Position numbers and translations under genes: made by a program. A DNA stretch of 64,000 nucleotides, taken from positions 806,001 through 870,000 of the forward strand of contig NZ_JAAOYW010000002.1 of the NCBI RefSeq assembly GCF_011761235.1, written 5' to 3'. Shown here piece after piece: positions 1 through 64,000 of this stretch. This stretch comes from Frigoribacterium faeni. Lineage in GTDB: Bacteria > Actinomycetota > Actinomycetes > Actinomycetales > Microbacteriaceae. Numbering within the stretch: position 1 is the first letter of the stretch; each line of letters starts with the position of its first letter. The notes below the pieces were generated by a model. The model was given only the letters and a program-made list of their open reading frames with translations. It was not told where the DNA came from and searched no databases.

Positions 1-30
1 GGGGGTGGTGGTCTCGGGGGCGTCGGTCAT
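1..30 (-). CDS. start of a gene cut by the window edge
   Basis: An ATG reads leftwards out of the window and gives only MTDAPETTTP. A TGGAG about 10 nt upstream can serve as ribosome binding site. It follows the DUF2520 gene on the same strand after about 120 bp. In related actinobacteria lysS or panC often lies here, and the acidic, Thr-rich N-terminus would suit a lysyl-tRNA synthetase, but ten codons cannot decide this. Confidence 0.45.
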   Translation of the reverse strand, partial: MTDAPETTTP

Positions 31-153
31 GTGCGGGGAGCTCCAGCGGGGGGTGGGGAGAGAAGGAGGAGGGGCGAGGGTCGCGAGGACCCGGTGCGGC
101 GGTGCGTGGTGCGGTGCGGTGCGGTGCGGTCGTGCTCGGTTCAGCGCGGCGCC

Positions 154-915
154 TCAGGCGCCGGTGCCGCCGAACGGCGACGGCGGGTCGTCGAACGCCG
201 CCATGTCGATGGTACCGGGGCCGGTCGAGCCGCCGGCGACGCCGAGGGCGCGGTCCATCGCGGAGCGCACGAGGGGCGCGATCAGGCGTCCCGGCTCGGG
301 CACGCCGAGCTCGGCGAGCATCGAGACCGACTGGGTGACGATCGCGGCCGAGAACTCCGTGGCGGTCGCGACGGCCTCGGCGTAGCGGGGCCGGTCGGCC
401 TCGCTGACGATCACCGGCTCGGCGCCCATCTCGACGACGAGCGCCTGCCCGATCGGCTGCACGGGCACCGGCGCGGTGACCGCGCACCACGCCTCGCGGA
501 GGCGGACGAGGTCGATCGTCGTGCCCGTGAAGGTGAGCGCGGGGTGGATCGCGAGCGGGATGGCCCCCGCGGCGAGCGCCGGCCGCAGCACCTCGAGGCC
601 GTGCGCCGCCGAGGTGTGCACGACGAGCTGGCCCGGCTGCCAGACGCCGGTCGCGGCGAGGCCCTGGACGAGGTCGGCGAGCTGGTCGTCGGGCACCGCG
701 AGCAGCACGAGCTCGCTGCGCTCGACGATCTGCGGCACGGTGAGCACGGGCACGCCCGGCAGGATCGCCTCGGCCCGGTCGAGGCTCCGCTCGGACACGG
801 CCGAGATGCCGACGATCGCGTGGCCGGCGGCCGCGAGGGCGGCGCCGAGCACGGGCCCGACGTGGCCGGCGCCGACGATGCCGACGCCGAGGCGGCCGCT
901 CTGCTGGGGACTCAC
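154..915 (-). CDS. Rossmann-fold / DUF2520 dehydrogenase-like protein
   Basis: 253 residues. The N-terminus GVGIVGAGHVGPVLGAALA is a dinucleotide-binding GxGxxG loop, followed by an alternating Rossmann domain (to about residue 125) and an alpha-helical C-terminal DUF2520 domain, as in 6-phosphogluconate- and F420-reductase-like proteins. The substrate is unknown; the family often sits with folate or pantothenate genes. The GTG start overlaps the stop of the upstream PH-domain gene (GTGA), so the two are translationally coupled, and AGAGGA lies about 10 nt upstream. The last residues are Gly/Pro-rich and probably disordered. Family assignment is good; function is open. Confidence 0.85.
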   Translation of the reverse strand: MSPQQSGRLGVGIVGAGHVGPVLGAALAAAGHAIVGISAVSERSLDRAEAILPGVPVLTVPQIVERSELVLLAVPDDQLADLVQGLAATGVWQPGQLVVHTSAAHGLEVLRPALAAGAIPLAIHPALTFTGTTIDLVRLREAWCAVTAPVPVQPIGQALVVEMGAEPVIVSEADRPRYAEAVATATEFSAAIVTQSVSMLAELGVPEPGRLIAPLVRSAMDRALGVAGGSTGPGTIDMAAFDDPPSPFGGTGA

Positions 916-3101
916 GGGCGGGGTTCCTCTCGGTGCTGCGGTGCGGGTGCGGGGCCGGGTGCGGGTGCCACGTCGTGCTCGTGCTCGTGCTCGTGCTCTC
1001 GAATTTGAGAGCGATCCTGCCGCGGAGCCCCGTGCGGCGCCGTTCCCCCGTCGTCCTGACCCGGAATGCTCTCGCTTTCCGCGGCATGGGCAAGGGACGA
1101 GGAGGCGGGGGTCGCGTCGGCCGGGGCCGGCTGCGACGCGGCTGCGCCTGGCTCGTCCCGAGCCGGGATGCTCTCAAATTCGGATGCAGGCGCGGGGGCA
1201 GGGGCGGGGGACGAGGAGGCGGGGGTCGCGTCGACGGGAGCGGCGTCCGGCGAGGCGGCCCAGCGGTGGGTCCTGTCGGCCCGGGCGGCGGCGACGGCGT
1301 CGTGTGCGGCTCCCTCGAAGAAGCGCATCGCGTCGTCCTGGTCGAGCGCGCCGATCGTCGCGATGATCGGACCCTGGACGGTGTGCAGGTGCACGGCGGC
1401 GAGCCGCAGCCGACGCAGCAGCGGGCCCTGCGACAGCCCGACGCTCTGCATCCTCGGCAGCGGGACGACGACGAGCTCGCGCCAGATCGCGCCCTTGCGC
1501 AGCAGCAGCGCACCCGGTGCCGTGCGGAACCCGTTGCGCCGCCACGAGAACCAGCGCAGCACGGCGGCACGACGCGGCGACGTCGTGAAGCCGCCCTCGC
1601 TGCCGCGGGAGGTCAGGCCGTCCTCGACGAGCGAGAGGGTGTGCGACGCGTGGTCGTCCGCGGCGGCGCGCAGGGGCTCGGCAGGCACGCCCGAGTCGAC
1701 CCGCGCCTCCTCGGCGGGCACGCCGGAGCCGACCCGCGACTCCTCGGCGGGCACGGCCGAGCCGACCCGCGCCTCCTCGGCCTGGACCTCGGCGGCCGCG
1801 AGGCCGACGAGCTCGGGCAGGACGAGCTCGAGCACGCGGCGGACGTCCGTCTCGTCGCCGACGGGCAGCAGCGTCGCACCGCTCTGCTGGCCGGAGCCGT
1901 TCGTCGACGACCGCGACGCCCGGTTGATGCTGATCTGCCACCAGCCGAACGGCCGCCACAGCAGCGGCTGGCTGACCTTGACCGAGTGGATTCGTCCGGG
2001 CGGGAGCGTCTCGTTCGTGGTCGAGAACAGCCCGTAGCCGATGCGGATGCCGTCGCTCGACGACGAGATGCTGTACCGCAGCGACTTCGTGACGCGGTTG
2101 ACGTAGTACCCGCCCGAGCCGAGCACGGCCGGCAGCAGGGCGAACAGCAGGAAGAACTCGCCGGTCAGCCGCACGCTGACCACGACGGCCACGGCCGCCG
2201 CCACGATGAAGAGCGTGTAGCCGCTGAGCAGCACCGAGCCGACCAGGCGCCCGGCGTCGACCTTGACGACCGACCGGGGAGGCGCCTCCTGCGGGTCGGT
2301 GCCGTCGGAGAGGAACTCCTGGGCGCGCTGCTCGACGAGCCCGACGAAGCGCTGGCGGGCGTCGGCGGGCACCGCCTGGCCCGGCGCGCCCACGGCACCG
2401 GGCACACCGCCCGCACCGGGCACGCCGCCGGCACCGGGCACGCCCTGGCCCGGCACCGCGCGCACGCCGTCGACCGCCGACCGCTGCACCCCTGAGGCGC
2501 GCCGCAGGATCTCGCGGCGCAGGTCGTCCGCCGCGGCGGACCGCAGGTAGGCGAGCGAGACGTTCGCGTCGTCGCCGGCCTGGCTCACCTCGAGCTTCGC
2601 GGCGCCGAAGACGCGGGCGAGCACGGGACGCTGCACGTTGATGCCCTGCACACGGTCGAGCCGCGCCCGACGGTCGGTGCGGAACACGACTCCGCTGCGC
2701 ACCTCGACGACCTCCTCGGTGACGCGGAACGTGTTCATGCGCCACGACAGCCAGAAGACGAGCACCAGCACCGCGACGACCGCCAGCACGCCGAGCAGGA
2801 CGAACCCGAGCAGCCCGTGCTCGAGCACCCAGCCGAACGGGTCGCCCTCGGCGTCGCCGTCGGGACGACGACCGCCGGGCACGAGCAGGCCGATGACCCA
2901 CTCACGGGCGTTGTTGAGCACGATGCCGAGCCCGACGATCAGCGCGATGCCGCCCTTGAGCAGAGGGGTCGCGGGGTGCAGGCGGTGCCACTCGCCGTCG
3001 GTGAGCTGCGCGACGGCGCCGGGCACGCCGGCGGCCGGCACGCCCACGCCGTCCACACCCTCAGGAGGCGGTGCCCCCTCCCCCGGCAGCCCCCCGCTCA
3101 C
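912..3101 (-). CDS. multi-PH-domain (YdbT-like, DUF304) membrane protein with low-complexity tail
   Basis: 729 residues from a GTG that overlaps the stop of the preceding PH gene. Hydrophobic pairs near residues 50-70 and 95-120 are followed by the first bacterial PH (DUF304) domain, with NTFRVTEEVVEVRSGVVFRT. A second hydrophobic pair precedes a second PH domain, and a third PH-like block (LLLRKGAIWRELVVVPLPRM) follows. This is the layout of Bacillus YdbT, which works with YdbS. Three inserts are unusual: a GVPGAGG repeat, an 11-residue repeat around AEEARVGSAVP, and a ~120-residue Ala/Pro/Ser/Glu tail that ends in a HEHEHEHEH run. The tail is repeat-built and varies in composition. Function is unknown; YdbST have been linked to resistance against some bacteriocins. 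Confidence 0.85.
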   Translation of the reverse strand: MSGGLPGEGAPPPEGVDGVGVPAAGVPGAVAQLTDGEWHRLHPATPLLKGGIALIVGLGIVLNNAREWVIGLLVPGGRRPDGDAEGDPFGWVLEHGLLGFVLLGVLAVVAVLVLVFWLSWRMNTFRVTEEVVEVRSGVVFRTDRRARLDRVQGINVQRPVLARVFGAAKLEVSQAGDDANVSLAYLRSAAADDLRREILRRASGVQRSAVDGVRAVPGQGVPGAGGVPGAGGVPGAVGAPGQAVPADARQRFVGLVEQRAQEFLSDGTDPQEAPPRSVVKVDAGRLVGSVLLSGYTLFIVAAAVAVVVSVRLTGEFFLLFALLPAVLGSGGYYVNRVTKSLRYSISSSSDGIRIGYGLFSTTNETLPPGRIHSVKVSQPLLWRPFGWWQISINRASRSSTNGSGQQSGATLLPVGDETDVRRVLELVLPELVGLAAAEVQAEEARVGSAVPAEESRVGSGVPAEEARVDSGVPAEPLRAAADDHASHTLSLVEDGLTSRGSEGGFTTSPRRAAVLRWFSWRRNGFRTAPGALLLRKGAIWRELVVVPLPRMQSVGLSQGPLLRRLRLAAVHLHTVQGPIIATIGALDQDDAMRFFEGAAHDAVAAARADRTHRWAASPDAAPVDATPASSSPAPAPAPASEFESIPARDEPGAAASQPAPADATPASSSLAHAAESESIPGQDDGGTAPHGAPRQDRSQIREHEHEHEHDVAPAPGPAPAPQHREEPRP
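973..1231. repeat. coding microsatellite and imperfect direct repeats in the PH-protein tail
   Basis: A GCTCGT hexamer is repeated about four times at 973-997 and encodes the His-Glu run. Further in, two ~110-bp blocks each contain GACGAGGAGGCGGGGGTCGC (1097 and 1213) and encode related peptides with ATPASSS and SESIP-like segments. A CTCTC-GAATTT-GAGAG palindrome lies near 995-1010. The blocks look like products of slippage or unequal crossing-over. Confidence 0.75.
1690..1785. repeat. 33-bp tandem repeat, three copies, inside the PH-protein gene
   Basis: Three adjacent copies of a 33-bp unit keep the reading frame and encode variants of the 11-residue peptide AEEARVGSAVP. Each copy contains GCGACTCCTCGG or GCGCCTCCTCGG, the second matching the iterated octamer of this genome. 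Confidence 0.8.
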
Positions 3102-3577
3102 AGCCCCGCCCGCCGCGACTCGGCGAGCCCGACCAGCCGGTCGCGCAGCGACTCCGCCTCGTCCGCCGGCAGCCCCGGGATGGTCACGCCGGACGACGCC
3201 GCCGCGGTCACGAACTTGAGGTCGCTGAGGCCGAGCGCCCGCACGACGGGGCCGCGGTTGATGTCGATGAGCTGCATGCGGCCGTAGGGCACGGCGACGA
3301 AGCGCAGGTACAGGATGCCGCGGCGCACGAGCAGGTCGTCCTCGCGCAGCTGGTACCGGATCGACCGGACGCGGCGCGGCACGAAGGCCATGACGACGAG
3401 CGTGACGACGACGACGGCGGCCGTGATCGCGTAGCACCACCAGGCGCCGATGAACCAGAGCGGGGTCGTGGCCGCGGCGGCGACGAGCCCGCTCACCAGC
3501 CAGCCGGCGAGCTCGGGCCAGACGTACTTGGGCGAGACGCCGTTCCAGGCGGGCTCCGCCACGTCGAGTCGGTCCAT
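3098..3577 (-). CDS. PH-domain (YdbS-like, DUF304) membrane protein
   Basis: 159 residues. A hydrophobic hairpin (about residues 22-65, including FIGAWWCYAITAAVVVVTLV) is followed by one bacterial PH domain with the typical RYQLREDDLLVRRGILYLRF and VPYGRMQLIDINRGP strands. An AGGT-containing GGAGGT lies 7 nt before the ATG. It is the short partner of the longer PH protein downstream, with which it overlaps by 4 nt, so the two are presumably made together as a membrane complex. Confidence 0.88.
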   Translation of the reverse strand: MDRLDVAEPAWNGVSPKYVWPELAGWLVSGLVAAAATTPLWFIGAWWCYAITAAVVVVTLVVMAFVPRRVRSIRYQLREDDLLVRRGILYLRFVAVPYGRMQLIDINRGPVVRALGLSDLKFVTAAASSGVTIPGLPADEAESLRDRLVGLAESRRAGL

Positions 3578-3620
3578 GGCGGGTACCTCCGGGTCGGCGT
3601 GCGGTCGGCGGCGGCCCGGG

Positions 3621-4091
3621 TCAGGCGGCCTGGGCTCCTGGTCCGCCCTCGTCGTCGCCGGGCGGGACCGTGCACATGTGCTCGGCGACCAGACCGCCCG
3701 CGAGGAGGCCGAGGCCCCCCACGACGGCCACGATCGTGGGCACCACGGAGCCTATCGCCACGTCCACGCCGCGCGTCGTCATGAAGGCGAGCACCCCTCC
3801 GGCGGCCCCGGCGAACAGGGAGCCGGCCAGGCTGCTGGCCTTCGCCAGCAACAGCACGCGGGTGGCGTAGTAGGGGTCGACGCGCTCCTTCTGCGTGCCC
3901 TTGGCGACCCGGCGGACGGGCAGCGCCATCGTCACGACGATCCCGCCGATGACGAGCAGCACCAGCCCCAGCACGATCGACGGCACGATCGACGGCTGCC
4001 CGGACGACACCAGCGCGGCGTCGACGACGAACCCGCCGACGACCGCCACCACGAACAGGCCGACGAGGGTCGCGGGGCGCGTGTGCCTCAC
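3621..4091 (-). CDS. DUF3180 family membrane protein
   Basis: 156 residues with four predicted membrane segments (about 8-28, 35-58, 82-104, 112-136) and a short acidic, Gly-rich tail. Matches the actinobacterial DUF3180 family, which regularly follows folK. The GTG start overlaps the folK stop codon (GTGA), so it is co-translated with the folate genes. A conserved RVDPYYATRVLLLAKA loop lies between membrane segments two and three. No biochemical function is known. Confidence 0.85.
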   Translation of the reverse strand: MRHTRPATLVGLFVVAVVGGFVVDAALVSSGQPSIVPSIVLGLVLLVIGGIVVTMALPVRRVAKGTQKERVDPYYATRVLLLAKASSLAGSLFAGAAGGVLAFMTTRGVDVAIGSVVPTIVAVVGGLGLLAGGLVAEHMCTVPPGDDEGGPGAQAA

Positions 4092-4717
4092 GAGGCACCG
4101 CCCGCCCGCGCGGCAGCAGCGTCGTCAGCAGCAGCCCCAGCCGAGGAGGCGCGGGCCGGCTCGAGCAGGCCGGTCGCGCCGGGCACGGGCCGGGTGCGGT
4201 CGGGCAGCCCGGCCAGCAGGTCGGCGACGCGTCCCCGGGAGCCGAGGCGCGCCTCCTCGTCGACCTGCAGCCACGGCTCGAGCACGAAGGCGCGCTCCGC
4301 GGCACGGGGGTGCGGCAGCGTCAGGCGCTCGGTGTCGAGCTCGAGGTCGCCGAGGACGACGAGGTCGAGGTCGAGGGTGCGGTCGCCCCAGCGCTCGGCC
4401 CGCACGCGGCCGTGCGCGTGCTCGACGGCCAGCAGCACGTCGAGCAGCTCGTGGGCGTCGAGGGCCGTCTCGACGAGCGCGACGGCGTTGAGGTACGTCG
4501 GCTTGCTCTCGTCGGGGCCGTCGAGCGTCACGGCGACGGACGACACCGGCGAGGAGGCGGCGGTCACCGTCACCCCCGGGGTCGCGGCCAGGGCGGCGAC
4601 GGCGTCGCGCAGCAGCTCGTCGCGGTCGCCCAGGTTCGAGCCCAGCGCGACCACGCCGCGGCGCACGGGGGCGTCGACGGCGGGGGCGTCAGCAGCGGCA
4701 GCAGCGGCGGCGCTCAC
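4088..4717 (-). CDS. folK: 2-amino-4-hydroxy-6-hydroxymethyldihydropteridine pyrophosphokinase
   Basis: 209 residues. HPPK transfers pyrophosphate from ATP to 6-hydroxymethyl-dihydropterin in folate synthesis. ALGSNLGDR near residue 25 and the signature RWGDRTLDLDLVVLGD (about 108-123) with its paired Asp residues are intact. The first ~18 residues and the last ~35 are Ala-rich and not part of the fold. The GTG start overlaps the folB stop and the gene's own stop overlaps the DUF3180 start, so it sits in a chain of coupled genes. Confidence 0.95.
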   Translation of the reverse strand: MSAAAAAAADAPAVDAPVRRGVVALGSNLGDRDELLRDAVAALAATPGVTVTAASSPVSSVAVTLDGPDESKPTYLNAVALVETALDAHELLDVLLAVEHAHGRVRAERWGDRTLDLDLVVLGDLELDTERLTLPHPRAAERAFVLEPWLQVDEEARLGSRGRVADLLAGLPDRTRPVPGATGLLEPARASSAGAAADDAAAARAGGAS

Positions 4718-5169
4718 GCGCGCTCCCGGACGACGGTGATCGACACGTCGCCGAACGGCACCGTGATCGGCGCGGTCGGCTTGTGCACGGTCAGCTCGAC
4801 GCGGACGGCGGCCGGGTGGCTCAGCACGACGGCGGCGAGGCGCTCGGCGAGGGTCTCGACGAGGTCGACGGGGTCGCGCTCGACGGCCTCGACGAGCTCC
4901 TCGGCGAGCACCCCGTAGTGGACCGTCTGCTCGAGGTCGTCGTCGCCGGCGGCCCCGGAGGCGTCGAGGTGCACGACCGCGTCGACGACGAACTCCTGGC
5001 CGTCGCGGCGTTCGTGGTCGAAGACGCCGTGGTGGCCGGTGGCCCGCACCCCGAGCAGGCGCAGCACGTCGAGCCCGACGGGGACGGTGCGGACCGGGGC
5101 CGTGCCGGCCGCGCCCTCGGCAGCCGCGACGTGCGCGCCCGTCGTGCCGACCGCCTCCTCGGCGGTCAC
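4714..5169 (-). CDS. folB: dihydroneopterin aldolase
   Basis: Converts dihydroneopterin to hydroxymethyl-dihydropterin and glycolaldehyde. The core LRLLGVRATGHHGVFDHER, the YGVLAEELVEAVE helix, ETLAERLA and VHKPTAPI are all present, with the conserved Glu/Lys pair of the family. The GTG chosen overlaps the folP stop (GTGA) and gives 151 residues. FolB is usually about 120 residues, so the first ~33 (Ala/Thr/Val-rich) may be an unusual extension, or a GTG at the VGLDVLRLL segment may be the true start. Reading frame and family are secure. Confidence 0.93.
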   Translation of the reverse strand: MTAEEAVGTTGAHVAAAEGAAGTAPVRTVPVGLDVLRLLGVRATGHHGVFDHERRDGQEFVVDAVVHLDASGAAGDDDLEQTVHYGVLAEELVEAVERDPVDLVETLAERLAAVVLSHPAAVRVELTVHKPTAPITVPFGDVSITVVRERA

Positions 5170-6896
5170 GCGTGCCTCGCCGAGCGTGCCGGGGCGGCGC
5201 CTCGCTGCCAGGCCTGCCAGACGTCGAGGGCGGCGCGGGTCGAGGCGGCGTCGTGCACGCGCACGGCCCAGACGCCGGCCTGGGCGGCGAGCACGCTGAT
5301 CACCGCGGTCGCCGAGTCGCGGTCGCGGGGCTCGGCGCCGTCGGGCAGCAGCCCGCCGAGGAACCGCTTGCGCGACGCCCCGACGACCAGGGGGTGCCCG
5401 AGCCGGCCCAGTTCCTCGAGGCCGGCGAGCACCTGCCAGTTCTGGTCGGCGTCCTTCGAGAAGCCGAGCCCCGGGTCGAGCACGATCTGCTCGCGGTCGA
5501 CGCCCGCGGACACGAGCTCGTCGACGCGGCGGCGCAGCTCGTCGCGCACCTGGCCGGCGACGTCGTCGCCCCGCATGCCCGTCGACGCGTCGGCGAGGTG
5601 GCCCCGCCAGTGCATCGCGACGAACGGCCGGCCGCTGTCGGCGGCGACCTGGGCCATGTAGCGGTCGGCGAGGCCGCCCGAGACGTCGTTGATGACGTCG
5701 GCGCCCGCGTCGACGGCGGCGTAGGCCGTGGCGGCGTTCATGGTGTCGATGCTGAGGCGCACGCCCTCGGCGGCGAGCTCGCGGATCACCGGCAGCACGC
5801 GCCGCTGCTCCTCGACGGGGTCGACCCGCCGGGCGCCCGGACGCGTCGACTCGCCGCCCACGTCGACGATGTCGGCGCCCGCGGCGACGAGCTCGCGGGC
5901 GTGGCGCAGCGCGTCGTCGAGGCCCACGAAGCGGCCGCCGTCGCTGAACGAGTCGGGCGTCACGTTGAGGATGCCCATGACGAGGGTGCGCGACACCGGG
6001 ACGGCGCGCGCGTCGTCCCGTCGCGAGGCGCGAGGACGCACGGAGGCGGTGGCCTGCACGACGGGGATCGCCCGCGTCGCGAGGTCGGCCGGCCCGGCCT
6101 CCTCCACACGGCCGCGGGCGCGGCGGCGGGCCCTCGGGCCGGAGGCGGTGGTCGCCGAGCGCGTCGCGCGGCCGTTCGCGACGTCCTCGGCCTCGAGCGC
6201 GAGCAGCTCGGCGCGGTCCTCGGGCGGCGCCGCGTGCGAGGCGACCCGGGTGCGCTCGCGCGGGGCCGTGCCGGACGGGTCGGGCTCCCGGGTCGCGGCG
6301 TCGACGAGGCCGGCGGCGGCGTGCGAACCCGCGCGCGTGCGCGTCGCGTCGACGTCGGGCAGGGGCCCCTCGTAGCGTCCGCCGACGACCAGGCGCCGCC
6401 CGCCCAGGTGCCCGGACGCGGCCGCCGGAGCAGGCGTGGCCGACGTGCGGGGCGCGACGGCGGGAGGGACGCCGGGGCGGGCGCCCGTGGGCGGCGTCGG
6501 CACGGGCGGGTGCTCGCGTGTGGCCGACGGTGAGGCCTGCGCTGCGGGCGTCGGCGCTGATGGCGTCTGTGCTGCTGGTGTCTGCACGGCGGGCGTGCGC
6601 GCGCCAGGTGTCTGCTCGGCCGGCGTGCGCGCGGCGGGGCTCTGCGTGGCCGGCGTCTGCGTCGCGGGCGTGTGCGTCACCGGGGGCAGCTGGGCCGGGG
6701 GCCGCACGGCGGCGCGCTCGTCGAGCGAGAGGGCGAGGCGGCGCTCCGCCCCGGCGGCGGGGGCGCTGGCCGGAGGAGTCGCGTCGACGACGACCGGGTC
6801 GGGGTACCTCTCGCGACCCCGCGGGCGCTTCCAGACGTGCGGCTCGGACGGGGCGGCCGGGGAGCGGTGCGCTCCGTCGGGCGGCGAGTCGGTCAC
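5166..6896 (-). CDS. folP: dihydropteroate synthase with a ~290-residue extra N-terminus
   Basis: 576 residues. Residues from about 292 on are a complete DHPS: MGILNVTPDSFSDGG, VDVGGESTRPGA, SIDTMNAA, INDVSGG, and LDPGLGFSKDADQNW with the active-site Asp, Asn, Lys and Arg residues of the TIM barrel. It joins 4-aminobenzoate to hydroxymethyl-dihydropterin-PP. Normal length is about 280. The front half is Pro/Ala/Thr-rich, with degenerate TPATQ/TPAAQ repeats (residues ~72-120) and basic ARRRARGR runs. The GTG at 6896 is preceded by a strong GGAGGA 9 nt upstream, so the long form looks genuinely translated. It sits 90 bp after ftsH, where relatives carry folE. Confidence 0.93.
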   Translation of the reverse strand: MTDSPPDGAHRSPAAPSEPHVWKRPRGRERYPDPVVVDATPPASAPAAGAERRLALSLDERAAVRPPAQLPPVTHTPATQTPATQSPAARTPAEQTPGARTPAVQTPAAQTPSAPTPAAQASPSATREHPPVPTPPTGARPGVPPAVAPRTSATPAPAAASGHLGGRRLVVGGRYEGPLPDVDATRTRAGSHAAAGLVDAATREPDPSGTAPRERTRVASHAAPPEDRAELLALEAEDVANGRATRSATTASGPRARRRARGRVEEAGPADLATRAIPVVQATASVRPRASRRDDARAVPVSRTLVMGILNVTPDSFSDGGRFVGLDDALRHARELVAAGADIVDVGGESTRPGARRVDPVEEQRRVLPVIRELAAEGVRLSIDTMNAATAYAAVDAGADVINDVSGGLADRYMAQVAADSGRPFVAMHWRGHLADASTGMRGDDVAGQVRDELRRRVDELVSAGVDREQIVLDPGLGFSKDADQNWQVLAGLEELGRLGHPLVVGASRKRFLGGLLPDGAEPRDRDSATAVISVLAAQAGVWAVRVHDAASTRAALDVWQAWQRGAAPARSARHA

Positions 6897-6986
6897 GAGG
6901 CAGTTCCTCCGGTCGGGGCCACGGGTCGAGAGGCAAGGCTACCGATCCGGGCGAGCACCGCGCGCCGCCCGGACCGGGGGGTGCGC

Positions 6987-8978
<1,992 letters not shown>

Positions 8979-9107
8979 GTCAGTACGGGCGACGCCCGGC
9001 ACCTTTCTGCAGGAAGAACGTGAGCGAAAGGCTACAACGGGCCGCCTCGGGGCCCGGTGGGTGTTCGCTCATAGCGGGCTGCCCGCTCCCGTACTGGGGT
9101 GCCCCGG

Positions 9108-9179
9108 GGCCAGGCCAGGCCACGCCCGGCCCGGCAGCCCGGCCCAGGCCCGGCCAGGCCCGGCCCGGCCCGGCCCGGC
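9108..9179. repeat. low-complexity GGCCC/GGCCA tract between hpt and ftsH
   Basis: About 70 bp made almost only of CCCGG, GGCCA and GGCCC words, ending right at the hpt stop codon. It separates hpt from ftsH and can form many alternative G/C stems. A similar tract lies upstream of nucS (54050-54147). Confidence 0.7.
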
Positions 9180-9731
9180 TCAGCTGTACACGTGGGGCGC
9201 GAGCACCCCGACGCCGCGCAGGTTGCGGTACTTCTCGGCGAAGTCGAGGCCGTAGCCGACGACGAACTCGTTGGGGATCTCGAAGCCGACGTACTTGACG
9301 TCGACGTGCACCTTGGCGGCCTCGGGCTTGCGCAGCAGCGCGAAGATCTCGACGGAGGCGGCGCCCCGGCTCTTGAGGTTCTCGAGCAGCCACGAGAGCG
9401 TGAGCCCCGAGTCGATGATGTCCTCGACGATGATGACGTCGCGGCCGTGCAGGTCGGTATCGAGGTCCTTGAGGATGCGCACGACGCCCGACGACTTGGT
9501 GCCCGAGCCGTACGACGAGACGGCCATCCAGTCCATCTGCGCGTTGAGCTTGAGCTCGCGCGCGAAGTCGGCCATGACCATCACGGCGCCCTTGAGCACC
9601 CCGACCAGCAGCGGCTCGCGACCGGCGTAGTCGACCTCGACCCGACGGGCCACCTCGGCGATCGCGTCGTGGATCTGCTGCTCGGTGTACAGGACGCTGG
9701 TCAGGTCGCTCTCGATGTCGCTGAGTTCCAT
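9180..9731 (-). CDS. hpt: hypoxanthine-guanine phosphoribosyltransferase
   Basis: 183 residues, full length for a bacterial HPRT. It salvages hypoxanthine and guanine with PRPP. The PRPP-binding motif [14 protein letters not shown] (about residues 99-112) is intact, and [19 protein letters not shown] and the C-terminal [14 protein letters not shown] are typical. It lies 45 bp after tilS on the same strand; tilS-hpt-ftsH is a conserved bacterial order. Confidence 0.95.
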
Positions 9732-9776
9732 GGTCGGGCGTTCTCCAGTCGTGGGTGCAGGGTCGGGATGCGGGCC

Positions 9777-10769
9777 TCAGGAGGCGGCGGTCGCGGCGAA
9801 GTGCAGCGCGCCTCCGGTGCGCACAACTGTAACGCCCGGCAGGGACACCGCCCCCTGCCCGTGCCAGTCGGTGACGAGCCGTGCGACCTCGAGGGTCTGC
9901 GCCCGGCTGAGGGTCACGGCGAACTCGCTCTCGACGGCCAGGCGGATCAGCCGTTGCCGCAGCGCGGCGGGGTTCGACGCCAGCGACCGGACGTCGAGCG
10001 AGATGCCGGCCTCGGCGTGGTCGGCCACCTCCTCGGCCTGCTCCTCGGCGAAGTGGTCGAGCGCGGCCGAGTCCTCGCGCAGCTGCGCCGCGGTGCGGAC
10101 GAGCGCCTCGGCGACGCCCGGCCCCAGCTCGCGCTCGAGCACGGGAAGCACCGTCGTGCGCACGCGCACCCGGGCATAGGAGGGGTCGTCGTTGTGCGGG
10201 TCGTCCCACGGCGTCAGGCCGAGGTCGGCGCAGGAGGCGCGGGTCGCCTCCCGCCGGACCACCAGCAGCGGCCGTCGCCACCGCCCCGACGCCGCGTCCA
10301 TGCCCTGCAGGCTGGTGGGCCCGCTGCCCCGGGCGAGGCCGAGCAGCACCGTCTCGGCCTGGTCGTCGAGGGTGTGCCCGAGCAGCACGGCGACGGCGCC
10401 GGTCTCGGCGGCGACCGCCTCGAGGGCCGCGTAGCGGGCCGTGCGGGCCGCGGCCTCGGGCCCGCCGTCGACGCCCACCTCGACCCGGCGCACGACGACG
10501 GGGGCGAGCCCGAGCGCCGTGGCGGCCGCGGCTGCGGCGGCCGCGACGTCGGCCGACCCGGGCTGCAGGCCGTGGTCGACGACGACGGCCCCGGCGGTCA
10601 GCCCCGCCCGCGGCGCCTCGAAGGCCGTCGCGGCCGCGAGCGCCAGCGAGTCGGCGCCCCCGCTGAGCGCGACGAGCACGAGCTCGCCCTGCGCGAGGTC
10701 GGCGAGGGAGGCGCGGACGGCTCGGCGGACGTCGGCCACGGCAGGGGTCAGGCGCGGTCTCTCGGGCAT
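9777..10769 (-). CDS. tilS: tRNA(Ile)-lysidine synthase
   Basis: 330 residues, the short form common in actinobacteria that lacks the large C-terminal domains of the E. coli enzyme. The N-type ATP pyrophosphatase P-loop is SGGADS (about residues 36-41), and [11 protein letters not shown] and [14 protein letters not shown] complete the adenylation site. The enzyme changes the wobble C of tRNA-Ile(CAU) to lysidine and is essential in most bacteria. It is the first gene of the tilS-hpt unit and is divergent from ppa across a 69-bp promoter region. Confidence 0.93.
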
Positions 10770-10838
10770 CTTGTAACGTTACCGGCAGCCGCCGACCAGC
10801 CTGGTCGGCGTGCCCCCGAGACTGAACCAGGAGCAGCC
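10770..10838. promoter_or_regulatory. tilS/ppa divergent region with two perfect palindromes
   Basis: GTAACGTTAC at 10773-10782 is a perfect 10-bp palindrome placed just upstream of the tilS start. CGCCGACCA-GCC-TGGTCGGCG at 10790-10810 is a 9-bp perfect inverted repeat with a 3-nt centre. Either could be an operator or, when transcribed toward ppa, a hairpin in the leader. No convincing -35/-10 pair was assigned. Confidence 0.6.
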
Positions 10839-11330
10839 ATGGCCGCGTACGACGCCGTGATCGAGATCCCCAAGGGAAGCCGCAACAAGTACGAGGTCGA
10901 CCACGAGACGGGCCGCGTCTACCTCGACCGCGTGCTCTTCACCGGCTTCGTCTACCCGACCGACTACGGCTTCTTCGAGAACACGCTGGGCCTCGACGGC
11001 GACCCCGTCGACGTGCTCGTGCTGCTCGACTACCCGCTGTTCCCGGGCGTCGGCGTCGAGGTCCGTCCCGTGGGCGTGTTCAACATGACCGACGACGGCG
11101 GCAGCGACGCCAAGGTCATCGCGGTCCCCGCGAAGGACCCGCGCTGGGAGCACATCCAGGACGTCACCGACGTGCCCGAGCACCTCCGCAAGGAGATCGA
11201 GCACTTCTTCGAGCACTACAAGGACCTCGAGCCCGGCAAGTGGGTCAAGACCGAGGGCTGGGGCGACGCCGCCGAGGCCGAGGCCATCGTCGAGGCCGGC
11301 ATCCGCAAGCTCGCGGACGAGGGCCACTGA
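10839..11330 (+). CDS. ppa: inorganic pyrophosphatase (family I)
   Basis: 163 residues. It hydrolyses pyrophosphate to drive biosynthesis. The signature [10 protein letters not shown] (about residues 53-62) carries the metal-binding Asp residues, and [12 protein letters not shown] and [11 protein letters not shown] are also diagnostic. AGGAGC sits 6 nt before the ATG. A perfect 17-bp hairpin lies 17 bp after the stop. An overlapping longer frame begins upstream but has no support. Confidence 0.96.
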
Positions 11331-11347
11331 CCCCCGCACCCCCGCAT

Positions 11348-11385
11348 GACAGAGGGCCCGACGCACCAGCGTCGGGCCCTCTGTC
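11348..11385 (+). terminator. 17-bp perfect hairpin after ppa
   Basis: GACAGAGGGCCCGACGC, a 4-nt loop and its exact complement. There is no following T run, which is common for actinobacterial terminators. It separates ppa from the convergent M23 peptidase gene and may act in both directions. Confidence 0.75.
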
Positions 11386-11421
11386 GTCCGTCCCCTGCCC
11401 CCGGCTCCCCCAGCTCCCTCA

Positions 11422-11514
11422 TTCAGGAACTCGTGTCCTGACCCGGCGCGACACAGGGACCCAGGTTCCTGAACCGTGCACCGTCCAGGAGAACCGACCG
11501 CCCGGTTCCTGAAC
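11422..11514. repeat. three copies of a GTTCCTGAAC-type palindrome
   Basis: TTCAGGAAC at 11422-11430 and GTTCCTGAAC at 11465-11474 and 11505-11514, with starts 43 and 40 bp apart, in the gene-poor gap between ppa and the M23 peptidase. Each is a near-palindrome (GTTC-CT-GAAC). They could be repeated protein-binding sites or relics of a tandem duplication. Confidence 0.55.
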
Positions 11515-11608
11515 GACGAGAGCACCGAAGGAGGCGCGGGCTGAGACCCGGGGAGGCGCAGGCACCCAGCCGGGCCCGCCCGCCGCGGCCGCCGGGCTGG
11601 CAGACGGG

Positions 11609-12904
11609 CTAGAGGCGGATGCCGCGCGCCGACATGAACGGCACCGGGTCGGTCGCGACCCCGCCCTGGCGGGTCTCGAAGTGCAGGTGGCACCCGGTCG
11701 AGTTGCCGGTCGAGCCGACGGTGCCGATGCGCTGGCCGACCTCGACGTGCTGGCCGACCGACACCATGATGCCGCCGTTGACCTGGTGCCCGTAGCCGGT
11801 GCTGACGCCGCCGCCGTGGTCGACCTGGACGAAGTTGCCGTAGCCGCCCATCCAGCCGGCGTAGGTCACGGTGCCCGAGGTCGCGGCGAAGATCGGCGTG
11901 CCGCAGGCCGCGGCGAGGTCCGTGCCCGCGTGCAGGATGTACACGTGCGTGACGGGGTTCACCCGCATGCCGAAGCCGCTGACGACGTTGCCTCCCGAGG
12001 GGCGGGTCCAGCCCGAGCTCGAGATGACGCCGGCGGGGGTGCCGTTCGTGGGGCTGCCGTACTTGGCCGCCTCGGCCGCGGCGGCTGCCTCGGCTGCCTT
12101 GCGCGCCTCCTCGCCGGCCTGGAACTCGGCCTCGGTGGTCTGCAGGTCCTGCTGCAGCACCGCGAGCTGCGCCTCCAGGCGGTTCTTGTTCTCCTCCTGC
12201 TCGGCGAGCGCGTCGGCGGCCGCCTGCGCGGCGTCGTTGGCCGCGGCCAGGGCGACGCGCGCCTGGTCGGCGAGCTCCTCGAGGGCGGCGGCGGCGACGG
12301 CCGCCTGGTCGCTGAGCGACTGGGCGGTGTTCCTGTCCTGCGTGGCCTGCGAGTAGATGCCGTCGGCCTGCTCGGTGAGCTTGCTCATCGCGCCGAGCTT
12401 GTAGAGCAGCTGCCCGGCGTCGCCCGGGTCGGCGATCAGGCTGCTGCTGATGCCGTCGTTGCCGCCCGAGCGGCCGAGCTGTGCGGCGAGCTGCCCCGCT
12501 CGCTCCTCGCTGGCGGCGGCGACCTTCGCGGCGTCGTCGGCCTGGGTCTGCAGCTGCGCGGTGCGGAACTGCGCGTCGTCGTAGGCGGTCTGCGCCGTCT
12601 GCAGGGCGTCGCCCTTCTGGCGGGCGTCCTCGTTCTTGGCGTCCAGGTCGGCGTCGAGCTGCGTGAGGAGAGCCTGCAGCGAGTCGATCTCGCCCTGCTT
12701 CGCCGTCGTGTTGCCCCGTGCCGCCTGCACGTCCGCCCACGACGGGTAGTCGGCGGCCTGCGCGGCCTGCGGCGACGCGACCCCGGCGGTCACCAGCAGG
12801 GCGACGGCGGCGAGGGCGGCCGCGAGCCGGCCGGCACGCGGGCCCGACGGCAGGGCGAGGGCCGAGGAGGCGCGGTCGCGGCGGGAGGTGCGGGTGGAGG
12901 TCAT
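11609..12904 (-). CDS. secreted M23 (LytM-type) peptidase with coiled-coil domain
   Basis: 431 residues from the ATG at 12904. A long signal peptide (Arg-rich, then LAAALAAVALLVTAGVASPQ, cleavage near AQA-ADY) is followed by a coiled-coil region (about 60-270) rich in Ala, Gln and Glu. The LytM domain follows, with zinc ligands in HAGTD and HLHFE. It probably cuts peptidoglycan cross-bridges or, like RipA-associated and EnvC-type proteins, works with them in cell separation. The ribosome binding site is weak (CGGAACC). It ends near the ppa terminator and is transcribed away from the tRNA cluster. Confidence 0.9.
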   Translation of the reverse strand: MTSTRTSRRDRASSALALPSGPRAGRLAAALAAVALLVTAGVASPQAAQAADYPSWADVQAARGNTTAKQGEIDSLQALLTQLDADLDAKNEDARQKGDALQTAQTAYDDAQFRTAQLQTQADDAAKVAAASEERAGQLAAQLGRSGGNDGISSSLIADPGDAGQLLYKLGAMSKLTEQADGIYSQATQDRNTAQSLSDQAAVAAAALEELADQARVALAAANDAAQAAADALAEQEENKNRLEAQLAVLQQDLQTTEAEFQAGEEARKAAEAAAAAEAAKYGSPTNGTPAGVISSSGWTRPSGGNVVSGFGMRVNPVTHVYILHAGTDLAAACGTPIFAATSGTVTYAGWMGGYGNFVQVDHGGGVSTGYGHQVNGGIMVSVGQHVEVGQRIGTVGSTGNSTGCHLHFETRQGGVATDPVPFMSARGIRL

Positions 12905-13147
12905 CGAGGTTCCGATTTCGTCGTGCACGAGGTCGAGCTCGCCCGGGAGGCCCGGGCCGTCCGTCCGGGGCGCCGATCTCGCGACCGACGAACCGTGGAC
13001 TACAGGTCGAAGGTAGACGGCGCTGCGCCGACCCGCCAGCAGGTCGCGCGGTGCGGCGAGTCGCGGCGGCCGCCGCTCGGGACGCGGCCGCGGCGTCGGC
13101 CGCGCACGGGCCCGGCACGGGCCCGGCACGGAGCGGACGAGGACGTT
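12905..13147. other. upstream region of the M23 peptidase gene, no gene seen
   Basis: No reading frame with coding character. On the minus strand TACCTT and TAGTCC near 12998-13013 are possible -10 elements, which would leave a leader of roughly 100 nt before the M23 start. I looked for a c-di-AMP (ydaO) riboswitch, which often precedes actinobacterial cell-wall hydrolases, and did not recognise one. The right part is a CGG/GGCCGC-rich tract. Confidence 0.4.
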
Positions 13148-13176
13148 TTGCGCGACGGGGCTCTCGTCTGTATGCT
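13148..13176 (+). promoter_or_regulatory. promoter of the tRNA cluster
   Basis: TTGCGC at 13148-13153 and TATGCT at 13171-13176 are separated by exactly 17 bp. Transcription would start near 13183, about 32 bp before tRNA-Glu. This is the best sigma70-type match in the window. Confidence 0.75.
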
Positions 13177-13214
13177 TGCTCCTCGGTTGCCTGTGGTCCT
13201 TCACGGATCACTCG

Positions 13215-13287
13215 GCCCCATCGTTTAGTGGCCTAGGACACCGCCCTTTCACGGCGGCAGCACGGGTTCGAATCCCGTTGGGGTCAC
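13215..13287 (+). tRNA. tRNA-Glu(UUC)
   Basis: 73 nt. The acceptor stem GGCCCCA pairs with TGGGGTC (one G-T pair). The anticodon stem CCGCC/GGCGG holds the loop CTTTCAC with anticodon TTC. The T arm is ACGGG-TTCGAAT-CCCGT. CCA is not encoded. Confidence 0.95.
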
Positions 13288-13356
13288 GGTCCGACAGAGA
13301 AGCTCCGGTTTCTCCTTCGGCCCAGGTCCGGGTAGCATCACCAGCAACACAAGTTT

Positions 13357-13433
13357 GGCCCTGTAGCGCAGTTGGTTAGCGCGCCGCCCTGTCACGGCGG
13401 AGGTCGCCGGTTCAAGTCCGGTCAGGGTCGCCA
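13357..13433 (+). tRNA. tRNA-Asp(GUC), CCA encoded
   Basis: Acceptor GGCCCTG pairs with CAGGGTC, discriminator G, followed by an encoded CCA (13431-13433). The anticodon stem CCGCC/GGCGG has the loop CTGTCAC, anticodon GTC. It is 69 bp after tRNA-Glu and shares its promoter. Confidence 0.95.
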
Positions 13434-13497
13434 AGGCGAGTCACTCGCCTGGAGGGCACGTCCCTTCGAGGGGTCAGCTCCGCGAGCTGGTCTCCAC

Positions 13498-13570
13498 GGC
13501 TGGGTAGCTCAGTTGGTAGAGCGTTCGACTGAAAATCGAAAGGTCCGCGGATCGACGCCGCGTCCAGCCA
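13498..13570 (+). tRNA. tRNA-Phe(GAA)
   Basis: 73 nt. Acceptor GGCTGGG pairs with TCCAGCC. The anticodon loop CTGAAAA gives GAA. The T arm is CGCGG-ATCGACG-CCGCG. A strong intrinsic terminator starts 8 bp later. A partial, diverged copy of its 3' half lies about 200 bp downstream. Confidence 0.95.
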
Positions 13571-13577
13571 CGTTGAG

Positions 13578-13614
13578 AAGCCCCCGGGATCGAACCGGGG
13601 GCTTTCTTCTTTTC
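13578..13614 (+). terminator. intrinsic terminator of the Glu-Asp-Phe tRNA operon
   Basis: AAGCCCCC, an 11-nt loop, GGGGGCTT, then the T-rich TCTTCTTTT. This is a classical Rho-independent terminator. Confidence 0.9.
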
Positions 13615-13763
13615 CCGGGCACCCGAGGGGCCTCGTGCGACTGAGCGTGCGCTGCGTCCCGCCCCGGGGCCTCCCGCCAGTCGCCTCCGGCTGCCCCAGG
13701 AGGACGCTCGGGACGATACGCTCTAGGCATCCGCCCCGGCACCACGACGTCCTCCGCCGTTCT

Positions 13764-13808
13764 GGCTGAATATCGAAAGGTCCACGGATCGATGCCGTGT
13801 CCAGCCAC
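13764..13808 (+). repeat. detached 3' half of a second tRNA-Phe (integration-site remnant)
   Basis: About 45 bp match tRNA-Phe from the anticodon loop through the acceptor 3' strand (CGAAAGGTCC, GGATCGA and GTCCAGCCAC are identical). The T stem reads CACGG/CCGTG instead of CGCGG/CCGCG: both strands changed, so pairing is kept. The 5' half is missing, so it is not a working tRNA. Such copies of tRNA 3' ends arise as att sites of integrative elements. The interval back to the real tRNA-Phe (13571-13763) holds no gene, so the element itself is gone. Confidence 0.8.
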
Positions 13809-13827
13809 ACAGTTCTCCACGACGGGG

Positions 13828-13856
13828 GGCCCCGCGCCGGCGGGGCCTGTGTTCTT
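13828..13856 (+). terminator. hairpin terminator after the tRNA-Phe fragment
   Basis: GGCCCCGC, a 4-nt loop and GCGGGGCC, followed by the T-rich TGTGTTCTTT. It stands to the tRNA fragment as the first terminator stands to tRNA-Phe. Confidence 0.75.
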
Positions 13857-13895
13857 TAAGGCACCGGCCGCCTCCGCCCCGACCGGCGAGGCCGC

Positions 13896-15419
13896 GTGAG
13901 CATCGGCCACGACCCGGCCGTCGCGCACCCGCGCAGCCGGTGGCTCGACCCCGTGCTCGCGGGCGTCGCGGCCCTCGTCGTCGGCCTCACGGCGGCGTGG
14001 GTGCCCTCGTACTGGAGCGACGAGGCCACCACCCTCCAGGCCGCGCGCCTCCCCCTGCCCGAGCTGCTCGCGTTCGTCGACCAGCGCGACCTCGTCCACG
14101 GCGCCTACTACCTCTTCATGCACCTCTGGACGGGCCTGCTCGGCGAGAGCACCTTCGTCACGCGCCTGCCGAGCGCCGTCGCCGTGGGGGTCTCCGCCGC
14201 GGGCGTGCTCGTGCTGGTGCGCATGCTCACCGACCGCCGCACGGCGCTGCTGGCCGCCGGCATCTCCGCCGTCCTGCCCCGCCTCACCCTCGAGGCGACG
14301 GAGGCGCGCCCCTACGCCCTGACGGCAGCGGTCGCCGTGTGGCTGACCGTCCTCGTCCTGGTCGCGTCGCGACGACACCAGAGGAGGTGGTGGGTCGGCT
14401 ACGGGGCGGCCCTCGCCGCGGCGATCGTCACCTTCGTCCCCCTCGGCCTGATCGTCGTCGTCCACGGCACGTTCCTCGTGCTGGCGCCGGCGCAGCGCCG
14501 ACGTCGGGGAGCCCGCCACCGCCTCCTCGGCTGGTCGATCTCGACCGGCGGCGCCCTGCTCGCGTCCGCGCCGGTGATCGGCACCGTGCTCGCCGAGCGC
14601 TCCCGACTGCTCACCGCCGACGACCCCTCGACCGGGTCGGAGGTGACCTGGTTCAGCGTGCTGGTCGAGCCGTGGTTCGCGACCTCGGTGGCCTGGGCGG
14701 TCGTGGCCGTCGTGCTGCTGATCCTGCTCGGCACGCGCCTCCGCGACCGGTCGCGCACGCCCGGCAGCGTCGTGCTGCTCGGCGCCCTCTGGGTGGCCCT
14801 GCCGACCGGGCTCATGCTCGTGCTCGGCGTCGTGCTGTCGCCGGTCTACCAGGCCCGCATCGTGACGTGGTCGTCGCCCGGCATGGCGCTGCTGCTCGCG
14901 GTGGCCGTCACGGGCTTCCGCCGACGCTGGGTGAGCCTCGCGCTCGTCGGGCTGCTCGTCGCGGCCTCCGCGCCGACCTGGGTGGCCCAGCGGCTGCCCG
15001 CGTCGAAGGGCGGCGGCGCCGACCTGGCACAGCTGTCGAGCTACGTCGAGAGCCAGGCCCGGCCCGGCGACGCGTTCCTGCTCGACGCCACGGGCACGGT
15101 GTCGACGCGGCCCCGTCAGGCGCTGTACGCCTACCCCCAGCGCTTCGACGACCTCGAGGACGTCGCGTTCGTCAGCAGCGGGATCCCCGACGGCCTCTTC
15201 ACCGACTCGACCCTCGACCTCGAAGATCCGGACGACGCCGCCGCCCTGCGCGAGCGCCTGGCCGGCGTCGACCGCCTGTGGATCGCGCGCTTGCAGACCG
15301 ACGCGCTCGACGACTCCGAGCGCACCACCCTCGGCGCCCTCGGCTTCACGAACGCGCAGGAGCACCGCACGGCGCGCAGCGTCGTCTACCTCTTCGTCAC
15401 GCCCACCGGCCGCGGCTGA
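13896..15419 (+). CDS. GT-C type membrane glycosyltransferase
   Basis: 507 residues with about ten membrane helices and a soluble C-terminal part (from about residue 370). The first luminal loop has YWSDEATTLQAARLP, the Asp-Glu motif that binds polyprenyl-phosphate-sugar donors in GT39/GT83-like enzymes. It probably adds a sugar to a lipid, protein or wall polymer on the outer face of the membrane. Acceptor and sugar cannot be told. GTG start with only a weak GCGAGG before it. It is a single gene between the tRNA region and convergent rocD. Confidence 0.82.
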   Translation: MSIGHDPAVAHPRSRWLDPVLAGVAALVVGLTAAWVPSYWSDEATTLQAARLPLPELLAFVDQRDLVHGAYYLFMHLWTGLLGESTFVTRLPSAVAVGVSAAGVLVLVRMLTDRRTALLAAGISAVLPRLTLEATEARPYALTAAVAVWLTVLVLVASRRHQRRWWVGYGAALAAAIVTFVPLGLIVVVHGTFLVLAPAQRRRRGARHRLLGWSISTGGALLASAPVIGTVLAERSRLLTADDPSTGSEVTWFSVLVEPWFATSVAWAVVAVVLLILLGTRLRDRSRTPGSVVLLGALWVALPTGLMLVLGVVLSPVYQARIVTWSSPGMALLLAVAVTGFRRRWVSLALVGLLVAASAPTWVAQRLPASKGGGADLAQLSSYVESQARPGDAFLLDATGTVSTRPRQALYAYPQRFDDLEDVAFVSSGIPDGLFTDSTLDLEDPDDAAALRERLAGVDRLWIARLQTDALDDSERTTLGALGFTNAQEHRTARSVVYLFVTPTGRG

Positions 15420-15498
15420 GCGGCGACGGCGACGGCGGCAGGGCCAGCACCGACACGGCCAGCCCCGGCACGGGCAGCGGCACCGGCACCGGGACCGC

Positions 15499-16752
15499 TC
15501 AGCCCCGCCGCAGGTCCGCGAGCACCGCGCCGAGCGTGCCGACCAGCTCGTCGACCTCGTCCTCGGTGATGACGATCGGGGGCGCGAGCCGGATGGTGGC
15601 GCCGTGGGTGTCCTTCGCGAGCACGCCGCGGCGCATGAGCTCCTCGCAGACCTCGCGCCCGGTGCCCACGGCGGGGTCGATGTCGACGCCCATCCAGAGG
15701 CCGGCCCCGCGCACGGTCACGATGCCGGAGCCCACCAGGGCCTCGAGGCCGTCACGGAGGCGGGCGCCGAGGCGCGACGCGCGCTCCTGCCACTCGCCGG
15801 TCGCGAGCATCCGCACCACCGCGAGTCCGACCGCGGCGGCGAGCGGGTTGCCGCCGAACGTCGAGCCGTGCTCGCCGGGGCGCAGCACCCCGAGCACGTC
15901 GCGGTCGCCGACGACGGCGCTGACGGGCACGATGCCGCCGCCGAGCGCCTTGCCGAGCAGGTAGAGGTCGGGCACGACCCCGACGAGGTCGCAGCTGACG
16001 GTGGCCCCGGTGCGGCCGAGCCCCGACTGGATCTCGTCCGCGATGAACAGCACGCCGCGCTCGCGCGTGATGCGCCGCACCTCGGGCAGGTACGACTCCG
16101 GCGGCACGACGACGCCGGCCTCGCCCTGGATCGGCTCGATCAGCACCGCGACCGTGTCGTCGTCGATCGCGGCCTCGAGCGCGTCGGCGTCGCCGTACGG
16201 CACCGTGACGAACCCGGGGGTGTAGGGACCGAAGTCGGCCCGCGCCTCCTCGTCGTCGGAGAAGCTGATGATGGTCGTCGTGCGCCCGTGGAAGTTGCCG
16301 GCCGCGACGACGATCTTCGCGGCGCCGGGCCGCACGCCCTTGACGCGGTAGCCCCAGGCCCGGGCGACCTTGATGCCCGACTCGACGGCCTCGGCGCCGG
16401 TGTTCATCGGCAGCACCATCTGCTTGCCGAGCAGCGCCGCGAGCTCGGCGGCGAAGGGCCCGAGCTGGTCGTTGTGGAACGCCCGGCTGGTCAGGGTGAC
16501 CCGGTCGAGCTGCTCGCGCGCCGCCGCCACGAGCACGGGGTGCCCGTGGCCGAAGTTCACGGCCGAGTAGGCGGCGAGGCAGTCGAGGTACCGGCGCCCC
16601 TCGACGTCGGTGACCCAGGCGCCGTCGGCCGTCGAGACGACGACGGGCAGCGGGTGGTAGTTGTGCGCCAGCGAGGCGTCCTCGACGGCGATCGCCGCGT
16701 CGGTGGACGAGGAGGCGGTGGACGAGGAGGCGGTGGTCGTCGCGGTCGTCAT
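15499..16752 (-). CDS. rocD: ornithine aminotransferase
   Basis: 417 residues. Class III PLP enzyme that moves the delta-amino group of ornithine to 2-oxoglutarate, giving glutamate-semialdehyde/P5C. The PLP lysine is in YLLGKALGGGIVPVS, preceded by FIADEIQSGLGRTG with the cofactor Asp. NTGAEAVESGIKVAR and GNFHGRT are typical of OAT. The first ~15 residues are Thr/Ser-rich. The ATG overlaps the stop of the upstream DDAH-family gene (ATGA), so the two form a coupled pair for arginine/ornithine breakdown. Confidence 0.94.
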   Translation of the reverse strand: MTTATTTASSSTASSSTDAAIAVEDASLAHNYHPLPVVVSTADGAWVTDVEGRRYLDCLAAYSAVNFGHGHPVLVAAAREQLDRVTLTSRAFHNDQLGPFAAELAALLGKQMVLPMNTGAEAVESGIKVARAWGYRVKGVRPGAAKIVVAAGNFHGRTTTIISFSDDEEARADFGPYTPGFVTVPYGDADALEAAIDDDTVAVLIEPIQGEAGVVVPPESYLPEVRRITRERGVLFIADEIQSGLGRTGATVSCDLVGVVPDLYLLGKALGGGIVPVSAVVGDRDVLGVLRPGEHGSTFGGNPLAAAVGLAVVRMLATGEWQERASRLGARLRDGLEALVGSGIVTVRGAGLWMGVDIDPAVGTGREVCEELMRRGVLAKDTHGATIRLAPPIVITEDEVDELVGTLGAVLADLRRG

Positions 16753-17624
16753 CGTCGCAGCTCCAGGGTGCAGCACTTCACGCCGCCCCCGCCGAGCAGC
16801 AGCTCGGACAGGTCGACGCCGATCGGGTTGTAGCCGCGCTCGCGCAGCTGACGCTCGAAGCCGGTGGCGGCCGCGGCGATGACGACGTTGTACCCGTCGC
16901 TGTACGAGTTCAGGCCGAGGATGGAGGCGTCCTCCTGGCTGACGAGCACCGCGTCCGGGAACCGCTCGCGCAGCACGGCCAGCGACGGCTCGTCGAAGGC
17001 GCTCTCGAGGTAGGCGATGGTGTGCCGCCCGTCGACGGGCTCGGGGTCGAGCACGGCGATCGCCGTGTCGAGGTGGTAGAAGCTCGGGTCGACCAGGGTG
17101 AGGCCGACCACCTCGCGGCCGAACACCCGCGCCACCTCGGCGTGCGAGTCGGAGGCGCTGCGGAAGCCGGTGCCCGCGAGCACGACGTCGCCGACGAGCA
17201 GGAAGTCGCCCTCGCCCTCGTTGACCTCCTCGGGCACGACCACGTCGAAGCCGGCCTCGGCGAACCAGTCCATGTACGCCGGGCCCTCGGGCTGACGCTG
17301 CGGGTAGGTGAAGCTCGCCCCGTAGGCCTTGCCGTCGAGCACGAAGCCGCCGTTGGCCGAGTAGACCATGTCGGGCAGGCCGGGCAGCGGGTCGATCAGC
17401 TGCACGTCGAAGCCGAGCCCGAGGTAGGTCTCGTAGAGTGACTCCCACTGGGCGACGGCGCGCGACGTGTCGGTCGGCACCTGCGGGTCCATCCAGGGGT
17501 TGATGCGGTAGCTGACGGTGAAGTGGTCCGGTCGGCACATCAGCACGCTGCGGTGCGACGGGCGCCGGGTCGGCGGCTGGCTGCCCTCGGCAGAGGGCTG
17601 GACGGTCTCGGCGGCGATGCTCAC
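16749..17624 (-). CDS. DDAH/arginine-dihydrolase family guanidine hydrolase
   Basis: 291 residues from GTG 17624. The GME-fold enzyme has the catalytic Cys in GGGGVKCCTLE near the C-terminus, the active-site His in SFYHLDTAIAV, and the substrate-binding GEGDFLLVG. It would usually be called dimethylargininase. However, the N-terminal MCRPDHFTVSYRINPWMDP resembles, as I recall, the arginine dihydrolases (ArgZ/AgrE), whose Asn in INPWM is needed to go from arginine straight to ornithine. Coupling to rocD fits that role better than dimethylarginine removal. No clear ribosome binding site; longer in-frame starts (up to 17705) exist. Confidence 0.8.
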   Translation of the reverse strand: MSIAAETVQPSAEGSQPPTRRPSHRSVLMCRPDHFTVSYRINPWMDPQVPTDTSRAVAQWESLYETYLGLGFDVQLIDPLPGLPDMVYSANGGFVLDGKAYGASFTYPQRQPEGPAYMDWFAEAGFDVVVPEEVNEGEGDFLLVGDVVLAGTGFRSASDSHAEVARVFGREVVGLTLVDPSFYHLDTAIAVLDPEPVDGRHTIAYLESAFDEPSLAVLRERFPDAVLVSQEDASILGLNSYSDGYNVVIAAAATGFERQLRERGYNPIGVDLSELLLGGGGVKCCTLELRR

Positions 17625-17667
17625 GAGAGCCAGTGTCACACGCAGTCCACGCACCATGGGCGCTCTG

Positions 17668-17717
17668 TACGCAATGAATGTGCGCAGGAGGCGCCTCCTA
17701 CGCAAGAATGTAGCGTA
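17668..17717. promoter_or_regulatory. probable Lrp-type operator between the arginine hydrolase and lrp genes
   Basis: Two related elements, TACGCAATGAATGTGCGCA (17668-17686) and TACGCAAGAATGTAGCGTA (17699-17717), flank AGGAGGCGCCTCCT. The 24 bp at 17681-17704 form an almost perfect palindrome (one mismatched pair). Repeated, partly symmetric, AT-richer sites beside their own gene are typical for Lrp/AsnC regulators. The layout suggests that the regulator controls both directions. Confidence 0.65.
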
Positions 17718-17719
17718 GA

Positions 17720-18166
17720 GTGCCCGATGTGGACAACCTCGACTACGGCATCATCGACCTGCTCCGGCAGAACGCCCGTGCGGGCTACGGCGACATCGGC
17801 TCGTCGGTCGGCCTGAGCGCCTCGGCGGTCAAGCGCCGCGTCGACCGCCTCGTCGCCGACGGGGTGATCAGGGGCTTCACCGTCCAGGTCGACCCCGCCG
17901 TCGAGGGCCTGGGCACCGAGGCGTTCGTCGAGCTGTTCTGCCGTGGCACGGTCTCGCCGGCCGAGCTGCAGCGCATCCTCAGCACCGTGCCCGAGGTCGT
18001 CGACGCCGGCACCGTGACCGGCAGCGCCGACGCCATCGTGCACATGCGCAGCCGCGACATCCCCTCCCTCGAAGAGGCGCTCGAGCGGGTGCGCAACGCC
18101 CCCAACGTCGACCACACCCGCAGCGCGATCGTCCTGTCCAAGCTGATCAGCCGCCGGACGGCCTGA
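17720..18166 (+). CDS. Lrp/AsnC family transcriptional regulator
   Basis: 148 residues. N-terminal winged helix (LDYGIIDLLRQNARAGYGDIGSSVGLSASAVKRRVDRL) followed by an AsnC/RAM ligand-binding domain with VDAGTVTGSADAIVHM. It is divergent from the DDAH-family gene and rocD, across a palindromic region, so it most likely senses an amino acid (arginine, ornithine or proline) and controls this pair. GTG at 17720 has no SD sequence; a second GTG three codons on is an alternative. It ends 6 bp before the convergent PutA-like gene. Confidence 0.88.
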   Translation: MPDVDNLDYGIIDLLRQNARAGYGDIGSSVGLSASAVKRRVDRLVADGVIRGFTVQVDPAVEGLGTEAFVELFCRGTVSPAELQRILSTVPEVVDAGTVTGSADAIVHMRSRDIPSLEEALERVRNAPNVDHTRSAIVLSKLISRRTA

Positions 18167-18172
18167 CGCCCG

Positions 18173-21100
18173 TCAGATCCGCAGGTCGCGCAGCTCGGGG
18201 TCGACCAGGCCCGAGCGGTGCACGGTCACGGCCACGCTCTGCTCGCGCACGAACGGCAGCAGCTCGACGCGCCCCTCGTCGGTGACGTCGCCCGCGTGCA
18301 CGACCACGTCGACGCTGCCCCCGACCGCGCGGGCCAGGGCCCGGCGGTCGCCGCCGACGAGCCGCACGTGCAGGTCGCGGTAGCGCGCCACCGCGGCCTC
18401 GTCGGGAGCCGGCGCGGCGCCGTCGTCGTCGCCCTCGACCTGGGCGGCGGGGTCGGTCGAGCCCGTGGCGCGCGCCAGGAGGCTCAGGTCGTCGAGCTCG
18501 TGCCCGGCCTCGGCGGCCTGCAGCAGACCCGCGGAGGCGCGGGCCAGGAACGCCTGGTCGCTCTCGACCACGACGGCCCCCACCCGCATCGGCGACGCGG
18601 ACGAGTGCAGCAGCTGCACGAGCGACGCGGGCACCGGGACGGCCGAGCTGATCGTGATCGGCGCCCGCACCCGGGCCGCGGCCACGACGAGGCGGACGAG
18701 GTCGGACAGGTCGGCGTCGGACGACAGCCGCAGCAGCACGGGCCGGGGCCGGTAGCGCAGCACGTCGCGCTCGACGCCGAGGTCGGAGTCGTCGTGCGCG
18801 ACGCCCACGTGGGCCTGCCACGCGCGCTCGTCGCTCACGGCGCCCGCCCGGACCCGGTCGAACTGCTCGAACGAGAGGGCCGACCTCGCGGCCTCGATCA
18901 CGGGCACCACGACGTCGGGCACGCCCGTCAGGCGCAGCGACGGGTGCGGCTCGCGGGGCAGCCGCCACCACGAGCCCTGCGCCAGCACGCCGTCGGGACC
19001 GCCGGGGGCGACCGCGGGCCCCACGACCGCCCGGCCCCACCCGGCGGCGGGACGGCGGCGGACCACCAGCGGCGACGTCGCGCGCCCCACGACCAGCGAT
19101 CCGGCGCGCACGCGCCGCAGCCACGTGTCGACCTCGTCGACGTCGAGGCTGTGCAGCGCGGCCGAGCCGCCGGCGCACGACGAATCCTGCACGTCGACGG
19201 CGGCGTCGAGGTCGGCGACCTCGACGAGGCAGAGCACCGGCGCCGGCGCGGCGGCCGTGCGCGCGGCGGCCTCGGGCGTGACGCCGGCCTTGATGCCGGG
19301 CGACCAGAGCCCGCCGTCGTCGTCGAGGCGGCGCGGCTCGACGAGCCAGCTCTCGCCGGGCGCGAGGACGGTGAGCGCCTCGAGCACGGCGCCCTCGGCC
19401 GGGTCGACCAGCGGGCCGACCTGGGTCGTGGGGTCGTCGGGCCAGCCGGCCCGGAGGCTGGCGACGGCGTCGACGAGCTGGCGTCGGAACCGCTCGGAGC
19501 GCGCCACCGACCCGACGAGCACCGCGGTGCGCGAGGCGGACGGGGCCTGCCCCGCGAAGCGGAAGGCACCGGCGGCGAGGTCGGCGGCCGCGAGGTCGGC
19601 GTCGGCGCTCGGGGTCACGACCGCGACGGCGGCGACGGGCACGTCGGCGACGAGCTCGAGGTCGGGGCGCCACGAGCGCAGCTGCGTCGCCTGCCCGAGC
19701 GACCCCGTCAGGCGCACCCGGTCGACGGCCGGGTGCGTCACCAGCAGGCGGCCCGCGTCGGAGTCGAGGTCGAGGTCGGCGAGCACCAGCAGCGCCCGCG
19801 GCACGCCGGCGCCCCAGAGCACCTCGGCGAGCACGGCGGCGGTGCGGCGCGATTCTCGGGCGGGGGCGAGCACGACGGCGCTGCCCGCGGCGAGCGCCGC
19901 GAGGACGGGCTCGGCGGCCGAGACGAGCGGCGTGCGCCACGAGGGCAGGACGACGGTGAGCCGAGGAGGCGCGTGCCGGGCCCCGGTCACGCCGGCGACG
20001 CCGCGCGCGAGGCCGGCGTGGTGCCGCGCCGAGTCGACGACCGCGCTGACCTCGGGGTCGGCGTCGTCGAGCACGGCGCCGGTCTCGCTCACGAGCACCT
20101 CGATCAGCGTGGCCCGCTGCCGCGCGAGGCCGTCGGCCGCCAGCTCGAGCAGCTCGGCCCGCGTGGCGGGGTCTTCGCGGCCCCACGCGGCGCCGGCCTG
20201 GGCGGCCGCGGCGACGACGTCCTCGACCGCGCCGGGCCCGTCGAGCTCGGCCGCCTCGATCGTCTCGACGCCCGCGACGGAGCGCCGCGAGGCGGCCAGC
20301 ACGCGGCGGGCCCACGCCCGGTTGCCCTCGAGCCCCGGGTCGGTGCCGGGCTCGTTGCGGAACGCGAGCGAGCCGTCGAGGTCGAGGTCGGCCGTCGCCA
20401 GGTGGGGCCGCGAGCGGTCCTGTCGTCGGGCCGGGGGCGGGACCTCGTCGTCGACGGCCGCCTCGGCGGCGGCGACCGCCTCGAGGTAGCGCTGGTGCTC
20501 ACGGTCGAAGGCGGCCCCCTCGGGGGCGAGGTCGGCCGCGGCGGCGGTGGGCGACCCGGGGGCCGCGACCTCGGCGAGGTGGCGGACGACGTGGTCGGCG
20601 GCCGCCTCGAGGTCGCCGTGCCGCACGACGGGCGTGCGGACGACGAGGTCGCCGAGCTCGGCGCGCACGGCCCGCAGCAGCCCGCGGGGCGTGCCGAGCG
20701 GCATCTCGACCGTGAGGTGCTGCGTCACCTCGCGCCGCTTGGCCAGGGTCCAGGCGTGGGCCACGACGAACGGGTCGTCGGTGACGAGCCCGAGGTGGGC
20801 GAACTCGGCCGCGACGGGCCGCAGCGCCTCGTCGAGCACGCGCAGCAGCGCCGCGTCGGCCTCGGCCCGCGAGGCGTGGGCGGACACGGGCCAGTCGTGC
20901 ACGACGCCGTCGACGACCTCGAGCGCGGCGCCGGCGCCGACCGTCAGCCGCACCCGGATCGGGGCGCCGCCGCGCGCGACGCGGCCGCGCGCCCAGTCGG
21001 TGAGCAGCTGCAGGGACGCCAGCGCGTCGGGCGTGTGCGCCTGGATCTCGATGCCGGCCTCGAGGTCGGCCAGGTGCGGCTGGTCGAGCAGCCGGGTGAA

Positions 21101-21799
21101 GACGTCGATGGCGAGGTCGAGGTGCCGGTGCTCGCCGACCTCGAGGTCGATCGTCTTCGGGGGGTCGGACGCGAGCGCCCGCTCGTAGAGCGGCGCGAGC
21201 GCCTCGACGGCCGCCGCGGCGCGCTCGTCGGCGCCCCACGCGGCGCCGGTGCCCACGACGGAGGCGACGGGGACGGACACGTGCGAGACGTCGGCCCGCT
21301 CGAGCAGCGCCTGCACCTCGGCGAGGCGGCGACGGGCGCCGGCCTCGCCGAGCACGGGCTCGCCGATCGGCACGAGGTCGAGGCGGGCGCCGTCGGCGGC
21401 GATCACGGCCAGGGCCGCGCCCAGCTTGTCGGGGGCTGCGTCGACGACGAGGTGCTGGACGAGACGGCGGAGCGCGCCGCGGGCGACGGGCACGACCGTG
21501 CGCGGCGCGAGCGGCCCGAAGCCGCCCCCGGCCGCGACGGCCGCCCGGAGGTGCCAGGGCAGCGAGGCGGGCATGTCGCGGCTGAGCCGGTCGAGCTGCC
21601 GGGCGGCGACCGCCGGGTCGTCGGGGCGCACCACGCGGTCGGCGAAGGCGACGGCGAAGGAGAGCCCGTCGGGGTCGCGCAGCAGGGCGGCGAAGCGCTC
21701 GGCCGCGGGGTCGGCCGGCACCGTCGAGGCGACGACGAGCCAGCGCCGCACCGTGTCGACGACCTGCGAGGTGAGATCGGCGGCGCGCACATCGGACAT
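18173..21799 (-). CDS. PutA-like protein with lost catalytic residues (probable pseudoenzyme)
   Basis: 1208 residues with the domain order of bifunctional PutA: proline dehydrogenase barrel (about 100-420), P5C dehydrogenase (about 480-960) and a C-terminal domain. The scaffold is clear (DLDLAIDVFTRLLDQPHLADLEAGI, SWRPDLEL, ERFRRQLVDAV). The key residues are changed compared with PutA as I know it: the aldehyde dehydrogenase AGQKCS is AGQAPS (no nucleophilic Cys), AETGGKN is ADVPVA, the barrel VKGAN is TVGAG, VSIKVS is VSVPVA, GHNLF is TDDPF, and VRRLEEN is VRHLAEV. The frame is open throughout, so it is not a decaying gene. It likely has a regulatory or binding role, if any. It appears to be leaderless and is divergent from marR. 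Confidence 0.8.
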   Translation of the reverse strand: MSDVRAADLTSQVVDTVRRWLVVASTVPADPAAERFAALLRDPDGLSFAVAFADRVVRPDDPAVAARQLDRLSRDMPASLPWHLRAAVAAGGGFGPLAPRTVVPVARGALRRLVQHLVVDAAPDKLGAALAVIAADGARLDLVPIGEPVLGEAGARRRLAEVQALLERADVSHVSVPVASVVGTGAAWGADERAAAAVEALAPLYERALASDPPKTIDLEVGEHRHLDLAIDVFTRLLDQPHLADLEAGIEIQAHTPDALASLQLLTDWARGRVARGGAPIRVRLTVGAGAALEVVDGVVHDWPVSAHASRAEADAALLRVLDEALRPVAAEFAHLGLVTDDPFVVAHAWTLAKRREVTQHLTVEMPLGTPRGLLRAVRAELGDLVVRTPVVRHGDLEAAADHVVRHLAEVAAPGSPTAAAADLAPEGAAFDREHQRYLEAVAAAEAAVDDEVPPPARRQDRSRPHLATADLDLDGSLAFRNEPGTDPGLEGNRAWARRVLAASRRSVAGVETIEAAELDGPGAVEDVVAAAAQAGAAWGREDPATRAELLELAADGLARQRATLIEVLVSETGAVLDDADPEVSAVVDSARHHAGLARGVAGVTGARHAPPRLTVVLPSWRTPLVSAAEPVLAALAAGSAVVLAPARESRRTAAVLAEVLWGAGVPRALLVLADLDLDSDAGRLLVTHPAVDRVRLTGSLGQATQLRSWRPDLELVADVPVAAVAVVTPSADADLAAADLAAGAFRFAGQAPSASRTAVLVGSVARSERFRRQLVDAVASLRAGWPDDPTTQVGPLVDPAEGAVLEALTVLAPGESWLVEPRRLDDDGGLWSPGIKAGVTPEAAARTAAAPAPVLCLVEVADLDAAVDVQDSSCAGGSAALHSLDVDEVDTWLRRVRAGSLVVGRATSPLVVRRRPAAGWGRAVVGPAVAPGGPDGVLAQGSWWRLPREPHPSLRLTGVPDVVVPVIEAARSALSFEQFDRVRAGAVSDERAWQAHVGVAHDDSDLGVERDVLRYRPRPVLLRLSSDADLSDLVRLVVAAARVRAPITISSAVPVPASLVQLLHSSASPMRVGAVVVESDQAFLARASAGLLQAAEAGHELDDLSLLARATGSTDPAAQVEGDDDGAAPAPDEAAVARYRDLHVRLVGGDRRALARAVGGSVDVVVHAGDVTDEGRVELLPFVREQSVAVTVHRSGLVDPELRDLRI

Positions 21800-21805
21800 G
21801 CGTCG

Positions 21806-21834
21806 AGGATAGGCCGGACCCCCGTCCCTACACT
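21806..21834. promoter_or_regulatory. divergent leaderless promoter pair (putA-like / marR)
   Basis: On the minus strand TATCCT (21811-21806) is followed by 6 nt and the ATG of the PutA-like gene. On the plus strand TACACT (21829-21834) is followed by 6 nt and the ATG of marR. Neither has an SD sequence. Transcription from both should start at or next to the A of the start codon, and the two -10 elements are only 17 bp apart, so the promoters must influence each other. Confidence 0.7.
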
Positions 21835-21840
21835 GGGCGA

Positions 21841-22347
21841 ATGGCCGAGCAGCTCTCCGACGACGAGTGGGCCGTCTGGGACGCCTTCTACTCGATGCGC
21901 CGTCGGCTCGACCGCGCCCTCGAGCTCCGCCTGCACGCCGACTCGGGCGTCTCGGCCCCCGAGTACGAGATCCTCGTGGGCCTCGGCCGCAGCGACGACC
22001 GCCGCCTCCGGGTGCGCGACATCGCCGAGCAGATCGGCTGGGAGAAGAGCCGCGTCAGCCACCAGGTCACCCGCATGGAGAAGCGCGGCCTCGTGCGCCG
22101 CACCGAGTGCGCCTCCGACGCGCGCGGCACCTGGGTCGAGCTCACCCCCGGCGGGCGCCGCGCGATGCTCTCGGCCACCCGGGGCCACACGGCCGCCATC
22201 CGCGGCTACTTCGTCGAGGCGCTGCAGGGCGACGCCGCGACGCTCGAGTCGTTCTCCCGACGCGTCCTCGACGCGATCGGCGACGACGCGTCGCCCGACC
22301 GAGCCGGGTCGGGCGCCCGCCCTGAGGTGACGACCCGCGCCTCCTAG
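21841..22347 (+). CDS. MarR family transcriptional regulator
   Basis: 168 residues. A helical dimerisation arm leads into the winged helix: LRVRDIAEQIGWEKSRVSHQVTRMEKRGLVRR, then the wing with DARGTWVELTPGGR. It is divergent from the PutA-like gene with back-to-back promoters and so probably regulates it and itself. The last 20 residues are low-complexity. Ligand unknown. Confidence 0.9.
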   Translation: MAEQLSDDEWAVWDAFYSMRRRLDRALELRLHADSGVSAPEYEILVGLGRSDDRRLRVRDIAEQIGWEKSRVSHQVTRMEKRGLVRRTECASDARGTWVELTPGGRRAMLSATRGHTAAIRGYFVEALQGDAATLESFSRRVLDAIGDDASPDRAGSGARPEVTTRAS

Positions 22348-22387
22348 GCAGGTCGTCGCGCGCCCTCGCCGGGCCGTCGCCGGCGGC

Positions 22388-23335
22388 TCAGTGCCGGCGG
22401 TGGTCCTGGATCGTCATGCGCGGCCCGAAGCGCGGCTTGGCGAACCCGCTGGCCGAGATGAGCCGGACGACCCGCTCCCGGTGGCCGCGATACGGCTCGA
22501 GCAGCTCGAGCATGCCGTCGTCGTCGACGGGGGCCCCGACGAGGGCCCACCCGACGAGCGCGGGGAGGTGGTAGTCGCCGACGCTCGGCGAGTCGGCGTC
22601 GCCGAGGGCGCGCTGCGTCGTCTCGGCGGCCGTCCACACGCCCACGCCGGGCACCGACCGCAGCCGGGCGTCGACCTCGGGCCCGCCCCGGCCCAGGCCG
22701 ACCACGCGCTCGAGCGAGGAGGCGACGGCACAGACCCGCATGACGGTCGCCGACCGCTGCGGCCCCACCCCCGCCCGGTGCCACTCCCAGCTCGGGACGC
22801 GCCGCCAGGTCTCGGCCGACGGAGGGACGACCATCCCCGCGGGCGCGGGGCCCGGCGCGGGCTCGCCGTGGGCCCGGACCAGCTGGCGCCAGGCGCGCCA
22901 CGCCTCGGTGCTCGTCACCTTCTGCTCGAGCACGGCGGGCACGAGCACCTGGACGACCTGTCGCGTGCGGGTGAGCCGGAGGCCCGGGGACCGTCGACGG
23001 GCCTCGCTCAGGAAGGGGCTGTCCGACACGTCGAGGCCGCTCCAGTCGTCGCCCTCGCCCAGCAGCTCGGGCACGCCGTCGACGAGCCACTCGGCGCCCG
23101 GGCCCCAGGCGGCGGCGCGCACCTCGGAGCGCCCGCCGACCAGGCAGAGGGTGCCGGCGCCGTGCGGGGTGCGCACGGCACGCCAGACGCGGTCGCCCTC
23201 GACCCGCCAGGCCGGGTCGCCCGTGCCGCGGGCCAGGGTGCGCAGGGTCGCCCGGACGTCGACGGGCCGCGCCGGTCGGTAGACGGTCTCGACCGGTCGC
23301 AGCGGGGGCGCGTCGACGGACGCCTCAGGGACCAC
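22388..23335 (-). CDS. AlkA-like DNA-3-methyladenine glycosylase (HhH-GPD)
   Basis: 315 residues. The helix-hairpin-helix VPGVGVWTAAETTQRALG is followed by the catalytic Asp in SPSVGDYHLPALVGWAL, and VLEQKVTSTEAWRAWRQLV matches the conserved helix of the family. It removes alkylated bases from DNA. The N-terminal ~110 residues form the beta-rich domain of AlkA-type enzymes. The GTG start has TACCAT 6 nt upstream and no SD, so it appears to be leaderless. It is convergent with marR. Confidence 0.85.
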   Translation of the reverse strand: MVPEASVDAPPLRPVETVYRPARPVDVRATLRTLARGTGDPAWRVEGDRVWRAVRTPHGAGTLCLVGGRSEVRAAAWGPGAEWLVDGVPELLGEGDDWSGLDVSDSPFLSEARRRSPGLRLTRTRQVVQVLVPAVLEQKVTSTEAWRAWRQLVRAHGEPAPGPAPAGMVVPPSAETWRRVPSWEWHRAGVGPQRSATVMRVCAVASSLERVVGLGRGGPEVDARLRSVPGVGVWTAAETTQRALGDADSPSVGDYHLPALVGWALVGAPVDDDGMLELLEPYRGHRERVVRLISASGFAKPRFGPRMTIQDHRRH

Positions 23336-23341
23336 CCGGCG

Positions 23342-23347
23342 ATGGTA
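23342..23347 (-). promoter_or_regulatory. -10 element of a leaderless promoter (alkA-like gene)
   Basis: TACCAT on the minus strand ends 6 nt before the GTG at 23335. Confidence 0.6.
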
Positions 23348-23420
23348 GCCCGCGCCTCCGACGCCCCCTGTCGCGCGCCTCCTCGGTGTGATATTTTGTG
23401 TGCTTCACATTGGAGGAGAC

Positions 23421-24140
23421 ATGCCCGTGCCGGTCTACGCCGCTCGCCACCCGCGACGGCTGCTCCGCGACCTGACCTTCGACACCATCCGCGACGCCAT
23501 CGTCGACGGCACCCTGACCCCGGGCGAGCGCCTCTTCGAGGACGACCTCGCGACCTGGCTCGGCGTCTCGAAGACGCCCGTGAAAGAGGCCCTGGCGCGG
23601 CTGTCCTCGCACGACCTCGTGCAGATCGAGGCGAACCGGTACACCCGGGTGGCGACCGCCGACGTCCTCGACCTGCTCGACACGCTCGAGCTGATCGGCG
23701 TGCTCCACGCCGAGGCCGTCCGCACGCTGCCCCGGTCCGCCTCGGCGGGCGCCGGGGCCCGGGCCGACCGCCTGGCGTCGGTGCTCGACGCCGGCCCCAC
23801 CTGCACGGGCATCGTCCGGGCGAGCGGCGCGTTCCTCGACCTGGCCCGCAACCCCCTCGTCCGGCGGGCCGCCGAGCCGCTCGACGTCCGCGCCGCGTTC
23901 CTGTGCCGCCACCTCAGCGTCGACTGGTCGCGCCCCTCGCTGGTGGCGAGGCTGGCCGGCCTGCGCGACGCGCTCGAGGCCCGCGACTGGCCCCGCACGG
24001 CCGACGCCCTGGCCGGCGCCCTGCGGCGCACCGCCCTGCAGGGCGCCGTCGAGGTGGTGCCGGCCGTGGCCGAGACGACGTCGCTGCTCTCGTACGACGG
24101 CTCCGCCTTCCGCGCCCGCGCCACCTCGGTGGCCCGATGA
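23421..24140 (+). CDS. GntR-type regulator, coupled to a sugar transferase gene
   Basis: 239 residues. The winged helix spans about residues 10-75 (RRLLRDLTFDTIRDAIVDGT, WLGVSKTPVKEALARLSSHD, IEANRYTRV). The C-terminal half is helical, Ala/Arg-rich and has no recognisable FCD or UTRA signature. A strong GGAGGAG lies 6 nt before the ATG, and an AT-rich GATATTTTGTG about 30 bp upstream looks like its -10 region. Its stop overlaps the start of the sugar transferase (ATGA). Three close paralogues lie within 9 kb. Confidence 0.85.
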   Translation: MPVPVYAARHPRRLLRDLTFDTIRDAIVDGTLTPGERLFEDDLATWLGVSKTPVKEALARLSSHDLVQIEANRYTRVATADVLDLLDTLELIGVLHAEAVRTLPRSASAGAGARADRLASVLDAGPTCTGIVRASGAFLDLARNPLVRRAAEPLDVRAAFLCRHLSVDWSRPSLVARLAGLRDALEARDWPRTADALAGALRRTALQGAVEVVPAVAETTSLLSYDGSAFRARATSVAR

Positions 24141-24871
24141 CGGCCGCGCTGCCCACGACGGCCCGGCCGTCCGCCGTCGCGCCCGTCGACCACCGCGTCG
24201 CCCCGTCGCAGTCGGGCCGGCGCCACCGGGGCGACGCCCACCCGCCGCAGCACCTCGTCGAGGTCCCCGCCCGCGCCGCCGCGGCCCGCCGCGCCAAGCG
24301 GGTCGTCGACGTCTGCGTGTCGCTCGCGCTGCTGCTCGCCCTGTCGCCCCTCCTGCTCGTGACGGCCCTGGCCGTCCGGCTCGACAGCCGGGGCCCCGTG
24401 CTGTTCCGCCAGCAGCGCTGCGGCCTCGACGGCGACGAGTTCACGATGCTCAAGTTCCGCTCGATGAGCACCGGGGCACGCGACCCGCTCACCGACCGGC
24501 ACGACGGCGCCGGCCCGCTCTTCAAGCTGCACGACGACCCTCGGGTGACCCGGGTCGGCCGGGTCATCCGTCGGTACTCCGTCGACGAGCTGCCCCAGCT
24601 GGTCAACGTGCTGCGCGGCGACATGAGCCTGGTCGGCCCGCGCCCGGCCCTGCCCCGCGAGGTCGCCCAGTACGACGAGGTGGCCCGTCGGCGCCTGCTC
24701 GTGCTGCCCGGGCTGACCGGGCCGTGGCAGGTCGGCGGGCGCTCCGACCTCGACTGGGAGACGAGCATCGCCCTCGACCTCGGCTACGTGCACCGGTGGA
24801 CGCCCACGACCGATCCGCTGATCCTCGTCAAGACCGTCGGCGCCGTGCTGCGGCCCGTCGGCGCCTACTGA
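24137..24871 (+). CDS. bacterial sugar transferase (initiating exopolysaccharide glycosyl-1-phosphate transferase)
   Basis: 244 residues. After a ~50-residue polar N-terminus comes one membrane segment (VVDVCVSLALLLALSPLLLV) and the cytoplasmic transferase domain: DSRGPVLFRQQRCGLDG, MLKFRSM, DELPQLVNVLRGDMSLVGPRP and GLTGPWQV. Such enzymes move a sugar-1-phosphate onto undecaprenyl phosphate to start a polysaccharide. It is the short PglC/WcaJ-C type without the extra membrane helices of WbaP. No other polysaccharide genes are near. Its start overlaps the GntR gene, so the regulator probably controls it. Its 3' end overlaps the convergent GntR gene by 7 nt. Confidence 0.92.
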   Translation: MTAALPTTARPSAVAPVDHRVAPSQSGRRHRGDAHPPQHLVEVPARAAAARRAKRVVDVCVSLALLLALSPLLLVTALAVRLDSRGPVLFRQQRCGLDGDEFTMLKFRSMSTGARDPLTDRHDGAGPLFKLHDDPRVTRVGRVIRRYSVDELPQLVNVLRGDMSLVGPRPALPREVAQYDEVARRRLLVLPGLTGPWQVGGRSDLDWETSIALDLGYVHRWTPTTDPLILVKTVGAVLRPVGAY

Positions 24872-25614
24872 CCGGCAGCCCGGTCCGGCCAGGAGCCGGG
24901 GCCCGCGTCGGCGGCCGTGCCGGACCCCGGGTCGGCGGCCGTGCCGCAGCCCGCACCGGAGGCGGTGGTCGCGGTCGCGACGACGCGGCGGGCGAGCTCG
25001 GCGACGGCCTCGCTCCACCCCACGGCGTCTCGAGCGCGCAGGGCCACCTCGGCTCGCGCGACGAAGGCGTCCCACGCGCCGAGCTCGACGCCGCAGCGCC
25101 GCGAGCGCAGCCCGTGGGCGAGCCGCAGCTCGGCCTCGTCGAGCGCGGATCGCAGCACGGCGCCGGGCGACCACGCGGCGAGGGCGCCGACGGCGGCCCC
25201 GACGCAGCGCAGCACGGCCGGCGACGCGGGCCCGGCCGCCGAGCGCGCCACCACGGGCCGCGTCGCCGCCAGCCGGGCGAGCACGGCGTCGACGCGGGCG
25301 TCGTCGAGCACCGGCAGGACGCCGGCCGCCGCCCGGTGCAGGCCCGCCGCCGCGGCCGCGCTGCCGACGAGCCACGCCTGGTCGGGCTCTCGCACCCTCG
25401 TGTACCGGTTCGCCGAGAGCTCGACGAGCCCGGCGTCGCACAGCCGGTCGAGGGCGCTCCGGATCGGGGTGCGCGAGACGCCGAGCCAGGCGACGAGCTC
25501 GTCGTCGTGCAGCCGCTCGCCCGGCTCGAGGGTGCCGTCGAGCACGGCGTCGCGCAGCACCCCGAACACGTCGTCGCTGAGCGACCGCCGCCCGGCGGCG
25601 CCCCCGTCGCTCAC
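24865..25614 (-). CDS. GntR-type regulator (second of a coupled pair)
   Basis: 249 residues from a GTG that overlaps the stop of the upstream GntR gene (GTGA). The winged helix has SLSDDVFGVLRDAVLDGTLE, WLGVSRTPIRSALDRLCDAG and LSANRYTRV. The C-terminal part is helical and Ala-rich, ending in a low-complexity GSGTAAD tail. It clearly belongs to the same family as the regulators at 23421, 25611 and 32232. Ligand and targets are unknown. Confidence 0.83.
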   Translation of the reverse strand: MSDGGAAGRRSLSDDVFGVLRDAVLDGTLEPGERLHDDELVAWLGVSRTPIRSALDRLCDAGLVELSANRYTRVREPDQAWLVGSAAAAAGLHRAAAGVLPVLDDARVDAVLARLAATRPVVARSAAGPASPAVLRCVGAAVGALAAWSPGAVLRSALDEAELRLAHGLRSRRCGVELGAWDAFVARAEVALRARDAVGWSEAVAELARRVVATATTASGAGCGTAADPGSGTAADAGPGSWPDRAAGQ

Positions 25615-26351
25615 CTGCGCCACCACGGCGGTCGCGGCGCCTGCGGGGCACGGCGGACCACCGCGGTGCGCCGGGCGAGCCCGTCGAGGGCGCCCTGCAG
25701 AGCACGGGGGTCGCCGGTCGAGACGGCCGTGTCGACCTCGGCGAGGCAGACCGTCAACGAGCCCGTCTCGAGCCGACGCCCCAGCAGGGCGGCCTGGTGC
25801 CGCAGGCGCGCGCCCAGGTCGCCGAGCACGGCGCGGGTGACCGCGGGCAGGTCGTCGCCCTCGAAGTGGGCGACGCAGGCGAAGAACGCGTCGACGACCG
25901 CACGGGACTCGTCGACCCCGGGTCGCGGCGCCGCGCGGAACGACTCGATCGACGCCGAGCACCGGTCGAGCAGCCCGCGCACCTCGCGGGCGGACCCCGG
26001 CCGGAGCAGCCCCCGGCCCTCTCGGGGCAGGTCGCGCCAGATGGCGCAGAGCGCCGCGACGAGGTCGGGCACCACCGAGGGCCGGGGCCGGGCGACCCGC
26101 GTCCAGCGCTGGGGCACGGACTCGACGAGCCCCACCGTCTCGAGCCGCACCAGGGCGGTCCGGATGGGGGTGCGCGACACCCCGAGCCAGGCCTCGAGCT
26201 CGGCGTCGCGCAGCCTCGACCCGGGCGCGAGGTCGCCGCGCACGACGGCGGCGCGGATCTTCTCCTGCACCTCGTGCTTCTGCAGGCGGCGCGAGATGGC
26301 CGGCCGGCGGTCGTGCGGAACGGGCACCGCCCCTCCTCCCGTGTCTGACAT
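25611..26351 (-). CDS. GntR-type regulator (first of a coupled pair)
   Basis: 246 residues. The winged helix (LQKHEVQEKIRAAVVRGDLA, WLGVSRTPIRTALVRLETVG) ends in VPQRWTRV rather than the NRYTRV of its paralogues. A helical C-terminal domain follows. TAACAT lies 5 nt before the ATG and there is no SD, so it is probably leaderless. Its stop overlaps the next GntR start, so the two regulators are made together and may form heterodimers. Confidence 0.83.
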   Translation of the reverse strand: MSDTGGGAVPVPHDRRPAISRRLQKHEVQEKIRAAVVRGDLAPGSRLRDAELEAWLGVSRTPIRTALVRLETVGLVESVPQRWTRVARPRPSVVPDLVAALCAIWRDLPREGRGLLRPGSAREVRGLLDRCSASIESFRAAPRPGVDESRAVVDAFFACVAHFEGDDLPAVTRAVLGDLGARLRHQAALLGRRLETGSLTVCLAEVDTAVSTGDPRALQGALDGLARRTAVVRRAPQAPRPPWWRR

Positions 26352-26431
26352 CCACCATGTTAGGGCATGTGCGCCCGGGTGCCGTGAGCGTCGGGTGCGT
26401 GGTCACCGTGACCCGCGCCTCCGCTGCGGCG

Positions 26432-26437
26432 TACTCT
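26432..26437 (+). promoter_or_regulatory. -10 element of a leaderless promoter (flavin-binding stress protein)
   Basis: TACTCT ends 7 nt before the ATG at 26445; no SD sequence. Confidence 0.55.
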
Positions 26438-26444
26438 CCGCGTC

Positions 26445-26930
26445 ATGACTGAGACGAACGACATCGCCCGCGTGGCCGAGGTGCTCGACGCCGGCCGCAT
26501 CGGCATCCTGACCACCCGGAGCGGCCACGGCCGCCTCGTGAGCCGCCCCCTCGCCCTCGTCGACCGGGCGTTCGACGGCAAGGTCTACTTCTTCACCCGC
26601 GACCCCTCCCCGAAGGTCGACGACATCAAGGCCCACTCGCAGGTCAACGTCGCGGTCGAGACCGGCAAGGGCTGGCTGTCGCTCGCCGGCGAGGCGTCGA
26701 TCACGCGCGACGCGGCCCTGATCGACGACCTCTGGTCGACCGGCGCGGAGGCCTGGTTCGACGAGGGCCGCGACGACCCCACCGTCGCGCTGATCGAGGT
26801 CGACGTCGACACGGCCGAGTACTGGGTGAGCAACGAGCCCAAGGCCGTGACGCTCGTCAAGTACGCGAAGGCGGCGCTGACCGGCGGGCACCCGTCGAAC
26901 GTGGCCGACACCGGCACCGTCCAGCTCTAG
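26445..26930 (+). CDS. pyridoxamine 5'-phosphate oxidase-family (general stress protein 26-like)
   Basis: 161 residues forming a single split-barrel flavin-binding domain: GRIGILTTRSGHGRLVSRPL, KVYFFTRDPSPKVDDIKAH and VNVAVETGKGWLSLAGEASI. The family binds FMN or F420 and includes stress proteins of unknown substrate. In actinobacteria many members use F420. No partner gene sits with it. It is convergent with the DUF4190 gene. Confidence 0.85.
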   Translation: MTETNDIARVAEVLDAGRIGILTTRSGHGRLVSRPLALVDRAFDGKVYFFTRDPSPKVDDIKAHSQVNVAVETGKGWLSLAGEASITRDAALIDDLWSTGAEAWFDEGRDDPTVALIEVDVDTAEYWVSNEPKAVTLVKYAKAALTGGHPSNVADTGTVQL

Positions 26931-26987
26931 GCCCCGCTCCGGCGGGTGCCGGGCGCGGTGCGCCGGGCGTGGTGCGCTGCACCCGGC

Positions 26988-27608
26988 TCAGTCGCAGGTG
27001 ACCTGGCGGCCGTCCGCGTCGGCGTACTCGCCCGGCCCGAGCTGGGCGCAGGTCGACGACAGCCGGACCGCGTAGTCGATCGCCGAGATGCCCCACACGA
27101 GGCCGGCGACGATCATGACGCCCGACACGACCATGCCCACGAGGGCCAGCGTCGGCGGGTGGCCGGCCCGGCGCGACCGGCCCGCCGACACGATCCCGAA
27201 GACGAGGCCGAGCGGGGCGGCGAAGACCCCGAACACGACCGAGGCGATCGCCAGGCCGCGGCCGGGGTCGTCGTCGCGGTCGGGACGGCTGTCCCAGAAG
27301 TCGTCGTCGTCGAGCGAGTCGAAGTACGAGCCCTGCCCGCTCGGGGCGGCACGACCGGCCCAGGAGGCGTCGGTCGCCCCGGCCGAGGTCGGCTGCGGCG
27401 CCCAGAGGGTCGCCTCGTCCGACGTGGCCGGAGCCGCGACGGGGGGCCAGGCCGCCTCGGGGCCGGAGCCGGCGTCCCAGCCGGCCCGCGCCTCCTGCCG
27501 GAGGGGCGGCGGAGGACCGACGACCGGCCGGCCGCGCTGCTCGCCGGGAGCGGGGCGGGCGAACCTGGCCCACGGCGACGGCGGCCGCGGCGCGGGATGG
27601 TCGGTCAT
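26988..27608 (-). CDS. DUF4190-domain membrane protein
   Basis: 206 residues. The first ~110 are Pro/Ala/Gly-rich with an acidic DSLDDDDFWDSRPDRDDD patch. Then two membrane helices follow (LAIASVVFGVFAAPLGLVFG and TLALVGMVVSGVMIVAGLV), separated by the SAGRSRRAG loop typical of DUF4190. A short outside tail carries two Cys (STCAQLG, QVTCD) that may form a disulfide. TACCCT lies 7 nt before the ATG. Function unknown. Confidence 0.8.
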   Translation of the reverse strand: MTDHPAPRPPSPWARFARPAPGEQRGRPVVGPPPPLRQEARAGWDAGSGPEAAWPPVAAPATSDEATLWAPQPTSAGATDASWAGRAAPSGQGSYFDSLDDDDFWDSRPDRDDDPGRGLAIASVVFGVFAAPLGLVFGIVSAGRSRRAGHPPTLALVGMVVSGVMIVAGLVWGISAIDYAVRLSSTCAQLGPGEYADADGRQVTCD

Positions 27609-27615
27609 GGGGACG

Positions 27616-27621
27616 AGGGTA
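27616..27621 (-). promoter_or_regulatory. -10 element of a leaderless promoter (DUF4190 gene)
   Basis: TACCCT on the minus strand ends 7 nt before the ATG at 27608. Confidence 0.55.
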
Positions 27622-27696
27622 GTACGCGGGTCCGTGCGCCATGATGGGACGCACCTCGGCCCGGCACCCGGGCCCGACATGCGACGGAGCGACACG

Positions 27697-28722
27697 ATGC
27701 GGATAGGGATCCTCACCAGCGGCGGCGACTGCCCCGGACTCAACGCGGTCATCCGAGGGGCGGTGCTCAAGGGGACGCAGATCCACGGCCAGGAGTTCGT
27801 CGGGTTCCGCGACGGCTGGCGCGGCGTCGTCGACGGCGACGTGATGCCGCTCACCCGCAAGGAGATCCAGGGCATCGCCAAGCAGGGCGGCACCATCCTC
27901 GGGACGAGCCGCACCAACCCGTTCGAGGGCGCCGGCGGCGTCGACCGCATCAGCGAGAACCTCGAGCGCTTCGGCATCGACGCCATCATGGCGATCGGCG
28001 GCGAGGGCACCCTCGCGGCCGCGAAGCGCCTCACCGACGCCGGCCTCAAGATCGTCGGCGTGCCCAAGACGGTCGACAACGACCTCGGCGCCACCGACTA
28101 CACCTTCGGCTTCGACACGGCCGTGCAGATCGCGACCGACGCCATGGACCGCCTGCGCACCACCGGCGACTCGCACAGCCGCTGCATGGTCGCCGAGGTC
28201 ATGGGCCGCCACGTGGGCTGGATCGCCCTGCACTCGGGCATGGCCGCCGGCGCGCACGCGATCCTCATCCCCGAGCAGAAGACGAGCATGGACCAGATCG
28301 TGGCGTGGGTGCAGTCGGCCTACGACCGCGGACGCGCGCCCCTGGTCGTCGTCGCCGAGGGCTTCGTGCCCGACCACGAGAGCGACGCGCACTCCGAGCG
28401 GGGCCTCGACGCGTTCGGCCGGCCCCGCCTCGGCGGCATCGGCGAGCGCCTCGCCCCGATCATCGAGGAGCGCACGGGCATCGAGACCCGGGCGACGACC
28501 CTCGGGCACATCCAGCGGGGCGGCACCCCCACCTCCTACGACCGCGTGCTCGCGACGCGGCTCGGCATGGCGGCCAGCGACTCGGTGGTCGAGGGCCGCT
28601 GGGGGCGCATGGTCGCCCTGCGCGGCACCGACATCGTCCACGTGTCGTTCGAGGAGGCGCTGGACAGCTTGAAGACCGTGCCCCAGCAGCGCTTCGACGA
28701 GGCGGCGATCCTCTTCGGCTGA
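27697..28722 (+). CDS. pfkA: 6-phosphofructokinase (ATP type, Gly104/Lys124 subgroup)
   Basis: 341 residues. It phosphorylates fructose 6-phosphate in glycolysis. ILTSGGDCPGLN opens the nucleotide site; GGEGT keeps the Gly that goes with ATP use, while PKTVDNDL carries the Lys usually seen in PPi enzymes. This mixed signature marks the group III ATP-PFKs of actinobacteria. EVMGRHVGWIALHSG and LGHIQRGG are typical. GGAG lies 9 nt before the chosen ATG; an in-frame ATG at 27679 would add six residues. Confidence 0.95.
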   Translation: MRIGILTSGGDCPGLNAVIRGAVLKGTQIHGQEFVGFRDGWRGVVDGDVMPLTRKEIQGIAKQGGTILGTSRTNPFEGAGGVDRISENLERFGIDAIMAIGGEGTLAAAKRLTDAGLKIVGVPKTVDNDLGATDYTFGFDTAVQIATDAMDRLRTTGDSHSRCMVAEVMGRHVGWIALHSGMAAGAHAILIPEQKTSMDQIVAWVQSAYDRGRAPLVVVAEGFVPDHESDAHSERGLDAFGRPRLGGIGERLAPIIEERTGIETRATTLGHIQRGGTPTSYDRVLATRLGMAASDSVVEGRWGRMVALRGTDIVHVSFEEALDSLKTVPQQRFDEAAILFG

Positions 28723-28822
28723 GCCCGCGGTCGTCCCTCCCCAGCCCGGCCGGGTCGTCGCCCGCGGCCTCGTCCGTCGCACAGCCGATGCGCCGCGCGC
28801 CGCGACCTGACAGGCTCGACCC

Positions 28823-29320
28823 ATGATCACGTTCATCGTCGTGGGGGCGGTCGGGCTCGTCCTCCTCCTCGCCAGCATCGTCGTCGGCGACCTGCTCGAC
28901 CTGTTCGACGTCGGCGACGGCCTCGTCTCGGGCGTCGCCCTCGGCGCCGCGCTGTCGATCTTCGGCCTGGCGGGGCTCGTGACCACCCAGGCCGGTCTCG
29001 ACCCGGTGTGGACGTACGTGCTCTCCGTGGTCGTCGCGGCGGCGGCGCTCGTGCTCGTGCAGCTCTTCGTGCGCCGGGTCACCCGGCGCGAGAGCGGCGG
29101 CCACTGGTCGCCCGTCGGGTTCGTCGGAACGACGACCGAGGCGACGACGCCGAGCGGCGGCGAGGTCCGGCTCGACGACGTCCGCGAGCTCGAACGGCGC
29201 CTCGCCGTCAGCGACGAGCCGATCGCCCGCGGCGTCCGCGTGCGGGTGGTGGCCGAGGCCGGGCCGCGCGTGCGGGTCGAGGCCGTGGCGCCCGACGACG
29301 CCGAGGGCGACCGCCGCTGA
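28823..29320 (+). CDS. NfeD-like membrane protein, partner of the flotillin
   Basis: 165 residues. Three hydrophobic segments (about 1-22, 34-55, 63-85) are followed by a small C-terminal beta-rich domain of about 70 residues with GFVGTTTEATTPSGGEVRL and RGVRVRVVAEAGPRVRVEAV, matching the OB-fold of NfeD/YuaF proteins. Its place 106 bp before the flotillin gene repeats the yuaF-floT pairing of Bacillus, where the two act in membrane microdomains and fluidity. The start is the first ATG; no strong SD. Confidence 0.82.
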   Translation: MITFIVVGAVGLVLLLASIVVGDLLDLFDVGDGLVSGVALGAALSIFGLAGLVTTQAGLDPVWTYVLSVVVAAAALVLVQLFVRRVTRRESGGHWSPVGFVGTTTEATTPSGGEVRLDDVRELERRLAVSDEPIARGVRVRVVAEAGPRVRVEAVAPDDAEGDRR

Positions 29321-29426
29321 TCCTGCGCGGCCGGCCCGCGCCTCCTCGTCCCCCGCCCCTGCCGCGCGCGGCCCGCCGCCCGCCCCCTCGTCCCCTGCCC
29401 CGCACCGCCCCTCGAAAGGAAGCCCT

Positions 29427-30917
29427 GTGGACTTCATCTCCGGAAACACCAGCGTCGTCGCCGTGATCGTCGGCGTGGTCATCGTGCTCGCCCTGCTGTC
29501 GTTCGTCGCCAGCCGCGTGCGCCGCGTCCCGCCGAACGAGGCCCTGATCGTGGTCGGCCGCGGGGCAGAGCGCTCCGAGGGCGGCGGCATCTCGAGCCCG
29601 CAGAAGGTCATCATCGGCGGGCGCACGTTCGTCTGGCCGATCTTCCAAGAGGGCTTCGTGCTCAGCCTCGAGCAGTACCAGACCCCGGTCGAGGTGCAGG
29701 CGATCGACGCCAACTACATCCGCACCGCGGTCAAGGCCACGGTCAACTTCAAGGTGACCGGCACCGAGGACGGCGTGCGCCGGGCCGCCCAGCGCTACCT
29801 GCTGCAGCAGCAGCAGCTGCCCGTCATCGTGCAGCAGTCGCTCGAGGGGTCGATCCGCGGCCTGATCGGCGGCCAGCCCGTCGACGACCTCGTCAAGAAC
29901 TTCTCGCGCCTCGCGGCCGACGCGGTCAACGAGACCAAGGGCGAGCTCGCCGAGCTCGGCCTGCAGATCGAGACCATGAACATCCGCGAGATCGAGACGC
30001 CGGGCAGCACCTACCTGGCCGACCGGGGTCGTGCGGAGGCGGCGGTCGCGAAGCAGAACGCCGACGTCGCCGAGGCGGAGGCGGAGCGCATCGCGGCCCT
30101 CGCGCGCATCGGCAACACCCAGCAGACGGCCGAGCGCCAGCTGCAGCTCGACGTGCGCCAGGCGCAGATCAAGGCCGAGACCGACCGGGCGAACGCCGAG
30201 GCGTCGGCCGCCGGCGAGCTGGCCCGGGCCACCCAGGACAAGCTCGTCGCCGAGCAGGAGAGCATCGCCGTCGCCGAGCAGGCGAAGGTGAACCAGGAAC
30301 GCCTGAACATCGACGTGCGCCAGCCCGCCGAGGCCGCGGCCTACGCGGCCGTGCAGAACGCCGAGGCCGAGCGCGACGCCGCGAACGCGGCCGTCGAGGC
30401 CGAGGCGTTCCGCCGCACCCAGCTGGCCGACGCCGCCCGTGCGGCCGCCGAGAACGAGGCCGCCGCCGTCGAGGCCGCCGGTCGCGCCGAGGCCGCCGCG
30501 ATCAAGGCCAAGGGCCTCGCCGAGGCCGAGGCGGTCGACGCCCTGGCCGAGGCGCAGGGCAAGTTCGGCCAGGCGGCGCTCATGTCGCAGGTCATCTCGC
30601 GCCTGCCCGACATCGCCCGCGAGATGGCCGCGCCGATGGGCAACATCGACGCCCTCACGGTCGTCTCGACCGAGGGCGCCGGCCAGCTCACCACCTCGGT
30701 CGCGAACAACATGACGCAGCTGCAGGAGGTCGTGAAGGCCACCACGGGGCTCGACCTCGTCAGCGCCCTGGGCGGGTTCCTCGGCGGTCAGGCCGGGGCG
30801 TCCGCCGTCACGCCGGGCCGCAGGACGGGCTCGACCGGGTCGACCGGCGCGGCGGGCGCGGCGGGCTCGGCGGGCTCGACCGGCTCGACCGGCGGCGCGA
30901 CGGCCGACCAGGCCTGA
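29427..30917 (+). CDS. flotillin-family (SPFH) protein
   Basis: 496 residues. One N-terminal membrane segment (VVAVIVGVVIVLALLSFVA) is followed by the SPFH domain (about 30-200, with PPNEALIVVG and GLQIETMNIREIETPG) and a long Ala/Glu-rich coiled coil with EAE repeats (about 200-420). A short domain and a Gly/Ser/Thr low-complexity tail (TGSTGAAGAAG) end it. It is a FloT homologue that scaffolds membrane microdomains. GTG start with GAAAGGA 12 nt upstream. It forms an operon with the NfeD-like gene. Confidence 0.92.
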   Translation: MDFISGNTSVVAVIVGVVIVLALLSFVASRVRRVPPNEALIVVGRGAERSEGGGISSPQKVIIGGRTFVWPIFQEGFVLSLEQYQTPVEVQAIDANYIRTAVKATVNFKVTGTEDGVRRAAQRYLLQQQQLPVIVQQSLEGSIRGLIGGQPVDDLVKNFSRLAADAVNETKGELAELGLQIETMNIREIETPGSTYLADRGRAEAAVAKQNADVAEAEAERIAALARIGNTQQTAERQLQLDVRQAQIKAETDRANAEASAAGELARATQDKLVAEQESIAVAEQAKVNQERLNIDVRQPAEAAAYAAVQNAEAERDAANAAVEAEAFRRTQLADAARAAAENEAAAVEAAGRAEAAAIKAKGLAEAEAVDALAEAQGKFGQAALMSQVISRLPDIAREMAAPMGNIDALTVVSTEGAGQLTTSVANNMTQLQEVVKATTGLDLVSALGGFLGGQAGASAVTPGRRTGSTGSTGAAGAAGSAGSTGSTGGATADQA

Positions 30918-31031
30918 GGCCGGCCGGCCCGCGGGGCCAGGAGCTCGGAGCCGGCAGCTCGGCGCCGGGAGCTCGGAGCCGGCGGCTAGCCCCGTGGAGC
31001 TCGAGGCTCGACGCTCGACCTGCGGGCCGCG

Positions 31032-31037
31032 TACCGT
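31032..31037 (+). promoter_or_regulatory. -10 element of a leaderless promoter (AcuI-type reductase)
   Basis: TACCGT ends 6 nt before the ATG at 31044; no SD sequence. Confidence 0.55.
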
Positions 31038-31043
31038 GACGGC

Positions 31044-32018
31044 ATGCGTGCCGTCGTGGTCTCCGAGAAAGGTCGACCTGCTGTGATGCAGCAGGTCGAC
31101 CGTGGCTTCCTGGGCGAGGGGGACGTCGTCGTCGACGTCGCCTGGTCCAGCCTGAACTACAAGGACGGGATGGCCCTGGCCGGCGACCCGGGCATCGTGC
31201 GGACCGCTCCGCTGGTGCCCGGCATCGACCTCGTCGGCACGGTCGCCGAGTCGTCCTCCGCGGACTGGTCGCCGGGCGACCAGGTCCTGCTGAACGGGGC
31301 GGGCATCGGCGAGAGCCGGCACGGCGGGTTCGCCGAGCAGGCCGTGGTCGACGGCGGGTCGCTCGTCGCCGTGCCCCCGGGCATCTCGCCCCGCCAGGCG
31401 GCCGCCGTCGGCACCGCGGGCTTCACCGCCATGCTCAGCGTGCTCCGGCTCGAGCGCGACGTGCGCCCCGGCGACGGCGAGGTCGTCGTGACGGGCGCGG
31501 CCGGCGGGGTCGGGTCGGTGGCGATCGCGCTGCTGAGCGGTCTCGGGTACTCGGTCACCGCCTCCTCGGGTCGTGCCGCCGAGCAGCGCGACTACCTGAC
31601 CGGGCTCGGCGCCTCGACCGTCGTCGACCGCAACGAGCTGGCCGGGCCCGGCCGCCCGGTCCAGTCCGCCCGCTGGGCCGGGGGCGTCGACTCGGTCGGC
31701 AGCCACACCCTCGCCAACGTGCTGGCGCAGACGGCGTGGGGCGGCACGGTCGCCGCCTGCGGCCTCGCCCAGGGCAGCGACCTGCCGACGACCGTGCTGC
31801 CGTTCATCCTGCGGAACGTCACGCTCGCGGGCGTCAACTCGGTCGACGCGCCCGTCGAGCTGCGCCGCGAGGCGTGGCGCCGGCTCGCGTCCGACCTCGA
31901 CCTCGACCTGCTCGACGGGCTGACCACCGAGATCGCGCTGGCCGACGTCGTCGAGCACGGACCGCGCATCGTCGAGGGCGCCGTGCGGGGTCGGGTCGTC
32001 GTCGACGTGCGCCGCTGA
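31044..32018 (+). CDS. YhdH/AcuI-family medium-chain reductase (acryloyl-CoA reductase-like)
   Basis: 324 residues, zinc-free MDR. SSLNYKDGMALAG, VPGIDLVGTV and the nucleotide loop VTGAAGGVGSVAIALLS are characteristic, as is LRNVTLAGVNSVDAPVELR near the end. Relatives reduce acryloyl-CoA with NADPH or detoxify reactive alkenals and quinones. The true substrate cannot be read from sequence. It stands alone between the flotillin operon and a GntR gene. Confidence 0.88.
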   Translation: MRAVVVSEKGRPAVMQQVDRGFLGEGDVVVDVAWSSLNYKDGMALAGDPGIVRTAPLVPGIDLVGTVAESSSADWSPGDQVLLNGAGIGESRHGGFAEQAVVDGGSLVAVPPGISPRQAAAVGTAGFTAMLSVLRLERDVRPGDGEVVVTGAAGGVGSVAIALLSGLGYSVTASSGRAAEQRDYLTGLGASTVVDRNELAGPGRPVQSARWAGGVDSVGSHTLANVLAQTAWGGTVAACGLAQGSDLPTTVLPFILRNVTLAGVNSVDAPVELRREAWRRLASDLDLDLLDGLTTEIALADVVEHGPRIVEGAVRGRVVVDVRR

Positions 32019-32132
32019 CCCGGCCCGAGGGGCCCGACGCACCGACAGGTGTCGCCGACCGGCAGTCCGCCACGCGAACAGGGGGCATCCCGCACTGTGC
32101 CTGGACGAGCTGCCGCGCTAAGCTCACATGAA

Positions 32133-32171
32133 GTACCGGATACCCGATACGTCTTCGCACACGGTGGTGTG
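32133..32171. promoter_or_regulatory. candidate operator/promoter region of the GntR gene
   Basis: GTACCGGATACCCGATAC holds repeated GATAC/GGATAC words. CACAC-GGTG-GTGTG (32158-32171) is a perfect 5-bp inverted repeat 60 bp before the GntR start. This suits autoregulation, but no -35/-10 pair was fixed. Confidence 0.4.
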
Positions 32172-32231
32172 ACAGCACCCGGCGCAGGGAGCCGAGCTGG
32201 CAGCACCCCGACCCGATATGGAGCAACCCGG

Positions 32232-32921
32232 ATGCCGATCCCCACGTTGACCGACCAGCCCCCCACACCCCGTCGCCTGCTGCGCGACGTCGTCTACGAC
32301 AAGGTCTTCGAGGCGATCATCGACGGCACGCTCGAGCTGGGCGAGCGGCTCAACGACGACCAGCTCGTCGCCTGGCTCGGCGTCTCCCGCACCCCCGTCC
32401 GCGAGGCGATCGCCAAGCTCGCCGACCAGGCGCTCGTCGACATCGAGGCGAACCGCTACACGCGGATCGTCGCGCCCAGCTACGACGAGTTCGTCGACAC
32501 CGTCCGCACCGGCTACCAGATCTGGTCGCTGGTCGTCGAGCGCGGCGTCTCCGCCCTGTCCGGCGCCGAGCGCGACGAGGCCGTCGCCGTGCTCGACCGT
32601 CGCCTCGCCGCCCTCGCGGCCCACGAGCAGGAGCCCGTCGCCGACATCGGCCGTCTCGACGACCTGCTGGTCGAGGCCGCCGGCAGCGGCACCCTGCGCC
32701 GCGTCTGGGCGACGACGGGGCCGCTGCTGCAGCTCCTGTTCCGTCGCGCGGCCGTCGCGGGCGCCTTCCCGTACGACGAGTCGACGACCTTCACGACCGC
32801 CCTGCGCGACGCCCTCCGCGAGGGCGACGGCGAGCGCGCCGGCGAGCTCGTCCGCGAGCAGCCCGGCCGCTTCGACGGCTTCTTCGCGGAGGTCCGCGAG
32901 ACGGGCATCTACCCCGCCTGA
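32232..32921 (+). CDS. GntR-type regulator
   Basis: 229 residues. The winged helix has RRLLRDVVYDKVFEAIIDGT, WLGVSRTPVREAIAKLADQA and IEANRYTRIV, nearly the same words as in the regulators at 23421 and 24865. The C-terminal helical domain lacks the metal-binding His/Asp pattern of FCD proteins. GGAG lies about 9 nt before the ATG. A longer frame starting at 32049 has no support. It precedes the ABC ATPase gene by 8 bp and probably shares its transcript. Confidence 0.87.
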   Translation: MPIPTLTDQPPTPRRLLRDVVYDKVFEAIIDGTLELGERLNDDQLVAWLGVSRTPVREAIAKLADQALVDIEANRYTRIVAPSYDEFVDTVRTGYQIWSLVVERGVSALSGAERDEAVAVLDRRLAALAAHEQEPVADIGRLDDLLVEAAGSGTLRRVWATTGPLLQLLFRRAAVAGAFPYDESTTFTTALRDALREGDGERAGELVREQPGRFDGFFAEVRETGIYPA

Positions 32922-32929
32922 CGGTCACG

Positions 32930-33748
32930 GTGACCGACGACGTGCAGACGCCCGTGGTCCTCGACGTCGACGGCGTCCGGGTCTCGCGGCGCGGACGTGA
33001 CCTGCTCGACGACGTCTCGCTGCGCGTCCGCGCCGGCGAGCACTGGGCCCTGATCGGCCCGAACGGCGCCGGCAAGACGACCCTGCTCGCCCTCTGCGGC
33101 GCCCGTGCCCACCCGACCGCCGGCACCGTCGAGGTGCTCGGGCGGCGGCTGGGCCGCGTCGACCTGGCCGAGCTGCGACGGCAGATCGGCCACGTCGACC
33201 CGCGGCACCGCATGGTGGGCGACAACACCGTGCGCGAGGTGGTGCTGACCGGTGCGACGGGCAGCAGCGACCCCGTGGTGCGGTGGTCGCCCACTGCAGA
33301 GCAGGAGGCGCGCGCCGACCGGCTCACCGCCTCCGTGGGGATGGAGGCGCGGCGCGACAGCCGCTGGAGCGTCCTGTCGCAGGGCGAGCGCGGCCGGGCC
33401 CTCATCGCCCGCGCGTTGCTCGCCGAGCCTGCCCTGCTGCTGCTCGACGAACCGGCCACGGGCCTCGACGTCGCCGCCCGGGAGCACCTGCTCGACACCG
33501 TCGACGCGCTCCGCACGGCCCACCCCGAGGTCGCCTCCGTCACCGTGACGCACCACCTCGAAGACCTCCCAGCGAGCACCACCCACGCGGTGCTGCTGCG
33601 CGAGGGGCGCGTCACGGCCCGAGGCCCGGCCGACGAGGTGCTGACCTCGGAGCTCGTGTCGGCGGCGTTCGACCATCCGCTCGTCATCGACCGCGTCGAC
33701 GGGCGCTGGGCGGCGCGCACGGCGCGGTCGGCTCGGTCAGCCGGCTAG
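32930..33748 (+). CDS. stand-alone ABC transporter ATP-binding protein (ModF/COG1119-like)
   Basis: 272 residues. Walker A GPNGAGKTT, signature LSQGERGRALIARALL (a variant of LSGGQ), Walker B LLLLDEPATGLD and H-loop VTHHLED are complete, so it should bind and hydrolyse ATP. No membrane or binding protein gene is next to it, which is typical of the ModF-like single ATPases of actinobacteria. GTG start inside a GGTCACGGTGACC palindrome and no SD. It lies 8 bp after the GntR gene and is convergent with hemL. Confidence 0.88.
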   Translation: MTDDVQTPVVLDVDGVRVSRRGRDLLDDVSLRVRAGEHWALIGPNGAGKTTLLALCGARAHPTAGTVEVLGRRLGRVDLAELRRQIGHVDPRHRMVGDNTVREVVLTGATGSSDPVVRWSPTAEQEARADRLTASVGMEARRDSRWSVLSQGERGRALIARALLAEPALLLLDEPATGLDVAAREHLLDTVDALRTAHPEVASVTVTHHLEDLPASTTHAVLLREGRVTARGPADEVLTSELVSAAFDHPLVIDRVDGRWAARTARSARSAG

Positions 33749-33802
33749 TCGCCGTCGCCGGGGCCGCGCGCTGTCCCGGCCAGCCGCCCGGCCTGCCCCG
33801 CC

Positions 33803-35149
33803 CTAGGCGCCGGGCTCGGTCGCCGCGGCCGCCGCCCGGGCCGCCGCGGGCACGGCGTCGAGGATGCGCGACACGGTCGCGTCGTCGTGCGCCGCGGTGA
33901 CGAACCAGGCCTCGTAGACCGACGGCGGCAGGGCCACGCCCGAGTCGAGCATCGAGTGGAAGAACGCGGGGTAGCGCCAGGTCTGCTGGGCCCGCACGTC
34001 GTCGTAGTCCCGCGGCGGGGTCGCCGAGAACGCGAACGAGAAGAGCGAGCCGGCGTGCTGCACCGAGTGCTCGACGCCCTCGGCCGACAGCGCCGCCGAG
34101 ACCTCGCGCGACAGGGTGTCGGCGACGGCGTCGAGCCGGGCGTAGACGTCGGGCGTCGCGAGCCGCAGCGTGGTGATGCCGGCCGCGACGGCGACGGGGT
34201 TCCCGCTCAGCGTGCCGGCCTGGTACACCGGGCCCGTGGGCGCCAGGTGGTCCATGACGTCGGCGCGCCCGCCGAGGGCGGCGAGGGGCAGCCCGCCGCC
34301 GATGACCTTGCCGAAGGTGACGAGGTCGGGCTCCCAGCCCGCGCCGTCGGGCACGACCTTCGACGCCTCGAGGCCCCACCAGCCGGCGGGGCCGACGCGG
34401 AACCCGGTGAGGACCTCGTCGACGATCAGCAGCGCGCCGTGGCGGGTCGTGATCTCGGACAGGCTGCGGTTGAAGCCGCGCTGGGGCGGGACGACCCCCA
34501 TGTTCGCGGCCGCCGCCTCCACGATGACGGCCGCGATGCGCGGCCCGTGCTCGTCGAACGCGGCGCGCACCGCGTCGAGGTCGTTGTAGGGCAGCACGAG
34601 CGTCTGCGCGGCGGTCTCGGCGGTGATGCCGGCCGAGCCGGGCATCGACAGGGTGGCGACGCCCGAGCCGGCCTCGGCCAGCAGCGAGTCGGAGTGGCCG
34701 TGGTAGTGACCGGCGAACTTCACGAGCAGGTCGCGGCCGGTGTAGCCGCGGGCCAGCCGGATGGCGGTCATGGTCGCCTCGGTGCCGGTCGACACCATGC
34801 GGATCTTGCCGATCGGGCGGGCGTCGCCGACGGCCACGCGCTCGCGCACCAGCTCGGCCAGCTCGGTCTCGGCCGGCGTCGAGGCGCCGAACGACAGCCC
34901 GCGGGCCGCCGCCTCCTGCACGGCGCGCACCACCTCGGGGTGCGCGTGCCCGAGGATCGCGGGGCCCCAGGAGGCGACGAGGTCGACGTACTCGCGGCCC
35001 TCGGCGTCGGTGACGTGCGGGCCCTTCGCCCCGACGAGGAACCTCGGCGTGCCCCCGACGCTGCCGTAGGCGCGCACGGGCGAGTTCACCCCGCCCGGGA
35101 TCGACTGCTTGGCGCGGGTGAAGTAGTGCTCGTTGGCGTGGTCGTCCAT
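33803..35149 (-). CDS. hemL: glutamate-1-semialdehyde 2,1-aminomutase
   Basis: 448 residues. PLP/PMP enzyme that makes 5-aminolevulinate from glutamate-1-semialdehyde. The cofactor lysine is in [25 protein letters not shown] carries the cofactor Asp; [16 protein letters not shown] is typical. ATG shares one base with the hemB stop (TGATG). It is the last gene of the minus-strand heme cluster. Confidence 0.96.
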
Positions 35150-36138
35150 CAGATGTCTCCCTTGCGCAGACGGGTGGCCAGCTCGGTGGCCCAGTAGGTG
35201 AGGATCGCGTCCGCACCGGCGCGCTTGATCGAGAGCACGCTCTCGTACGAGGCGGCGTCGAGGTCGATCCAGCCGTTCGCGGCGGCCGCGTGGATCATCG
35301 CGTACTCGCCGCTGATCTGGTAGGCCCAGACCGGCACGGGGCTCATGGCCGCGGTCTCGGCGAGCACGTCGAGGTAGCTCATCGCGGGCTTCACCATGAC
35401 GATGTCGGCGCCCTCGGCCAGGTCGAGCTCGACCTCGCGGATGCCCTCGCGGCCGTTGGCGGCGTCCTGCTGGTAGGTGCGCCGGTCGCCCACGAGCGTC
35501 GACTGGACGGCCTCGCGGAACGGGCCGTAGAACGCCGACGCGTACTTCGCCGCGTAGGCGAGCAGGGCGGTGCCGCCGAAGCCGGCGTCGTCGAGGGCCT
35601 CGCGCGCCGACCCGATCTGGCCGTCCATCATGCCGCTCATGCCGATCAGCTGCGAGCCGGCCTCGGCCTGCACGACCGCCATCTCGTCGTAGCGCACGAG
35701 GGTGGCGTCGTTGTCGACCGAGCCGTCGGCGGCGAGCACGCCGCAGTGGCCGTGGTCGGTGAACTCGTCGAGGCAGAGGTCGGTCTGCACGACGAGCGCG
35801 CCCTGCGCGGCGTCGACCGCGACGCGGGTGCCGACGTTGAGGATGCCCTCGGGGTCGGTCGCCCCCGAGCCGACCGCGTCCTTCTCGAGCGGCACGCCGA
35901 AGAGCATGACGCCCCCGACCCCGGCCTCGGCGGCCTGCTCGACGGCCCGCGGCAGGCTCGACAGGCTGTGGTGCACGACGCCGGGCATCGAGCTGATCGC
36001 GACGGGCTCGTCGATCCCCTCGCGCACGAACATCGGCAGCACCAGGTCGGCCGGGTGCAGGCGCGTCTCGGCGGTCAGGCGGCGGAGGGCAGGGGTGGCG
36101 CGCAGCCGGCGGGGCCGCACGCGGGGGAACTGGGACAT
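35149..36138 (-). CDS. hemB: delta-aminolevulinic acid dehydratase (porphobilinogen synthase)
   Basis: 329 residues. It joins two ALA molecules to porphobilinogen. The active-site lysines are in [14 protein letters not shown] and [12 protein letters not shown]. The metal-site region [14 protein letters not shown] has the Cys/His arrangement seen in Mg/Zn enzymes. GAAGGA precedes the ATG. It is coupled to hemL downstream and lies 82 bp after hemD. Confidence 0.96.
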
Positions 36139-36220
36139 GGTCCTTCTCGGGTCGTCGATCTGGGGGCCCCGGCACGGTCGAGCCGAGGAGGCGCGGTGCG
36201 GGCACCGCGGGAGGGTCGCG

Positions 36221-37018
36221 TCAGCGACCCCCTCCGTACGCGTCGTCGGGGTCGGCCGAGCCGCCGGCGACGGCGTTCTCGACCACCGCCGCCACGAGCG
36301 CGGCGGCGGAGCGGGTCTCGGCGATCAGGTGGACGGGCAGGCCCGCGGCCCGCGCGTCGAAGGCGGTGCGGGGTCCGATGCAGGCGACGACGGTGCTCGC
36401 GGGCAGCGGCGCCAGCTGGGCGGCGATCTGGCGGGCGACGCTGCCCGAGGTGACGAGCAGCACGCTGATGTCGCCGGAGGCGACGTCGCGCACGACGTCG
36501 TCGGTGACGGGCACGCCGACGGTGCGGTAGGCCGAGACGAACTCGGCGTCGAAGCCCCGGGCCGAGAGTCCGGCGACCAGGGTCGGCTCGGCGATGTCGG
36601 ACTGGGGCACGAGCACCCGCCCGGCGACGAGCTCCGAGGGCCACTCCTTGACGAGGCCGCGTGCCGAGTTGTCCCCCTCGGGGACGAAGTCGACGTGGTA
36701 GCCGGCGAGCGTCAGGGCCGCGGCGGTCGTCTCGCCCACCGCCGCGATCCGCGTCGCGGGGATGGGCCGGATGCCGTTGCCGACGAGCACGTCGACCGTC
36801 GTCGCGCTGGTCACGACGAGCCACTCGTAGACGCCGGCCTGCAGGCGGGCGAGGGCCGCGGCGAGCAGCTCTGGCGTCTCGGCGGGGGCGAAGTTGATGA
36901 GGGGCGCGATGACGGGCGCGGCGCCGTACGAGCGCAGCGACGCCGAGACGCCGTCGCCCCACTTGCCGCCGCGCGGCACGAGCACGCGCACGCCCTTCAG
37001 GGGCTTGGCCGGGGTCAC
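36221..37018 (-). CDS. hemD: uroporphyrinogen-III synthase
   Basis: 265 residues, two-lobed HemD fold: [12 protein letters not shown] at the start, [23 protein letters not shown] and [13 protein letters not shown] mark the two lobes. It closes hydroxymethylbilane with inversion of ring D. The GTG start overlaps the hemC stop (GTGA), so the two are translated together. The sequence is divergent, as is normal for this family. Confidence 0.93.
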
Positions 37019-37998
37019 GAGGCGCTCCCCAGCGGGTCCCCGCCGGAGGGCCCCTCGCCGAGCGGGGCGAGCTCGGCCGCGCCGAGCTCGAGCAGCTCGT
37101 CGACGACCCGGCCGGCCACCTCGTGGACGTCGGCGAGCTGGGCCGTGACGGGCCCCTCCTCGAGGGAGACGGCGTGCGACGAGCTCAGCCGCCGCGACCC
37201 GTCGGGGCTGTAGACCGTGGCGCTGAGCAGCAGCAGGCCGGCGTCGACCACCGCGGTGGCGCCGATCGGGGCAGAGCAGCCGGCCTCGAGGCCCGCGAGC
37301 ACCTCACGCTCGGCGGTGACGACGAGACGGGTCTCGACGTGCTCGAGGGCGCGCAGGCCGCGGACGAGGTCGTCGCTCGGGTCGCCCTCGCGCACCTCGA
37401 CGGCCAGGGCGCCCTGGCCGGGCGCGCTCGGCCACCAGCCGAGGCCCAGCAGGTCGGTGACGGCGGCGGCGCGGCCGAGCCGGCCCAGGCCGGCCGCGGA
37501 GAGCACGACGGCGTCGAGGTCGTCCTCGACGCGGCGGAGGCGGGTGTCGACGTTGCCGCGGATCGGCACGACCTCGAGGTCAGGGCGCCGCGCGAGCAGC
37601 TGGGCGACGCGGCGGGGCGAGCCGGTGCCGACCTTCGCGCCCTGCGGCAGCGTCTCGAGCGTGAGGCCGTCGCGGGCGCACAGGGCGTCGCGGGCGTCGG
37701 CGCGGCCGGGGATCGCCCCGATGTGCAGACCCGGGTGGGAGGCGGTGGGCAGGTCCTTGAGGGAGTGCACCAGCACGTCGCACTCGTCGGCGAGCAGCGC
37801 CTCGCGCAGCGCGCTGGCGAACACGCCCGTGCCGCCGAGCGAGAGCGACTCGCCCGTCGCCTGGGTGCGGTCGCCCTCGGTGTGCACGCGCACCAGCTCG
37901 ACGTCGTGGCCCGTGGCGGCGGCGAGGCGCTCGGCCACGGTGGTCGACTGGGCGACGGCGAGCGCGCTCGCCCGGGTGCCTACTCGCAGTGTCGCCAC
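37015..37998 (-). CDS. hemC: porphobilinogen deaminase (hydroxymethylbilane synthase)
   Basis: 327 residues. LRVGTRASALAVAQ, VHSLKDLPT (with the catalytic Asp region), GTGSPRRVAQL and IRGNVDTRL are all present. The dipyrromethane cofactor Cys is in LEAGCSAPIGA. GTG start. It follows hemH by 4 bp and overlaps hemD. Confidence 0.96.
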   Translation of the reverse strand: MATLRVGTRASALAVAQSTTVAERLAAATGHDVELVRVHTEGDRTQATGESLSLGGTGVFASALREALLADECDVLVHSLKDLPTASHPGLHIGAIPGRADARDALCARDGLTLETLPQGAKVGTGSPRRVAQLLARRPDLEVVPIRGNVDTRLRRVEDDLDAVVLSAAGLGRLGRAAAVTDLLGLGWWPSAPGQGALAVEVREGDPSDDLVRGLRALEHVETRLVVTAEREVLAGLEAGCSAPIGATAVVDAGLLLLSATVYSPDGSRRLSSSHAVSLEEGPVTAQLADVHEVAGRVVDELLELGAAELAPLGEGPSGGDPLGSAS

Positions 37999-38002
37999 GT
38001 CG

Positions 38003-39226
38003 CTACGGCACCAATCCCGAGACGGCGGGCTTGAACCCGAGGCGCACGTTCTCGCAGCAGCCGGGGCGGCAGACGTCGTACCAGGGACCGATGTCGGTGA
38101 GGTGCGGGCGGTCCTCCGCCGGCACGCCCTCGACGCGCTCGAGCACGAGGTCGACGAGGCCCGTCACGTAGTTCGGGTCGATGCCGGGGGTGGGGGTGCG
38201 GGTCGCCCAGAAGCCGTTCTTCTCGCTGGTCTCGAGCGCCTCCTCGTCGAGGTCCCACATGACCTCCATGTGGTCGCTGACGAAGCCGAGCGGCACGATG
38301 ACGACGGCGCGCGTCGGGCCGCCGGCGAGGTCGTCGATGGCGTCGTTGATGTCGGGCTCGAGCCACGGCATCGAGGGCGGGCCGCTGCGCGACTGGTACA
38401 CGAGCTGCCAGGGCACGGTCGTGCCGCCCTCGGCGGGGAGCTCGAGGCCGAGGGCCGCCTCGGCGGCGGCCATGACGACCTCGGCGACGGCCTTGTGCTG
38501 GGCGGCGTAGGCGCCCTCGTCGTCGAACCCGCGGGCCTCGGGGCCGCTGCGGGCCGCGTCGGTGGAGGGGATCGAGTGCGTGGCGAAGAGCACCTGCACC
38601 TCGGTCGCGAGGTCGAGGTCGGCGTTCTCGGCCTGCGCCTTGCGGAGGCCGTCGCGCACGCCGTCGATGAACGGCTGCACGAAGCCGGGGTGGTCGAAGA
38701 ACTGACGCACCTTGTCGATCATGATCTTGCCCTCGAGGCCGGTGGCCTCGAGCGCCATCGCGAAGTCCTCGCGGTACTGGCGGCACGAGCTGTAGGACGA
38801 GTAGGCGCTGGTCGCGACCGCGATGAGCTTCGTGAAGCCGCGCTCGTCGGCCTCGCGCACCGCGTCGGCCATGTACGGGTCCCAGTTGCGGTTGCCCCAG
38901 ATGACGGGCAGGTCGATGCCGCGGCGCGACAGCTCGCCCTCGAGGGCGGCCTTGAGCTCGCGGTTGTGCTCGTTGATCGGGCTGACGCCGCCGAAGTGGC
39001 GGTAGTGCGTGGCGACCTCCTCGAGGCGCTCCTCGGGGATGCCGCGACCACGCGTCACGTTCCGGAGGAACGGGATGACGTCGTCCTGGCCCTCGGGCCC
39101 GCCGAAGCCCGCGAGCAGGATCGCGTCGTAGTCGGTGGGCACGCTGACGTGCTCGGGCCCCTGGGCGGCCGCGGGGGTGGCCGCGCGGACGAGCTGGCCG
39201 TTGGTGATGCCGGTGGTGTCAGTCAC
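38003..39226 (-). CDS. hemH: coproporphyrin III ferrochelatase
   Basis: 407 residues. It inserts iron; in HemQ-bearing organisms the substrate is coproporphyrin III (enzyme also called CpfC). LLAGFGGPEG, the catalytic His in LFATHSIPSTDAA, and the Glu-rich region around FVSDHMEVMWDLDEEA are typical. C-terminal DVCRPGCCENVR with the SSCRQ Cys is the pattern of the [2Fe-2S] cluster of actinobacterial ferrochelatases. GTG overlaps the hemQ stop. Confidence 0.95.
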   Translation of the reverse strand: MTDTTGITNGQLVRAATPAAAQGPEHVSVPTDYDAILLAGFGGPEGQDDVIPFLRNVTRGRGIPEERLEEVATHYRHFGGVSPINEHNRELKAALEGELSRRGIDLPVIWGNRNWDPYMADAVREADERGFTKLIAVATSAYSSYSSCRQYREDFAMALEATGLEGKIMIDKVRQFFDHPGFVQPFIDGVRDGLRKAQAENADLDLATEVQVLFATHSIPSTDAARSGPEARGFDDEGAYAAQHKAVAEVVMAAAEAALGLELPAEGGTTVPWQLVYQSRSGPPSMPWLEPDINDAIDDLAGGPTRAVVIVPLGFVSDHMEVMWDLDEEALETSEKNGFWATRTPTPGIDPNYVTGLVDLVLERVEGVPAEDRPHLTDIGPWYDVCRPGCCENVRLGFKPAVSGLVP

Positions 39227-40008
39227 GACAGGACCTCGATGATCTCGGTGGTGGTGATGCGACGGCCCGTGTAGAACGGCACCTCTTCGCGGACGTGTCG
39301 GCGGGCCTCGGTGTAGCGGAGGTCGCGCATGAGGTCGACGAGCTGCACGAGCTCGGGCGCCTCGAGGGCCAGGATCCACTCGTAGTCGCCGAGCGAGAAG
39401 CTGGCCACGGTGTTCGTGAGCACCGCACGGTGCTCGGACCCCTGCTTGCCGTGCTCGGCGAGCATCTGACGACGCTCGCCCTCGGGCAGCAGGTACCACT
39501 CGTAGCTGCGGACGAAGGGGTAGACGGTGAGCCAGGCCTCGGGCTCCTTGCCGCGCATGAAGGCGGGGCTGTGGTTGCGCGAGAACTCGGCGTCGCGGTG
39601 CATGCCCATCGCGTTCCAGGTGGGCAGCAGGCCGCCGAGCACGTCGGTGCGCAGCAGGCGGCGGTACGCCGACTGGATCGTCTCGGGCACCTCGCCGTGC
39701 AGCCAGATCATGACGTCGGCGTCGGCACGCAGCGCACTGACGTCGTAGAAGCCGCGCACGACGACGCCCTCGGCAGCCAGCGTCTCGACGAGCTCGTCGA
39801 GCTGTGCGACGTCGTCGAGCTCGGGCGCGTACGGGTTCTGCGGGTCGCGCCGCAGCACGGCCCAGAGCGTGTAGCCCAGGCGCTCGGCGGGTGCGTCGGC
39901 GGGGCTGGCAGCCTCCAAGGGACGGGACTCGGTGCTGTCGCCCGTGAGGGCAGCGGGGTGATCAGACGTCGGCAGCTCGGGAACTGGCGCGTCGGCGCTG
40001 TGACTCAT
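39223..40008 (-). CDS. hemQ: coproheme decarboxylase (chlorite dismutase-like)
   Basis: 261 residues with a ~40-residue disordered N-terminus. HemQ removes two carboxyl groups from coproheme to give heme b, the last step of the coproporphyrin pathway. WYLLPEGERRQMLAEHGKQG contains the proximal heme His, and YPFVRSYEWY holds the Tyr thought to take part in radical decarboxylation. GGAGGAG is 9 nt before the ATG. It overlaps hemH by 4 nt. Confidence 0.95.
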   Translation of the reverse strand: MSHSADAPVPELPTSDHPAALTGDSTESRPLEAASPADAPAERLGYTLWAVLRRDPQNPYAPELDDVAQLDELVETLAAEGVVVRGFYDVSALRADADVMIWLHGEVPETIQSAYRRLLRTDVLGGLLPTWNAMGMHRDAEFSRNHSPAFMRGKEPEAWLTVYPFVRSYEWYLLPEGERRQMLAEHGKQGSEHRAVLTNTVASFSLGDYEWILALEAPELVQLVDLMRDLRYTEARRHVREEVPFYTGRRITTTEIIEVLS

Positions 40009-40085
40009 GCCGCCATTCTCCTCCTGTGCGGGCTGGGAGCCCAACCAGGTAGCAGGCCCGTCGAGCGATCCTCGGGGCGACCCCG

Positions 40086-40313
40086 TCAGCGGCGCTTGAC
40101 GGCCGCGACGACCACTCCCACGAGGGCCAGCGCGGCCACGCCCGCGCCCGCCGCCCACGGCACCGGGTCGCGCGAGATCGACGACTTCGCCCGGTGGCCG
40201 GCGATGCCGAGCTGCTTCGGGACGTTGAGCTTGTCCTCGAGCTCGTTGAGCGTCGCGGCGAGCTCGGCACGGGTGCGGTCGATGTGGGCCTGGATGTCGT
40301 TGCTGTCGCTCAC
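40086..40313 (-). CDS. DUF3618-domain small membrane protein
   Basis: 75 residues. The start DSNDIQAHIDRTRAELAATL is the hallmark of DUF3618 (about 30 residues, amphipathic helix), followed by a linker and one C-terminal membrane helix (WAAGAGVAALALVGVVVAAV) with a basic end. Function unknown. It belongs to a three-gene group (with the holin-type and YtxH-like proteins) common in actinobacteria and found here between hemQ and cgoX. Confidence 0.85.
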   Translation of the reverse strand: MSDSNDIQAHIDRTRAELAATLNELEDKLNVPKQLGIAGHRAKSSISRDPVPWAAGAGVAALALVGVVVAAVKRR

Positions 40314-40384
40314 GGGGTCTCCGATCGGTGCGTGCGGGGAAGGGGGCGCGAGCGGGGCTCGCAGGGCCTCGAGGAGGCGCCGGC

Positions 40385-40834
40385 TCAGACGTCGGTGACG
40401 TCGTGTCCCGGGATGGTGCCGACGCCCTTCACGGCCTTGAGGTCGCGCTTGAGGCTCGCGATGGTCTTCTCCGGCACGGCCGGGAGGCCCTTCTTGATGC
40501 TCTTGTAGCCGAGGAGAGCGAGCAGGGCCGCGACGAGCAGCAGCACGAAGGCGACGATGAGCGCCGACAGCCAGCCCGGCAGCCAGATCGCGATCAGCAG
40601 GACGATGCCGGTCAGCAGCACGCCGAGCATCGCGAAGACGAACACGAGGGCGCCGACGAGGAACCCCGCGCCGATGCCGAACGCCTTGAGCGTGCCGATG
40701 ATCTCGTACTTGAGCAGCGCGAGCTCGCCCTTGACGAGATCGGTGACGAGGGTCGGGACGTCCTGCACGAGGGCGAAGAACGAGCGCGACCTCGTCCCCC
40801 GGCGCACCTTGTCGCTCCGCGTGGAGTCGGTCAC
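40385..40834 (-). CDS. Phage_holin_3_6-type (DUF1469) membrane protein
   Basis: 149 residues. An amphipathic N-terminal part (VQDVPTLVTDLVKGELALLKYEI) precedes two long membrane helices (about 52-78 and 84-108) and a basic tail. The family name comes from phage holins, but chromosomal actinobacterial members are ordinary membrane proteins of unknown role, so no phage origin is implied. The GTG start overlaps the YtxH-like stop. Confidence 0.83.
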   Translation of the reverse strand: MTDSTRSDKVRRGTRSRSFFALVQDVPTLVTDLVKGELALLKYEIIGTLKAFGIGAGFLVGALVFVFAMLGVLLTGIVLLIAIWLPGWLSALIVAFVLLLVAALLALLGYKSIKKGLPAVPEKTIASLKRDLKAVKGVGTIPGHDVTDV

Positions 40835-41082
40835 TTCTTCTTCTTCCCGCCTCCGACGACCTTCACGGCCACCGTCTTCACGCCCTCGACGACGGCGTCG
40901 ACCGCGTCGGCGGCGAGCCCGCCGGCGAAGTCCTCGGCCTTGACGACCTGGCGCTGCACGGCGCGGCTGTTCCACAGCTTCGACGAGTTCGCGGCGATCT
41001 GCTCGTAGCGGTCGTGGCCGGCGCGAGCGCCCAGCACGAATCCGACGGCTGCTCCGGCGACGAAGATCAGTTTGCCTCGCAT
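40831..41082 (-). CDS. YtxH-like small membrane protein
   Basis: 83 residues. One N-terminal membrane helix with GAAVGFVLGARAG (small-residue motif of YtxH-type proteins), then DRYEQIAANSSKLW and an amphipathic helix, ending in a GGGKKKK tail. TGGAGC precedes the ATG. It starts the DUF3618/holin group. The hairpin repeat at 41200-41246 lies upstream. Confidence 0.78.
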   Translation of the reverse strand: MRGKLIFVAGAAVGFVLGARAGHDRYEQIAANSSKLWNSRAVQRQVVKAEDFAGGLAADAVDAVVEGVKTVAVKVVGGGKKKK

Positions 41083-41199
41083 GTCGCTCCATTCATGTGT
41101 GTGGGCACGGACCGGTGCCCGGCGCGCTGTCCCAATGTAGCCCGGTGCCGCCCGCCACCGCCCGGACGTGCCCGCACGTGTCCGTCCCGGGCGTCCACT

Positions 41200-41246
41200 T
41201 GCCCGAGATGGTCGTCCGCCGACCCCGCCGCCGACCGTTCGGGGCA
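41200..41246. repeat. 47-nt intergenic hairpin element, copy 1
   Basis: TGCCCGAGATGG, a 23-nt variable centre and CCGTTCGGGGCA, followed by ATCGAT three bases on. A second copy with identical 12-nt ends and a different 23-nt centre lies at 52825-52871. The ends can pair in part (TGCCC with GGGCA). This copy lies between cgoX and the YtxH-like gene. Confidence 0.8.
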
Positions 41247-41303
41247 CATCGATCGGCCGCGCGGGGCGCGAGGGCGCGGGGCGGGGGGGGCGCGGGGCGC
41301 GGG

Positions 41304-42701
41304 TCAGCGGGCGACGAGCTCCGCCGCGACGCGACGCGCGTGGGCGATCACGGCGGCGAGCCCCCGACCGGCCACGGCGCCGCCGACGCGGACGACGCCG
41401 TCGGGCAGGGACGAGGAGGCGCCCGCCGCCTCCTGCGGGAGGGGCGCCGACCACTCCACCCGCGCCGCGTCCTCGACGGTGGCCGGGTCGAGCGTCAGCC
41501 CGAGCAGCACCGAGGCGTCGGCGAGCGCCGTCGAGCGCAGCTCGTCGTCGGTGGTGGCGCCCGTCACCGCCGGGGAGTCGTAGCTGAGCCGCAGCACGTG
41601 CCGCCCCGCGGCGCGCTCCGCGAGCCACGGCCACTTCGCGGTCGCGTGGGTGAGGGCCTTGGCGCGCACGCCGTCGGCGCCGGGCGCGACGAGCACGCCC
41701 GTGCCCCGGGGCGCGGCGTCGAGCCGCGGGTCGCGCAGCACGAGCGTGGCGAGGGTGATGAGCCCGGCGGCGTGGGCCGCCCGGCCGGTGAGGACGCGCC
41801 CGGCCCCGTCGCCGACGGCGAGCACGACGACGTCGGCCTCGAGGCGCTCGGGCGCACCCGACGTGCTCGACGTCGCCGCAGCACCCTGGCCGGCCGCGGC
41901 CGCGTCGCCGTTCAGCGTGACCGAGCGCCCGTCGAGCGCGGCCACGTGCGCGCCGAGCCTCACCTCGACGCCGAGGCGGTCGAGCTCGGCGACCAGCGCC
42001 TCCGCGAGGCTGGCCATGCCGCCGCGCAGCCCCGCGACCGCCGAGCCCGCCGGCGCCAGGGCCCGCACGCTGAGCACCGCGGCCGCCAGGGAGCCCTCGC
42101 GCCGCAGCGCCGCCCGCAGGCCGGGGGCGACCCGGTCGACGGAGAGCGCGTCGGGGTGGACGGAGTGGACTCCGCCGATGATCGGCGTGACGAGCCGGTC
42201 GAGCACGGCGTCGCCCATGCGCACGCGCACGAGGCCGCCGACCGAGGTCTCGTCGGCGCCGACGTCGCCCGGGGCCGCGTCGAGCCGGGCAGCCTCCGCC
42301 GTGCCGGCCGCGCCCACCACCGCGACGACGTCGTCGGCCGCGAGGTCGCCCGGGATGCCGAGCAGCCCGGTCCGCGGCAACGGGAACGCCTGGCCGCTGC
42401 CGTGCTGCACCCACGCCCCGCGCGGGTCGGGCAGCACGACGTCGTCGCCGAGGCCGAGCTCGTCGAGGTACGCCCGCACCGTGCCGCCGCGGGTGGCGAA
42501 GCTCTCGGCGCCCGCGTCGAGCGGCAGGCCGCCCACGACGTGGCGGCCGACCTCGCCGCCGAGGCGGTCGGAGGCCTCGACGAGCACCACGTCGACGCCC
42601 GCCGACGCGAGGTCGCGGGCGACGACGAGGCCGGCGACGCCGCCGCCCACCACGAGCGCGCGCCGCGTGGCCGCCCCGGAGGAGCGGGTCGCCTCGGTCA
42701 C
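41304..42701 (-). CDS. cgoX: coproporphyrinogen III oxidase (HemY/HemG type)
   Basis: 465 residues, FAD-dependent. The N-terminal ALVVGGGVAGLVVARDLA and VVLVEASDRLGGEV bind FAD, and the C-terminal VVRVGGAVAGRGLAAVIAHAR completes the site. In the coproporphyrin pathway it oxidises coproporphyrinogen III to coproporphyrin III. The ATG-less start is GTG with AGGAGG 9 nt upstream; that SD is the iterated octamer and directly overlaps the hemE stop codon, so the two are coupled. Also called hemY or hgoX. Confidence 0.93.
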   Translation of the reverse strand: MTEATRSSGAATRRALVVGGGVAGLVVARDLASAGVDVVLVEASDRLGGEVGRHVVGGLPLDAGAESFATRGGTVRAYLDELGLGDDVVLPDPRGAWVQHGSGQAFPLPRTGLLGIPGDLAADDVVAVVGAAGTAEAARLDAAPGDVGADETSVGGLVRVRMGDAVLDRLVTPIIGGVHSVHPDALSVDRVAPGLRAALRREGSLAAAVLSVRALAPAGSAVAGLRGGMASLAEALVAELDRLGVEVRLGAHVAALDGRSVTLNGDAAAAGQGAAATSSTSGAPERLEADVVVLAVGDGAGRVLTGRAAHAAGLITLATLVLRDPRLDAAPRGTGVLVAPGADGVRAKALTHATAKWPWLAERAAGRHVLRLSYDSPAVTGATTDDELRSTALADASVLLGLTLDPATVEDAARVEWSAPLPQEAAGASSSLPDGVVRVGGAVAGRGLAAVIAHARRVAAELVAR

Positions 42702-42714
42702 GGTCGCGCGCCTC

Positions 42715-43779
42715 CTACAGGGTGTGGGCGAGCGCCACGACGCGGGTCAGCACGTCGGGGTCGGTGTCGGGACCGACGCCGTGGCCCAGGTTGAGCACGT
42801 GGGCGGGGGCCGCACGGCCGCGACGGACGACCTCGCGGACGTGCGCCTCGAGCACCGGCCACGGCGCCTGCAGCATCGCGGGGTCGATGTTGCCCTGCAC
42901 CGGGACGCCGCCGCCCAGGCGTCGCGACGCCTCGTCGAGGGGGATGCGCCAGTCGACGCCGACCGCGTCGACCCCGACGCCGTGCATCGCCGAGAGCACT
43001 TCGCCGCTGCCCACGCCGAAGTGGATGGTCGGCACGTCGAGGTCGGCCACGTGCGAGAGCGCCCGGGCCGAGAAGGGGGCGACGTGCTGCTCGTAGTCGG
43101 CGAGCGAGAGGCTGCCGACCCACGAGTCGAAGAGCTGGGCCGCGCTGGCGCCCGCGAGCACCTGCGCGCGGAGGAACGCCCCCGTGACGTCGGCGGCCCA
43201 GCCGAGCAGCGCCTGCCAGGTCTCGGGGTCGCTGTGCATGAGGGCGCGGGCGCGGATGTGGTCCTTCGAGGGGCCGCCCTCGACCAGGTACGCCGCCAGC
43301 GTGAAGGGCGCACCGGCGAAACCGATCAGGGGGGTGTCGCCCAGCTCGGCGACGGTGCGGGCGACCCCTTCGGCGATCGGGGCCAGCGCCTCCTGCTCGA
43401 GGGGCCGCAGCGCGGCGACGTCGGCGGGCGTGCGGATCGGCTGGTCGAGCACCGGGCCGCGGCCGGCGACGATGTCGACGCCCACCCCCGCGAGCTTGAT
43501 CGGCACGACGATGTCGCTGAAGAAGATGCCGGCGTCGACGCCGTGCCGGCGGACCGGCTGCAGCGTGATCTCGCTCGACAGCGCCGGGTCGAGGCAGGCG
43601 TCGAGCATCGCGGTGCCGACGCGCAGCGCCCGGTACTCGGGCAACGAGCGGCCGGCCTGGCGCATGAACCAGACGGGCAGCACCTCGGGTCGGTCGCCGC
43701 GCAGGGCGCGGACGAGGGACGAGGAGGCGGTGCGGCCGGAGAGGAGCGGGTGCGTGTCGGGCAGGGTCACGTGCTCCAT
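42715..43779 (-). CDS. hemE: uroporphyrinogen decarboxylase
   Basis: 354 residues. It converts uroporphyrinogen III to coproporphyrinogen III. VWFMRQAGRSLPEYR and GFAGAPFTLAAYLVEGG are the two family signatures, and FSDIVVPIKLAG and NLGHGVGPDTDPD are also typical. GGGAGG touches the annotated ATG, which is too close. The GTG three codons on (43770) has better spacing and may be the true start. First gene of the minus-strand heme cluster. Confidence 0.95.
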   Translation of the reverse strand: MEHVTLPDTHPLLSGRTASSSLVRALRGDRPEVLPVWFMRQAGRSLPEYRALRVGTAMLDACLDPALSSEITLQPVRRHGVDAGIFFSDIVVPIKLAGVGVDIVAGRGPVLDQPIRTPADVAALRPLEQEALAPIAEGVARTVAELGDTPLIGFAGAPFTLAAYLVEGGPSKDHIRARALMHSDPETWQALLGWAADVTGAFLRAQVLAGASAAQLFDSWVGSLSLADYEQHVAPFSARALSHVADLDVPTIHFGVGSGEVLSAMHGVGVDAVGVDWRIPLDEASRRLGGGVPVQGNIDPAMLQAPWPVLEAHVREVVRRGRAAPAHVLNLGHGVGPDTDPDVLTRVVALAHTL

Positions 43780-43836
43780 CCTCCCACCCGGCCGCTGGGC
43801 GCCCCCGGCGACCGCGGGGCGCCCCGGCGGACGGGC

Positions 43837-44859
43837 TCAGCCGACCTTGACCACCATCTTGCCGACGTTCTGCCCGCGCATCAGGCCGGTGAACGCGTCG
43901 AACGCCGAGTGGATGCCCTCGACGACGGTCTCGTCGTGCACGACGTCGCCGGCCGCGAGCCACGGGCCCATCTCGGCCTGGAACGCCGGGGCGACGTGGC
44001 GGTAGTTGCCGAGCGTGAAGCCCTTGAGCATGAGGCCGCGGGTCACGATGTTCGTCGTGCCCGTGATGCCGACGGGCTCGCCGGTCGCGTTGTAGCCGGC
44101 GATCGAGCCGCAGAGGGCCGCCCGGCCGCCGTCCTTGAAGGCGCCCAGCGCGGCCGACAGGTGGTCGCCTCCCACGTTGTCGAAGTACAGGTCGATGCCG
44201 TCGGGCGCGGCCTCGGCCAGCAGCTCGGCGACGTCGCCGTCCTTGTAGTTGAACGCCGCATCGAAGCCGTACTTCGAGGTGAGCAGCTCGACCTTCTCGG
44301 CGCTGCCCGCGCTGCCGACCACGCGCGACGCGCCCTTCAGCCGGGCGATCTGGCCGACCATCGTGCCGACGGCGCCCGCGGCGCCCGACACGAAGACGAC
44401 GTCGCCCTCGCGGATGCCCGCGATCTCGGTCAGGCCGACGTACGCCGTCAGGCCGGTGAGGCCGAGCACGCCCAGGTAGGCGGAGAGCTCGACGCCGGGT
44501 GCGGGCTCCACGGCGCGGAACGACGAGGAGGCGCCCTGCGCGACGTCCCGCCAGCCCAGGTCGTGCTGCACCACCGTGCCGACCGGGAGGTCGTCGGCGG
44601 CGGACTCGACGACGCGGCCGATCGCGCCGCCGGTCATGGTCTCGCCCAGGGCGAAGGGCGGCACGTAGGACTTCACGTCGTTCATGCGGCCGCGCATGTA
44701 CGGGTCGACCGAGAGGTACTCGTTCGCGACGCGGACCTCGCCGGCGCCGAGGGCGGGCAGCTCGACCTCGACCTCGCGGACGTCGTCGGTCGTCGGCTCG
44801 CCGTGCGGGCGGGCGACGAGCTGCCACTGGGTGCTGGTGGCGGTGGTGCCTTCGGTCAT
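43837..44859 (-). CDS. NADP-dependent oxidoreductase (CurA/PTGR-like MDR)
   Basis: 340 residues. The zinc-free MDR fold has SVDPYMRGRMND and the nucleotide loop VFVSGAAGAVGTMVGQIARL, then YFDNVGGDHLSAAL, which mark the leukotriene B4 dehydrogenase/curcumin reductase (YncB) group. It reduces activated C=C bonds with NADPH. GAGGAG lies 8 nt before the ATG. It sits between hemE and hemA but is not a heme enzyme; it may be transcribed ahead of hemE. Confidence 0.9.
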   Translation of the reverse strand: MTEGTTATSTQWQLVARPHGEPTTDDVREVEVELPALGAGEVRVANEYLSVDPYMRGRMNDVKSYVPPFALGETMTGGAIGRVVESAADDLPVGTVVQHDLGWRDVAQGASSSFRAVEPAPGVELSAYLGVLGLTGLTAYVGLTEIAGIREGDVVFVSGAAGAVGTMVGQIARLKGASRVVGSAGSAEKVELLTSKYGFDAAFNYKDGDVAELLAEAAPDGIDLYFDNVGGDHLSAALGAFKDGGRAALCGSIAGYNATGEPVGITGTTNIVTRGLMLKGFTLGNYRHVAPAFQAEMGPWLAAGDVVHDETVVEGIHSAFDAFTGLMRGQNVGKMVVKVG

Positions 44860-45011
44860 GGTGCTGCTCCTCGAGGTCGTGCGGGGCCCCGGTGATGCGG
44901 GGCCGTCCGCCAGCGTGTCACCGGGCCGCTGAACGTGCGCTCCGTGCACGGATCGACCGGGCACAGCCTCGACATCGAGGCAACCCCCGGGTTCGACTCG
45001 CACATGAGAGT

Positions 45012-45017
45012 TACCAT
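45012..45017 (+). promoter_or_regulatory. -10 element of a leaderless promoter (hemA)
   Basis: TACCAT ends 6 nt before the GTG of hemA at 45024 and there is no SD sequence. TTCGAC 14 bp further up is a poor -35. Confidence 0.6.
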
Positions 45018-45023
45018 TGACGC

Positions 45024-46307
45024 GTGCTCATCTGCCTCACGGCGTCCCACCGGAACGCCAGCTTCGACCTCCTCGAGAAGTTGAGCATCGGCGCACCCTC
45101 CGCGGCGAGCACGCTGGTCGACGCGAACGACTTCGTGGGCGGGGCCGTCGTGCTCGCGACCTGCAACCGGTTCGAGGCCTACGTCGACGTCGAGGAGCCC
45201 CTCACGGCCGCCGCCTCCGTCGCGGTCGAGGCCACGATCAGCACCATGAGCGCCGCCAGCGGCGTCGAGCCCGACGAGATGCGCGACAACGTCCGCGTCA
45301 TCACCGGCGACGAGGTCGTCGAGCACCTGTTCGCGGTCAGCTCGGGCCTCGAGTCGGTCGTCGTCGGTGAGGACGAGATCTCCGGCCAGGTCCGCCGCGC
45401 CCTCGAGGCCGCCCGAACCAGCGGCACCACCTCGCGCGACCTCGAGCGCCTGTTCCAGAAGGCCTCCCAGACCTCCCGCGGCGTCAAGAACCGCACCAAC
45501 GTCGGCGGTGCCGGGCGGTCGCTCGTCCGCCTCGCCCTCGAGCTCGCCTCGTCGCGCGTCACCGACTGGTCGCACGCCCGGGTGCTCATCGTCGGCACAG
45601 GGCAGTACGCCGCCACCACCGTCGCCGCCCTGCGCGACCGCGGCGCCGACGACCTGGCCGTCTTCTCGGCCTCGGGCCGCGCCTCCTGGTTCGGGCTCAA
45701 GCACGACCTGCGTCCCTTCGACGACCTGGCCGAGGCCATCTCGTGGAGCGACGTGCTCATCACCTGCACCTCGACGACCGAGCCCGTGGTCGTGCCCGAG
45801 GTCGTCGACGCGTCGCGCCGCCTCGTCATCGACCTGGGCCTGCCCCGCAACGTCGACCCGCTCGTCGCGCGCGTGCCCGGCGTCGAGCTGCTCGACCTCG
45901 AGACCATCAGCCTGCACGCGCCGATGGCCGAGCTCACCGCCGCCGACGACGCCCGCGCCCTCGTCTCGAGCGCGGCCGCCGAGTTCCACGCCGTCGCCGC
46001 CGAGCAGTCGCTCACCCCCGCCGTCGTCGCCCTGCGCCGCCACGTGTTCGACCTGCTCGACGCCGAGATCGAGCGCGCCCGCTCGCGTGGCGACTCGTCC
46101 GAGCGCACCGAGTCGGCGCTGCGGCACCTGGCGGGCGTGCTGCTGCACACCCCGTCGGTCCGCGCCCGCGAGCTCGCCCGCGAGGGCCGCGGCGAGGAGT
46201 TCCGCGACGGCCTCGACGCCCTCTTCGGCCTCACCGACACCCGCGCGGCCGTCGAGCCCGTGGCCCTGCGCCCGGCCGACGCCCCGCGCCGCAGCGACGT
46301 CGGCTAG
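45024..46307 (+). CDS. hemA: glutamyl-tRNA reductase
   Basis: 427 residues. It reduces glutamyl-tRNA(Glu) to glutamate-1-semialdehyde, the first committed step of the C5 heme route. The catalytic Cys is in [45 protein letters not shown] and the NADPH-binding [17 protein letters not shown] follow. A C-terminal helical dimerisation domain ends the protein. It is divergent from the rest of the heme cluster and seems to be translated from a leaderless mRNA. Confidence 0.95.
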
Positions 46308-46355
46308 CGCCCTCCCGTCTGGCTGACGGCGGCGCCCCGTGTGCGTCGACGTGAG

Positions 46356-46585
46356 CGTGCACGTCCTCTTCTACAAATGCCGACCGCGCGAGCTGCAATG
46401 CGGGAACATCCCCGTATTGCGCAGCCCCGCGCGACGATCTTGTCGGATCCTGCAGACGCGCCAGCCCCCGCGTGTACCTCAGTTTCAGCAAATGCCGACC
46501 TCGCGCGCTGCTGTACCTGCATTTCCCGTTGCTGAGCGTGCTCTCATGCGGATCTTGTCGGCATTTGCGGGGATGGCAGCTCAGA
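46356..46585. repeat. duplicated ~115-bp low-GC intergenic unit with inverted repeats
   Basis: Most of the 375-bp gene-free gap after hemA. Two degenerate copies (about 46356-46470 and 46471-46585) each run CGTG-ACxTC, CAAATGCCGACC, a GCGCG-rich part and GATCTTGTCGG. CAAATGCCGAC occurs at 46374 and 46489, and its exact complement GTCGGCATTTG at 46557-46567, so the second copy can form an 11-bp stem. G+C is clearly lower than around it. No reading frame here has an SD or coding character. It could be a structured RNA or a small non-autonomous repeat. Confidence 0.7.
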
Positions 46586-46682
46586 GGCGCGGAGGGCGTA
46601 CGTGACGGGACCGGGCGGCGGGCGTGGGTGACGGGACCGCTCGGCGGGGACGGCAACCGGCGGCATGCCCGAGGATGGGGGC

Positions 46683-47090
46683 ATGGACCCGATCGTCGTC
46701 AGCGCGCTCGTGCTGGTGCGTGACCGCCGCCTCCTCATGGTCACCGCCCGCGGACGCGACGTGCTCTACCTGCCCGGCGGCAAGCAGGAGGCGGGCGAGA
46801 CCGGCGAGGACGCCCTCGTCCGCGAGACCCGCGAAGAGATCGGGCTCGAGCTCGACCGGTCGTCGCTGCGCGAGCTCGGCACCGTCCGGACCCAGGCCCA
46901 CGGCGAGCCCGAGGGCCGCGAGGTGCACATGCGGCTCTGGTCGGCGTCGCCCGTCGACGACCGCGCCGAGCCCGCTCCCTCGGGCGAGATCGGCGAACTG
47001 CACTGGGTCACCTCGGCCGACGCCGACCGCTGCCCGCCCGCCGGCGTGGAGACGCTGCGCCTGGCGACCGCGCTCGGCCTCGTCGACTGA
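46683..47090 (+). CDS. NUDIX hydrolase
   Basis: 135 residues. The NUDIX box GGKQEAGETGEDALVRETRE-EIGL fits GX5EX7REUXEEXGU with every key Glu present. RDRRLLMVTARGRDVLYLPGG before it is typical of small house-cleaning pyrophosphatases. Substrate unknown. I chose the second ATG because GAGGAT and a G run precede it; an ATG at 46665 would add six residues. Confidence 0.88.
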   Translation: MDPIVVSALVLVRDRRLLMVTARGRDVLYLPGGKQEAGETGEDALVRETREEIGLELDRSSLRELGTVRTQAHGEPEGREVHMRLWSASPVDDRAEPAPSGEIGELHWVTSADADRCPPAGVETLRLATALGLVD

Positions 47091-47113
47091 GCAGCCCGAC
47101 GCTGGCCGCGCGC

Positions 47114-48037
47114 CTAGCGGACGTGCGCCAGCAGGTCCGCCCCGACCGCGTGCGCCGCGTCGAGCACGCGGAGGCGGTGGTCGAGGGTGAGGTCGTCGAA
47201 CGCGATGGTCACGGCGTAGGCGACGCCCCCGCCCGGGCCGCGCAGCACGCCCAGCTCGGAGCGCACGCCGCGGTCGCTGCCCACGGCGTTGACGAGCTGC
47301 AGGTCGTGGTCGGTGCGGCGGTGCGAGACGGGGTCGAGCCCGAACGGAGCCGCGACGAGCGACAGGTCGACGCCGAGCGACAGCCAGCCGAGCACCCGAC
47401 TGCTGACCGTCGACCCGACCACCTCGCCCTGGGCGAGCAGGGCGGTCAGCTGGGCCAGCTCGCGCGTCGTCCCGACCGCCAGCCCGGGGGCGTCGTCGGG
47501 CCCCCGCTCCGACCTGACCTCGTCGAGCAGCGCCGTGCGACGGAGGCCGAGGTCGTCGGCCCGGGCCCGGACGGCCTCGAGCCCGACCCGGCCGAGGAGC
47601 GCGTTGACGGCGGCCGGGTCGCGGAGGGCGCCCACGAGGGCGGCGGCGTCGGTGACCGCGAGCCGTCTCCGCTGCAGGTACGACCAGACTCCCCCGCCGC
47701 CCAGGGCCGAGCGGCTGCCGGGGCCGGCCGTGCGCTCGAGCTCGTCGAGCGCCCCGATCCGGCCCGACTCGATCTGCGCGCTGACCTCGATCAGCAGCAG
47801 CACCGCGCCGAGCTGCGCCACCGGCAGCACGACCTGGTCGTCGACGCCGAGCAGCTCCCTGCCGTCGTCGAGGTCGAACGCCGAGGCGGACACGCGCACC
47901 CCCTCGGCCGCGAGGTCGCCGAGCGCGACCAGCGACCGGCCGAGGCCGGCCCCCGTCGGCCGAGGCGCGTGCCGTCCGACGCGGCCGTCGTCGTCGTCCG
48001 ATCGGCTGCTGTGCCTGCCGGTCCGCCCCTCGGGCAC
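47114..48037 (-). CDS. beta-lactamase-like serine hydrolase lacking its catalytic motifs
   Basis: 307 residues. The fold follows the class A beta-lactamase-related family found beside this peptidase in relatives (GRELLGVDDQVVLPVAQLG, LAVGTTRELAQLTALLAQG, VLGWLSLGVDLSLVA). The three catalytic motifs are gone: SxxK would align with AQLGA (Gln and Ala at the Ser and Lys places), SDN with RDP, and KTG with AVG. It should not act as an acyl-serine enzyme. No signal peptide is visible, so it is probably cytoplasmic. GTG start with a weak CCGAG; it lies 5 bp after the M13 peptidase gene. Confidence 0.72.
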   Translation of the reverse strand: MPEGRTGRHSSRSDDDDGRVGRHAPRPTGAGLGRSLVALGDLAAEGVRVSASAFDLDDGRELLGVDDQVVLPVAQLGAVLLLIEVSAQIESGRIGALDELERTAGPGSRSALGGGGVWSYLQRRRLAVTDAAALVGALRDPAAVNALLGRVGLEAVRARADDLGLRRTALLDEVRSERGPDDAPGLAVGTTRELAQLTALLAQGEVVGSTVSSRVLGWLSLGVDLSLVAAPFGLDPVSHRRTDHDLQLVNAVGSDRGVRSELGVLRGPGGGVAYAVTIAFDDLTLDHRLRVLDAAHAVGADLLAHVR

Positions 48038-48042
48038 CTCGG

Positions 48043-50007
48043 CTACCAGATCGTGACGCGCTGCTCGGGCGGCAGCCAGAGGGCGTCCGACTCGGTCAGC
48101 TCGAAGGCGTCGTAGAAGTCGTCGATGTTGCGCACGATCTGGTTGCAGCGGAACTCGTTCGGCGAGTGCGGGTCGATCGACAGCAGCCGGATCGCCTCTT
48201 CGTCGCGGAGCTTGATCTGCCAGGCCTGGGCCCAGCTCAGGAAGAACCGCTGCGCGCCCGTCATGCCGTCGATCACGGGCGCCTCGGCGCCGTCGAGCGA
48301 GATGAGGTAGGCGTCGTAGGCGATCGAGAGGCCGCCGAGGTCGCCGATGTTCTCGCCGATGGTGAGCGCGCCGTTGACGTGGTGCTCGGGCACCTGCGCC
48401 GGGGCCAGCGCGTCGTACTGCGAGATCAGCGAGCTGGTGAGCTGCTCGAACGCCGCACGGTCGGCCGGGGTCCACCAGTCGGTGAGCTTGCCGTCGCCGT
48501 CGTACTTCGAGCCCTGGTCGTCGAAGCCGTGGCCGATCTCGTGGCCGATGACGGCGCCGATGGCGCCGTAGTTCGCGGCCGCGTCGCGGCTCGCGTCGAA
48601 GAACGGGAACTGCAGGATCGCCGCCGGGAACACGATCTCGTTGAAGCCGGGGTTGTAGTACGCGTTGATCGTCTGCGGGGTCATGAACCACTCGTCGCGG
48701 TCGATCGGCTGGCCGATCTTGCCGAGCTCGCGGTCGAAGCCGACGGCGGCCGAGGCGCGCACGTTGCCGACGAGGTCGCCGGCGTCGACCTCGAGGGCCG
48801 AGTAGTCGCGCCACTTCACGGGGAAGCCGATCTTGGGCGTGAACTTCTCGAGCTTGTCGAGGGCGCGGGCGCGGGTCTCGTCGGTCATCCACGAGAGGTC
48901 GGCGATGCTGCGGCGGTACGCCTCGACGAGGTTCTCGACCAGGACGTCCATCGCCTCCTTCGCCTCGGGCGCGAAGTGGCGCTCGACGTAGATGCGGCCG
49001 ACGGCCTCGCCCATGGCGCCCTCGACGAGCGAGACGCCGCGCTTCCAGCGGGCGCGCTGCACGGGCGTGCCCGTCAGGGTGCGGCCGTAGAAGTCGAAGT
49101 TCGCCTCGACGAAGGGCGACGAGAGGTACGCCGCGAACGAGCGGACGACCTGCCAGCGCAGCCAGTCCTGCCAGGCGGGCAGGCGGTCGTCGGTCAGCAG
49201 GCCGGCCAGGCCGGTGACGAACGACGGCTCGCGCACGACGACCTCGTCGAAGACGCCGGCGGGCGCCTCGACGCCGTCGCGCCAGGCGTCGAGGTCGACG
49301 CCCTCGGCGAGCGCCGCGGCCTCGGACCAGGGCAGCAGGTTGTAGGTGGCGTCGCTGTCGCGGGTCGCGACGTTGTCCCAGTGGTGCGACGCGATCGCCG
49401 TCTCGAGCTGCATCACGCGGGCCGCGCGCTCGTCGGCGTCGTCGAGGCCGGCCAGGCCCAGCATGCGTGCGACGAAGGCGACGTAGGAGGCGCGGATCGC
49501 CTCGCTCTTCTCCTCGCGGTAGTAGGACTCGTCGGGCAGCCCGAGGCCGCCCTGCTCGACCTGCACGACGTAGCGCGTGGGGTCGCCCGGGTCGTTGTCG
49601 ACGAAGAGCTGCACGAAGCTCGTGACGCCCTGCTTCTCGAAGGCGCCGACGAGGCGGAGCAGCCCGGGCACGTCGTCGACGGAGGCGACCGTCTCGAGCA
49701 GCGGGCGCAGCGGCTCGGCGCCCAGCGCCTCCACCCGGTCCTCGTCGGTGAAGCTCGTGAACAGGTCGCCGACCTTGCGGGCCTCGGTGCCCGGCTCGGC
49801 GGACTGCGACTCGTGCACGATGTCGCGCACCGCCGCCTCGGCCTCTTCGGCCAGCAGGTAGAAGGAGCCGTAGCGCGCCTTGTCGTCGGGGATCTCGGTC
49901 CGTTCGATCCACCGCCCGTTCACGTGGCGGAAGAGGTCGTCCTGCGGACGCACCCCCGGGTCGAGCTCGTCGGTGGTGATGCCAGAGGACAGCGCGTCGG
50001 TCGTCAT
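48043..50007 (-). CDS. M13 family zinc metallopeptidase (PepO/neprilysin-like)
   Basis: 654 residues, full length for bacterial M13. The zinc site is VIGHEIGHGFDDQGSKYD (HEIGH) with the third ligand in NGALTIGENIGDLGG (the ExxxD motif), and INAYYNPGFNEIVFPAAIL holds the substrate-binding Asn-Ala-Tyr-Tyr. No signal peptide, so it is a cytoplasmic oligopeptidase. It is followed after 5 bp by the beta-lactamase-like gene and is divergent from the NCS2 permease. Confidence 0.95.
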   Translation of the reverse strand: MTTDALSSGITTDELDPGVRPQDDLFRHVNGRWIERTEIPDDKARYGSFYLLAEEAEAAVRDIVHESQSAEPGTEARKVGDLFTSFTDEDRVEALGAEPLRPLLETVASVDDVPGLLRLVGAFEKQGVTSFVQLFVDNDPGDPTRYVVQVEQGGLGLPDESYYREEKSEAIRASYVAFVARMLGLAGLDDADERAARVMQLETAIASHHWDNVATRDSDATYNLLPWSEAAALAEGVDLDAWRDGVEAPAGVFDEVVVREPSFVTGLAGLLTDDRLPAWQDWLRWQVVRSFAAYLSSPFVEANFDFYGRTLTGTPVQRARWKRGVSLVEGAMGEAVGRIYVERHFAPEAKEAMDVLVENLVEAYRRSIADLSWMTDETRARALDKLEKFTPKIGFPVKWRDYSALEVDAGDLVGNVRASAAVGFDRELGKIGQPIDRDEWFMTPQTINAYYNPGFNEIVFPAAILQFPFFDASRDAAANYGAIGAVIGHEIGHGFDDQGSKYDGDGKLTDWWTPADRAAFEQLTSSLISQYDALAPAQVPEHHVNGALTIGENIGDLGGLSIAYDAYLISLDGAEAPVIDGMTGAQRFFLSWAQAWQIKLRDEEAIRLLSIDPHSPNEFRCNQIVRNIDDFYDAFELTESDALWLPPEQRVTIW

Positions 50008-50131
50008 GTCCGTCAGCCTAGGCGGGGCCGCCGACGCCGTGCCCAGGGCAGGCCGACCTGTGCAGACCGACCCGCTCCTCCCCAGGCGACGGGGAGGGAC
50101 GAGCGGAAACGAGCGGGAAACAGGGCCCCGC

Positions 50132-50137
50132 TACAGT
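50132..50137 (+). promoter_or_regulatory. -10 element of a leaderless promoter (NCS2 permease)
   Basis: TACAGT ends 7 nt before the ATG at 50145; no SD sequence. Confidence 0.55.
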
Positions 50138-50144
50138 CGTGCCC

Positions 50145-51410
50145 ATGGCACTCCCCTGGGCACTGCACGGCGACGGCAAGACGGTCGACTCCACCGAGAT
50201 CGTCGCGCCGGAGGAGCGGCTCAGCTGGCCGCGCACCATCGGCCTGGGCGGTCAGCACGTCGTCGCCATGTTCGGCGCGACGTTCCTCGTGCCGATCATC
50301 ACGGGGTTCCCGCCGAGCACCACCCTGCTCTTCTCGGGCATCGGCACGCTGCTGTTCCTCATCATCACGAAGAACAAGCTGCCGAGCTACCTCGGCTCGT
50401 CGTTCGCGTTCCTCGCCCCGATCGGCGCCGCGACCGACATCGGCGGCATCCCGCTCGCGCTCAGCGGCATCGTCGTCGTCGGGGCCCTGCTCGCGATCGT
50501 CGGCGTCGTCGTGCACCTCGCCGGCACCCGGTGGATCAACGCCCTGCTGCCCCCGGTGGTCAGCGGCGCGATCGTCGCCCTGATCGGCTTCAACCTCGCG
50601 CCCGCGGCACGGGACAACTTCGCGCTGGCGCCGCTCACCGCCGTCATCACGCTCGCCGCCGTCGTGCTGAGCGCCGTGCTGTTCAAGGGCCTGCTCGGCC
50701 GCCTGTCGATCTTCGTCGGCGTGGTCGTCGGCTACGTGGCCGCGGTGCTGCTCGGAGAGGTCTCGTTCGACGCGGTCGGCGACGCCGCCTGGGTCGGGCT
50801 GCCGACCTTCACCGCCCCTGCCTTCGACCCGGCGCAGCTGCCGATCTACCTCGGGTTCCTGCCCGTCGTGCTCGCCCTCATCGCCGAGAACGTCGGCCAC
50901 GTGAAGGGCGTCGGCCAGCTCACCAAGCGCGACCTCGACCCCCTGACCGGCCGCGCCCTGTTCGCCGACGGCCTCAGCACCGTGCTCGCCGGCCTCGGCG
51001 GCGGCTCGGCGACCACGACCTACGGCGAGAACATCGGCGTGATGAGCGCCACGCGCGTCTTCTCGACCGCCGCCTACTGGGTCGCGGGCGTCGTGGCGAT
51101 CCTGCTCGGCCTCTCGCCCAAGATCGGCGCCGTCATCTTCACCATCCCGCCGGGGGTGCTCGGCGGCGTGACGACCGCGCTCTACGGCCTGATCGGGGTC
51201 ATCGGCATCCGGATCTGGGTCGAGAACAGGGTCGACTTCAGCCGCCCGAAGAACCAGCTGACGGCCGGCGTCGCCCTGATCATGGGGATCGCGAACTTCA
51301 CCTTCGCAGTCGGCGGCGCGAGCTTCGGCGGCATCATCCTCGGCACCGTCGCGGCGATCGTCGTCTACCACCTGATGACCGCGGTCGGCCGCCTCCGCGG
51401 CACCGACTGA
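50145..51410 (+). CDS. NCS2 family uracil/xanthine permease
   Basis: 421 residues with about 12-14 membrane segments. NCS2 hallmarks: GLGGQHVVAMFGATFLVP, ALIAENVGHVKGVG (with the substrate Glu) and GGGSATTTYGENIGVMSATRVFS. The last motif, with an Asn-Ile after TYGE, is closest to uracil permeases (UraA/PyrP). It imports nucleobases by proton symport. The MATE gene starts 2 bp after its stop. Confidence 0.92.
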   Translation: MALPWALHGDGKTVDSTEIVAPEERLSWPRTIGLGGQHVVAMFGATFLVPIITGFPPSTTLLFSGIGTLLFLIITKNKLPSYLGSSFAFLAPIGAATDIGGIPLALSGIVVVGALLAIVGVVVHLAGTRWINALLPPVVSGAIVALIGFNLAPAARDNFALAPLTAVITLAAVVLSAVLFKGLLGRLSIFVGVVVGYVAAVLLGEVSFDAVGDAAWVGLPTFTAPAFDPAQLPIYLGFLPVVLALIAENVGHVKGVGQLTKRDLDPLTGRALFADGLSTVLAGLGGGSATTTYGENIGVMSATRVFSTAAYWVAGVVAILLGLSPKIGAVIFTIPPGVLGGVTTALYGLIGVIGIRIWVENRVDFSRPKNQLTAGVALIMGIANFTFAVGGASFGGIILGTVAAIVVYHLMTAVGRLRGTD

Positions 51411-51412
51411 GC

Positions 51413-52738
51413 GTGCGCCTCCGGTCGCCCCTCGACCGCGAGATCCTCCGCCTGGCCGTGCCCGCGCTGGGCGCGCTCGTGGCCGAGCCGTTGTTCCTGC
51501 TCACCGACACCGCCCTCGTCGGCCACCTCGGGTCAGCGCCCCTCGCCGGGCTGGGCGTCGCGAGCGTGATCCTGCAGACGGCGCTGGGCCTGCTGATCTT
51601 CCTCGCCTACGCGACGACGCCGACCGTGGCGCGGCGCCTGGGAGCGGGCGACCGTCGCGGGGCGATCCGCGCCGGCGTCGACGGTCTCTGGTTCGCGCTC
51701 TTCGTCGGGGTCGCCCTCGCGGTCGTGGGGGCGTTCGCCGCCGGGCCTCTCGTCGGCCTGTTCGGGGTCGACGGCGAGGTGGCCCGGGCCGCGACCACCT
51801 ACCTCTCCGTCTCGCTGCTCGGCCTGCCGGGCATGCTCGTCGTCATCGCGGCGACGGGCCTGCTCCGCGGCCTGCAGGACACCCGCACGCCCCTCATCGT
51901 CGCCGGCATCGGATTCGCGGCCAACGCCGCGCTCAACGCGCTCTTCCTCTACGCGTTCGGCTGGGGCATCGCCGGCTCGGCCGCGGGCACCGTCGTCGCC
52001 CAGTGGGGCATGGCCGCCGTCTACGTCGTCATCGCCGTCCGGGCCGCGCGCGCCGTCGGCGCCGACCTGCGGCCGGGTCTCGCCGGGGTCGGTCGGACCG
52101 CCCGCTCGGGCGCCTGGCTGCTGGTGCGGAACGCGGGTCTGCGTGCCGCGCTCGTCGCGACCGTCGCGGCCGCCGCCTCCTCGGGGGTCGCCGGGCTCGC
52201 CGTCATCCAGATCGCGCTGACCCTGTTCAGCACCCTCGCCTTCGCCCTCGACGCCCTCGCCATCGCGGGGCAGGCCATGGTCGGGCACGCGCTCGGCCAG
52301 GGCGACCGCGAGCGCGTGCGGGCGATCACCCGACGCCTCATGCTGTTCGGCGTCGGCGGCGGCGTGCTGCTCGGCGCCCTGCTCGCCGTGCTGGCCCCGG
52401 TGCTCGCGCCCGTCTTCAGCAGCGACGAAGCGGTGCGTGCACTGTTGCCGTCGGTGGTCGTCGCGATGGCGGTCGGCATCCCGCTGGCCGGGTTCGTGTT
52501 CGTGCTCGACGGGGTGCTGCTCGGCGCCGGCGACGCGCGCTACCTCGCGATCGCGAGCGTCGTCAGCGTGCTGGTCTACCTCGCGCTGCTGATCCCCGTG
52601 GAGGCGCGGGTCGGCCCCGGCACGACCGGTGCGGTCGCGCTCTGGCTCACGTTCGGCCTCGGGTACGTCGGGGCCCGGGCCGTGACGCTCGGCCTGCGGG
52701 CCCGGACCGACCGCTGGATGCTCGTCGGCGCGCGCTGA
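51413..52738 (+). CDS. MATE family efflux transporter (DinF-like)
   Basis: 441 residues, 12 membrane helices in two repeats. EILRLAVPALGALVAEPLFLLTDTALVGHLG and the second-half ALDALAIAGQAMVGHALGQG are standard for the DinF branch. It exports cationic compounds using a Na+ or H+ gradient. GTG start 2 bp after the permease stop, so the two share an mRNA although their substrates are probably unrelated. Confidence 0.92.
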   Translation: MRLRSPLDREILRLAVPALGALVAEPLFLLTDTALVGHLGSAPLAGLGVASVILQTALGLLIFLAYATTPTVARRLGAGDRRGAIRAGVDGLWFALFVGVALAVVGAFAAGPLVGLFGVDGEVARAATTYLSVSLLGLPGMLVVIAATGLLRGLQDTRTPLIVAGIGFAANAALNALFLYAFGWGIAGSAAGTVVAQWGMAAVYVVIAVRAARAVGADLRPGLAGVGRTARSGAWLLVRNAGLRAALVATVAAAASSGVAGLAVIQIALTLFSTLAFALDALAIAGQAMVGHALGQGDRERVRAITRRLMLFGVGGGVLLGALLAVLAPVLAPVFSSDEAVRALLPSVVVAMAVGIPLAGFVFVLDGVLLGAGDARYLAIASVVSVLVYLALLIPVEARVGPGTTGAVALWLTFGLGYVGARAVTLGLRARTDRWMLVGAR

Positions 52739-52824
52739 CGGGTCGGCCTCCCCGGGCCGTGTCGCCCGCCCGCCCGCCCGGTCGCCCGCGCGGGCGGGGT
52801 CGCGCGCCCGTGGCGGGGTGACGA

Positions 52825-52871
52825 TCTGCCCGAGATGGCCGGTCGGCGCCCCCGCGAGCAGCCGTTCGGGG
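52825..52871. repeat. 47-nt intergenic hairpin element, copy 2
   Basis: The same 12-nt ends (TGCCCGAGATGG and CCGTTCGGGGCA) as the element at 41200-41246 and the same 23-nt spacing, but an unrelated centre. Here the ends extend to a perfect 9-bp stem, GATCTGCCC (52823-52831) with GGGCAGATC (52869-52877). It lies between the convergent MATE and LacI genes, where it could act as a terminator. Confidence 0.8.
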
Positions 52872-52949
52872 CAGATCGATGCTCTCGCGGCAGCGTGGGG
52901 CACGCAGAGAGCGAGCGCGCGCGTGCACGAAGGCACGAGTGCACCCGCG

Positions 52950-54017
52950 TCAGGCGCGGGGCGGCCCCGTCGTCGAACCCGGCCGGAACACGCTCGTGAA
53001 GGTCGACCCCGTGGCGGCCTCGCCCGCGAGCAGCGCCAGCACGGCGCGCCCCGCCGCGCGGCCCTTCTCGACGGCGGGCTGCACCACCGTCGTGAGGTCG
53101 GCCGCGCGCGGGTCGTCGAGCCGCACGCCGTCGTAGCCGACGACGCTGAGGTCGCCGGGCACGCTCAGCCCGAGCTCGGCGGCCGCGGCGATGACGCCCG
53201 ACGCGAGCAGGTCGCTCTGGGCGACGATCGCGGTCGGCCGCTCGGCCTCGGGCACGTCGAGCAGCTGCAGCCCGGCGCGGTGCCCCTCGCTCGTCCAGCT
53301 GCCGAGGGTCACGAGGCCGCCGGCGTCCGGGTAGACGAGGCGCGTGCCGCGCAGCCGCTCGAGGGCGGGCCAGGTGGTGCCCGCGGCGACGCGGGCGTCG
53401 GTGATCTCGCCCGTCTCGCGGCCCGGCCCGAGCTCGAGCGCGACGACGGCGACCCGTCGGTGGCCGAGATCGTGGAGGTGCTGGGCCAGCAGCCGGGACG
53501 CGCCCACGTTGTCCTCGCCGATGTCGAGCACGCCCTCCATGGGCGGGGCCTCGATCGAGACGAGCGGGATGCCCCGACGGCGCACGGTCGACACCGACTC
53601 GTCGAGGCGGGTGCTGCAGCCGAAGAGCACGAGCGCGTCGACGGGCGCGTCGAGCAGTCGGGTGTGCTCGCCCTCGGTCTCGGTGAGCAGCAGCAGGCTG
53701 TTGTCGGCCGGGCCGGTGACGTCGGCGATGCCGTCGAGCAGGGCGACGTTGATCGGGTCGCGGAACGCATTGCGCAGGGTGTCCTCGAGCACGGCGCCGA
53801 CGATGCCCGAGCGGCCGCGGCGCAGCGAGCGCGCCCGGGGGTCCGGCCCGCCGTAGCCGAGCTCGGCGGCGACGGCCAGCACCCGGCTGCGCGTCTCGTC
53901 CGAGACGGGGCCGGCGCCGCTGAAGGCCAAGGAGGCGGTGCTCGCGCTGACCCCGGCGGCCCGCGCGACCGCGGCGAGGGTCGGCCTCGCGGCGACGTCG
54001 CCCTCTGCCCGGCTCAT
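52950..54017 (-). CDS. LacI family transcriptional regulator
   Basis: 355 residues. The DNA-binding headpiece TLAAVARAAGVSASTASLAFSGAGPVSDETRSRVLAVAAELGY is complete, and the type I periplasmic-binding-protein core follows (GIVGAVLEDTLRNAFRDP, DALVLFGCSTRLDESV, VVGYDGVRLDDPRAADLTTV). It probably senses a sugar. No sugar genes are adjacent, so the target is elsewhere. TAGGCT lies 8 nt before the ATG without an SD. Confidence 0.92.
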   Translation of the reverse strand: MSRAEGDVAARPTLAAVARAAGVSASTASLAFSGAGPVSDETRSRVLAVAAELGYGGPDPRARSLRRGRSGIVGAVLEDTLRNAFRDPINVALLDGIADVTGPADNSLLLLTETEGEHTRLLDAPVDALVLFGCSTRLDESVSTVRRRGIPLVSIEAPPMEGVLDIGEDNVGASRLLAQHLHDLGHRRVAVVALELGPGRETGEITDARVAAGTTWPALERLRGTRLVYPDAGGLVTLGSWTSEGHRAGLQLLDVPEAERPTAIVAQSDLLASGVIAAAAELGLSVPGDLSVVGYDGVRLDDPRAADLTTVVQPAVEKGRAAGRAVLALLAGEAATGSTFTSVFRPGSTTGPPRA

Positions 54018-54049
54018 GGTGCCGCAGCCTATCCGACCGACCTCGACGC

Positions 54050-54147
54050 CCCCGGGGCCCGGCACGGCCGCCCGCCGACCCCACCCCACCCGGCCCAGCC
54101 CTACCCAGCCCGGCTGGCCCCGGCCCGGCCCGACCCCACCCGGCCCG
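54050..54147. repeat. low-complexity CCCGGCCC/CCCCACC tract upstream of nucS
   Basis: About 100 bp of C-rich words (CCCGGCCC, CCCAGCCC, CCCCACCC) directly before the nucS -10 element. It resembles the tract beside hpt at 9108-9179. Confidence 0.65.
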
Positions 54148-54153
54148 TAGGAT
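54148..54153 (+). promoter_or_regulatory. -10 element of a leaderless promoter (nucS)
   Basis: TAGGAT ends 6 nt before the GTG at 54160; no SD sequence. Confidence 0.6.
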
Positions 54154-54159
54154 CGTCGG

Positions 54160-54855
54160 GTGCGTCTCGTCATTGCCCGCTGCTCGGTCGACTACGCCGG
54201 CCGGCTCAGCGCCCACCTCCCCCTCGCCACCCGCCTGCTCATGGTCAAGAGCGACGGCAGCCTGCTCGTCCACTCCGACGGCGGCAGCTACAAGCCGCTG
54301 AACTGGATGAGCCCGCCGTGCACGCTGAGCGTCCTCGAGCCCGACGCCGACCAGCAGGAGGCGGGGGTCGTCGAGCTCTGGAAGGTCACGCAGGCGAAGA
54401 CCGCCGACATCCTCGTCGTGTCGATCCACGAGGTGCTGCACGACTCGTTGCACGAGATGGGCGTCGACCCCGGGCTCACCAAGGACGGCGTCGAGGCCGA
54501 CCTGCAGAAGCTGCTCGCCGAGCAGATCGACCTGCTCGGCGAGGGCCACGTGCTCGTCCGACGCGAGTACATGACCGCGATCGGGCCGGTCGACATCCTC
54601 GCCCGCGACGCCTCGGGCGCGGCGGTGGCCGTCGAGCTCAAGCGCCGGGGCGACATCGACGGCGTCGAGCAGCTGACCCGCTACCTCGAGCTGATGAACC
54701 GCGACCCGCACCTGGCTCCCGTCACGGGCGTCTTCGCGGCGCAGGAGATCAAGCCCCAGGCCCGCACGCTCGCGCACGACCGCGGCATCCGAACCCTGCT
54801 GCTCGACTACGACGCGATGCGCGGCCTCGACGACTCGCACTCGCGGCTGTTCTGA
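54160..54855 (+). CDS. nucS: mismatch-specific endonuclease NucS (EndoMS)
   Basis: 231 residues. NucS gives actinobacteria without MutSL a mismatch repair by cutting both strands at G-T, G-G and T-T mispairs. The N-terminal dimerisation/DNA-binding domain (to about residue 110) begins [16 protein letters not shown]. The RecB-like nuclease domain follows with [10 protein letters not shown] and [21 protein letters not shown], which hold the catalytic Asp, Glu and Lys. The C-terminal sequence ends in LF, similar to the beta-clamp-contacting ends of NucS proteins. Confidence 0.95.
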
Positions 54856-54905
54856 CGCCCGGCGGCCGGACGCCGCACCGTCGTCCCGACGGCCCGCGGC
54901 GTCCC

Positions 54906-54911
54906 TAAGCT
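54906..54911 (+). promoter_or_regulatory. -10 element of a leaderless promoter (HAD phosphatase)
   Basis: TAAGCT ends 7 nt before the ATG at 54919. A GGAG overlaps the gap (4 nt from the ATG) and is too close to be a good SD. Confidence 0.5.
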
Positions 54912-54918
54912 GGAGCCG

Positions 54919-55608
54919 ATGACTCCCACCTACACGGCCGTCCTGTTCGACCTCGACGGCACGATCGCCGACTCCGCACCGGCGATCACGGCCAGCCTCG
55001 CGCACACCATCGCCTCCCTCGGGCTCCCCGTGCCCGAGCACGCCGAGCTCATGGGCTGGGTCGGCCCGCCCCTGCCGCAGAGCTTCGAGGTCCGCCTCGG
55101 CCTGACCGGCGACCGCCTCGTCGAGGCGATGCGCACCTACCGCGCCCACTACCTGGCGAACGGCGCGCTCGAGGGCGAGATCTTCCCGGGCGTGCGCGAC
55201 CTCCTGGCGAGCGTGCACGCGGCCGGGCTGCCGACCTCGACGGCGACGTCCAAGCCCGAGACGCCGGCGACGAAGATCCTCGAGGCGCACGACCTCGTGC
55301 GGTACCTGGACGTGATCACGGGCGCCTCCGACGACGAGGTGCGCAACACGAAGGCCGACGTCGTCGCCGAGGCCCTGCGCCGCCTCCGCGAGCGCGGCGC
55401 GGACGTCTCGCGGCCGGTGCTGATCGGCGACCGCCACCACGACGTCGAGGGCGCGGCCGAGCACGACGTGCCGACCATCCTCGTGACGTGGGGCTACGGC
55501 GAGCCGGCCGAGCACGTCGGAGCCGTCGCCGTCGCCTCCGACGTGCGCGAGGTGGCCGACCTGCTCGGGGTCGAGCTCGTGTCGGCGCCCCTGCGCGGCG
55601 CGGCGTGA
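54919..55608 (+). CDS. HAD-superfamily phosphatase (phosphoglycolate phosphatase-like)
   Basis: 229 residues. The nucleophile motif is VLFDLDGTIADS, the helical cap follows, then TSKPETPATKIL with the motif-II/III Ser and Lys, and GDRHHDVEGA as motif IV with the acidic pair. Gph-like members remove phosphate from phosphoglycolate, but substrates vary. Its TGA overlaps the GTG of the MFS gene, so the two are co-translated. Confidence 0.9.
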   Translation: MTPTYTAVLFDLDGTIADSAPAITASLAHTIASLGLPVPEHAELMGWVGPPLPQSFEVRLGLTGDRLVEAMRTYRAHYLANGALEGEIFPGVRDLLASVHAAGLPTSTATSKPETPATKILEAHDLVRYLDVITGASDDEVRNTKADVVAEALRRLRERGADVSRPVLIGDRHHDVEGAAEHDVPTILVTWGYGEPAEHVGAVAVASDVREVADLLGVELVSAPLRGAA

Positions 55609-56882
55609 GGCGGGCCGGCTCGGCGGCGGTCCGCTCCCCCGCGGCCTGGCTGCTGACCCTCGCGATCGTCCTCATCGCGCTGAACCTGCGCGGGCCCATC
55701 GTCGCCACGGCGCCGGTGCTCGGCCAGATGAGCAGCGACCTCGGGCTCAGCGCCGTGGTCGCCGGGCTGCTCACGAGCATCCCCGTGCTCTGCTTCGCCC
55801 TCGCCAGCCCGCTGGCCTCGAGCCTCATCGTCAAGGTCGGTGCCGAGCGCGCGGTCACGATCGGCCTGGCCGGCGTGCTGCTCGGCACGGTGCTGCGCGC
55901 CCTGGGCACGTCGTCGTGGCTCTACGTCGGCACGATCGTCATCGGCGTCGCCATCACCGTCGGCAACGTCGTGCTGCCCGTGATCATCCGCCGCGACTAC
56001 ACGCCCGACCGAGCCGGCTTCGTCACCGGCATCTACACGTCGGCGCTCAACGTCGGCTCGATGATCACGTCGCTCGCGACGGCGCCGATCGCCGCGGTCG
56101 TGGGCTGGCCGGTGGCCCTGCTCGGCTGGGGCCTGCTCGCCGTGCTCGCCGCCGTGGTCTGGGCCGTCGCCGTCGGGCCGCGGGTCGCGCTCGGCGTGGG
56201 GGCTCGTGCCGAGACCGCCGCGGTCGACGCAGGAGGCGCCTCCTCGGTGGACGTGATGACCGGCGGCATCGACGTGGTCGGGACCGCCGCCCACGAGGCG
56301 GACGCGGAGGCGCGGCGTCGGCCGCTGCTGCGCCGCTGGACCACCTGGGGCCTCACGCTCGCCTTCGCGGGCCAGGCCTTCGCCTACTACGGCCTGACGG
56401 CCTGGATGCCGACCCTGCTCGGCGACGAGGTGGGCCTCAGCCGCGGAGCCGCGGGGGCGAGCTCGTCGGTGTTCCAGGTCATGGCCGTCGTGGGCGCCCT
56501 CGGCGTCCCGCTGCTCGCGCTGCGCTGGCGGCCGTCGGCGGTGATCGCGCTGATCGGCGTGCTCTGGACGGCCATGCCGCTCGGCCTGTTCTTCGCCCCG
56601 GAGCACTGGCTGCTCTGGTCGATCTTCGGCGGCGCGGCCCAGGGCGGCGGCATCACGATCATCTTCATCGTCATCGTGCGGATGGCCACCAACGGCGACG
56701 ACGCCCGGCGCCTCTCGGCCCTCGTGCAGGGCGGCGGGTACGCCATCGCCTCGCTCGGGCCGCTCGCCATCGGCGGGCTGCACGACGCCTCGGGCGGGTG
56801 GGAGCTGCCGATGGTCGGCATCTTCGTGTCGGTGCTCGTGCTCGGCGTCAGCGGCGTGCTGTCGTCGCGCCGCGTGCGCTGA
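55605..56882 (+). CDS. MFS transporter (CynX/NimT family)
   Basis: 425 residues, 12 membrane helices, with a ~60-residue polar loop between helices 6 and 7 that contains the octamer palindrome-derived GGASS. LIALNLRGPIVATAPVLG near the start is the mark of the CynX/YycB/NimT group, which includes cyanate and 2-nitroimidazole transporters. Substrate unknown. The stop codon lies inside the first unit of a 41-bp tandem repeat. Confidence 0.87.
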   Translation: MRRAGSAAVRSPAAWLLTLAIVLIALNLRGPIVATAPVLGQMSSDLGLSAVVAGLLTSIPVLCFALASPLASSLIVKVGAERAVTIGLAGVLLGTVLRALGTSSWLYVGTIVIGVAITVGNVVLPVIIRRDYTPDRAGFVTGIYTSALNVGSMITSLATAPIAAVVGWPVALLGWGLLAVLAAVVWAVAVGPRVALGVGARAETAAVDAGGASSVDVMTGGIDVVGTAAHEADAEARRRPLLRRWTTWGLTLAFAGQAFAYYGLTAWMPTLLGDEVGLSRGAAGASSSVFQVMAVVGALGVPLLALRWRPSAVIALIGVLWTAMPLGLFFAPEHWLLWSIFGGAAQGGGITIIFIVIVRMATNGDDARRLSALVQGGGYAIASLGPLAIGGLHDASGGWELPMVGIFVSVLVLGVSGVLSSRRVR

Positions 56883-56996
56883 GCCGGCGGGTCCCCGTCG
56901 CCGGCGGCGGGTCCGTGCGCTGAGCCGGCGGGTTCCCGTAGCCCGCGGCGGGTCCGTGCGCTGAGCGGGCGGGTTCCCGTAGCCCGTGGCGGGCGG
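56874..56996. repeat. 41-bp tandem repeat, three units, spanning the MFS stop codon
   Basis: GTGCGCTGAG recurs at 56874, 56915 and 56956, exactly 41 bp apart, each followed by CGGGCGGG or CCGGCGGG and TTCCCGTAGCCCG or a close variant. The TGA of the MFS gene is in the first unit. An inverted partner (GGGAGCTACGCGAACCCGCC) follows at about 57009 and can pair with the third unit to form a large hairpin that could end transcription. Confidence 0.85.
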
Positions 56997-57067
56997 GCGC
57001 CCACCCGCCGGGAGCTACGCGAACCCGCCGACCGGGCAGGACAGCGCGGCAGCACGGCCCGTAGGCC

Positions 57068-57150
57068 CGGCGCGGACCGCAGGCCCGGCGCGGACCGCAG
57101 GCCCCGCGCGGCCCGCGCGCCCCGCCCGGCCCTCAGGCCCCGCGCGGTCC
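57068..57150. repeat. 18-bp tandem repeat covering the 3' end of the NAD(P)-binding protein gene
   Basis: Read on the minus strand, GGACCGCGCGGGGCCTGA, the last codons and stop of the gene, is followed by further diverged 18-bp copies (GGTCCGCGCCGGGCCTGC and similar) downstream of the stop. This mirrors the repeat at the 3' end of the convergent MFS gene. Confidence 0.75.
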
Positions 57151-58056
57151 GAAGAGCGTCTCGATCGTGAGCGGGTCGTGCCCGGTCAGGTCGCGCACCG
57201 CGGTCGACACCGCCGACACCTCGCCCGACGCGATCGACGTGTAGGTGCTGACCCACGCGTCGGCCTGCCAGGGCTCCGGCTGCCAGCGCTGCCGCGACGC
57301 GTACGCCTCGTCGAGGGTCTCGTCGACGAACGAGAACGGCCGCCCGAGCGCCGCGGCCAGGCGCGCGGCCGCCTCGTCGAGGGTCACCGCCTCCGAGCCC
57401 GTGAGCTCGTGCACGGCCCCGGCGTGCGCCTCGGGGTCGAGCAGCACCGCCACGGCGGCGTCCGCGACGTCGGCCCGGGCCACGGCGGCGACGCGTCCCG
57501 ACCCCGCCGGCCCGCGCAGCACGCCCTGCGCGTCCGCGAACTCGGGCAGCACGTCGAGGTAGAACGAGTCGCGCAGGATCGTGACCTGCATGCCCGACGC
57601 ACGCAGCGCCTCCTCGGTGGCCCAGTGGTCGCGGGCGAGCGTGAAGACGGCGTCGGGGGCCGCGCCCTGGAACGACGTGTAGACGACGTGGCCGACGCCG
57701 GCCTCGGCGGCCGAGGCGACGACGTCGAGGTGCTGGGCGCGGCGGTCGGGCGCCTCGGCGCCGGACACCATGAACAGCACGTCGACGCCCCGCAGCGCGG
57801 CGACGGTGGCCTCGTGGTCGCCGTAGCTCGCGACGGCGACCTCGGCGCCGGCCAGCTCGGGGGCCCGCGACGCGTCGCGCACGACGAGGCGCTGGGCCGC
57901 TCCGGCCTCGGCGAGCGCCGCGGCGACCCGCCCGCCCACGGCGCCGGTCGCGCCCGTGACGCCGATCAGCCGACGGCGGCCCGACGGCCCGGTCGCCCCC
58001 TCGCCGGCACCGGTCGAGGAGGGGCGGGGAGCGGAGGAGGCGCTGGTGTCGGTCAT
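57133..58056 (-). CDS. NAD(P)-binding NmrA/QorB-like protein
   Basis: 307 residues. After a ~28-residue polar lead comes LIGVTGATGAVGGRVAAALAEAG, the NAD(P)-binding loop of atypical SDR proteins, then VDVLFMVSGAEAPDRRAQHLDVV, HVVYTSFQGAAPDAVFTLARDH and ILRDSFYLDVLPEF. These match quinone-oxidoreductase-2 (QorB)/NmrA-like proteins, which either reduce quinones or sense NADP. No SD before the ATG. It is convergent with the MFS gene. Confidence 0.87.
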   Translation of the reverse strand: MTDTSASSAPRPSSTGAGEGATGPSGRRRLIGVTGATGAVGGRVAAALAEAGAAQRLVVRDASRAPELAGAEVAVASYGDHEATVAALRGVDVLFMVSGAEAPDRRAQHLDVVASAAEAGVGHVVYTSFQGAAPDAVFTLARDHWATEEALRASGMQVTILRDSFYLDVLPEFADAQGVLRGPAGSGRVAAVARADVADAAVAVLLDPEAHAGAVHELTGSEAVTLDEAAARLAAALGRPFSFVDETLDEAYASRQRWQPEPWQADAWVSTYTSIASGEVSAVSTAVRDLTGHDPLTIETLFGPRGA

Positions 58057-58231
58057 GAGGCAGCCAACGACCGCGGCGCCTCCTCTGTTCCCCCGCGGGG
58101 TGCGGCCGCGCAGTCGGGAACGATCCTCGTCATCGACTGGTCGCCGGACCTGTCGAGCGTCGGTCGCCGCCGGTAGGGTCGACGACGGCCTGCACCCGGC
58201 GGGCCGACCGGGGCGAGGCGAGGAGCGAGCG

Positions 58232-59146
58232 ATGGGCCACGACCACGCGCACGGCCACATGGCCGCCGACGGCCGTCGGCTGCGGCTCGCCATCGGCGTC
58301 GTCGCGCTCGGCCTCGTCGCCCAGCTCGTGGGCGCCGCCCTCTCGGGCTCGCTCGCCCTGCTCGCAGACTCCGGCCACATGGCGTCCGACCTGGCCGGGC
58401 TGGTCATCGCCCTGCTGGCGACGATCGTGGCCGCGCGGCCGGCGAGCGGCCGCCAGACCTACGGCTACCGCCGCGCCGAGGTCTTCGCGGCGCTGATCAA
58501 CGGGCTCGTGCTCGTCGCCGTCTCGCTGTCGGTGGCCGTCGCCGCCGTGAGCCGCCTGCTCGACCCCGAGCACCACGAGGTGCTGGGCGTGCCGATGCTC
58601 GTCGTCGGCCTCGTGGGCGGGGCGACGAACGTCGCGGCGCTGCTCGTGCTGCGCGGCGGCGCCTCCCACTCGATCAACATGCGCGGCGCTTACCTCGAGG
58701 TGCTCGGCGACCTGCTCGGCTCGGCGGCGGTCGTCGTCGCCTCGGTCGTCGTGCTGACCACCGGCTTCGCCCAGGCCGACTCGGTCGGCTCGCTGATCAT
58801 CGCGGCCATGATCGTGCCGCGGGCCTGGTCGCTGCTGCGCGAGGCCGTGCGCGTGCTCTTCGGCTCGGCTCCGGGCGACATCGACCTCGCCGCGGTGCGG
58901 GCGCACATCACCGACACGGCGGGCGTGGTCTCCGCCCACGACGTGCACGCGTGGCAGATCACCAGCGGCGCGACCGTCTTCTCGGCGCACGTCGTCGTCG
59001 AGCGCGACGTCTTCTGCGACATGAAGGTCGACGAGACCCTCGACGCCCTCGACCGCTGCCTGGCGTCGCACTTCGAGGTCGAGCACGCGACGTTCCAGCT
59101 CGAGCCGGCCGACCACGCCGAGCACGAGCGCACGACGCACGACTGA
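58232..59146 (+). CDS. cation diffusion facilitator (CDF) metal exporter
   Basis: 304 residues. A short His-rich start (MGHDHAHGHM) precedes six membrane helices. LLADSGHMASDLAG in helix 2 and HSINMRGAYLEVLGDLLGS in helix 5 hold the two His-Asp pairs of the Zn/Cd transport site (ZitB/CzcD group). The cytoplasmic C-terminal domain (about 205-290) has HITDTAGVVSAHDVHAWQI. It expels Zn2+ or similar ions. AGGAG lies 8 nt before the ATG. Confidence 0.93.
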   Translation: MGHDHAHGHMAADGRRLRLAIGVVALGLVAQLVGAALSGSLALLADSGHMASDLAGLVIALLATIVAARPASGRQTYGYRRAEVFAALINGLVLVAVSLSVAVAAVSRLLDPEHHEVLGVPMLVVGLVGGATNVAALLVLRGGASHSINMRGAYLEVLGDLLGSAAVVVASVVVLTTGFAQADSVGSLIIAAMIVPRAWSLLREAVRVLFGSAPGDIDLAAVRAHITDTAGVVSAHDVHAWQITSGATVFSAHVVVERDVFCDMKVDETLDALDRCLASHFEVEHATFQLEPADHAEHERTTHD

Positions 59147-59237
59147 GCGCGGGCGCGGCCGACGAGGGCAGGGCGGTCGACGGCGGGCGCGGCCGACGAC
59201 GGCGGGCCGGGAGGGGCGACGAGCCCGAGGAGGCCCC

Positions 59238-59774
59238 CTACAGCTCGTCCTCCCACGGCAGCACCTGCGAGCGCGGCACGGGTGCGAGCGGCACGACGAC
59301 CACCGGTCGCTTCTGACGGTGGCTGAGGTGCAGGGCGACGCTGCCGGCGAAGAACTCCCGCAGGCTGCCGCGCAGGCCCGCCTCCCGGCTGCCGACCACG
59401 ATCATGGGAGCGTCGACGGTCTCGGCGAACGTCGCGAGACCTGTCGCGGGGTCGCCCGTGAGCGCGACGAACGCGGTCGGGACGTCGTGGTCGGCGAGCA
59501 CGACCAGCAGCCGCTCGCGCAGGTCGGGCTCGAAGACGACCTCGTCGGCCCAGCTGTCGGGGTCGATCGGGTACGACAGCACCGTCCCGTCGATGCTCTC
59601 GGCGAAGGCCATCCGGTCGGGCTCGACGGCCACGCAGGCGAGGCCGGTGCCGAAGCGGCGGGCGAACTCCGCGGCCCGGGCGACGACGGGCTCGGCGGTG
59701 GCGGGGACGACGCCCACGACGACCCAGCCGTGCAGCTCCTCCTCGGGGCGTCCGACGTCTCCTGACCGGGCCAT
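59238..59774 (-). CDS. universal stress protein (UspA family)
   Basis: 178 residues from the ATG at 59774, which has GAGAGGTGG upstream; the frame stays open 35 codons further up. A single Usp domain: WVVVGVVPATAEPVVARAAEFARRFG, then MIVVGSREAGLRGSLREFFAGSVALHL, the Gly-rich loop of ATP-binding Usp proteins, and KRPVVVVP. The last residues are acidic. The seven-unit palindromic array lies upstream of it, so array-binding factors could act on its promoter. Confidence 0.88.
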   Translation of the reverse strand: MARSGDVGRPEEELHGWVVVGVVPATAEPVVARAAEFARRFGTGLACVAVEPDRMAFAESIDGTVLSYPIDPDSWADEVVFEPDLRERLLVVLADHDVPTAFVALTGDPATGLATFAETVDAPMIVVGSREAGLRGSLREFFAGSVALHLSHRQKRPVVVVPLAPVPRSQVLPWEDEL

Positions 59775-59931
59775 GGCGACCACCTCTCCCACACCGGGCG
59801 GCGGCGGCGCCGCTGCGCGTGAGCACAGTGAACCACCGCGGCGCCCCTCGGCGCGAGGGGCTTCCGCCGGTGCCGGCACGGGGCCGTCGCGGGTGCAGGT
59901 GCCGACGCGGGGGCGGGGTCCCGCTCTCCCG

Positions 59932-60336
59932 CTGTTCCGTCACGTGACGGAACAGGTCCGACACGTCCGAACCCGCCCGCTCTCCAGCTGATCCGTCACA
60001 AAACGGAACAGCCCACACACACATGGCGGAACCCGCCCCCAGCTGCTCCGTCACGAAACGGAACAGCCCCCACACACGGCCGACCCGCCTCCGGCTGCTC
60101 CGTCACGAAACGGAACAGCCCCACACACAACGGGACCCGCCGCCTGCCCCGCCCAGCCGATCCGTCACGAAACGGAACAGCCCCACACAGACGACGGAAC
60201 CCACCTCCAGCTGATCCGTCACGAAACGGAACAGCCCCCACACACAACGGGACCCGCTGCCCCCGCCCCCGCCCATGCGTCGTGAAACGGAACAGCCCCC
60301 ACACAGACGACGGGACCCGCTCCCTCAGCTGAGCGG
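59932..60336. repeat. array of seven palindromic repeat units
   Basis: Most of the 615-bp gap between the usp gene and the SRAP gene, the largest gene-free stretch here. ACGGAACAG occurs at 59947, 60003, 60058, 60110, 60172, 60226 and 60287 (spacings 56, 55, 52, 62, 54, 61). It is usually preceded by CTGATCCGTCACGAA or CTGCTCCGTCACGAA, giving a hairpin. The first unit (59932-59955) is a perfect 24-bp palindrome with half-site CTGTTCCGTCAC. Each is followed by CCCCCACACA and a GGGACCCGC-like block, so the spacers are related too. Not CRISPR. No gene seen within it. Confidence 0.9.
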
Positions 60337-60389
60337 GCACCCGGGGCGAGAGCATGCACCGACGCACCCGCGAGAGCAGACTGGCCCCC

Positions 60390-61073
60390 ATGTGCGGCCG
60401 CTACGTCATCGCCACGGCGACCTCCGACCTGCTGCCCGAGCTGCTCGGAGGGCTCGGCGAACTGCCCGACGACTTCAACGTCGCCCCGACCATGGTGGTG
60501 CCCGTGGTGCGCGTCCGCCACGGCGAGCGCGAGCTGGCCCAGGCCCGATGGGGGCTGACGCCACCGTGGTACCCCGACCTCAAGAAGCGGCCGCAGCCGA
60601 TCAACGCCCGCGTCGAGACGGTCGCGACGAGCGGCATGTTCCGACGCCCCTTCGCCCAGGCGCGGTGCATCGTGCCGGCCCTCGGCTACTACGAGTGGGT
60701 CGTGACCGAGACGGGCAAGCAGCCGCACTTCGTCCACCAGCCCGACGCCGGGCTCGCGATGGCGGGCGTGATGAGCGCCTGGCCCGACCCAGCCAAGGAG
60801 GACGACGACCCCTCGCGCTGGGTGCTGTCGATGTCGATCATCACCCGTGACGCACACGTCGCGCCCGGCGAGGTCCACGACCGCATGCCGTCGTGCCTCA
60901 CGCCGGACGCCTACGACGACTGGCTGGGCGACCACCTCGACGCCGGCGAGCTGCTCTCGCTGCTCGACCGCACCTCCTTCGAGGTCGCCCACGACCTGGT
61001 CCACCACGAGGTGACGCGCGACGTCGGGTCGGTGCGGAACACGGGCCCGCGCCTCATCGAGCCGCTGCGCTGA
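60390..61073 (+). CDS. SRAP domain protein (YedK/HMCES)
   Basis: 227 residues. SRAP proteins trap abasic sites in single-stranded DNA by a covalent bond through Cys2, exposed after Met removal. The start MCGRYV fixes the start codon here. The other signature parts are NVAPTMVVPVVR, ARWGLTPPWY, NARVETV, RCIVPALGYYEW (catalytic Glu) and VHDRMPSCL (active-site His). CAGACT lies 7 nt before the ATG with no SD, so the mRNA may be leaderless. It is divergent from usp across the palindromic array. Confidence 0.94.
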   Translation: MCGRYVIATATSDLLPELLGGLGELPDDFNVAPTMVVPVVRVRHGERELAQARWGLTPPWYPDLKKRPQPINARVETVATSGMFRRPFAQARCIVPALGYYEWVVTETGKQPHFVHQPDAGLAMAGVMSAWPDPAKEDDDPSRWVLSMSIITRDAHVAPGEVHDRMPSCLTPDAYDDWLGDHLDAGELLSLLDRTSFEVAHDLVHHEVTRDVGSVRNTGPRLIEPLR

Positions 61074-61091
61074 GGACGGCGACGCCGACGC

Positions 61092-61625
61092 TCAGTCGAC
61101 GGGGCCGTGACCGCGGTCGGGCGTCGCGGCGGGTCCAGGCCGAGGAGGCGGCGGTCCGGCGTCGAGGACCGGGCCGGACACCGGGCCGCGTGCCGGGACG
61201 TCGATCGTCGGGCTGACCGGGGCGCCGCCGGGCGCGGGCCGGCCCATGAGGAGGGCGAGGGCGGTCCGCGGGCTCGTGGCGAGGACGGCGAGCGCGGTGC
61301 CGCCCACCGTGGCCGCGGCGGTGAGGACGAGCGCCAGGGCGGGCACGCCGAGGGGGCCGGCGATCCCGGCCGTGCCGGCGGCGACGCCGACGGTGACAGC
61401 GGCCTGGACGGGTCCGCGCCAGAGGGCGTGGGCGGACGTCCGGTGCCAGACGTCGAACAGGACGCTCGTCACGGCGACCCCGCCGATCAGCGAGATGAGG
61501 ATCGGCGCCGTGCGGCCCTCGTTCCCGGACCAGACGAGCCCGACGACGAAGGCGAGCACCACCACGACGGGCGCGGCGATCGCCTGCCAGGTCATCTGCC
61601 GCCGCAGCCGCTCCGTCTCGCTCAT
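61092..61625 (-). CDS. hypothetical membrane protein coupled to fic
   Basis: 177 residues, not recognised. Four hydrophobic segments (about 13-32, 40-58, 72-93, 97-115) form small membrane hairpins; the last ~55 residues are Pro/Gly-rich and probably cytoplasmic. Its ATG shares one base with the fic stop codon (TGATG), so it is translated with Fic. Its base composition is high-GC like the chromosome, unlike fic. It could be a partner or just a local neighbour. Confidence 0.7.
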   Translation of the reverse strand: MSETERLRRQMTWQAIAAPVVVVLAFVVGLVWSGNEGRTAPILISLIGGVAVTSVLFDVWHRTSAHALWRGPVQAAVTVGVAAGTAGIAGPLGVPALALVLTAAATVGGTALAVLATSPRTALALLMGRPAPGGAPVSPTIDVPARGPVSGPVLDAGPPPPRPGPAATPDRGHGPVD

Positions 61626-62749
61626 CAGAACAGGGAAGGGGCGGTCTCCGGAGCCGCGCCTTCCTCGTCTCGAGCCAGGAGCCGCAGGAACCGGCTGTTG
61701 ACGAAGAGCCGTTCGCGGCCCGTCTTGACGTCCGTGAGGACGCCAGCCTCGACGAGGGTCTTCAACCAGCTCGTCGCCGTGGGGCGCGAGACGTCACACC
61801 GGCGCATCACGTCGCCGATGCGCGAGTAGGGCTGTTCGAAGAGCACGGCCAGGAAGTCCGCGTTGACGCCGGGCTTGAAGGCCGTTCGCAGGTCCGCGTG
61901 GAACTCCGCCTGCAGTTCGCGGATCGCATCGATCTTGGAGAGGGTCGACACCGCAGTGGCCCTGATGCCCTCGAGCATGAACAGGATCCAGGCCTCCCAG
62001 TCGCCGTCGCTCGTCACGCCCTGGAGGAGCGAGTAGTAGCTCGACTTGTTCTGGATGACGTAACGGGAGAGGTAGAGGATCGGCTGGCTGAGCAACCCCG
62101 CGTCGACCAGGACGAGAACGTTCAGCACCCTGCCTGTCCTCCCGTTCCCGTCGGCGAACGGGTGGATCGCCTCGAATTGGTAGTGCGAGACAGCCATCCG
62201 TACGAGCGGGTCCACGTCGGAGTCGTCGTTGAGGTACTGCTCCCAGTTCCTCAGCTTCTCCTCTATCACCGCTCTGCCCACGGGCGGCGTATAGACCGCC
62301 TCGTGCGTGACGGGGTTGCCGATGAAAGTTCCCGGTTCATCCCGGAGGGGCATGTCGCGCAGCTTGATCAGGGAGCAGACATCGTGCGCGATCCGAACGC
62401 CGACGGGCCTCGTCCGGACGAGCTCGAAACCGGTGTTCAGTGCCGTGCGGTAGCGCAGTGCCTCACGGGTAGCCGGATCGGCCGCTCCTGCGTCGTCGTG
62501 GGCGTACTTGAAGAGCTCGTCCGTCGTCGTGACGATGTTCTCGATCTCCGAGCTCGCCTGTGCCTCCAGGATCGGGATGCTGTTGATGAGCACGGTGGGG
62601 TTGGGGATGTTCCGCGCGGCTTGTTCGAGCGCTGCCAGGGCAGCCCGGGCCGCGATCGTGGCCTTCAGCACAGGCCGGGTCTCGAGCTCGTGCCGGGGCG
62701 GCAGAAGGGGGAGTTCGTTGAACGGCCTGTCGGCACTCCAGTCGGTCAC
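61625..62749 (-). CDS. Fic family AMP-transferase with its own inhibitory helix
   Basis: 374 residues. The Fic motif HPFADGNGRTGR (about residue 200) has the catalytic His and the phosphate-binding Asn-Gly-Arg. The N-terminal SSEIEN fits the (S/T)xxxE(G/N) inhibitory helix, so this is a class II Fic, normally self-repressed. A C-terminal winged helix (YSRIGDVMRRCDVSRPTATSWLKTLVEAGVL) suggests DNA binding. G+C is about 10 points lower than nearby genes and Ile, Lys and Asn are more common, which suggests transfer. GTG start, apparently leaderless. It lies beside tRNA-Leu. Confidence 0.93.
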   Translation of the reverse strand: MTDWSADRPFNELPLLPPRHELETRPVLKATIAARAALAALEQAARNIPNPTVLINSIPILEAQASSEIENIVTTTDELFKYAHDDAGAADPATREALRYRTALNTGFELVRTRPVGVRIAHDVCSLIKLRDMPLRDEPGTFIGNPVTHEAVYTPPVGRAVIEEKLRNWEQYLNDDSDVDPLVRMAVSHYQFEAIHPFADGNGRTGRVLNVLVLVDAGLLSQPILYLSRYVIQNKSSYYSLLQGVTSDGDWEAWILFMLEGIRATAVSTLSKIDAIRELQAEFHADLRTAFKPGVNADFLAVLFEQPYSRIGDVMRRCDVSRPTATSWLKTLVEAGVLTDVKTGRERLFVNSRFLRLLARDEEGAAPETAPSLF

Positions 62750-62755
62750 GTCCCG

Positions 62756-62761
62756 AGCCTA
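62756..62761 (-). promoter_or_regulatory. -10 element of a leaderless promoter (fic)
   Basis: TAGGCT on the minus strand ends 6 nt before the GTG at 62749. Confidence 0.55.
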
Positions 62762-62873
62762 GGGGACGTGTAAAGAAATCCGCGTTTTCTTTGCATGTCG
62801 CAACGACGTGCCAAGCGGCTTTGCACTGAACGTCGCCGCAGGAGCGGCGGCGCGACAAAAGAACACCGCGAAC

Positions 62874-62900
62874 GAAGAAGGCCCTCCGACAGGAGGGCCT
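62874..62900 (-). terminator. second (distal) terminator behind tRNA-Leu
   Basis: GGCCCTCC, a 4-nt loop and GGAGGGCC. On the minus strand it is followed by the T-rich CTTCTTCG. It is a weaker copy of the one at 62954-62980. Confidence 0.7.
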
Positions 62901-62953
62901 CTCGCCCCGTCGCGCCGCAGGGGCGGCGGCGCGACAGAAGAACACCGCGAACG

Positions 62954-62980
62954 AAAAAGGCCCTCCGATAGGAGGGCCTT
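62954..62980 (-). terminator. intrinsic terminator of tRNA-Leu
   Basis: On the minus strand GGCCCTCC-TATC-GGAGGGCC is followed by TTTTT. It lies 10 bp after the 3' end of tRNA-Leu. Confidence 0.88.
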
Positions 62981-62989
62981 TCGTTCGCG

Positions 62990-63073
62990 TGCGCGAGGGG
63001 GGACTTGAACCCCCACGCCCTTTCGAGCACTGGCACCTGAAGCCAGCGCGTCTGCCAATTCCGCCACTCGCGC
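62990..63073 (-). tRNA. tRNA-Leu(CAG)
   Basis: 84 nt on the minus strand with a long variable arm, as in class II tRNAs. Acceptor GCGCGAG pairs with CTCGCGC, discriminator A. The anticodon loop TTCAGGT gives CAG between stems CTGGC and GCCAG. The T arm is GGGGG-TTCAAGT-CCCCC. CCA is not encoded. Confidence 0.94.
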
Positions 63074-63143
63074 GAACTCGAGAACATTATCATGTCCGAG
63101 CGCCTCGTCCGAGCACGGACGGGGGCCGTCCACGCCGTCCGGC

Positions 63144-63149
63144 TAAGAT
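63144..63149 (+). promoter_or_regulatory. -10 element upstream of fhaA
   Basis: TAAGAT about 34 bp before the fhaA ATG, leaving a short leader that carries a CTGGAG ribosome binding site. Confidence 0.5.
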
Positions 63150-63182
63150 CGGGCGACCAGCGACCCCCGAACCTGGAGACCC

Positions 63183-63896
63183 ATGGGACTGCTCGACAAC
63201 TTCGAACGCGGGCTGGAGCGCGCCGTGAACGGCGCCTTCGCCAAGACGTTCCGTTCGAGCGTGCAGCCTCTCGAGATCACGAGCGCGCTGCGCCGCGAGC
63301 TCGACACGAAGGCCGCCGTGGTCTCTCGCGACCGCATCCTCGTGCCGAACGAGCTGCTCGTCCGGCTGTCGCCCGTCGACCACGAGGCGATGGCCGCGGT
63401 GGGCCCGGCGCTGATCGACGAGCTGACCCAGCTGACGCAGCGCCACGCGACGGCCCAGGGCTACCAGTTCGCCGGGCCGCTCCGGGTGCGCCTCCGCGAG
63501 GACGACTCGCTCAGCGTCGGCATCCTGGCGGTCGACTCCCGCAACGTGCAGGGCGACGTGAAGTGGCGCCCGTTCGTCGACGTCGACGGCACCCGTCACG
63601 CCATCACCGGTCAGCGCACGGTCATCGGCCGGGGCAGCGACGCCGACATCACCGTGCAGGACACGGGGACGAGCCGCAAGCACGTCGAGATCCTGTGGGA
63701 CGGCCAGCGTGCCCAGGCCCGTGACCTCGGCTCGACGAACGGCTCGAAGCTGAACGGCCAGCCCCTGTCGAAGGCCCCCCTGCAGCCCGACTCGGTCATC
63801 GAGATCGGTCGTACGCGTATCGTGTTCCGCGTGCTCCCCCAGTCCGCGACGCCCGACCCCTTCGACGGGCCCGACGTCCGAGGGGGATCCTGGTGA
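63183..63896 (+). CDS. fhaA: FhaA: DUF3662 plus FHA domain protein
   Basis: 237 residues. The N-terminal DUF3662 domain (about 1-115; GLLDNFERGLERAVNGAFAK, VSRDRILVPNELLVRLSP) is joined to a C-terminal FHA domain (about 145-225) with IGRGSDADI, SRKHVEI and DLGSTNGSKLNG, the phosphothreonine-binding loops. In mycobacteria FhaA binds the pseudokinase domain of MviN/MurJ and helps to control peptidoglycan synthesis. GGAG lies 6 nt before the ATG. Its stop overlaps the next start (GTGA). It opens the fhaA-fhaB-pstP-rodA-pbpA-pkn cluster usually found near the origin. Confidence 0.94.
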   Translation: MGLLDNFERGLERAVNGAFAKTFRSSVQPLEITSALRRELDTKAAVVSRDRILVPNELLVRLSPVDHEAMAAVGPALIDELTQLTQRHATAQGYQFAGPLRVRLREDDSLSVGILAVDSRNVQGDVKWRPFVDVDGTRHAITGQRTVIGRGSDADITVQDTGTSRKHVEILWDGQRAQARDLGSTNGSKLNGQPLSKAPLQPDSVIEIGRTRIVFRVLPQSATPDPFDGPDVRGGSW

Positions 63897-64000
63897 CCAG
63901 TGAGCTGACGCTCTTCGCCCTCCGGTTCGGCTTCCTGGCCGTGCTGTGGCTCTTCGTCTTCGCCGTCGTGTTCGCGCTGCGGTCCGACCTGTTCGGGCAG
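63893..64000 (+). CDS. fhaB: FhaB-like protein, cut by the window edge
   Basis: Only the first 36 codons: MTSELTLFALRFGFLAVLWL and on, one N-terminal membrane helix followed by RSDLFGQ. This start and the position right after fhaA are those of FhaB (FipA), a membrane-anchored FHA protein of cell division. The FHA domain itself would lie beyond the window. Confidence 0.85.
   Translation, partial: MTSELTLFALRFGFLAVLWLFVFAVVFALRSDLFGQ

Follow-up and report, generated by a model that had tools for sequence, protein, structure and literature searches.

The divergent usp-SRAP gap and its array

The 64,000-nucleotide stretch of the Frigoribacterium faeni genome analysed here (hereafter the window) contains an array of palindromes flanked by two divergent genes. 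One encodes a universal stress protein (Usp; open reading frame 59238..59879, minus strand; PF00582, E 3.2e-13), with an uncertain start that our home-made gene caller places at 59792, and the other an SRAP protein (60354..61073, plus strand; PF02586, E 5.8e-54), with the conserved start MCGRYV at 60390. The preliminary description of the window had named usp and SRAP as the neighbours of the array, and the Pfam matches and the divergent orientation bear this out. The gap carries two conserved boxes, CAGTGAACCAC (59826..59836) and GAGCAGACTG (60374..60383, plus strand, directly before SRAP), each of which was found at ≤3 mismatches in all 16 Frigoribacterium genomes, one per species, that were used throughout. 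The array sits between these boxes, and the box-to-box distance, 19-20 bp in ten species and 57-89 bp in five, is 537 bp in the species of the window.

All seven units of the array (59932-60295) reported earlier were located, with start-to-start spacings of 56, 55, 52, 62, 54 and 61 bp. Unit 1 (59932..59955) is, as claimed, a perfect 24-bp palindrome, CTGTTCCGTCAC/GTGACGGAACAG, in which 12 of 12 positions pair; 8-9 of 12 pair in units 2 (59988..60011), 3 (60043..60066) and 6 (60211..60234) and in units 4 (60095..60118) and 5 (60157..60180), whereas unit 7 (60272..60295), with only 5 of 12 pairs and the right half alone intact, looks like a remnant (units 2-7 are read on the plus strand). The right half, ACGGAACAG, is unbroken in all seven units, in line with the earlier statement that one half is kept exactly and the second varies. 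The 19-mer core is letter-perfect in four of the seven units, and the window holds eight core matches at ≤3 mismatches, a count that includes unit 1 twice (once on each strand), against 0.03 expected; none of 100 shuffles reached eight. The suggestion that the perfect unit 1 is ancestral found no support, units 1 and 6 being equally distant (2 differences each) from the word of the window's clade, CTGATCCGTCNCGNGACGGATCAG.

The spacers between and after the units (59956..60333) are unequal and related (CCCCCACACA...GGGACCCGC), with 57-87% identity between units, as had been described; this similarity and the uneven unit spacing of 52-62 bp led us to reject a CRISPR array. With the spacer included, the closest pairs are units 4 and 6 (90% identity) and units 2 and 5 (85%), and in TRF the 115-116 bp period (404 and 413) outscores those of 52 and 55 bp (320 and 270). 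Both observations point to the duplication of two-unit blocks, by which the array probably grew.

A search of positions 59700-60500 against Rfam returned nothing at the gathering score and two microRNA models below it (E 0.12 and 0.52); a scan of the window stretch gave three terminator-like and no promoter-like sites. Two other repeats lie in the window, a 41-bp unit repeated 3.0 times (56873-56993; 93%) and a 79-bp unit repeated 1.9 times (62834-62983; 92%). Hairpin-rich stretches resembling the latter are found beside SRAP in relatives (L093, L094, L095 and L099), where they follow a sequence that, from reading it, we take to be tRNA-like.

A dispersed family in Frigoribacterium

The window's genome (G000) contains 21 matches to the 19-mer core (≤3 mismatches, both strands). 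Two palindromic words were then counted at ≤3 mismatches in the 16 genomes: word I, CTGATCCGTCNCGNGACGGATCAG, that of the window's clade, and word II, CTGATCCGGTACGTACCGGATCAG. Word I is present in seven genomes (25 sites in G000, 28 in G008, of which 20 were inspected singly, 14 in G012, 9 in G001, 5 in G005 and 1 each in G010 and G011), and word II in ten (21 in G011, 20 in G005, 16 in G014, 10 in G010, 4 in G009, 2 each in G013, G015 and G008, 3 in G000, all of which also match word I, and 1 in G007, a single poor match that we take for chance). The reversed words, searched as controls, gave no sites for word I in the 16 genomes and none for word II. Thus, 11 of the 16 genomes carry 2 to 28 sites each at this threshold, and searches with both words yielded no convincing copy in the other five species.

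The core was found at ≤2 mismatches in 6 of 60 relatives, namely five Frigoribacterium, including G003 with one half-like match, and one genome from a different family, which matched once. In a sample of 398 Microbacteriaceae, the exact outer arms are present in 6 of 10 Frigoribacterium genomes; of the 388 others, 6 carry them, once each and around other centres. In a collection of 84,980 genomes, 15 of the 32 matching stretches belong to Frigoribacterium (five genomes), and the remaining 17 are one-site stretches scattered over various taxa, including two from a single Acidobacteriaceae bin. Viral contigs gave no match to the palindrome, and a viral origin was accordingly rejected.

The preliminary description had listed a REP-like expanding element among its options, and the additional units in the same genome and in sister species strengthen this option. 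A search of the genome and its relatives had been expected to reveal many dispersed units or the same array beside the same genes; the former were found and the latter was not. The signs proposed for a mere local product included absence of the array from relatives together with a lack of other copies: the array is absent, yet many other copies exist. Slippage confined to this locus, with no related units anywhere else, would agree with the two-unit duplication pattern, but it is refuted as the sole explanation by the copies scattered through this genome and others, and we assign it next to no probability.

In all 15 other Frigoribacterium genomes, no palindrome element was detected within 1.5 kb upstream of SRAP. 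This result bears on the proposal of a multi-operator array through which a regulator would act on the divergent usp and SRAP genes. The position between divergent genes and the perfect dyad of unit 1 fit such an array, as does the helical phasing of units 2-7, which, with a turn taken as 10.5 bp, fall within 0.24 of a turn (uncorrected); the 36- and 48-bp spacings of other arrays are not whole turns. However, the array is not kept with the gene pair (0 of 15 relatives), elements are rare in divergent gaps, and the same word occurs beside unrelated genes and inside genes, so that the operator reading is unsupported and appears highly improbable.

Elements favour convergent gaps and the 3' sides of genes, following stop codons, or occur in frame where genes are variable. 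Based on home-made gene calls, and with the same locus in several species counted repeatedly, 31 of 89 clusters lie in convergent gaps, 34 in co-directional gaps, 5 in divergent gaps, 17 in genes and 2 at contig edges; a 320-kb sample of G008 comprises 6,800 intergenic bases in convergent, 21,509 in co-directional and 12,270 in divergent gaps. Three of the five 'divergent' clusters (L107, L113 and L114) actually lie inside open frames of genes, which leaves the window array among very few in a promoter-type gap. This location, the rarest of all placements, counts against a mobile element as its source. In 12 of the 89 clusters (tallied from rows), the called stop codon is the TGA of the element itself.

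A separate rule for intragenic copies, again with loci shared by several species counted repeatedly, assigned 20 of 93 clusters to about seven distinct genes, with all 34 elements in the frame that reads ADPSRDGS/ADPVRTGS. For two clusters, the procedures disagree: L123 (at 1931) is intragenic by this rule and intergenic by the placement calls, and L107 is put on the minus strand by the rule while its gene is shown on the plus strand elsewhere, the frame of the element being unchanged. The host genes recognised by Pfam include those for an FAD oxidoreductase, ROK, MFS, beta-lactamase-fold, PepSY_TM, GAPDH and GNAT proteins. In a loop of the FAD oxidoreductase, G000 has four in-frame units of 36 bp, and three sister species have none, with other low-complexity codons in their place. 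The size of the tandem arrays varies among species: at the PepSY_TM gene locus, 7 units in G008 compare with 2 in G012, and another locus has 7, 4 and 2 units in G008, G000 and G012, respectively. The GAPDH gene of G005 (L142:4986-6971) is extended at the C-terminal end, and several palindromes lie in frame within this extension.

Several of these comparisons count against a mobile element. Filled and empty sites revealed neither a clean empty site nor a target duplication, and the surrounding stretches are very variable. The GNAT genes of G000 and G001 were compared with those of G005, G006, G010, G013, G014 and G015 (G007 and G009 gave a wrong frame only, and G004 gave none). In G000 and G001, the word replaces helix codons of the homologues with no change in length and in a different frame, LIRHVTD, which is unlike an insertion. 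The G008 counterpart of the gene at L115 has the element in another frame, beside the stop.

Two spellings, shared loci and apparent constraint on half-sites

The family comes in two spellings, CTGATCCGTC-NCGN-GACGGATCAG in clade I (carriers G000, G001, G008 and G012) and CTGATCCGGT-ACGT-ACCGGATCAG in clade II (G005, G009, G010, G011, G013, G014 and G015), and each clade is a single branch of the SRAP tree with support of 100/100. In a comparison of 175 elements, which excluded loci that had been fetched twice, 87 of 92 in clade I and 79 of 83 in clade II are nearest to the word of their own clade, with 7 ties and 2 exceptions. Within the close subclade of G009, G013 and G015, 2-4 copies are recognisable versus 10-21 in the sisters, and the MFS gene copies of G013 and G015 are decayed.

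Some loci are occupied in both clades, usually with the spelling proper to each. For the MFS gene (15 of the 16 loci taken, with the region recovered in 13), the encoded peptide reads DPSRDGS in two clade I species, G008 and G001, but DPVRTGS in G005, G009, G010, G011 and G014 of clade II; besides the two decayed copies just mentioned, the element has decayed in G000, and it is absent in G012, G002 and G003. In eight species grouped by BLAST, a gene with stretches of low complexity carries in-frame copies of the word proper to the clade; two copies from clade I were tested and encode the flagellar hook-length protein fliK (PF02120). At a third shared locus, the clade II species G011 bears the clade I word at the position of its clade I relatives, and an element of G000 (L114) is a hybrid composed of one half of each word. 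At one locus, where the same gap is filled in both clades, the elements lack base-level homology. These observations support, without proving, the view that copies predate the split of the clades and that their spelling shifted afterwards, either in place or through replacement; alternatively, elements may have inserted independently into tolerant sites.

The shared loci and hybrids can be read in a more radical manner, namely that one dimeric trans-acting protein both maintains a dispersed word of 20-24 bp throughout the chromosome, within genes as well, and alters its spelling. After a change of specificity in one clade, the copies at shared loci would have been converted in place, with hybrids bearing one half-site of each spelling as intermediates. 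We consider this scenario unlikely; if true, such an in-place conversion system would fit the classical picture of neither REPs nor operators.

The two arms of the elements do not covary: complementary cells number 660 compared to 674 after shuffling in clade I and 616 compared to 625 in clade II, and the sole excess over the shuffles is at the central pair 12-13 of clade I (equalled in 8 of 500). We therefore rejected a hairpin preserved through compensatory changes. Each half-site appears to be under its own constraint, as would suit a dimeric protein binding the duplex and unlike a hairpin; the same result counts against a mobile element with a hairpin substrate. Orthologous elements differ at 52 of 994 positions (5.2%) versus 472 of 3745 (12.6%) in the 50-bp flanks (42 of 45 ortholog pairs usable, the pairs not being independent), figures that overstate constraint because only recognisable copies were paired. 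By a tally of rows, divergence of the element is below that of the flanks at 14 of 16 loci.

Together with the GNAT helix codons that spell the word, the independent conservation of the half-sites and the lower divergence of the elements are compatible with binding sites of a chromosomal dimeric protein (a nucleoid, segregation or global regulator), where the clade word would reflect a change in specificity and selection would keep the sites, those in genes included. It is on account of the half-sites conserved without covariation that the nucleoid- or partition-protein option of the preliminary description retains some plausibility. Against such sites stand the five of 16 genomes without a convincing copy and the mere 2-4 copies in G009, G013 and G015, the strong shifts in unit number at single loci with no common spacing, and the bias and non-independence of the divergence figures. 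On balance, we give this alternative a low but appreciable probability. GC skew located no origin on the 320-kb sample of G008, and contig 1 of that genome does not start at dnaA, a flagellar-type open reading frame lying there as judged from its translation.

Bidirectional RNA terminators or mRNA-end hairpins, another reading of the same palindromes, would agree with the stable RNA folds of three perfect units (-16 to -19.7 kcal/mol) and with the 3'-end and convergent placement. The in-frame copies within genes and the lack of arm covariation speak against both forms of this reading, which we regard as quite improbable, and intrinsic terminators in particular were rejected since, by eye, none of the 33 elements inspected has a T tract beside it.

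The clade-specific spelling of a dispersed word also recalls the DNA uptake sequences (DUS) of Neisseriaceae, for which clade dialects are described (PMC3630211). A watermark of this type with dialects would accommodate the fit of the spellings to the phylogeny and the UGA stop in one frame, as in the description of the Neisseriaceae DUS (PMC3630211). However, the lone half-site GACGGATCAG is not enriched (2 observed versus 2.1 expected from a Markov model in the 320-kb sample of one genome, G008; reversed word, 0), and copies number in the tens, not thousands; the watermark was thus rejected, and its probability is minimal.

Relation to known palindromic repeats and the probable origin of the array

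Among the titles and abstracts returned by literature searches, we found no account of a palindrome family in Frigoribacterium, and none that treats RAYT, REP sequences and Actinobacteria jointly; actinobacteria do not figure among the REP families as catalogued in the main text of PMC3733652. Among known systems, the closest likeness is to REPs and RPEs, which are described as also occurring in genes and near 3' ends, with GTAG REPs often supplying stop codons (PMC3733652). Like the GTAG REPs associated with RAYTs, the Frigoribacterium elements are short dispersed palindromes, often in 3' or convergent positions and in some cases within genes (as outlined in PMC3733652 and PMC2817692). REP types are reported to track the phylogeny of RAYTs (PMC3733652, PMC2817692), and RAYT-REP coevolution has been described (PMC2817692). 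By contrast, the consensus profile of the Frigoribacterium palindrome has neither a GTAG tag nor a tag-plus-hairpin monomer, its arms do not covary, and the copies number in the tens versus the usual >100 given for REPs (PMC2817692). Furthermore, the Y1/RAYT transposase model PF01797 matched none of the 16 Frigoribacterium genomes and 5 of 14 control genomes, so that a RAYT-mobilised REP was rejected. With this model, therefore, no transposase candidate emerged, which weighs against a mobile element.

The in-frame copies inside genes are shared with the CGTC REPs, including RPE-4 and RPE-6, which according to PMC3733652 have no known dedicated transposase, occur in genes, show 3' placement and can form clusters encoding 43-82 residues. 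CGTC REPs are defined there by a terminal CGTC tag, a stem of 8-9 bp, a loop of 4-5 nt and a CCA tail (PMC3733652); in Frigoribacterium, an actinobacterial genus, CGTC lies inside the dyad of the clade I word, clade II reads CGGT, and neither the terminal tag nor the 8-9 bp stem is present. Because the defining tag-plus-stem structure is missing, we do not file the palindrome under the GTAG or CGTC REPs. PARCELs, palindromic repeats that encode tandem units of a 25-residue amphipathic peptide (as presented in PMC2996958), resemble the family in that palindromic repeats code for tandem peptides, but differ from it in their unit size (8-9 residues per Frigoribacterium element), and the family has many intergenic copies.

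The explanation that we consider moderately probable is that a REP/RPE-like palindrome, dispersed and non-autonomous, expanded in tandem in this lineage to form the array. Copies would have been present before the two clades diverged, and the word at shared loci would have changed afterwards. We infer a trans-acting dimeric protein that reads both half-sites in duplex DNA and may help to seed or maintain copies; the mobile-element and protein-binding-site readings overlap here because both need a factor reading the half-sites. Tandem duplication, two-unit blocks included, would then have built the window array between the two boxes of the usp-SRAP gap, with consequences for usp or SRAP, if any, arising as a side effect.

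The family bears on how RPE-type palindromes that lack a transposase spread and come to lie within genes. Two related spellings, orthologous loci, hybrids and recent expansions coexist in one small genus, where copying, conversion and selection could be separated. A second motif, GAACCCSGTTTCGAACSATGAACCC, lies near clade II palindromes at 6 of 303 loci (L082, L217, L223, L232, L240 and L241) and forms an inverted pair at L082 and L217.
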